From Zeus faber (taxonomy: Eukaryota; Chordata; Actinopteri; Zeiformes; Zeidae): DNA of 64,000 nt. The DNA is taken from contig OY482853.1 in assembly GCA_960531495.1 (NCBI GenBank), positions 5,611,022-5,675,021 of the forward strand, written 5' to 3'. Numbering within the stretch: the first letter of the stretch is position 1; each line of letters starts with the position of its first letter. A program made the position numbers and the translations under genes. Below the pieces are notes generated by a model. That model ran no database searches. It saw nothing but the letters and a program-made list of their open reading frames with translations, and was not told where the DNA came from. Below are positions 1 to 64,000 of the stretch, one piece after another.

Positions 1-405
1 GAGGCCGACGCGGCTCGCTCGTCGCGTCCCCCCGCGTCCCCCCTGCTTCCGAACTGTTCGTCCTGTCGAGAAACGGACATTCGGACTCTGGATCCCATTC
101 CAGATACATTGGAAGGTGTGTCCCTTGTTTTGTCAGACGAGCAGCGCGTTTGTATTTCATTGTATTTTATTATTTTTTGAACACAATGATTTTCCTTTGC
201 TTGAATCGACGTTTCGTGCTGCGCCGGTAGCGCCCGAGCCGTGATGCGTTCAAGTCATGTGGGAAATGTGGCCCCCGTGTCTCGCTGCTCGCCGTATTTT
301 ATCTGTTGCAACTTTTTTACGTCCCAAAACTTCAGTGTCTTTGAATTAATGAGTAATCCGTGCATCAAATAGTGGCCAGTTTACGAATAAAAGTCTACTT
401 TCGTC
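1..405 (+). other. Possible 3' end of an upstream plus-strand gene
   Basis: The first ~120 bases are GC- and CpG-rich. Frame 1 stays open for 59 codons before TGA at 178-180, but I do not recognise the peptide. An AATAAA hexamer lies at 386-391 and the DNA turns AT-rich after it. This fits the tail of a transcript entering from the left edge, but nothing proves coding. It could equally be the edge of a CpG island or plain intergenic sequence. Confidence 0.2.
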
Positions 406-880
406 TCTATCTCAGTCTATGAATTACAGCTATATATACCTCAATGAGCCTTTCATTCGTTTTTACTCGCCTAAAATGGTATTTGTTTTGCTATTGTTGC
501 TGTCAAGTGGGACCAATTGAGCAACAAAACAAAGCACGAACTCTTAAATAAAATCTGCCTGTTAAAAGCTTCTCTCTGAGTATTATTTGTTAGGGATTAG
601 CCTAGAATAAAACTATAGCCAGTAATGAGGTCTTAATTTATTTGCGTTACACATAATGGCCCATGTCTAAATCTATCAATTATTAACCCACATAACCACA
701 CAACGTATTTCCCTCCCTATCGGTTCGAATACACAATAATTGAAGAAAAAAGTGCTGCTTTGTAAAGTTTGTCTCCATGACATTTTTTAATAAGATTTGA
801 AAAAACGTTAACCCTGAGGGAATTCAGGAAATCATGTCTATTATCCAATGACAGGCGCACATTTGATCCCAAAAGAAAAG

Positions 881-886
881 TTTATT
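881..886 (-). terminator. psmd8: Candidate psmd8 poly(A) signal
   Basis: AATAAA on the minus strand (TTTATT on plus), about 650 bp downstream of the psmd8 stop codon. I noticed no other minus-strand AATAAA between it and the stop. The assignment rests on position only; further copies occur near 633 and below. Confidence 0.35.
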
Positions 887-1537
887 TTGAAGCATTTGAT
901 TTGAACCAAATATTAGTATTTCCTCATCAATCCGATTACAAACCTTTTAAGGAGGCAGAAAACATCCGCATTTAGAAAATACTTGGAAACTTAAATGGCA
1001 ATCTTGCAACTGTCTGTTGCTAGGATACAAGGCAAGGGCAAAACAGTTCTATCAGCAGTACAGCGGAGAAAATTAACTTTGTATACAAAAATGAACAAGT
1101 TTTCTTATTTTAGGAATAAAGCGTTTGCTCTTCACAGATGATTTCGTGTGACACTTAAAGGCCGATTCAAACGGCGTTAGCGACCAGGGTATGGTGATCT
1201 TAGAGCTCAGGGGCCCAGGGGAGTTTCCTGTAGGGCCCAGAATTAAAAGATCGAGCCCTCCGCCGAAAATCTTATTATACTGAAATCAAGGCTTCATTGA
1301 TGCCATCCCGACGTCCCGTAACTTCCAGGTTACCAAACGGACCGAAAAGACATGTAACATCAGTGACGCCTACAAGTCCACTTAAGAGGTGCACGATGGA
1401 ATAATTGCCAGTTGTTTTCTTTTTGACATTTTGGATAGCATGGAGTTTGATGTGAAGTTAACACAAATCCCTGGAGGAGCTGCATGTGAATCCTCTGTGT
1501 GCCTGCAGACGCTGGGGAGTGCGTTCCTGGGGGCGGA

Positions 1538-5299
<3,762 letters not shown>

Positions 5300-5409
5300 G
5301 GTGATTCTGCAACTATTTTGCGACACCGGCCGCTAAATGACGGCTAAGGTCTTTGTCGTAAAACACGAGCGGTTGCCATGGGTTTTCTCTTCGCGGGCGG
5401 CTGAACAAG
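5300..5409. promoter_or_regulatory. Divergent psmd8/nup88 promoter
   Basis: Only 110 bp separate the two start codons, so both 5'UTRs and the core promoter must lie here or overlap the first exons. The sequence is GC-rich with many CpGs and I see no TATA box. The nup88 ATG is embedded in AAGATGGCGGC (5407-5417), a good match to the YY1 element often found at the start of TATA-less housekeeping genes. Transcription start sites cannot be placed from sequence. Confidence 0.6.
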
Positions 5410-7542
5410 ATGGCGGCCTTCGGGGGAGAGCGCTGGCTGGACGAGTTGCCGAACCACCGCATGTTCGGTTTGTTACGGGAGGGCGTCGGTGCGGAGCCCA
5501 AGGCGAACGACCGGAGAACCGCAAAGAACCTCACGTTCTGCCTGAACGGGGACCTCTTCATCTGGGACGATGCGGAACGCGTGCTCTACACCACCAACCT
5601 GCGGCAGCTGAACCTCCAGACCCTGCTGTGCTCCAGCCCGCCCCGCTTCCCGGTGTCGCAGGTGCTGCTCGGCCCCACGCAGCGCCACGTCGCCCTGATC
5701 GGCCAGCGCGGCGCCTCGGTGCTGGAGCTACCTCAGCGCTGGGGCAAGAGGTCCGAGTTCGAGGGCGGACGGAGCGAGATCAGCTGCCGGACCGTCCCCG
5801 TGGCGGAGCGCTTCTTCACCAGCTCGGCCTCGGTGGGTCTGCGGCAGGCGGCCTGGTTCCCCGGCGAGGCGGAGGAGCCGCTCCTGGTGCTGCTCACCTC
5901 GGACAACACCATTCGCTTCTACGGGCTGAGGACGCCCCAGACCCCCGCCAAGGTGCTGCCCGTGTCCCAGTCTGAGGACGACAGTGTGCGGCCCCGTGTG
6001 CGCTCGTACGCGGCCTCGCTGGGCGAGACCGCGGTCGCGTTCGACTTTGGGCCGGTGTCTTGCACGACCCGGCAGCTGCCGGGCCAGGGGCCCAAGGAGC
6101 TGCTGGTTTACCCCTTATACATCCTCTATGAGAACGGGGAGACCTACCTGAGCCACGCCACCAGCCAGGTGGGAGGTCTGAGCCTCAGCAAGCCGGCAGG
6201 ACCCCTCCCCATGTACCCCGCGGCGGAAGACAACTACGGGTACGACGCCTGTGCCGTCCTGTGTCTGCCCTGCGTGCCCAATATACTGGTCATCGCCACG
6301 GAAACGGGGATGCTGTACCACTGTGTGGTGCTGGAGTCTGAGGAAGAGGAGGAACCCGGGGCCGTGGAGCGGTGGACGCGGGGCTCGGGACAGGTGCCAT
6401 CCCTCTACGTGTTTGAGTGTGTGGAGCTGGAGCTCACCCTGAAGCTGGCTACCGGAGAGGACGAGGAGCCCCAGGAGTCTGACTTCACCTGCCCGATCCG
6501 ACTCCACAGAGACCCGCTGTGCCAGCACCGCTACCATTGCACCCACGAGGCAGGGGTGCACAGTGTGGGGCTGACCTGGTTCAACAAGCTGCACGCCTTC
6601 CTCCAGTCTGATGAGGAGGAGAAGGACAGTCTTCAGGACCTGGCGGCGGAGAAGCGCTGCATCGTGGAGCACATCCTCTGCACGCGGCCGCTCTCCACCA
6701 GCCCCTCGGCCCCCGTGCGTGGCTTCCTAATCGTGTCTGACCTCTGCCTCGGCGCCACCATGGTCTGCGTCACCAGCACCTACGAGTGCATCCTGCTGCC
6801 CCTTCTGAGCTCCATCCGGCCCCCTTCTCCTCCCCTGCTGTGCACCGGACCAGGAGCCGGGTTGGCCAGCTCCCCTCTGCGAGGACTGGCCGACGACTCC
6901 TTCGAGCAGCACATACGCAACATCCTGGCCCGCGGCTCGGCCAATCCCTTGGTGCTGCGGGCGGGAGACAAGGACACACCCACCCCGCCTCCAGAGTGCC
7001 TGCAGCTCCTGAGCAGAGCCACGCAGGTGTTCAGGGAGGAGTACATCCTCAAGCAGGACATGGCCTGTGAGGAGATGCAGAGGAGGGTCAAACTCCTGCT
7101 GGGGCAGAAGAGCAAGCAGCTGGACGAGCTGGCGCTTTGCCGGGAGGAGAGGAAGAGCCTCAGGGAGGCTGCGGAGAGGCTGGCCGACAAGTACGAGGAC
7201 GCCAAGTACCACCAGGAAGCAATCATGAAGAGGGTGAAGTGGGTGCTGGGCAGCCAGCGCAGCCAACTGCCCGTGCTGTCTGACAGCGAGAAGGACATGA
7301 AGAAGGAGCTGCGGACCGTCAGCGACCAGCTGAAGCACCTTGACAACAGCATCAAACAGGTGAACATGAAGACGGAGTACCAGAGGAAGCAACTGGACAA
7401 GGGGGCGACGGCGGCCAGGGCCACAGTCTCCCTCAACGCCCAGCAGAAGAAGTGCGTGCAAGGTGTCCTCAAGGAGCAGGGCGCGCACATCGCCGACATG
7501 ATGAAGCAGATCAAGGACATCAGGAATCATTTCAATTTCTAA
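5410..7542 (+). CDS. nup88: Nucleoporin 88, single uninterrupted ORF
   Basis: Nup88 sits on the cytoplasmic face of the nuclear pore with Nup214 and Nup62 and takes part in CRM1-dependent export. The ORF encodes 710 aa (human about 741). Hallmarks in order: [13 protein letters not shown] near the N-terminus, [60 protein letters not shown], the acidic SEEEEEP loop, and [16 protein letters not shown]. These form the N-terminal beta-propeller (about residues 1-490). A charged coiled coil follows (about 540-710, [20 protein letters not shown]), ending in IRNHFNF. The gene is GC-rich. No stop, frameshift or intron is visible across 2.1 kb, whereas the mammalian gene has many exons; see findings. 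The reading frame looks intact and functional. A poly(A) signal follows at 7902. Confidence 0.96.
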
Positions 7543-7901
7543 TTTTTTTTGTTTTGGCAAAAACCAAACTGAGCAGCTCTTAAATAGAGTGAATGCATTG
7601 CTTCCTGAGCTAGAATCTGGGCTTTTAGCTGCAGGGAATGAATGTACATTGGGTTGAATGGGAAATGTTTTGTGTACATGAATATTAACAATGTTTCATA
7701 TGCTGTTTGACTCTTTGGATAATGAAATACTATCCTGGCATAAATTTAGTTTACTTATTTGTAAAATATTATTTGAATATTGCAAGCCAGAATGTAATGG
7801 AATGTCAAGTATTTGGTATTATTTTATAAAGTCACATGGCTCAAACTAAGCTTGTTATGCTTTTATACTCCATATAGGTTGATTTTTCTCTTTGGATACA
7901 A

Positions 7902-7907
7902 AATAAA
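7902..7907 (+). terminator. nup88: nup88 poly(A) signal
   Basis: AATAAA about 360 bp after the nup88 stop, in AT-rich DNA typical of a 3'UTR. Confidence 0.6.
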
Positions 7908-9508
7908 CTATAATTTGTTTATCTGAATGGCTTGGAATTTCACTGCATGGTTTTTGGAGTGTGTGTGTATGTATGTATTTATTCATTTATTTATTTATTT
8001 TTAAAACGTTTTTACAGAATTAAGTTCACAAAAAGGATTCTTACTAAATTATCTCCCAAATGCATGGATGCTGACAGAACTACATTTACAATTCTTAGGT
8101 CTGCCATCTACGGTGGAAATCTTGCCACTGCTTTGGAGTGAGTAGGACTCCTTCATCCACCAGGGGTCACCCCTTTACTTACGGGTTTTCATCCCAAGTT
8201 TTGTGCTCTTCACCCGGGGCCGCGGTGAGGAATACCCCCCCACACAGTAAAAACAGTGTGACGTATGAGGAGACCCCAGTTTAGTTGAGTAGGCTCAATT
8301 GTTGAGGGGATGTTGCATGCTGTTAAAGGCCTGCACCTTAAGTGGCGCAGCACTCCTTCAGCAGCGATGCCGTGCAGCTCTTTGTGACTGTGCTCGACAC
8401 AACAGCTGAATATGAAATTGGCATATGACTCAGGCCTAATTGTGTAATCAGAGAATTATTGAGAAACTACCGTCCGCATTCTTGGGATGTTTGGTGAACT
8501 CGACTGGTGGAACAGCTGAGGAAATATCTGCTCACAATGCCTTGGGACGTTCTTGGGGAAAATGTTGAGTTTTTGGTTTGTAAAGTAATAACCAAATTAC
8601 CCCAAGAGTAGGACATTGTCCAGTTCTTTGCAGATTTTGCAGCTTGTTCTCCCTCTGCTCTCCCTCTCCTTTGTTTTCATACACACAAACCTACGAGAGA
8701 GGGTGTGGTTCACCGAAGGTCTCGTTCAGTCAGGTCTCCAAATAGGGGATTGTTGTTTAAGTCTTTCATAAAGGTACAGTGTCTAGATCCCTCTGTATGA
8801 GCCCAAGGAAACTTAGCAGACCCTAGGAAAGGAGATATTAATAACTCTTGGGCCGGCCTACCACATTCTTCACATGTGAGTCACACTGTATACCAGAGAG
8901 CAGGAGGAGGAAAGGAGCGGATAGCCTGTTTCTCATTTGTGTTTCTTTCCATGGAGGAGTGGAATAGGGAAGGCGGGGAGACCACCCCTTGCCTCGCAAA
9001 TCACAGCCCTCCAGAGTCACATGCAAACTCACACATGAGCGAGGCGGGCACACAGTGGGGCTGTGTACGAGCTACAGACCGACTCCTATATACACAGGGT
9101 GGAAGTATGAAAACATAATAAAAAACACGGGGGAATGTGTACTTGGTAGTTTGTCCGTGAGAGGAAGAGAGAGAGCGAGTGGGCAAGGGAGGGAGGAAGG
9201 GGCTCCAGCTACGGAAAATGGTGGTGTAGGGATTTGGCAGCGGCATAGAGTGAGTCACTGTTTATCAGATCTGTCACTGAGAAATGAACTGAACGCTATA
9301 CAAAAGAAAACCATGTGTAGACGGAAAGCCAAATGAGGTGCATCCATCCAACTTTCCATACGGCGCTGGCATGCTTACTGCTTAAATTTAGACGCTTTCC
9401 CTGACCTACATAATACTTCAAGGCGATGTCTCGATATACATCTAAGCTGCGATTATTAGTCACTACCTAAATAAAGACCGTCAAACAGACTGCGCACAGT
9501 CAATAAAG
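7908..9508. other. Intergenic, nup88 to ehd2 (convergent)
   Basis: Apart from a short TTTA-rich stretch near 7978-8000 and a GA-rich patch near 9160-9200, I see no gene, no RNA gene and no recognisable transposon. The ORFs here are short and unlike known proteins. Confidence 0.5.
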
Positions 9509-9514
9509 TTTATT
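9509..9514 (-). terminator. ehd2: Candidate ehd2 poly(A) signal
   Basis: AATAAA on the minus strand about 1.1 kb beyond the ehd2 stop codon. The intervening AT-rich DNA would be the 3'UTR; it includes a poly(C) tract at about 10090-10108. Confidence 0.45.
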
Positions 9515-10644
9515 TGATTATAACCGTTTACATGGGAACAGTTGGAGCAGTGTACAGTAGTCAGTCAGATATCAATATGCTTCTTGTTGAAATTTTCACC
9601 ATTGCATGTGACATTCATTTATACAACAACGACGTTTTGTTCTTCAAAATACAAAAACAAACAGGAATAATTACAAAATACAACGGAGTAGATACGCAAT
9701 ATGGTGTGAAACTCACACGGCAGGTGAAGCTGTAAAGCAAAATGCGTTTGGTTATTGGGTGATGGCAGCTGCAGCTTAAGATGAGCATGCTTAAATGCAT
9801 TAGGTGCAACAAAAATAAATCTTTATACACAATGAGGAGATGCTCTCTCTTGCTACAGTACATGTACATACACTGAAGATGACCCTCGATGTATTGACCA
9901 AAGCATCAGGTGGCACACTCTCCCCATTTGTCTTCAATTGAAACATCGCCACTCAGATCTTGTTCTGGTCGGAATGTTCAATTGAAAGGTTGTTTTTGTT
10001 TCATCACAGAAAGGTTTTGTTCTGTATTCTTACAAACATTTTGAATACAAAGTGGTGAATACTATTTCTCTTGGCCAAGGTGCCAGACACTCCCCCCCCC
10101 CCCCCCCATCAATTCAGTATATATTTTTGTAAGGACACCATAAAAGCAGATTGGGGAGCCATAGCCACGACAGATTGATGTTTTTGAGAAAATCTTTTCA
10201 TATATATTAAACATTTGTTTCAGCCTCTAGAGATAGACTGCCCAACTGGTGGTCCTTGGTAACAATGCCTTTGATTGTGAACGTTTCCAAATCTGTTAAT
10301 CCTAGTAAAGATGATTTTTCTCGGATTCTCGGATGACATTTTTGACCCAATTTTTTGGGGGGGAAACAAACACAAAACAGTAGCATAAGCGTGGGCGTCT
10401 TTAGAGGAGAGTCTCTCTTAGCTCCAGGGGTCACGGTGATCTGTCTACACACCGGGATGGAGCTATCGGGTCCAGAAAGTAAAAGTCCTCCCCAGTATTT
10501 TCAGTCAACCATCTGGATTTTATAACTAGCACAGACAAGAGGTCCAACTAACGAGGGAAATCTGCTGGCTCAGAACATGGGTGGAGCAAAAACACGGCTG
10601 GACTTTAAAAAAAATCTTTCTGGACCTGGAACGGGGCCGCTTCT

Positions 10645-13555
10645 CTACGCGTCAGATCCCTTCTGCCGGCGTTTGGAGGGCGGGATGAGGCGGTTGGGGA
10701 GCTCCGGGGGCAGACCGTGGCCATCCAGCTTCACCTCTATCAGGTGGCTTGCGAGGGCGAACTCCTCATCATCCAGCATGCCGTCGCGGTCGACGTCCGA
10801 CAGCTTCCAGATGCGACCCAGCACCGAGTTGGGCAGCCGGGTGCTCACCATCCAGTCCTTCGCCTTGGTGCCGCTCAGCTTCCCCTCGTTGGGCGCCAAG
10901 TTGTAGAAGATCTCGTCGTACTTGGGCTTGTCCTTGGTCACCACCCAGTCCTCTTCCTCCTCACACCCCTCTCCGTTCTCCTCGGCGAAGGGGTCCCCCT
11001 CCATGAAGGGGCCCGCCCGGGTCCCCAGGAAGGCGCCGCCCTGCACGCCGAGCTGCTCCCCGGCCTCCAGCTCCTCCTGCCTCAGGAGGGGCATCAGCTT
11101 GGCGATGTCGGACGACAGGAGCTCGTCCAGAGCCGCCATCAGGTTGGGCTTCATGGTCTTAAACTTGGTGAAGTCATGAACAAGGAGCTGCTCCTGAGGA
11201 TGGAAACAAAATGAGGCCGAAGACATTTACTCACCAGGAGGATATATGACTGAAAACATTTTTTGTCTTCATAGGCTTTTGATTTTGTTTTCCGTCGGAT
11301 TTAATTCTCCTTAGTTGTCCCCTTTATATAATAATATAATATAACAATATAAAAAAAGCCTGACTCAGAGATTCTACACCTGTGGTTTTCTGGCCAGATT
11401 ATGAGAATAAAACCCCCAGCTACAAATAATTGAAATAATTCACTGCTGGGAACATCTGGTTCACAGTAATATGGAGCAACAGTCGAAGGTACGTTCTCAA
11501 AACGTGCAGCAAGCTGCCTCAGCTACACACATTCCTATCATTTTCTATGTAGAGCAGGAGCTGCAGGCACCACTGCATGATGGACGCAGACCAGCCGGTA
11601 AAGACGAATCCAGGCAATACCCGGAAGCAGCCAAGCCGCCATTACTGCAGTGTGTGGTCACTATTAGACTCAGCTCTTATGTGATAATATTATATTGAAG
11701 CCTGCACGAGGAATTACCCAAACTCTCTGCATATGTTTCAGTTCAGGAGACCACATTCTGCAGCGGTGGATCAAAACAGAAAAGGACTTTGTTAAATAAT
11801 ATCAACACAGTCGTCCTTGATCTGTCTGTGGGGGCTGTTGCCTCATGTTGTCCATCCACATCTCCATTGAGTACAGGACCGTAAACAATTAAACAGCCAT
11901 CAGTTGGACATTTTGGGTGTCTGGCACGTCCCCATGCATCAGTCAGACTAACCTGCATTTTGGTACAATCTGGGAAGTCTCCGGGGGAGATGTGGTGCTG
12001 CAGCTGGATCTTGGAAAATATGACCGGGAGCTGGTAGATTAGATTCTTCTTCTTATTGTCCTTCCTGAACACAGAGGGCATCTCCTGCTTCAGATAGCTG
12101 ATGATGTGGGCATGGACCTAGGACGGAAAAGAGCATGGTAACTGCAGGCTGCCAAAACACCAACACCGGTACTGTAGTGTTGCCAGTTCAGTCAACCGAG
12201 TTTTGTTGCCCATATGGTTCTGGCGCGAGACATTGCAGTTCATACCTGGCAACCCCCAACTGCATTTAAAATCACTCAGATCTCGTTTCAAGGTTTTTAT
12301 TTTCACTTGTCATTAAGGATGCACTATGTATTTCTTGAGATGGAAGGTGTATTTCCCCAGTTTCACAGGAGCTGGGCTAGTTAATTCCCTCTGCAGCCTT
12401 GCATTGAGCCACCCCAGTCAGCATGCAGCCCGTCACTATCTCGTTACTGCACATACAGGGATGAAGTTGGTATGGACCACCTTGGTTGAATCTGGGTAGG
12501 ATAGACAGGACTGGGGTATCCCTCCGAAGTTTTGATTCTTATCGACCATGTAGAGCTTAGCACAAAGTTGTATCTATTCATCCCATTTAAGTATGGAGAG
12601 CAAAAACCACAAGTGACACGCTATAATCATAGAATCATACCGATTTGATTTGTGCAATACCTGACCCGCTGGCAGAGTACTGTACATCAAGACCTACTTA
12701 GGTAGAGTAGTATGTGAGGTGCACGTGGAGTCACGCACCCTGACCAGGCGCGCCCTCTTGACCAGGTCGTTCAGCTTGCGCAGGGCCGCGTTGCGGGGAA
12801 GGTTCTGGATGTCGGTGAACAGATCCTCCTCCTCCAGCTCAAACAGCCTGCGGTTGTCGGGCACCAGCAGCGGCTCGGACCAGAAGGAGCCGATGTAGAC
12901 GCGCAGCACCTCGGGAGTGCCGAACACCTTCCCCAGAGACCACATGAGGGCTCCGTACACCCGCATCAGCTGCTGCGTGTCCACCATGTCGGCCTTGTTG
13001 AGGACCACGCGCAGCTTGTCCTCGTTCCCTTTGAGCGCACCGATGGCCTCGGAGAACTCGTCTGAGATCTCCAGCTTGTGGGCGTCAAACAGCAGGATGA
13101 TCCGGTCCACACGCTCCGCGAACCAGCGCAGCACGGCCGGGAAGTCGTAGCCTGTTCGGAGGGGAGGGGGGGAGACGCGCCGCCGCGGGGTCACTCGGGT
13201 TGACCTAAGTCTCGACGCGCGGCGATGTAGACCAAAAGACGGACGGACAGACGTGAACGCGGGTATGGGACCGCACCCGCGCGGCAGGAGAGTGGAGGAC
13301 ACAGACACAAACCTCCACATCTCTCATCTAGTTACGCCTTCGCATTGCTGTCCTGACGTCATGGAGACCTTTGCAGCATCATCAACTCGAGGCCCAATTG
13401 GAGATAAATATGGAATGTTCTCAAAATGTCGGGAAGTAATTTAACTACATTATAATTTAGCTAGCGTCATATTTCCATGCTTCTGACATGTGTATGTCTT
13501 AAACAATATGATCAATTCGTCATCTCATTAGTTTCTCATGCAACTTTGGAAAAGG

Positions 13556-13609
<54 letters not shown>

Positions 13610-16297
13610 GGGGGGGGGGACCATGTGTGAAAGATTGTCTTTTATTCTCAACAGGACATTTTTCCAGATTGGCGGTTGGTTCCATGAGTTAGACAGTAAT
13701 GATGAAGGCGGTGAGTATGTGAGCAGAGGTTCAGGGATCGGTGTCCTGGTGGGGCCCCCCGTCGGCCCCTTCTCCTTACCTTTGCCGCTCCTCTCACCTC
13801 GGCTGATTCGCTGCTTGGCCCCGGACAGGATGCCCGGCGTGTCGATGATGCTGATGCTCTCCAAGACCTGGTTCGGCAGCTGGGCGCACTGGAACCTGCG
13901 GGTCAGAGAGAGGGATAGTGCGCCGCCACGTTGCCCTGGGAACCGCTGATGTGGCCGGTCCGCCATTTAGATCAACTGCTGACATTAATATATTCCTGAA
14001 AATTCATTCTGTCGCTGGCTCTATTAATCCTCAGATTGTAATGGAACAAAATGTAATTGTCACGGATCAAACCCTATCGCTAAACACATCAATATTATAC
14101 GATACTACATTTTAATATTCCATCATACACTCCATCTGGTAAGTTGTTCACAAAGTATTTTATGCAGGGGCAATGAATCAAGAAAGAGCCTATGATCATG
14201 AAATAAAAGTTGGAAAAATATTAAATTATAATTCAGCTAATGGAAGGAATGCAAAAACTCTAGGTTAAGACACCGTTCAAAATGGCCACATTACAAATGT
14301 TTGGAGCCGGAGAAATGGTCGCCGGGGAAACACGACGTCATCCCTTCCGCTCTGTTTACGAGCTTGGTTTGGAGTTAACATCCACCGACCTGCGGTCACC
14401 GAGGTCAGTTTGAGTTAATAACTCCATCAGAAAACACCGATGGAAAGAATCCGAACCATCTGAAATATGGGCGATCCGCTATCACGGCAGCCAGTTTGAT
14501 GTAAGGAGCAGCCCCAAAGCTTTTGTGTGGGCCATTGTGTGGAAGCAGGGCTCTCAGCGCTCTTGGGCTTCCTGAAGGAAAATCACCACTCACGCCAGAA
14601 TCAAACAATAAGGCCCGCTAACGATGCGTGTCTTAGAACAACACCACCGCTTCCTGTGGCTCATGGGCCTAACGAGCTCGGCGGTTCCCTGGACAGGAAG
14701 TCAGAGAGAAAAGGCCAGACGCAAACACGACCGCGGCCACGGCCGCGGCCCCCTCTGAGGTGGAGAGGGACTCCCCTGGAAAGTTAGCGTCAGAGGCGCC
14801 GCGGCCTTTTTCTGAGGAAACCCCTCAACTTTTGGTCCCCCCTCCCCCCCCCCCCCCCCCCCGAGGGCCGCCCGTTTTTCGCGTGACACGTCTCAGAAAA
14901 AAAACAAACCGGCCCTTAGTCACACACATGAGGCTGACGAATCTGCCCTCCCTTGAATCCATGGAAAAAAACCACAACAGCCACAGAAAACAGCCAGCCA
15001 GAGCGGAGGAAAGGCACTCCAACGCTACGTTCCTCTCACAGATTCCCCCAGCCCGACCAACTCCGTGACTTCATCCCTTTGTCCGCCGCCCAAGCGGGGG
15101 CAGTTCCCCCTGACCTTGCCTTTGAGCCTGCGTACACTGCGGTTCCCCCCTGAGTACGCGGGCTTTCATCGCCCGCTCGAGTGATATCGCTCCCTTTCTC
15201 CGTTTTTCCACAAATAAGGCAACTGCCTCCCCGCTCTGAAATTTGGCACGGAGACGAGACATTCCTCAGAGCGAGAACTCGCAGGCTTTCTGTTATCTGT
15301 TCTCCGCTGCCGCGCTCGCCCCCTCTCAGGGGTCCCTCCCGCCGAGTCAACCCCGCGCCCACGTTCTAAACCGGGACCCTCCGCCGCCCACCTGTTGAGG
15401 AAGGTGTTTCCGAAGGGGTTGAGCTTCCGGAAAGGCTTGTTGGGGTCCACGATGAGGGCGTTTCCGGGGATGACTCCCTCCACGTCCCCGTGCATGACGG
15501 CCGTGAAGCAGTCGGTGGTGGGCTCGGGTCCGACCCTGCTCCCGGGGATGTCCTGCTCCAGGAGATACCTGCCGGGCGCAGAGGCAGAGGTCAAAGCTAG
15601 TTTCGCTTGCGGTGAGGTGCACATCAAAGCAGCTTCAAACGTACACCAGCTTCAGTTCTGTTTTGTTTTTTTTCCTCTCTAATCGAATACACCATAAAAA
15701 ATGAAAGAAAAGAAAAGTAAATATAGAAAATGAATGGAGTTATCTGCCAATGGGGTCAGAAGTCTCGTAATAGAATCATCTCAAAGTCATAGTCAAAAAA
15801 CATTGAATTATTACAATCAGGATAGGATGTCTCAAAATGTCTTCTTTCAGAGGAGAGCATCAAAAGTCTGCTGTTTTCCCTAAAATCCTTTCAAGGGCTC
15901 ATTTCTTTTTGAGACATACTTTCTAAGAATGATCCATCTGAATAATCTCCGATGCACAATTCGAGTCGAGTCGAGTCAGTTGTTTTCTGTTCTGCTCGTT
16001 GAAGACCTTTTTTCTTTGTACACCTAGAACAAGCCAGTCGCCCGCCTGTTCCCGTTCCGGCGCCCTGACTCCTTACTTGATGAAGGTGGTCTTTCCAGTG
16101 GAGTACTGTCCCACCACGAGCACCATGGGCTTGTTGTCAAAGTCGGCGTCCTCCAGGCTGGCGGAGTGGAAGTCGTGGAAGCCGTAGTACTGCTCCAGGG
16201 GAAGCAGCTTCTTGCGGTACAGGGACTTGAGCCCCTCCGTCACGGTGCGGATCACCTCCGGTGTTTTCTTCACATTTTTCCGTCCCCAGCGCGACAT
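10645..16297 (-). CDS. ehd2: EH-domain containing protein 2, 6 coding exons
   Basis: Ehd2 is a dynamin-related membrane ATPase that oligomerises at the neck of caveolae. Exons on minus: 16297-16077, 15568-15392, 13895-13798, 13151-12739, 12117-11953, 11193-10645; 1623 nt, 540 aa (human 543). Visible motifs: P-loop GQYSTGKT at residues 63-70, DTPG at 151-154, NKAD at 217-220, then the helical region. A C-terminal EH domain (about 443-534) carries one EF-hand loop, [12 protein letters not shown], and a basic tail [10 protein letters not shown]. Two features mark EHD2 rather than EHD1/3/4: the acidic linker before WVVTKDK and the C-terminal SKRR(Q/H)KGS. All splice sites are GT-AG and phases are consistent. 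The N-terminus, [10 protein letters not shown], differs from mammalian EHD2. An (ATG)n tract lies in intron 3. Upstream non-coding exons were not identified. Confidence 0.95.
13555..13609 (+). repeat. (ATG)n trinucleotide microsatellite
   Basis: About 18 uninterrupted GAT/ATG units within ehd2 intron 3 (13152-13797), followed by a short poly(G). It yields false poly-Met and poly-Ser ORFs on the two strands. Confidence 0.9.
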
Positions 16298-19200
16298 GGC
16301 GGTGATTTACTAGAGGGACGGGAGAGCAGACAGGACAGTTTGATGGGAAGATCGATCAAGGGCAGATAGGTAGACTGACGGACAGGACAAAAAACAAAAA
16401 AAAAAACTGAGTTAAATCCTCAGGGGTTCTCCATGAATGTGGGAGTGTCGCGCATGGAGGCTCCAGCAGCCTCCCGGAGCTCGCCTTCTAGGGGCTGGTT
16501 CAGACGTAACATAATGGCTTTGTTTTCCCCTCTCGCTCTGTACCTATACTTCCTGTGGCGCAACCTCCAAGTGCCATCGCTCGCTTCCTGTGTTTATTGA
16601 ATCACTTGGCCTTGGAACTCACCTCTCACACGATGGAAGGTGTGATAGGGCTGGTGGGCTGTAAGCAGCTCTGCTCTTCCCCCGTTGATGAAGTCACCGC
16701 ACCGAGGTCGAGAAGCCTCTGTGGAGAAGACGGACAGAGGCAAAAGGAAATTGATCTGAATTCTATAATTATAATGATTACGGATGTACAAATGATTCGC
16801 ATACAAATACAGATATGTGTGTATGTGGTCTCTACTTGAAAAGGGCTCAGAAAGCAAAACTGTGCACAACATTACATAGCTGCGTTAGGTTCCTACTCAA
16901 TACAGAATCATGTACTTTATGATCATAGTCCTTGATCTTGATGATCGATCTGAAAAACATCTCACCATTATTGTAACTGAAACGCTCAGTATTCGTACCC
17001 ATACTTGGTATCAGCAAGTCCCCAAGGGTGAGTGCTCAGTACTCATACTCAGTCTGAAAAATACATAAGGCTAATATACAATAATAATTATAATTATTAT
17101 AATAATAGTGAAATTATTATATAAGTGTTGCTGAGAGAGGCTTACAAGGCTTATAATATAAGCCACTTTGTAGAGTGGTAAACATTACAGTGGAGAGGCC
17201 TACCTCAACTTTTCCTACGGAGCAGGAATCTAGAGGGTTTTCATCCAGCAGGAGACTGCAGAGCATTGTTAGAGCACGCCTGGAAAAAAGTCGGTGTTTG
17301 TCGTGGAAACACACGCCCCAGCAAACGCCTTTGCACCAGCAAAGCTCATTTCCTTACATTGAAATCGGAAGGGCCTTCCTTTTTTTTTTGTCATGTATAT
17401 ATACCATATGAATATGGTGTGATACCCAATAAGTGACTGACTATTAACTGTTCACACGATGGCATTCTTTGGAAGGCCAGCGCAGACACACCGTCATCCA
17501 GAGGAGGTCTGTACGTGCAGAGACACATCGCGCCTCCGGCCTCGCAAGCGGCAGCCTTAGATCAGGTGTGGCGACAGTTTGGGGATCTGCAGTGAACCCG
17601 TCTTTGTCTCTCCTGACTTTTTCCACAGGCGGAGGGACGGGAACGGGGCAGCGGAATCGGGCACAGATCAGCAGACACTTATTTGTCTGTGGGGAATTAC
17701 TCGGTTGCAAATCGCATTCGAAGCGAGAGGTCAAAAATGAATGCGGCCCAGAGTGGGCAACGGCACCCTGAGATGTCACAAGACCAGCGAGGAAAAAAGT
17801 TCTCGTCAAAACGGCAAACTCTCGGGTCGGGAGGGAGACGCTAAAACTCGACGCCATAGACTGAAGAGTGCAAATGTGATTCGGATAAAACATGAGAATT
17901 AAAAGCTGTGCTGAGGGAGAGAGAGGGAGGGTTGATTCATAGCTTGGGTTAGGCTGCTGAAGCTACCCCTAAACTTTAAAGTCGGAAAATGTCTTGTGGG
18001 TTCATGCGCCACAACTGCAACTCAGTTTTGGGCCTTGGAGAGGAAAGTTAACATTCTTGACTGACTGGAGTGATTGGAATTTTTTTGAAGGATGACGAAT
18101 TACTTTAAATACAGAAAAAAAAGAGAAAAGTAATGTGTGGAAAAACAGTGTAAGTCTATGAGTTCTGCCTCTAAATTGAACCGAGCCGCAGTTTTAGTGA
18201 AACCTTTTCCAAAGTACCAAAACTAACCTAACCCTAACCCTAAAACAGCACTCAAAAGGGATCGACAAAGTTGAGACGCTAAATACAAGACAAAAGAGAT
18301 ACCAAAAAAAACAAACAAACACCACTTTAATGTGGAAAAGTATATTTACCAGGTCACTTTGGAGTCAGGAGGGATTTCTTCAAGCACCTGGGTGTCTGCT
18401 TCCTCTCTCTCCCCTTCTGCCCTCGAGAAAAAAAAATGGACTTGAGGAGCAGAAAAAAAAAGTCCAAATCAGTCTCTCGGAAGAGCTGCTGCTACATGCA
18501 TGGGTGTACTCTAGGCAGCAAACAGCAAGCCTCAGCGGAGCGTAGAGGCAGCTTAATGAGTGAGGACGCTCCTTCTCCTGGGTTTAATGTATTTCAGATG
18601 AGCTCCAAGGCTGGCAGGCTCCTCACTCAGCAAGCTGAAGGAGAACAGGACAGGAACAGACTCAGTGTAACAAACCTCCCTCTCTCTCTCTCTCTCTCCC
18701 TCTCTCTCTCTGATGCACCTCCTCTCTCAGGGATGCCAGCACTCAAACTCTCCATTTCAGACCTGGGATGAGCTATGGGCAGAGGGTGTGGGCCTGCGAG
18801 GAGGGGGGGGGCTCTAAATCGTTTATTTGGGTGGAGTCAGTTCTTCTACATTACACGGCTTCAGAAACAAACCCCACACGTCGACGTTACTTTTTACATG
18901 TACAAAGACAGCCCTCGGCATCCGTATTTGACCTTGCAGCGGAGGCCACTTATTTTAGGCGTCCTACTTTTCAATTGTTCTAGTTTTAATGGGCCACTCT
19001 GCAACCCACTGTAACATCCTGGCATTTAGAGACTTGACAGCTTGTCCTCATCAGCCTCAGCTCGCTTGCTTGCTCCTCCCAAACTTGAATCCCAGGCCCC
19101 CTCTGGGCACCCAGCACGGACCAGCTCCACTTTTCCACTTCCATGCACCACCTGCTGGCTGTCCGGCGGAGAACCAGCCCCACCCTGTGGCCCTGCCCTG

Positions 19201-19330
19201 CCCTGGTCCCACCCGCCCACACCTCCCCTGCTTGGCTCTGATCATTCCTCCATCATCGTTAGTCATCAAACGGTAAGCAGGGAGACGATCGGCAAAGAAC
19301 CAAAGGACGCGCAAACATTCATAAAAGAAG
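16298..19330. other. Region upstream of ehd2; no gene seen
   Basis: This should hold the ehd2 5'UTR and promoter, but I could not place an exon with confidence. Seen: an AT-rich stretch at 17075-17120, a (CT)n tract at 18680-18710, and moderately GC-rich DNA at 19020-19240. No protein-like ORF is recognisable. Confidence 0.45.
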
Positions 19331-19336
19331 CAAGGG

Positions 19337-19342
19337 TTTAAT
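19337..19342 (-). terminator. bicra: Candidate bicra poly(A) signal (ATTAAA)
   Basis: ATTAAA on minus, about 2.8 kb beyond the bicra stop. The 200 bp before it (19345-19560) is AT-rich and looks like a 3'UTR end. If correct, the Tc1 remnant, the (AG)n and (CA)n tracts and the small inverted-repeat element would all lie inside the bicra 3'UTR. Position is the only evidence. Confidence 0.25.
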
Positions 19343-20154
19343 TTACAGGTTTACTAAATGTACATTTCTTTTTAAAAAGTGTCATTATACACAATAAATA
19401 CAATACAAAATTAATCTGTAATACTATAATTCAAATTCTCTTACGGTCATTTTTTGTACATTATTGTTCCTTTTTTGTCTTCATGTCAACGCTCTCGCTC
19501 TGTTTGTGTTTGAATTGTCCACCAGGAATAAAAGAAAAACAGAGAAAAGTGAACCATGAGGCAGCGACAGTGACAGCAAGACACACATAAGAACCTGATC
19601 GAACACGGAACGGACAAGCAAGACAATCCAAGATGTGCCTGCCCTCTGCTGACCGAAACGCGCAAAGTCCAAACACAGCATCCTATGAGAAGAGGTGGAG
19701 GGGGGATGGGTGGGTGTTGCTTTTTCTCTTAAATGTGAACCAGGGGCCAAGCGGTCCAACAGATTTGAACAGAAGAGAAATTTTAAATTCCTTATTACAT
19801 GTTCAATTACATTAAGCTGTTACAGTACTATACTTCCCAAAAGCAGCTACCATGTAAACCACAATAAGAGACAAGCAGTCAGCGCGATACACTTAATAAA
19901 AGACATCTGTCTATGTGTGTCAGAGAGAGAGCGAGAGAGAGAGAGGGATACAACTGTAGGATGAAAAATGATGGAGGCTAAAACAGTTTACCAAAGAACA
20001 GAATGTGAAAACTGAGAAGTGAAACTGTGAAATGACTTGGGTCTACAAAATTTCTCATCGCATCACTGCTAAATAAATAGTCGGAAAACACCTTTAACTT
20101 AAATCATGGGTGTAATTAATGCTGATATGATATTTATGTCCTAGAAAAGCAGCA

Positions 20155-21252
20155 TACACTAATCAGCCACAACATTAACATCACTGACAGGTGACATGAA
20201 TAACCTTGATCATCTGGTTCCGATGGCTCCTGTCAAGGGGTGGGATATATTAGGCAGCAAGTGAACAGTCAGTTGTTGAAGTTGATGTGTTGGAAGCAGC
20301 GTAAAGATGAGCCACTTAGACAAGGTCCAAATTGTGATGGATTGAGGACTAGGTCAGCGCATCTCCAAAATGACAGGTCTTGTGGGGTGTTTCCAGTATG
20401 CAGTGGTTAGGACCTACCAAAAGTGGTCCAAGGAAGGACAACCATTGAACTGGCGACAGGGTCATGGACGTCCTAGGCTCATTGATGCATGTGGGGAGTG
20501 AAGTATAGACCGTCTGGTCTTATCCCACAGTAGAGCTACTGTAGCACAAATTGCTGAAAAAGTTGACGCTGCTATGATAGAAAGGTGTCAGAACACACAG
20601 TGCATGGCAGCTTGCTGCTTATTGAGCTGTTTAGCCACAGACTACATGGTCAGAGTGCCCATGCTGATCCCTGTCCACTGCCCAATGCACCTACACGGAG
20701 CAATGGAAGAAGGTGGCCCGGTCTGATGAATCATGTTTTCTTTTACATCATGTGGGTAAGGGTTTCTGGGGGAACAGATGGCACCAGGATGCACTATGGG
20801 AAGAAGTTTGGCCGGTGGAGGCAATGTGATGCTCTGGGCAATGTTCCGCTGAAAAACCTTGAGGCAGCGTTCATGTGGATATTACTTTAGACACGTACCA
20901 CCTTCCTAATCATTGTTGCAGAGCAAGTACATCCCTTCATGGCAACGGTATTCCCTGATGGCAGTGGCCTCTTCCAGCAGGATAACGCACCATGCCACAC
21001 CGCAAAAATGTTTAGGAATGGTTTGAGGAACATGACAGAGTTCAAGGTGTTGACTTGGCCAAAAAAAGGCCCACCTCGCAACTTCCAGGACTTAAGGGAT
21101 CTGCTGCTAACGTCTTGGTGCCAGATACCACAGGACACCTTCAGAGGTCTGGTGGAGTCCACGCCTCCACGGGCCACAGCTGTTTTGGTGGCACGAGGTG
21201 GAGCTACACAATATTAGGCAGGTTGTTTTAATGTTATGGCTGATTGGTGGTA
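20155..21252 (+). mobile_element. Tc1/mariner-like transposon remnant, copy 1
   Basis: The left end contains AATCAGCCACAACATTAAC and the right end its approximate complement, TTTAATGTTATGGCTGATTGG. TA dinucleotides lie at both borders (20155-20156, 21251-21252), as expected for Tc1 insertion. The inner sequence is a decayed Tc1-type transposase gene; the clearest block encodes FQQDNAPCHTA near 20970-21005, around the second catalytic Asp. The following segment, where the proline-rich block and third acidic residue should be, is deleted at about 21060. With frameshifts elsewhere the copy is inactive. It lies between bicra and ehd2, possibly in the bicra 3'UTR. Confidence 0.85.
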
Positions 21253-21275
21253 TGGCCATTTGCTTCTGCTGTCCA

Positions 21276-21280
<5 letters not shown>

Positions 21281-21338
<58 letters not shown>
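21281..21338. repeat. (AG)n microsatellite
   Basis: About 29 GA units just beyond the right end of the Tc1 remnant. Confidence 0.9.
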
Positions 21339-21341
<3 letters not shown>

Positions 21342-21603
21342 TGTGGTGAGAACCACTGAAGGTAGATATGCATTAAGTGAGGCTAAATAAGATGGAGCTC
21401 ATCCCCTCTTCTTCCAAACTGCAGCTGGGCTTTTGAAGGTTTTTGGGGGAAGCACCCCAGGACGCAGCCAGGCACTTATCAGGATGACAGTTTGAAGGAA
21501 GGTGAGATGGAAAGTGGAGAAACTTGAGATTTAAAGTGTAATGATAGAAAAAGAAAAATAGAAAACAATTCCAGTTTCCAAATTCCAGTTTTGTTTCGTA
21601 ATT

Positions 21604-21606
<3 letters not shown>

Positions 21607-21686
<80 letters not shown>
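21607..21686. repeat. (CA)n microsatellite
   Basis: About 40 CA units in the region downstream of the bicra stop. It produces poly-Cys/Val false ORFs on minus. Confidence 0.92.
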
Positions 21687-21687
<1 letters not shown>

Positions 21688-21811
21688 GTGGGTGAAGTCT
21701 GACGGTACCACCCTCCAAAACCTTTCTGGTGAGCCTGTAAACCACAAAGAAATAATGAGACAATTCAAATGGACAAACAAAGCCAATGCCGCTTGGCAGA
21801 GTACAGTGACG

Positions 21812-22017
21812 TAGGGCTGGGCGATAACATTTTAATATCATTCTTTAACATTGGGGGGTTGTCGTCATGGTGCTAAATTTATGATTACGAGAAGATATGA
21901 CCTGAAAGACTGAAATATCAGAGGGCAACTAGAGATATATATCTATATCGAGAGAGAGAGAGAGAGAAATAGAGAGAGATATTGTCTTGACAATTTCTTC
22001 CATGTCGCCCAGCCCTA
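21812..22017. mobile_element. Small MITE-like element with terminal inverted repeats
   Basis: It starts TAGGGCTGGGCGAT and ends ATGTCGCCCAGCCCTA, which are inverted copies of each other over about 13 bases. The 206-bp interior is AT-rich, has an (AG)n stretch and no coding potential. A 10-bp direct repeat, AGTACAGTGA, flanks it at 21800-21809 and 22024-22033, a few bases outside the termini. The same GGGCTGGGCGAT end is common in teleost interspersed repeats. It sits about 120 bp beyond the bicra stop. Confidence 0.65.
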
Positions 22018-22134
22018 CGGTGAAGTACAGTGAGACTTCTTTCACAGTGTCCCCCACACCCACCCCATTTCCTCCACAGTCTGTGTTACACTCCGGCCCC
22101 CCATTTGTAAATCTGGCCCGGGGCCGGGGGGCTG

Positions 22135-33235
<11,101 letters not shown>

Positions 33236-34879
33236 GACAACTGCAAAATAGGGAAAAAAGCAAAAACTTTCGTTCCAGAATTCAACATCAGTCTCAAAAT
33301 CCCTAACATTCACACAGGCACACAAAATAATTGGCTTAATAAATACTGAAGAAAAAAAAAAAAAAGATACAACTACTCTTAATACTCTCGTTGGCATATA
33401 CAATACTTAACCATTATCTACGGACTGAGTATAAGCTGTACAAATCCTTACTTTTTTACCAAAAATGTTAGAACCCTGATCTTAAAGACCCTGTGTGCTG
33501 TGCTTTGTTTTTTTCAGTAAATGATTTATTCACAGCTTTATTTGCACAAAATCAGATGTGACAACAGATTGTCAGAGACTTGCAAAAGTAGAGCATAATG
33601 TGTGGATTTAACGTGTTCTTGAGTTTAGATGGCAGAGCATTTTTACGAGTGAGTACAGTATTGAATCCAATACCTGATATTGACATCTGTTTATCCCCTA
33701 TGTCTGATATTGAATCTTGGATGACATCAAATGTTTTACATGTATCCTACATGTAACCTTGTACATAAAATGACTATAAATTGTTGTGAATAAAAAGTTT
33801 GACTGCATTTAACTGACACATTTATTATAGCTATTCTTGGATCTCATGCAAACAAAAAAACAAAACCTGTTAACTAAAAGTTAATTCCTTACATGACTCC
33901 CTTGCCCTAAGAATGAGTAACGCATTAAAGTGGGCATACAACTAAAAAGGGCAGAGCAGTGCTATAATTTATCACAGTGAGAGTGACACAAGGTACTTCA
34001 AGGTAAGATTAGCTTTTTGACCACAATGGCAGCTTGGGAGTGGCTCCGTTGTTCTGAGGTGGGAAACCAAGTTCACCAGCGGGGAGCAACAGTCTCGACC
34101 CGACGGAGTGACGAACAGTTCAGTGCCGGGACAAAACAAATAAAGAGTAGTAAGAGAACTCCTAGCATCGGTCTGCTAGCTGTAACTTCCATCAACTTCA
34201 CCACATTTTTGGCCGCAGGGCTCCGAGATGTGATTTAAGTGTTGGGTCAACATTATCATTTCTAACATGAAGTTCAAGTGTGTCATGTTATCCAAAGTTG
34301 CCCTAAAGGCTGATGAACACATTTATTTCGCCGAGACACCCATACACAACAACCCAAGTGTGTGCTGTGTTAAGTAGGCAGTATGGTACAATGCAAGACC
34401 CTTGCATAAAAAAAAAAACCAAAACAAAACAAAAAAACACTCTTGCACATGTCCTTGAGCATCGTTTCCACTATAAAGAATACAATGGGTACCCACATTG
34501 ATGAATCGGGGTTTGAACCAGAAAAGAAAGTTGCACTCTGCCATCCAGCTGATCAACCATAATGACCTCTGACCCCAGTGATGGGAGACATCTACACTGC
34601 CGCTGTGTCCCTGCAAATGATCAAATAACTTTCAAACCCGTCTGCAAGAGATCACAGATAGAACGAATCCACTCCACCGAACTTAGGACATCCCATCATC
34701 CACAGTTGTTAACACCTTCAACATCCGAAATCACAGCATTGGCCGGTGCTTTAATCGGGTCAGTGCAGTGTTGTTTTTAATGAATACTGGGGGCAGCATG
34801 CAACGTTGAAGGACTCCCACCCTCCTGTGTTTGTATAATTTAATCACGCAGTGAAATGCTGCACTTTCTCAAATCGCCG

Positions 34880-36115
34880 ATAGCGAAACCCACTCTTGCA
34901 AATCGCCAAAACCCCCTCCGCAACCGCTCCGCGTTTCCAAAACCAAATCGGTCGGCTCGGTCCGAGGCGCCGGGCAGCAGCCGAGGGGACGCGGGGGCAG
35001 CGATCTGAAAACGCGCGGTTTCCAGCCGAGCCTGACCTGACCCGACAACAACCCCTTTCGCCCGGGATCGTGCAGAACACAGCACGACGCGCCACCGGGG
35101 CTCGGTAAACGCGTCTGCGCTGCTGCGGAGGACACAAACACCGCGGTTGGCCCGGGTTCTGTGTGTGTGTGTGTGTGTGTGACGAGCGGGGAAGGAGCCG
35201 CCGCTACGAAGCAGCAGCAGCAGCAGGATATGAATGGAGCCCTGCAGACGGTGCTACATGCTAGCTGCTGTTTTCACACAACCCTGCGTGCACATTTGTG
35301 CACTTAAACGGCAGTTTTTCGGGGACTTGGTGACTGTTCCACCTACAATTAGTGGATCCATTACCCCGCCGCAGATCATCTTACCCCTCCGGTTATTGAA
35401 ATTCGTTGCATCTGGTCGGAATTTCGCTAGCTTGGTTGTGTAGCCTGCTAAGCTAGCCAGCTACCAGGGCTGAGCTGGGGGTACCTGTGACATTCAAAAC
35501 ACTCGGCGTTCCGATCCACACGGATCCCCGCAGCCCGGCCGCGCCGGCGGGGCGTCGCGGGCCCCGCCGCGCCGGCGCCGCCGCGCCGCCCCGGCAGCCG
35601 AGCTCTCCCCGTCGCGAGCAAAACATCAGTTGGTGTTGGAATACTCTGGGACCAGGGGAGGAGGGGGGTGGGGGCTTCTGCTTGGGAATTCGCTGGAAAA
35701 GGAGCGTGTTTTTCCGGGCGCCGCGGCGCCAGCGGCGCGGACGCAGCGGTCCGGTGCGGGGGCCGTCGGCAGCGACCCCGCGCACCGCGGCTTGTTGACT
35801 CTTATTCGCGTTAAGACACGGATCGTACATTGTAACAAACTCACCCGAGACGATGGAGGTGCAGGCGGCGCGGGGTCTCCGGAACTGCCTCGCACGGGCT
35901 GCCGAGCAGGACCCAAACTCCGGGGGCAGGAAGCAGGAGTCCGCGTCGTTCGCCTGATCACAAAATCCTCCGCCGCCGCCGCCGCCGTTGTCCGCCCCGT
36001 GTGTGCGTGAGCGTGCGATCCGCCGCGGCGAATGAATCGCTTCGCGCCGCCGGGCACCCGATCGTCCCCGCCGGAGGCTTTGCGCGTTTGACGCCGCGAC
36101 GCCGCGCCAGGGAAG
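34880..36115. promoter_or_regulatory. CpG-rich divergent promoter of bicra (-) and med17 (+)
   Basis: Dense CpG and high GC, especially 34900-35110 and 35500-36110. A strong minus-strand donor (CTCGG|GTGAGT, exon edge 35845) would end a non-coding first exon of bicra, joining the acceptor at 33241. A plus-strand donor (GGAAG|GTGAGC, exon edge 36115) would end the med17 5'UTR exon, joining the acceptor CCCAG at 36870, 10 nt before the med17 ATG. The two leader exons would then overlap or nearly touch between 35845 and 36115. No TATA box is evident. A (GT)n lies at 35158-35180. Confidence 0.55.
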
Positions 36116-36880
36116 GTGAGCTGCACGGATACAGTGGATCACTCCCCCGCGAGCGGATCGCTATTGTTGTGAGATGTGAACTATGTGGCGCTAGTTAGCA
36201 TGTTGCTAACGCTGCTTGCTAGTCTGACATGGTGTGTTTGTAGTACTACAGTGTACTTCATAATGTTATTCTGTGTATGTGTTATTTGATACAACTATTT
36301 GATATATATATGATATATCTATTTTAATTATGCCTTGTAACTATCTACTATCTATCTCTGTGTACTATGCATTCTATGTATTCTATATATATATTTATTT
36401 ACTTAGTGGATTCTATGCCCTTTTTATAATGTCTCTTTGCACTTTGTCTTAATACTTTTTATGTTTTGTGTACAACACACTGTTATTGAAATAATCAAAT
36501 AAATAAATAATAAACTTGAATTTCCTTGCCTGTCACTGATGTAGCCGGTTTATAATATTGTTGTATTTCACTATTATTATCATTTTCTTTCTACCTGCGT
36601 GATATGTTTTGGCAATACAGTATTTATTTATGGTCACGCCAAAATAAAAGCCCTGTTACTAGTTACCATAATATTTGGCCAGTCCAGCATGTTAGTTTGG
36701 TGTATAGCGGAAATGATAGCAACACCTTACTGAAATCATGATATTTCTTGCGTTAAACACAGGCGTGAATGACAAACAAACCACACGTTCATCTGATCGT
36801 TATTGAGATGCACAGTATGTGTCCGGGCCAGGCAGACGTGGAGTCTGATTGTCTCCCATCCTTATCCCAGGACTATAACC

Positions 36881-43495
<6,615 letters not shown>

Positions 43496-43783
43496 GGGGG
43501 AGTCCAAACGGCTCTGCCTCCCATCACCGCACAAAGACTCGCGCTGTTACACTGCCGCGCTTTTGAACGGCCCCCGGTAGAATCTAGACTGTGTTTTTGT
43601 TTTGTTTTTTTTTTATTTTACTGTGGACCCCGAGGGAACGGGCGGCACATTTACCGACTCGTCTGATTCGTACTGCCTCCGTAAAAAGGTTTTGGACTTT
43701 CTAAAATCATTTAAAATCATCAAGTGTGAATGTCACATGAGATCTGAAGGTACAAAAACGACTGCGCCGTCACAAATGAAAAC

Positions 43784-43981
43784 TACCGTGTGGTGGCCCA
43801 AGGGGGGCGGGGCCAAGGGAGGCGGGGCCAAGCCGCCGCAGACGGGCGGTGCAGGCTTCCATGCCGGGGGCCGCTCAGCTGTTTTGGGATCGGGCCAGCT
43901 GAGCGGCCCCGGGGATGGAAGCCTGCTCCGCCCTCCTGGGGCCGCGGCTTGGCCCCGGCCCCTTGGTCCACAACATACCGT
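43784..43981. repeat. Long GC-rich inverted repeat in the med17 3'UTR
   Basis: The left arm (about 43784-43880) and right arm (about 43897-43981) are imperfect complements around a ~16-nt loop (43881-43896). The inner 28 bp pair almost perfectly (TGCAGGCTTCCAT...CCGCTCAGCT against AGCTGAGCGG...ATGGAAGCCTGC). Pairing continues outward with small gaps to the ACCGT/ACGGT ends. It lies between the med17 stop (43495) and the poly(A) signal (44144), so it would be transcribed as a long hairpin. It may be a fold-back transposon. Confidence 0.8.
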
Positions 43982-44143
43982 CTGTGTGTGATTTGCATTT
44001 TTTTAATATTATAATTCAGGTTCAGCAGGCTTCAGTTACCAGCTGTTCTAGACAGAAAGGATCAGTCTAGTTTTGAGGAGTGCAGCGGGCCTCTGGATAA
44101 TTGTAAAGTTTAAGAAAAGACAAACACGTTGTATTGATTTGAA

Positions 44144-44149
44144 AATAAA
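44144..44149 (+). terminator. med17: med17 poly(A) signal
   Basis: AATAAA about 650 bp after the med17 stop, followed within 30 bp by a T/GT-rich stretch, as expected for a cleavage site near 44165. Confidence 0.65.
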
Positions 44150-44327
44150 TATGTAATTTCTTTTCTCGTGTTTGTGGTGTTTATGTACATTCAATGCAGT
44201 GACAGCGACGTGTGCTAAATATGTCCAAAAATCGCAAACTCTGCGGCGCTTTTTCCCGCCAAACGGTTTTGAACATCCTTCATATTCCAGGTCGGAGGAA
44301 ACCAGGGGGGTTCCCGGTCCGTCCTCG

Positions 44328-47300
44328 TCAGAGCGGCTGGAGCTCGGTTTCACCATTTTCTGCCGAAAGAGGATTTACATTTAGTCAGGACACGGACACT
44401 GGTGTCGCATCGCCAAAACAAGGTTGAGTTGATGTTAATTTTTAATTGCAGACCTTTGTACCAAAACATTCCTCCATGTACATTTCAAACATTTATTCAG
44501 GAAGTGTTGACAAAACCAAATGTAAAATTGAGGGGTTCTTTTCTTCAACCGATTCGTTCATCCTGGTTTTGGGTTTTACAATATCCTTGCCAGAAGTTTA
44601 GTTCAGTTTTCCTGACTTTGGTAAAACAACACAGGACTCGATTAACACGGATCCATTATCTATTTAGAAAACCTAACCGTTGAAAAAAATGAAAGAACAT
44701 CCCCTACAGTCAGATCTGTGGAACAGAGCAGCTTTGTTAAGAGCAGGAAGAAAGAACATGGAGATTATAAAACAGAACCACGCAAATACTGATGAGAATA
44801 ATTCTGGAGGCGGCGGCGGACAGAAGGAAACCTCATTGTTGACAAAAATAATTATCCTATAAATTCTGAACACATCGTGTTAGTATTGAGGGTCCGGGTG
44901 TGGAACCAGAGGACAGTGGTTTCCATACTCCACCCGAATTAAAAAAGGTTTTCTGCAGGACTTTATTCTTTTTCTATATTAAGTTCATATCGTTCATCAC
45001 ATTTAATCCTCTTTTCAAACATCATTTCCCATCCTTCTCTGCGGCACTGATCCTGAAGTCTTCCCATCCGTTTTTCTTTCACAAAAACTCCTGTAGACGT
45101 TATAGACACCTTCATAAAAGCTGAGTTCAGACTTAATAAATATAATATAATGATAATAAATGATCATACAGGACAGATCGATCGTCTTTCTCTGTTCCAT
45201 GTAGTGAACACATGCTCCCTGATCAAATGAGTATCTGCATGTGGTTTACTGATTTTAAGCTTTTTACAACAATCTGTTTGGCAAAATGTGCATTTTATTT
45301 CAGTAATTCACGGGTTCAAGGGTTTGAAGGCTATATTCAGTCGGAAAAACGTAATGATTCGCAAACGTCCTCTAAGTGGAGTAAAAAAAAGAAAAATAGA
45401 AATGTATTTCTTTTCAGGCTATAATATGCATGTCATTTGAATGTGCAGTTTTATCTATATGAATAGTGTAATTATCATATTGTGCTAGTTTTTCTGTTCC
45501 TTTTATCAGATGTTGTACCCTTTGTACCAATAAGGAGCCTCTGTTTATATCTTGTATTTTATATGTTTCTATATGGGCCGCTATCAAATAATATCCCTAC
45601 AACGTGCCAGTCGATCAATCTAATATGAATCCAATATAAACGGTCAGACGGCAAGCGGCTGTCTGCTGACAGTCATCTGAACCACACCCTCCGAAACACA
45701 TCATCCCGGGTGTTTCAACACTTCACCGCCGCCATAAAAAGGCGGGCGGCTCCCGGGCCGGAGCGCGTCAAACGCAGACGGGCGCCGCGGTTTGCGGAGC
45801 GCGGGGGGAGGGATGCTCACCTGGCGCCGGCCGCCTGCGCCTGCACGCGAGGATCCTCCTGTAGGCTCGGTCCAGCAGCCACATGGAGAGCATGAGGAGC
45901 CCGGCCAGGCAGGCCAGGACCGCGCCCGACACACTGAGGTACTGGAGGTCCTCGTAGATCACCTCTGGACGGGAGAGGGGAAGGTGCGTTCAAGGCGATG
46001 AAATGATGCGGAGCGGGGATGCAGACGTTCAGGCGTTACAAACAAAATGAATCTCGAATATGAGAAGCTCACCATATGACCGGGCGTTCCTCGTTATGTC
46101 GTACCGGAAAGAAATGGCCAAAAGACGCCGCATTTTTTCGGTGTTTTTCAGGGTTTCAGCGACCGTTTGGCCCTTCCGCAAATAAGCCGACCGACAAAGA
46201 ACCTGCCCCTTAACATTACATTACATTACATTGCATTTAGCAGACGCTTTTATCCAAGGCGACTTACAATTGTTCAAACACCGACGGATGCAGCCATCAG
46301 GAGCAATTAGGGGTTAAGTGTCTTGCTCAAGGACACTACAGCATGCTAGCAGGAGGAGCCTGGGATCCAACCAGCAACCTTTAGATCACTAGACCACCAG
46401 CTCTACCTCCTGAGCTACCATCCCTTAAAAGGTGCAGCGGGTACATGACCGCAAACGAAGCGCGGCGAGTGAAGCGCGGCGAGTGAAGCTCTTCCCGCGG
46501 CTACGGGGTTGACTCCAGACGAAAGTCGTACGCCAGCCCAGGAGAACAACGGCATGACGGGAGGTTTGGGCGGGGGCGCGTGTTTGGGCGGGGGCTCAAG
46601 GTCACAGCCGATCAGGGTAACGTTAAAGTTTAAGGGACAAGAGGAGTCACGACGCCGCCGGAGGCGCCCACCAAGTCTGTGTTTTACGTTGAGAATTTAT
46701 AGGACGAACTCAGAGCTTGAACTTGCCGTCGGCTGCGGGCGCCGGCGGATACAAACTTAAAGGTCAAGGACAAGTCAAGCCACCAATGTAAGCGGAAAAT
46801 TTTAAAAGAGGAACTATTTGATCTATAGACTGTGGGAGGTGGGAGTCAATAAGTTGATCTCCACACACTCTCACCAAAGGGCCCTTGGGCACAGCACCTC
46901 CAAGACCCTGGGATGTTTTGGGGAGACAGTAGGATATCCTGCAGCGTGCGTGGACTCAGCTAACCCTTCCTGGGCTAATAAGGGGGTTTGACCTCCACAC
47001 AAGACCTCTGAGACACTTCCATCTGCGGGGCAACGCATTTTAATTCCGGGTGGAGTCCACCACGAAGCCCACTCCCCCCCGAGCGTCCGCTCCACGGACA
47101 GAGGCGCCGAAAGGGGGAACTCACCGTTGACCTTCAGGACAAAGCCGCTGTCCCTGCTGTTGCCCGTGGCCTCTGTGATGGACACCACGTAGAAGCCGGC
47201 GTCCTGCAGCCGCAGGTCCGACAGGCCCATGGAGCCGTTGGCGTAGGGCCGCACCCGCTCCCTGTAGTCCAGCGTGATGTTGGCGGCGGCCCCCGGCCGC

Positions 47301-48345
47301 CACGCCCCGATGCTGCGGCTCACCGCTCCGGACATGAAGGTCCACTGGACGGTGGGGGCCCCGCGGCAGGTGAAGTGCACAGAGAAGAGCACGTCCTCTT
47401 GCACGGAGCGCGTCAGGCTCCTCTGGGGCGAGTGGATGGAGATGGCCCCTGCTGCCGGGACACGGGGAGGTCAAATCGAGGGGGTCAGAATCGTGTACCG
47501 ACGGCCCCGTAAAACAGACCTCGGAAGCGTACGGAGGAGACAGTAAATCCCGTACTTCTACAGCTAACGTTTAACCTCAGATATAAAGCAATAAAGCCTT
47601 TCAGAGTCTGCGAGGGGCCGTAAAACGTCCGGCACAGAGAGTCCCTCTGCCCTCTGCCCTCTGCCCTCTGCGAAAAGAAGCAAAGCGCCAAACGCCGAGC
47701 TGCTCCGCCGCCGCCGTCGGGCCCGCTGTGTCGAGTGACCTTGCGTTGCTTTTCGGGTCCCGGCCGGGAGGGAGCCGACGGGGATTCCGGAGAGCAGGTT
47801 CATCCACAAAGCTCCGGGACACTGAGTTACAGGTTGTTGAGTTGCGAAACGGTGACGACTGGTTTTGATCGGAGCGTCACGCTCCCCTCCTGCCCCCGGG
47901 CACTTACACCACAGGTGTGGCAATGAAGGACCGGGTCGAGACGGAGGTGTGTGTGTGTGTGTGTGTGCGTGTGTGCGTGTGTGTGTTGTGTCCCGATGAA
48001 GCATGGGAAGACAATCCCGTCAAGGAATTCAACCAACCAACCCTGACTTAAGGTACAAAATGGCCGACACCATAACATCATTTCCTGAGTTGTGTCATGG
48101 GTCCCTGCCATGATAGTGGAATTCCGTCACATTCCGTTGGCGGGTTTGTCTGTCTTCTACGTTTGAGTTTCTATCGGGAGGGTTTGCCCCCACAATCTGC
48201 ACCTTAACAGGAGAGTAAACACTGGCGGGCCCTTTAGTTTCTCAACACACAGACACACATAGATATACAGTACTCTCTGGTTGAATAATAATTATAATAG
48301 AAATAATAATAAAAATAACAATAAAAAATAAAATGTATTATTATT

Positions 48346-48411
<66 letters not shown>

Positions 48412-48511
48412 CGGATCCAGCAGCATGTTGTGTTGCATACATACCAATGTGGAGGACACACAGTGTGGTGCAGAGAAACAATCTGAGGTCCAAGAGCCTA
48501 AAGCGCCTCAT
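44328..48511 (-). CDS. vstm5: V-set and transmembrane domain-containing protein 5, 4 proposed exons
   Basis: Vstm5 is a single-pass Ig-superfamily membrane protein linked to neuronal protrusion. Exons on minus: 48511-48445 (signal peptide, residues 1-22, LFLCTTLCVLHIG), 47451-47125 (V-type Ig domain), 45964-45821 (EVIYEDLQYLSV, then one membrane helix, about 141-162, then a basic cytoplasmic stretch RRRRPAP), 44359-44328 (ENGETELQPL then stop). Total 570 nt, 189 aa (human 200). The Ig exon (VQEDVLFSVHFTC, VQWTF, ANITLDY, NGSMGL, DAGFYVVSITE) and the YEDL membrane exon match human VSTM5 clearly. The last exon is short and rests on phase and splice signals only. Without it, reading through would end at 45768. 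Sites NIT and NGS are potential N-glycosylation sites. The exon 2 acceptor is a CAGCAG tandem. Orientation next to med17 agrees with human 11q. Confidence 0.82.
46213..46424 (-). mobile_element. tRNA-derived SINE, copy 2 (vstm5 intron 2)
   Basis: Reverse complement of the element at 2313-2532 with only a handful of differences: same tRNA-like head, body, tail GGATAAAAGCGTCTGCTAAA and ATGTA-type terminal repeats. It is in the sense orientation of vstm5, between exons 2 and 3. Confidence 0.9.
48340..48411. repeat. (AAT)n microsatellite
   Basis: About 22 AAT units directly downstream (on minus) of the vstm5 exon 1 donor region, within intron 1. Confidence 0.88.
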
Positions 48512-48844
48512 TAGAACCGCAGTTCCATGAGTCGAGCCACCGGTGAAGAGTCTCGGCGGGTTCTATCACATCCTGCCGCTCCCCGCGGGCCCCCGCGCAC
48601 CAGCGGCTTCTCCTCCTCCCAAATCCTCCCCCGCGTTTCTCCTCTTCTCTTGCGTCGGCTCGGCGTCTCTTTTCCCCGGAGGGGAGCTGGGAGCTGGGAG
48701 CTGGGATCCGGAGCTGGGAGGAACGTCCCCACACGGTGCGCTGGGTGCGGAGCCTCCGTTCTGCCGCACATGCCTGCGCAAGTCAGCGCTCCCCGGCCCC
48801 GCACCCGCCGGACTGGTTCTGCTGGAGATTATAATGCTGGGCAA

Positions 48845-48913
<69 letters not shown>

Positions 48914-48935
48914 CACGCACACACACACACGCACG

Positions 48936-48990
<55 letters not shown>
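48845..48990. repeat. Imperfect (CA)n microsatellite
   Basis: About 145 bp of CA with scattered CG units, upstream of vstm5. The 48520-48840 stretch between it and the vstm5 start is GC-rich and probably holds the promoter. Confidence 0.9.
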
Positions 48991-48991
<1 letters not shown>

Positions 48992-49146
48992 ATTTGCGAT
49001 GTGTGTGTGTTTTGCCAACCAACAACATCAAAAAATGTCTTGAATCCTCTTTGGAATGGGTCTCATCTCAGATCACCTTTATTCATGAACGGACATCTCT
49101 GGTCTGAGGATATTTTATCTTCAAGATTCAAGATTTTTTATTTGTC

Positions 49147-49462
49147 ACATACATATACATACTTTCATACATAAACATACTTTCATACATAAACATACTT
49201 TCATACATAAACATACTTTCATACATATACATACTTTCATACATATACATACTTTCATACATAAACATACTTTCATACATAAACATACTTTCATACATAT
49301 ACATACTTTCATACATATACATACTTTCATACATATACATACTTTCATACATATACATCCTTTCATACATATACATACTTTCATACATAAACATACTTTC
49401 ATACATATACATACTTTCATACATATACATACTTTCATACATATACATACTTTCATACATAT
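49147..49462. repeat. 18-bp minisatellite
   Basis: About 17 tandem copies of an 18-bp unit (ATACATAAACATACTTTC and the variant ATACATATACATACTTTC). The 18-bp period keeps a false ORF open on minus (repeated MYMYES). It starts right after a TTCAAGATTCAAGA segment (49120-49133) that resembles the end of a known teleost repeat. Confidence 0.9.
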
Positions 49463-49499
49463 ATGCAGTGAAATGTAATGCAACGCATCCGGTGATAGG

Positions 49500-49798
49500 A
49501 CACAATATGTCCGAGGAAAAAAAAGAAATAAAAGTAAAGAATTCCTTTCTATTAGACCGACTAACTGACTCCTAAAACGTAATACAGTCAGTTGAATACT
49601 TATAGAATAAGATAAAAATATATAGAATAAAATACAATAAAAATAAAATGAAATAAAATGGAATAGATAGAGGGAATATGCCTATGTATGTACAGATATA
49701 TGCAATTAATTCCTACATTCGTCTGATTAAATCATATCAGGTTTGTATTTCTTTAGCTATTTCAAAGTCCCTCCGGTTGGTTGTGTGTGTGTGTGTGT

Positions 49799-49863
<65 letters not shown>

Positions 49864-50010
49864 TATACACTTGTTGGGCAAGTTCGACCAAATACCACGT
49901 GTGTGTCTGTGTGTACTAGTGTTGAGATATTTGTGACATCAATGATGATATCTGATATGCAGTACAAAGATGCTCTTCTTCTTCTTATCAATGGGATAAT
50001 AATAATAATG

Positions 50011-50058
<48 letters not shown>

Positions 50059-51364
50059 TTAACAATAATTACATTGTTATTATTATTAAATAATAATAAT
50101 AATAATAATAATTATATTTTCACACCCAGTTTAAACCAAAGCGAATCGAGTAGCTTTCTTATTTTGTTTTGGTCAAATAAATGGTGGAATTAGTGTTGGA
50201 TATATATGTAATGGATATGACTCCAGTGCACTGACTTTAACCTGGAAGGTGAACGTTGTTGTGGGGGAGAAGGTTTAAATGGCGTCTGTCTTCCTAAAGG
50301 GAGGATGGAATATAGGTTCATTTAAATGTTCTCTTCTTATGTAGTAACTAGAAAGTTTCTATGGAGGTGATGTATATTAGATGTTTGATTAGGTGATAAG
50401 TGCAGGCTGAAAAAGTGGCTGGCCTCCTTTCAGACTTACATTTTATTGGACTTTGCACATTGCAAAACAATCTTATTTATACCAAAATTTTACATTCTTA
50501 CTTTGAATCTCAGTTTTGCAGATGTTGTAAATCCATGTTTAATTTAGATTAGATTAGATTCAACTTATTGTCATTGCACAGAGTACACGACTGAGGCAAC
50601 AAAATGCATTTCTCTGTATTTGACCCATCCAAGTAACCGACCTGCTTTGTAAGACTATATATTTGTGTGTTGGCCAATGCATAGTATATCCATCGCCAAT
50701 ATAATGCGTTTATTTTTTTTATTTAGGACAAGTAATGATGACAGAGTTATTATGTTAATACACTTCAATCAGGAGCTGCTTGCACAGGTAAACAGGTCCT
50801 AAACCTGTGCAATTCCAGCGAGTCTCCACTAGATGGTGGTAGTGTGTTCCATCTGCCTTTGGAATGTCTGGTTTTATCAAGTTATAAACACTTTATTTAC
50901 CTGTATTTGCGCTCAGGGAATAGTTATAGAAGTTATAATTATAGTCTTTTGAAATCGGGTCGTCAAAATGACTGGAGGGCGGATTGAAGCTCCAGTTTAT
51001 GATTAAACACAAATTTCTCTCCGTCGGACTCTTTTCTCGGTTGCACACTGAGACTTCAACAGGAAATTCCGGAAACATGAAGGCGTAGAAACATATTCTC
51101 GTCTCTAAAAAGGTTTTATGATTAACCAAAAATTCCTGGCCCATTGGAAATACATGTTTATAAAACATTTCGTTGGAGCGATGAAGCGATTAGTTTCGTA
51201 AAATGTTCGATTTAAATCACAATTTCATTTGGAGCGATGACGACTTCCGGTTTGTGAGCTAGTCAGGTAGAGCAATTATTAAATTGTTCCGTTTTCCAAA
51301 CGATGTAACCAATATGTAGGTTATATAACATCACTGCTCGTGTTATTTCGTTATTTTCATCTAT

Positions 51365-51448
<84 letters not shown>

Positions 51449-52620
51449 AAAGCGAGCAAAAAGTAAAACCGCCACCCAGAGTGACGTGGCTGGGACGACC
51501 GCGCTAATCTCCGACGGTTTCCCATTTTCCGCTTCTCGTCCCTTTGGCCCAGATGAGTGGTCTCTGTTGTGATCAGTGTGACATCTGCTACGTCCCCGTC
51601 TCGGGGACAACGTATTCAGTGTGTTTGTGGAGCAGGTCCGTCCACCCCACGCACCCACCTGGTGTTGCGGGACCGGTGACCCCCTGAACATGTGCACAGA
51701 AAGTGAAGAACATCCGGTGCTTCACTAGCTGAAGTCACCGTGGTATTACATGCAGGGGGGTATTTTGTTTTGGCCTCGTTGTTTTTACATTTCTCTGTGG
51801 GTTTCTGCGTGAATTTGGAACCAAACGTGGGAACATATCCCCCAAATCCCGCTCCATACTTGGATGTTGTTTTCTATTTGTTGAACTTTCTTTCCTATTT
51901 GTTCTGGCGTGTGCAGCTGCAGTTTCCCTCCGGGGACAAGTAAACTGCCCAAACCGTCCTCAATGGTGCATGGTGGGAACATGCAACTAATAAACTGTGT
52001 ATTCATCAAAATAAAATAAAAAGATAATCTGTGCTTATTAGTTTAATGTCTGATACGTCCCGGGGGCATATATTAAATTGTTTTTTGGAGCAGGGAGGGG
52101 GAACAGGGGCTTGCTCGGATTAAAAAAACAAAACAAAAAACGATGCTTGTTTTTAGTTCCACATTGTTATTATACAAGGAAAGGAAAACACGTATTTTAA
52201 TTACCTTGTCTGAATATATGTGTTCATTGCTGTTTTCCTCATTGAAATTGCCAACACACCTGTTGTCCTAATCAATTGCCTTCAATTAAGAAACGAATGA
52301 AAAAGTAAACGCAATGAAGTCGACACACTTTGGTTTTGCCCAAAGCAACTTACACGAGACACTATCCAAGCAGACATCGACCACTGGAGCAACCTCAAAT
52401 TGAAGTGAATGAGCACTTGTTTCTGAATTCAAGCAGAGACCAGTGTTTTGGTTTGTGAGGGAAATATGATGAGCACCCTTGTTAGCGCGCTCTGTTTAAT
52501 TGATTAAACAATAAGGAAACCCCACGCACGCACAACTTAAAACCAGTCAACATCATGTCAATCCAACAGCTCTAAACTGGTCATCGACTCAAATGTTGTT
52601 CGTGCATTATGTCAAAACAA
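49500..52620. other. Gene-poor, repeat-rich stretch
   Basis: Contains (GT)n at 49781-49860, (AAT)n at 49998-50057 and again near 50090-50112, a short interspersed fragment at 50543-50640 (recognised by TTATTGTCATTGCACAGAGT), and a (CT)n tract passing into (AT)n at 51369-51441. No exon or protein-like ORF is supported. The rest is AT-rich unique sequence. Confidence 0.55.
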
Positions 52621-52639
52621 CAACTTAAAGTGAGTCAAC

Positions 52640-53722
52640 ATCAACAAAAACAAGAATAGTCCCGGCTAAAGGATCGGGTATGCAGGTGTTCCAGAAAGAG
52701 CAGGGTCTCCAGGGTCGTCTTGAAGGCTGCGCGTGTCGCAGCAGGGCGTCGCCGAATCTAAAGATTTCCAGCAGATTTGGGTGGTATGAACGATGACGCG
52801 CCAAACTGAACATTTATGTGGCGTTGAATGGTTGGACTTACCGGCACGATGAGTGCCGTCTTGGAGAGATTGAGTTGGAGGTGGCGTTCCCCATAGACAG
52901 TGGTGTCCCCTGGAGGGAAGGAGAGGTAGAGCTGAGGTCATCGGCGTAGCGGCGGTAGGAGAAACCACGCGGCTGGAAGAGCGAGCACAGTGCGGAGGTG
53001 CGCAGTGAGTTGAGAAGGGGGGCCAAGCGCAGAGCCCTGTGGGACGCCGGTCCTTACCCGGTGTGACTGGGACACCTCTCCCTTCCATGACTCCCTGTAG
53101 GGCCTCCCCAAGAGGTGAGACTCAAACCATCTGTGTGCAGTTCCTGTAATTCCAGGGTCAGTAAGACTGGACGAGCGTCAAAGGCTGCGGATGAATCAAG
53201 AACAACAGACACCTTATGCGCAGCGTGTCTACAACCGCCAGCAGGGCAGCGTCAGTGGAGCGACCGGGTTGGGCAGAGGTTATCAAGGCGCGAGGTTAAT
53301 GTGGAGCAGGGCGTGTCTGTGGCGTCAACGTCACGTGAGATGCGTTGTTGGGCAGAGACCCGAGAGGAGAGCGACCAAAAGCTGACGGAAAGAGACCCGA
53401 GAGGGAAGCGTCGGACGTGGAGGCAGAGAGAGCGAGCCCCTGAATAAAGAAGCGATCTGAAGTGCGTGACGGGTCATACAGTTGGGTATTAAGACGAGGT
53501 CTGGTCGGTCCCCTGCTTTGTGCGCTGCAGGGTGCCAAGGAGGTTCAGGTCGCACCAGGATGTGGGCAGCTGGAGGTTTGTCCAGGAGGGTGACGAGGTC
53601 ACCCGGGATCACCGGCGGAGGGTCGTCCTCTGGGATGGATGAGAGCAGCCCGTCCTGGTCCTCCGCAAAGCCCCTGTCCACCGGGTGGATGATCGATAAC
53701 AACGATGTTCAGTTTAACAGGT
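52640..53722 (-). mobile_element. Degenerate non-LTR retrotransposon, endonuclease and reverse-transcriptase fragments
   Basis: Read on minus, three reverse-transcriptase blocks appear in order: SSAAFD (near 53180), VPQGSALGP (near 53035) and YADD (near 52940). Upstream on minus (53480-53700), a block with PGDLVTLLDKPPAA and HKAGDRPDLVLIPNC resembles the end of an L2/CR1-type endonuclease domain. Frames shift repeatedly and the endonuclease-to-RT linker is shortened, so the copy is dead. Family assignment as L2-like is from these motifs only. Confidence 0.75.
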
Positions 53723-54330
53723 AAGTCATAGTTATCGCAGGATATAAAACAAAGGTTTTATTGCAGAGGGAGAGGAGCGGAATGGATTCCCCACTTCCGA
53801 GAGATAAGCAAAACCGCCCCGGTCGAACCGGGGGTGTGGGCGAAGGAGAAGCGGGTGGAGAGGGCAGCGGGGGGCGTTGGGTTCTGTGCGAATCCACGTT
53901 TCCATGAGCACCAGAGCTCGGAGGGCGGAGGGGGCCGCAGGCCTGCAGCTCCACCGTCCCATGGAGGAGGCGGCGGCGGCGGCAGCAACCGTTTCCTGAA
54001 GTGGACTCAGGTTCGAGAGTTCAACTATAATAAAAATGAGAGATTTGACTTGCTAATCATTATAAGTAAGTTTCATTTTGTTTTCCAGGATTGGGCAAGT
54101 CAAGCTGCTGCCTTAATATTTAGTCATGAGGAAACGTTTGAAATTAAGTCAAGAAAATTTGAATATTTAAGTCATTCCAACTTTTATTAGAACCCATTAT
54201 TTGCATCTGTATGAAAGTATTGTCAAAAAACTACAGTAGGATTCAAATGTGATTCTTCTCTGTAGTGAATTCACAAGGATTCTGTTTGAGAGAAACCACC
54301 TTTGTACAAAGACTGTACATTATTTTCTTT
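53723..54330. other. Intergenic; no gene seen
   Basis: GC-rich DNA at 53760-54000, including a GGC-type repeat near 53970-53985, then AT-rich DNA. The LINE may extend a little way into it, but I see no recognisable motif. Confidence 0.4.
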
Positions 54331-54430
54331 GTTAGTGGTTAACTTAATACATATAAAACTAAAAGTTAGTGGTTAACTTAATACACATAAAACTAAAAGT
54401 TAGTGGTTAACTTAATATATATAAACCAAA
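54331..54430. repeat. 34-bp tandem repeat, three copies
   Basis: Three consecutive copies of a unit containing GTTAGTGGTTAACTTAATAC, period 34 bp; the last copy is slightly diverged. Confidence 0.85.
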
Positions 54431-54568
54431 AGAACAAGCGGCTACAAATAGTTTGCACATTAAAAGCAGACATAAGATGTAATTTTACTCGGTGTTGTGA
54501 AGTATGTTTGAACACAATTTCCATTAAACTCACATCCTTTACTGTAGTACACAAACAACTAGTTCCAG

Positions 54569-54871
54569 TTAAAACAGGGTCATTGAGGAAAAAAAAGACA
54601 AATTGACTGTTATAGGAAGATCAATTTGGAGAGCAGCTTCTGTTTGACACATAACCTTTGGGCGCGCCTTTAGGCCACGTAGCTCAAGGAAAACCTGAAA
54701 AACCTCAAAGAGATATGGAAGTTCCTTTGGGGAAGTCGGATGGAGAGCATAGAGCAGCGTGAGGACGGTACAAGGCCTTGGAGTCTTAAGCTCTGCCAGG
54801 ATGTTCCTTCCATGGTGATGGAGGATGCTCCAGCGGCCCCTGTCTTGGGCAGTGATGAGGATCTTCATCAC
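54569..54871 (-). other. Unidentified 100-codon ORF
   Basis: An ORF on minus starts MMKILITAQDRGRW and contains ELKTPRPCTVLTLLYALHP and LPYLFEVFQVFLELRG. The composition is protein-like and unlike the simple-repeat ORFs nearby. I do not recognise a family. It lies between two LINE fragments, so a transposon origin is the most likely explanation; an exon of an unknown gene is possible. Confidence 0.25.
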
Positions 54872-54955
54872 GTCGCCCTCGAGGAAAGTTTAAGGTTTCA
54901 ATGTTTACAGTAGACAGTGTCCTTTAATTTTGTCATACACTCTGATGACTGGACG

Positions 54956-55010
54956 GATGAGCCCGAGGGATGGACAGAGGGATGGACTGAGGGATGGACA
55001 GAGGGATGGT
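54956..55010. repeat. GGATGGAC-type minisatellite
   Basis: Short tandem array with units such as GAGGGATGGACAGAGGGATG, period about 15 bp. Confidence 0.7.
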
Positions 55011-55466
55011 GGTAGAAGGCAGGTCTGTCAGGGAGGAAGGCATTCAGCAGCTGCACCAACAGACAGGCAACACCGACACGGATATGATTTATTATCATGA
55101 AAAGGTCGCCATCTCCCCCGGGATACAGCACCGAGCAACGGATTGTCTACGTTTGAATTTCAAGCGTACTGGACTGAAAGGAAAAACAGGAACATTTACG
55201 ATGTTAAAGAAAATGAAAAATAAGCTGCAAGTGGGATGTACAAAGTGGGGCAGCAGAAGTTAAGAGACCTTTCTGTATTATGTGTGTATTTCCCAGACCT
55301 CAAATTGGGGAGGCTTTGGGCCTTATCTTCATCCCTGTGCCGCCCCAAGTTTGAAATTGCAAGTCGGGCTTCATATCAGTTAAATGTATTTATTTATTTT
55401 TAAACAACCTATTTTAAGGGAACACAGTTTAGTAGATCATGAATTTTAGAACATTTTAAGTTACAT

Positions 55467-55744
55467 TGAGATAAGATAAGATAAACCTTTATTAGTCCCA
55501 CAACGGGGAAATTTACTTCGTTCCAGTAGCAAATTGGAGACAGCAGAAAATAAAGAGCATATCAAGTACACACTATAAACAATATAAAATATATAGAAAC
55601 ATACAAATAAAAAAAAATCACCATAAATAGGAACCAGATAGTATTAAGTGTATTGGACATATCTTGACACATTGCACATCAGGGATTGCACTTTATTTAT
55701 TTATTTATTTTTTATATAAAAAAATTGCACTTGGATTATTTCAC

Positions 55745-55780
<36 letters not shown>

Positions 55781-56265
55781 TCTGTCTACTGGCTGCACTG
55801 TTGGTCATACAGTCTGACAGCCGCAGGAAGAAGGACCTGCAATAGCGCTCCTTCCCACACTTTGGGTGAAGCAGCCTATCGCTGAAGGAGCTCCCCAGTG
55901 CCATCTGAGTCTCATGCATGGGGTGGGACTCGTTCTCCGTCGTGGATGACAGCTTAACCGTCATCCTCCTTTCTCCCACCACCTGCACTGGGCCCAGAGG
56001 GCCCCCCAGGACAGAGCTGGCCTTCTTGATCAGTTTGTCAAGCCTCTTCCTGTCAGCTGTGGTGAGGCTGTTGCCCCAGCAGACCACTCCATAAAAGATG
56101 GCTGATGCCACCACGGTGTCGAAGAAGATCCTCAGGAGAGCCCCCAGCGTCCAAAGGACCTAAGCCCTCTGAGCAGATAGAGTCTGCGCTGACCCTTCTT
56201 ATAAAGTGCACGTTAGTCCAGTTTATTGTTCAGGTGAACACCCAGGTACTTGTAAGATGGGGGGG
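55467..56265 (-). mobile_element. 5'-truncated LINE, C-terminal part of reverse transcriptase
   Basis: On minus, the segment 56260-55800 encodes a LINE polyprotein C-terminus: NLGVHLNNKLDW, RRVSAQTL, then FDTVVASAIFYGVVCWGNS, DRKRLDKLIKKASSVLG and FSDRLLHPKC, with frameshifts. The 3' end holds a (GT)n (55747-55779) and a terminal stretch whose plus-strand form AACCTTTATTAGTCCCACAA (55484-55503) is a familiar teleost LINE terminus. It is distinct from the LINE at 52.6-53.7 kb. Confidence 0.75.
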
Positions 56266-56932
56266 GGGGGGGGGGGTGAGTTATATGCCTCCTTGGTGTT
56301 GGCATATAAAATATCATAATACTTCTTTAGTACTACTACTAGTTTTTCTGTCATGGTTAAAACTTTTCAACTTTATTTTGTACTTGTTTCAATTAGCTTA
56401 TACTGTACATATATTTTTTTAGCAGCAATAGTTACATATTTCCATTTTATTTTGTTATTTTGACGTCTGTATAAACGCATGTTTTAACCGCACAGTTTTC
56501 TGGTTTTATTTGAGGTAATGTTTATCTAGCTGAATATGTGTAACCTTTTAATTTATTCACTTTTTAAATGGAATTGAATTAAATGAGTTGAGCACTCGCA
56601 GTCCTCAAACTCTGAGTTGGAAGATACAGTTTAAAACATATAATAGTTCCAGTAGTACTTTCTATCTTGGTTTATGGGAGGAATAAAAGCAAGAGTGGCC
56701 CTAAAACACCAACAAAACAAAAAAAAGGTTTATTTATAAATTCTGGTAAAATAAAAAGCATTCAATGGATCACTAATGTATTTACAAACATGTAATGGTA
56801 ATTTGTTAAATATCGGTAATAATCAGTTTTTAAATCACTATGAAAACCTAGGGATAAGTATTACTTTGCCAACTTAAAAATGTTAAAACTAAAAAAAAGT
56901 TTTTAGACGAAAAAACAAAAACAAGGACAAAA

Positions 56933-57110
56933 CAAAACAGGAAGTGGAATTACAAAACAGGAAGTGGAATTAAAAAACAGGAAGTGGAATTATGTTCCGT
57001 TTAAATACCAGTTTGTCTGTTTAGCCCGTGGGTGAGTATGACGTCACTATTTGCGTCGCCAATTCTGCGGGAGTCGTCGTGAAACATGTCGCTCATTACT
57101 GCTGCGTCTT
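56933..57110 (+). promoter_or_regulatory. aamdc: Candidate aamdc upstream regulatory region
   Basis: Three 20-bp tandem units (56933-56992) each contain ACAGGAAGTGG, a good ETS-family site. They are followed by a full CRE palindrome TGACGTCA (57039-57046) and CCAAT (57059-57063). The aamdc start codon is at 57691, so these sit 630-760 bp upstream; a non-coding first exon with its own intron is possible between them. Binding is inferred from motifs only. Confidence 0.4.
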
Positions 57111-57591
57111 AAAAATCGGGTTCGGATTCATTGGACCGATTCGTCAGGCCTGGTGAGTGCGGCAGCTGGATCGGAAAGTAGAAGTGCAAATGACGCCCGC
57201 GGCGCCACAGATTATCTTTGCAGCTGTCGTCCAAAACAGGTGTTAAGATCTATAACATGCGCATCAGCATCTTCACACGCCTCTAATATCTTAACACGAC
57301 ATGGACTGAAAGTGGGAAATTGAAGTACATCCCTGTGTGTGTTTGTTTGTTTGTGCGTCGGGTTTGCGCAGTGTTATGCTTCTCGTTATTGCAACAAACC
57401 TCCCAGAAGATCCGATTTGCACCAAAGTTCACTTAAAAAGACAAAACAAAAAAAGGTTCAAAACGTTTATTTATTTATTTTTTTCAGTGCCTCATTATGA
57501 GTTTTAAATCTTATTTATTCGGCCCTTTATTTACTTCATTTTTCTAAATCTTATTTTTATGTGAAGAGCCTGCTTTTGCCCGTGTGTGTGA

Positions 57592-58525
<934 letters not shown>

Positions 58526-58981
58526 GGACGTCTCCACCCGTCTGACGACGATGCTCGTTGTGCCTGTTAACTGCCTTCTGCTGAGCCTGTAGCGCGTTGG
58601 ATCTGCAGTAGACTGAGCGAGACCAGGACACCATGAGCTGTTCATGCTGATCTTGACCTACAGCCACCAGTGGCTTGTTCTAGTTGTGAATTATTGGGAT
58701 ATTATGAAATGGGCTCAATTATCAACCAGAAAGAACTGTTCTGAGACTACTTTGGTTCCCAACCAAGGTGCTCAAACAGGATAACTAAGCAGAAGAGAAG
58801 AAAATGTTCAGAAACCGGCGGTAGAAAAGAAAAGAGTCCTTTTATAAACCCATAGTGTTTCAGCATCGGCAGCTCTCATCAGATTTACAGAAAAATGAAA
58901 CCAAGGCTATTTAAACCCCACCAGGTTGCACATGAACACTCACCAGCCGGCGCTTCCCTCATTGACCACCAGATTAACCAA

Positions 58982-58987
58982 ATAAAT
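58982..58987 (+). terminator. aamdc: Candidate aamdc poly(A) signal
   Basis: AATAAA about 460 bp after the aamdc stop codon. Confidence 0.45.
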
Positions 58988-59412
58988 ACAGAAATGCACT
59001 TGTGAAGCTTAGTCCCAGACAGACTGACTCCTTCGCGATGATTTGGTAATTGTGGTGTTTTTGATTGGTTTCATTGTTCTGTAACTGTTTTGTTTTACTT
59101 AACAAACCAGAGAAAGATCAGATTCTGCGATTCCGGTCTCAGACGGAAGAAGAAAAGCCTCACCACTTCCTGTCGGAGCACTTTGTGATGTGTGGTTTTA
59201 AAAATGCTGAGTTTACAAAAAAAAAACAAAAAAACAACATTTAACCTGACTTCCTCAGTACATAGTTGCGTGTACAATAACTGCAAATGCATTTCCAGCT
59301 GCAAACGATAATCACGGTGAGGATGTGTAGTCACTGTGAAGTTGTTAATCGATGCTTTCATTAAAGAAAAATAGAAATGCTTCATGAACACAAAATATAA
59401 TCTCCATTTCAT

Positions 59413-59420
59413 GGCTTTAA
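59413..59420 (-). terminator. ints4: Candidate ints4 poly(A) signal (ATTAAA)
   Basis: An ATTAAA variant on minus, about 400 bp beyond the ints4 stop. I saw no canonical AATAAA on minus between it and the stop. Low certainty. Confidence 0.25.
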
Positions 59421-59809
59421 TTTTTGTCATCAAAAGAAATATTCTGTATATTACACAAACTTGGTACAAAACACCAGAACCCTACACAAGTTAGACAAAA
59501 GGGAGACTGCGTTTGCTCTTGTCTTGTGAGAAGTGGTCTGATATTCAGGGTTTTGGTGTCTAGGTAACGTTCCAGTCCATCGGAGGTTACCTGACAGAAA
59601 CCCAGCAAAACGACACTAAATCTGGTTTTAAAACTCAGCACATGAAGTTATCCTCAAACACCAACACGTTCCTGGAAAGGTTATTGTTCAGGTGTGTGTG
59701 TCGTGTGGCTCAATACATTTTTGCACTTTGGCCTTAAATAATTTACTGTTTTGAGATCTGGACGTTATTAAAAATAATTTCCCAGTGTACAAACCGGTGA
59801 CTGGTGTGG

Positions 59810-63319
<3,510 letters not shown>

Positions 63320-63353
63320 CTGGACCACAGAGTGGGATAGGTGAGTGTGTGTG

Positions 63354-64000
63354 TACACCGATCAACCACAACATTAAAACAACTGACAGGTGCAGTGAAT
63401 AACATTGATCATCTGGTTCCAATGGCTCCTGTCAAGCGGTGGGATATATTAGGCAGCAAGTGAACAGTCAGTTGTTGAAGTTGATGTGTTGAAGCAGCGT
63501 AAGGATCTGAGCCATTTTTACAAGGTCCAAATTGAGATGCTAGATGACTGTGTCAGAGCATCTCCAAAACCACAGGTCTTGTGGGCTGTTCCTGGTATGC
63601 AGCAGTTAGGGTCATGGGCGTCCATGGCTCACTGATGGACGTGGGGAGCCAAGGCTCGCTCGTCTGGTTCGATCCCACTGTAGCACAAATTGGTGAAAAA
63701 GTTAATGCTGCTATGATAGAAGGGTATCAGAATGCACAGTGCATTGCACCTTGCTGCATATGGGGCTTCGTAGCCGCAGACCAGTCAGAGTGCCCAGGCT
63801 GACCCCTGTCCACCGCCAAAAGCGTCTAGAACGGGAAGGTGAGCGTCAGAACTGGACCATGGAGCAATGGAAGAAGGTGGCGTGATGGCTGTGGCCTCTT
63901 TCAGCAGGATAATGCAGCCTGCCACACAACAAAAACTGCTCGGGAATAGTTTGAAGGACATAAAGAGTTCAAGGTGTTGATATAGCCTCCAAATTTCCTA
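63354..64000 (+). mobile_element. Tc1/mariner-like transposon remnant, copy 2 (runs off the window)
   Basis: Starts at a TA (63354-63355) with ACCGATCAACCACAACATTA, the same terminal repeat as the element at 20155. The following 500 bp align closely with it, including CTGACAGGTG and GGATATATTAGGCAGCAAGT. An internal deletion at about 63880 joins GAAGAAGGTGG directly to the region around the second catalytic Asp, and frames are broken. It lies in an ints4 intron, antisense to the gene. The right end is outside the window. Confidence 0.85.

Follow-up and report, generated by a model that had tools for sequence, protein, structure and literature searches.

The nup88 gene of Zeus faber is a single uninterrupted exon, and it is the sole detectable nup88 of the genome assembly. 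It lies in a 64,000-nucleotide stretch of DNA (here called the window; C9:5611022-5675021) on a 34.7-Mb contig, and all positions without a contig name refer to this window. The frame is intact, homology extends over the full length of the protein, the split gene psmd8 adjoins it, and the families of the genes that we take to flank human NUP88 are found elsewhere in the assembly. We consider it likely that nup88 at 5410-7542 is functional, the only nup88 of Zeus faber and an orphan retrogene; the best reading of the data is of an old, functional retrogene that has replaced its parent. The features on which the analysis draws are as follows.

1538..5299, minus strand: psmd8, seven exons, 265 amino acids (gene model and match to proteasome subunit 8)
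5299-5195, 4613-4541, 4455-4353, 4261-4096, 3639-3539, 3126-3015 and 1675-1538, minus strand: the psmd8 exons (gene model)
5300..5409, no strand: 110 bp separating the start codons of psmd8 and nup88, presumed to serve both genes as a two-way promoter (CpG content and motif strings)
5406..5417, plus strand: TISU/YY1-like element CAAGATGGCGGC, spanning the start codon of nup88 (exact match to the consensus)
5410..7542, plus strand: nup88 coding sequence, single exon, 710 codons and stop (ORF list, translation, Pfam, PDB and alignment)
7902..7907, plus strand: AATAAA, presumed nup88 polyadenylation signal (the only AATAAA or ATTAAA in 7543-8400)
10645..11226, minus strand: ORF holding a C-terminal coding exon of EHD2 (homology)
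38210..38500, plus strand: ORF holding an exon of MED17 (homology)

The initial annotation had described nup88 as one exon, free of stops and frameshifts, that spans the whole Nup88 protein, and both statements were borne out. According to the ORF list and its translation, the 710 codons on the plus strand run from an ATG to a TAA that is the only stop in the frame. Residues 9-709 of the product aligned with positions 2-702 of the 702-position Pfam Nup88 profile (PF10168; E 2.1e-281), and the score of 935.3 bits, against a cut-off of 24.4, assigns the protein to this family. When the protein was searched against the PDB, six sequences were matched. The best was the Nup88 chain of 7r5j, which we take to be human, with query residues 5-710 on chain residues 10-741; next came two 728-residue chains named Nup88A, presumably from Xenopus, and the other three matches were two partial chains and a weak one. 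The four-residue overhang relative to the human stretch arises because the latter begins at residue 10. Identity to human NUP88 was 61.8% (435/704 aligned residues) and to the frog protein 58.4% (411/704), while human and frog were 65.7% identical (475/723). As in other vertebrates, the protein is full-length and can be aligned almost from its N-terminus through to the C-terminal end; the alignment to the human stretch required seven internal indels, each 1 to 14 residues long, and the DNA frame was open throughout. Homology aside, the chance of 710 open codons in a row at the ORF's own base composition is approximately 7e-9. A single nup88 orthologue, 63% identical to human, is reported for zebrafish (PMC6307818), so the Zeus faber protein has diverged to roughly the same extent as the Nup88 of another fish. 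Two long ORFs overlap nup88 in other frames, at 6727-7695 on the minus strand (322 codons) and 5337-5975 on the plus strand (212 codons), and probably result from the GC richness of the nup88 codons.

Human NUP88 is a split gene, with exons 11 and 14 mentioned in PMC6307818, whereas the Zeus faber gene has a single exon; an intronless coding sequence with a split orthologue is one mark of an orphan retrogene. The exon number of zebrafish nup88 was not found in the available text of PMC6307818 and PMC3770900. The 90% fall in mRNA described for zebrafish mutants, read as nonsense-mediated decay, would suit a split zebrafish gene but does not prove one. Loss of the gene is lethal in zebrafish, with mutants dying at or after 9 days (PMC6307818). 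The main text of PMC3136929, PMC8207432 and PMC4641402, as far as available, held no word starting with 'nup'.

The statement that every neighbouring gene keeps its introns was confirmed for psmd8, for which there is a full gene model, and is plausible for EHD2 and MED17, which appear to the right of nup88 as exon-sized pieces compatible with split genes. Psmd8 lies 110 bp from nup88 in divergent orientation and retains six GT-AG introns, and its product matches solved proteasome subunit 8 chains across residues 3-265. The psmd8 model comprises 265 residues, while most full-length solved chains of subunit 8 have approximately 350, with about 85 extra residues in front; a longer N-terminus, if the fish gene has one, would extend into the presumed shared promoter.

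A second nup88 was sought in the whole assembly (803,497,848 bases in 153 contigs) by searching six frames exon by exon and scoring the best candidates, three by profile and five by protein. The Nup88 profile gave one match at E <= 0.001, nup88 on C9 itself. The nup88 protein, searched up to E 10, returned its own gene and one match on C2, which was rejected as chance (E 0.74, 30% identity, two stops and a translation unlike Nup88 by eye). Thus no other credible nup88, split or unsplit, was found in the 803-Mb assembly by profile or protein search. Psmd8 served as an easy control, since its own protein was the query, and seven of its seven exons were recovered in matches of 28 to 93 residues. 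Family profiles, a fairer control, performed less completely. The Nic96 profile (the family of nucleoporin Nup93) yielded five pieces on C6 and left profile positions 349-574 unseen; the rabaptin profile (Rab5-bind) yielded seven pieces, all but one of them on C14 and the remaining one on C11; and the C1QBP and RPAIN profiles yielded one piece each, covering 46 of 212 and 55 of 80 positions, respectively. This partial coverage implies that single exons are often missed. Every control gene was nevertheless found, and a split nup88 of many exons should yield at least one match.

These searches bear on the possibility that a split parental nup88 exists but is absent from the assembly or was missed, the copy at 5410-7542 being an extra retrogene. 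Gaps are possible among 153 contigs, only the best candidates were scored and the family-profile controls were partial. Against this, every split control produced at least one match although a split nup88 would offer many exons, and zebrafish is reported to carry a single nup88 (PMC6307818); we regard a hidden parent as very improbable. The alternative offered in the initial annotation, that the retrocopy joins a multi-exon parent, is accordingly not upheld by this assembly, as the split controls were found wholly or in part and a second nup88 was not. Within the assembly, and given the partial view that such a search has of split genes, no parental copy is detectable, and lack of a parent is another mark of an orphan retrogene. 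Beyond this genome, pattern searches for relatives gave one match in viral contigs and 16 in bacterial and archaeal genomes, none of which was confirmed, and no match in plasmids, as expected because nup88 is an animal gene.

The gene order around human NUP88, which we take to be RABEP1, NUP88, RPAIN, C1QBP, DHX33, was used as the reference for the location of the neighbouring families. The RPAIN family match lies on C11 at 5.725 Mb (C11:5725330), whereas nup88 is on C9. The C1QBP match lies on C14 at 23.853 Mb beside a DEAH-box helicase gene that we took for dhx33, although no DHX33 chain was among the matches listed. Of the seven rabaptin matches, six lie at 12.2 Mb of C14, and the seventh, at 20.2 Mb of C11, scored below the family cut-off. 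No credible trace of nup88 was seen in the 60 kb around rpain (best tblastn E 0.24), and no tblastn match reached E 1 in the 60 kb around c1qbp; the rabaptin region was covered by the genome-wide search. With the human order as reference, the position of these families on C11 and C14, and not on C9, fits, but does not prove, a move of nup88 alone to a site beside psmd8 and erasure of the parent. Chromosome reshuffling may instead have separated the genes. The rabaptin, RPAIN and C1QBP families are spread over C11 and C14, which may be the pair of copies that remains from the teleost genome doubling. Among the frames listed for C11:5695001-5725000, to the left of rpain, much resembles retroelement remnants by eye.

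The same locations weigh on a second explanation, namely that nup88 already lay by psmd8 in the ancestor and lost its introns in place, its own cDNA having recombined with the gene and erased all of them in one step, with neither a move nor a second copy. Such an event would agree with the lack of a detected insertion scar, with the fact that zero introns remain and with the single copy of nup88 in the assembly. It agrees poorly with the placement of the families flanking the human gene (in the order given above) on C11 and C14 while nup88 is on C9, and, as we understand it, the cDNA route less commonly removes all introns of a gene, those close to the 5′ end included. We consider intron loss in place unlikely.

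Scars of retroposition, i.e., an A-tail and a target-site duplication, fade in old copies and are not strictly required. No poly(A) tract was found beside nup88. The longest shared string, 9 bp, was rejected as a target-site duplication since this length was reached by chance in 16% of 500 shuffles. The lack of an A-tail and of a convincing duplication indicates that the event was old or was not a simple insertion. The initial annotation's idea of a retrocopy was sustained in part: the gene is intron-free, full-length and the sole detectable copy, which favors parental replacement, but no retroposition scar was found.

When neutral substitution of the nup88 frame was simulated, the frame stayed open in 3% of 200 runs at 5% divergence and in 0 of 200 at 10%. 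The intact frame and the 61.8% identity to human suggest, indirectly, that nup88 is under purifying selection. Over 703 alignment columns, private differences numbered 106 in the fish, 69 in the frog and 46 in the human protein, which is the pattern of an outgroup and not a positive test of constraint. The GC content of third codon positions (GC3) was 0.875 in nup88, 0.714 in psmd8, 0.892 in the EHD2 exon and 0.576 in a large open frame at 29226-31370. Functional mammalian retrogenes are described as tending to exceed their parents in GC (PMC7181179). As proof of an intronless life, the high GC3 of nup88 was dropped, since the EHD2 exon is equally high and the value is thus not diagnostic. It does bear on the idea that the locus is a recent processed pseudogene or an assembly artefact that is open by luck, for which the intronless frame is the only argument. 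Across ten blocks of the frame, GC3 remains high (0.80-0.96), as opposed to 41% GC in the 3′ flank (7543-9000), no parent was detected as a source for copying, no A-tail was found and the gene sits in a 34.7-Mb contig. A lucky pseudogene or artefact is, in our judgment, scarcely credible.

For the favored reading, an old retrogene that replaced its parent, the region in front of the start codon offers a possible route to expression. The CpG observed/expected ratio of 5301-5409 was 1.35, and it follows from the shortness (110 bp) and CpG richness of the gap that both genes probably start inside it. SP1-like, CRE-like and RFX-half-site strings occur there. Upstream ATGs are present at 5337, opening the 212-codon frame that overlaps nup88, and at 5378; as part of the mRNA, these would impede translation, and they thus point to a short leader that starts below both. 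The sequence over the start codon, CAAGATGGCGGC, matches exactly what we take to be the TISU consensus, SAASATGGCGGC. This was the one match in the window, where 0.04 were expected, and at least one match arose in 4 of 100 shuffles. The string SAASATGGCGGC occurs in at least four published papers, and TISU is described as acting both on transcription and on translation, the latter for mRNAs whose leaders are very short (median 12 nt; PMC2518114). A TISU-like element is part of the mRNA and would thus be taken along by a processed copy. At the other end of the gene, the AATAAA at 7902 would place the end of the nup88 mRNA near 7920.

We infer from these features a possible course of events. A spliced nup88 mRNA would have been reverse-transcribed, and the cDNA inserted directly upstream of psmd8 in divergent orientation. 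The new copy might have been expressed at once from the CpG-rich, two-way start region of psmd8, aided by the TISU/YY1-like element that had traveled inside the mRNA. The split parent would have been lost afterwards, the intronless copy assuming the nuclear-pore role. In its full form, i.e., that in one fish lineage a retrocopy wholly replaced nup88 and seized the psmd8 promoter, the carried start-codon element having made it active on arrival, this proposal is tentative, and we think it somewhat doubtful. Were the promoter seizure correct, a pore protein and a proteasome lid subunit would be tied to one two-way promoter.

Retrogenes are usually extra copies. Here, the retrogene seems to be the sole gene for a vital pore protein, and replacement of a parent by its retrocopy is a known but uncommon route by which a vital gene is rebuilt. 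Twenty-five human orphan retrogenes were identified by Ciomborowska et al. (2013), as recounted in a review that names CHMP1B as an example (PMC5408686); in those cases, as proposed here, an intronless functional gene remains and the split parent is gone. Our case differs in that it concerns a fish and a nuclear-pore gene lying head to head with a proteasome gene, and parent loss is deduced from one genome. The intronless rhodopsin of teleosts (PMC6650399) is likewise a fish retrogene with an old, conserved function, but there intron-containing and intronless genes are both described, whereas no split copy of nup88 was detectable. Neither an intronless nup88 nor a psmd8-nup88 pair was found by title and start of abstract among the matches listed from open-licence PMC literature. 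How interesting the gene is depends on whether its intronless state is private to a lineage or common among fishes; if it were fish-wide and annotated, this would simply be the ordinary nup88 of those fishes. If the event were dated, it would offer a clean natural experiment on how a copy that lacks introns gains a promoter, survives and releases its parent.

Elsewhere in the window, two matches to the UnaL2 LINE 3′ element (Rfam RF00436) were observed, at 2458-2511 on the plus strand and 46227-46280 on the minus strand; the former lies within the last psmd8 intron and adjoins what appears by eye to be a tRNA-derived SINE. An ORF at 55704-56159 (minus strand) resembles by eye the C-terminal end of a LINE reverse transcriptase, with no Pfam match at E 0.001. 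Another, at 46874-47470 (minus strand), weakly matches the immunoglobulin V-set, scoring 23.7 bits where the cut-off is 26. In addition, positions 49148-49463 are occupied by a tandem array of an 18-bp unit in 17.6 copies with 97% matches.
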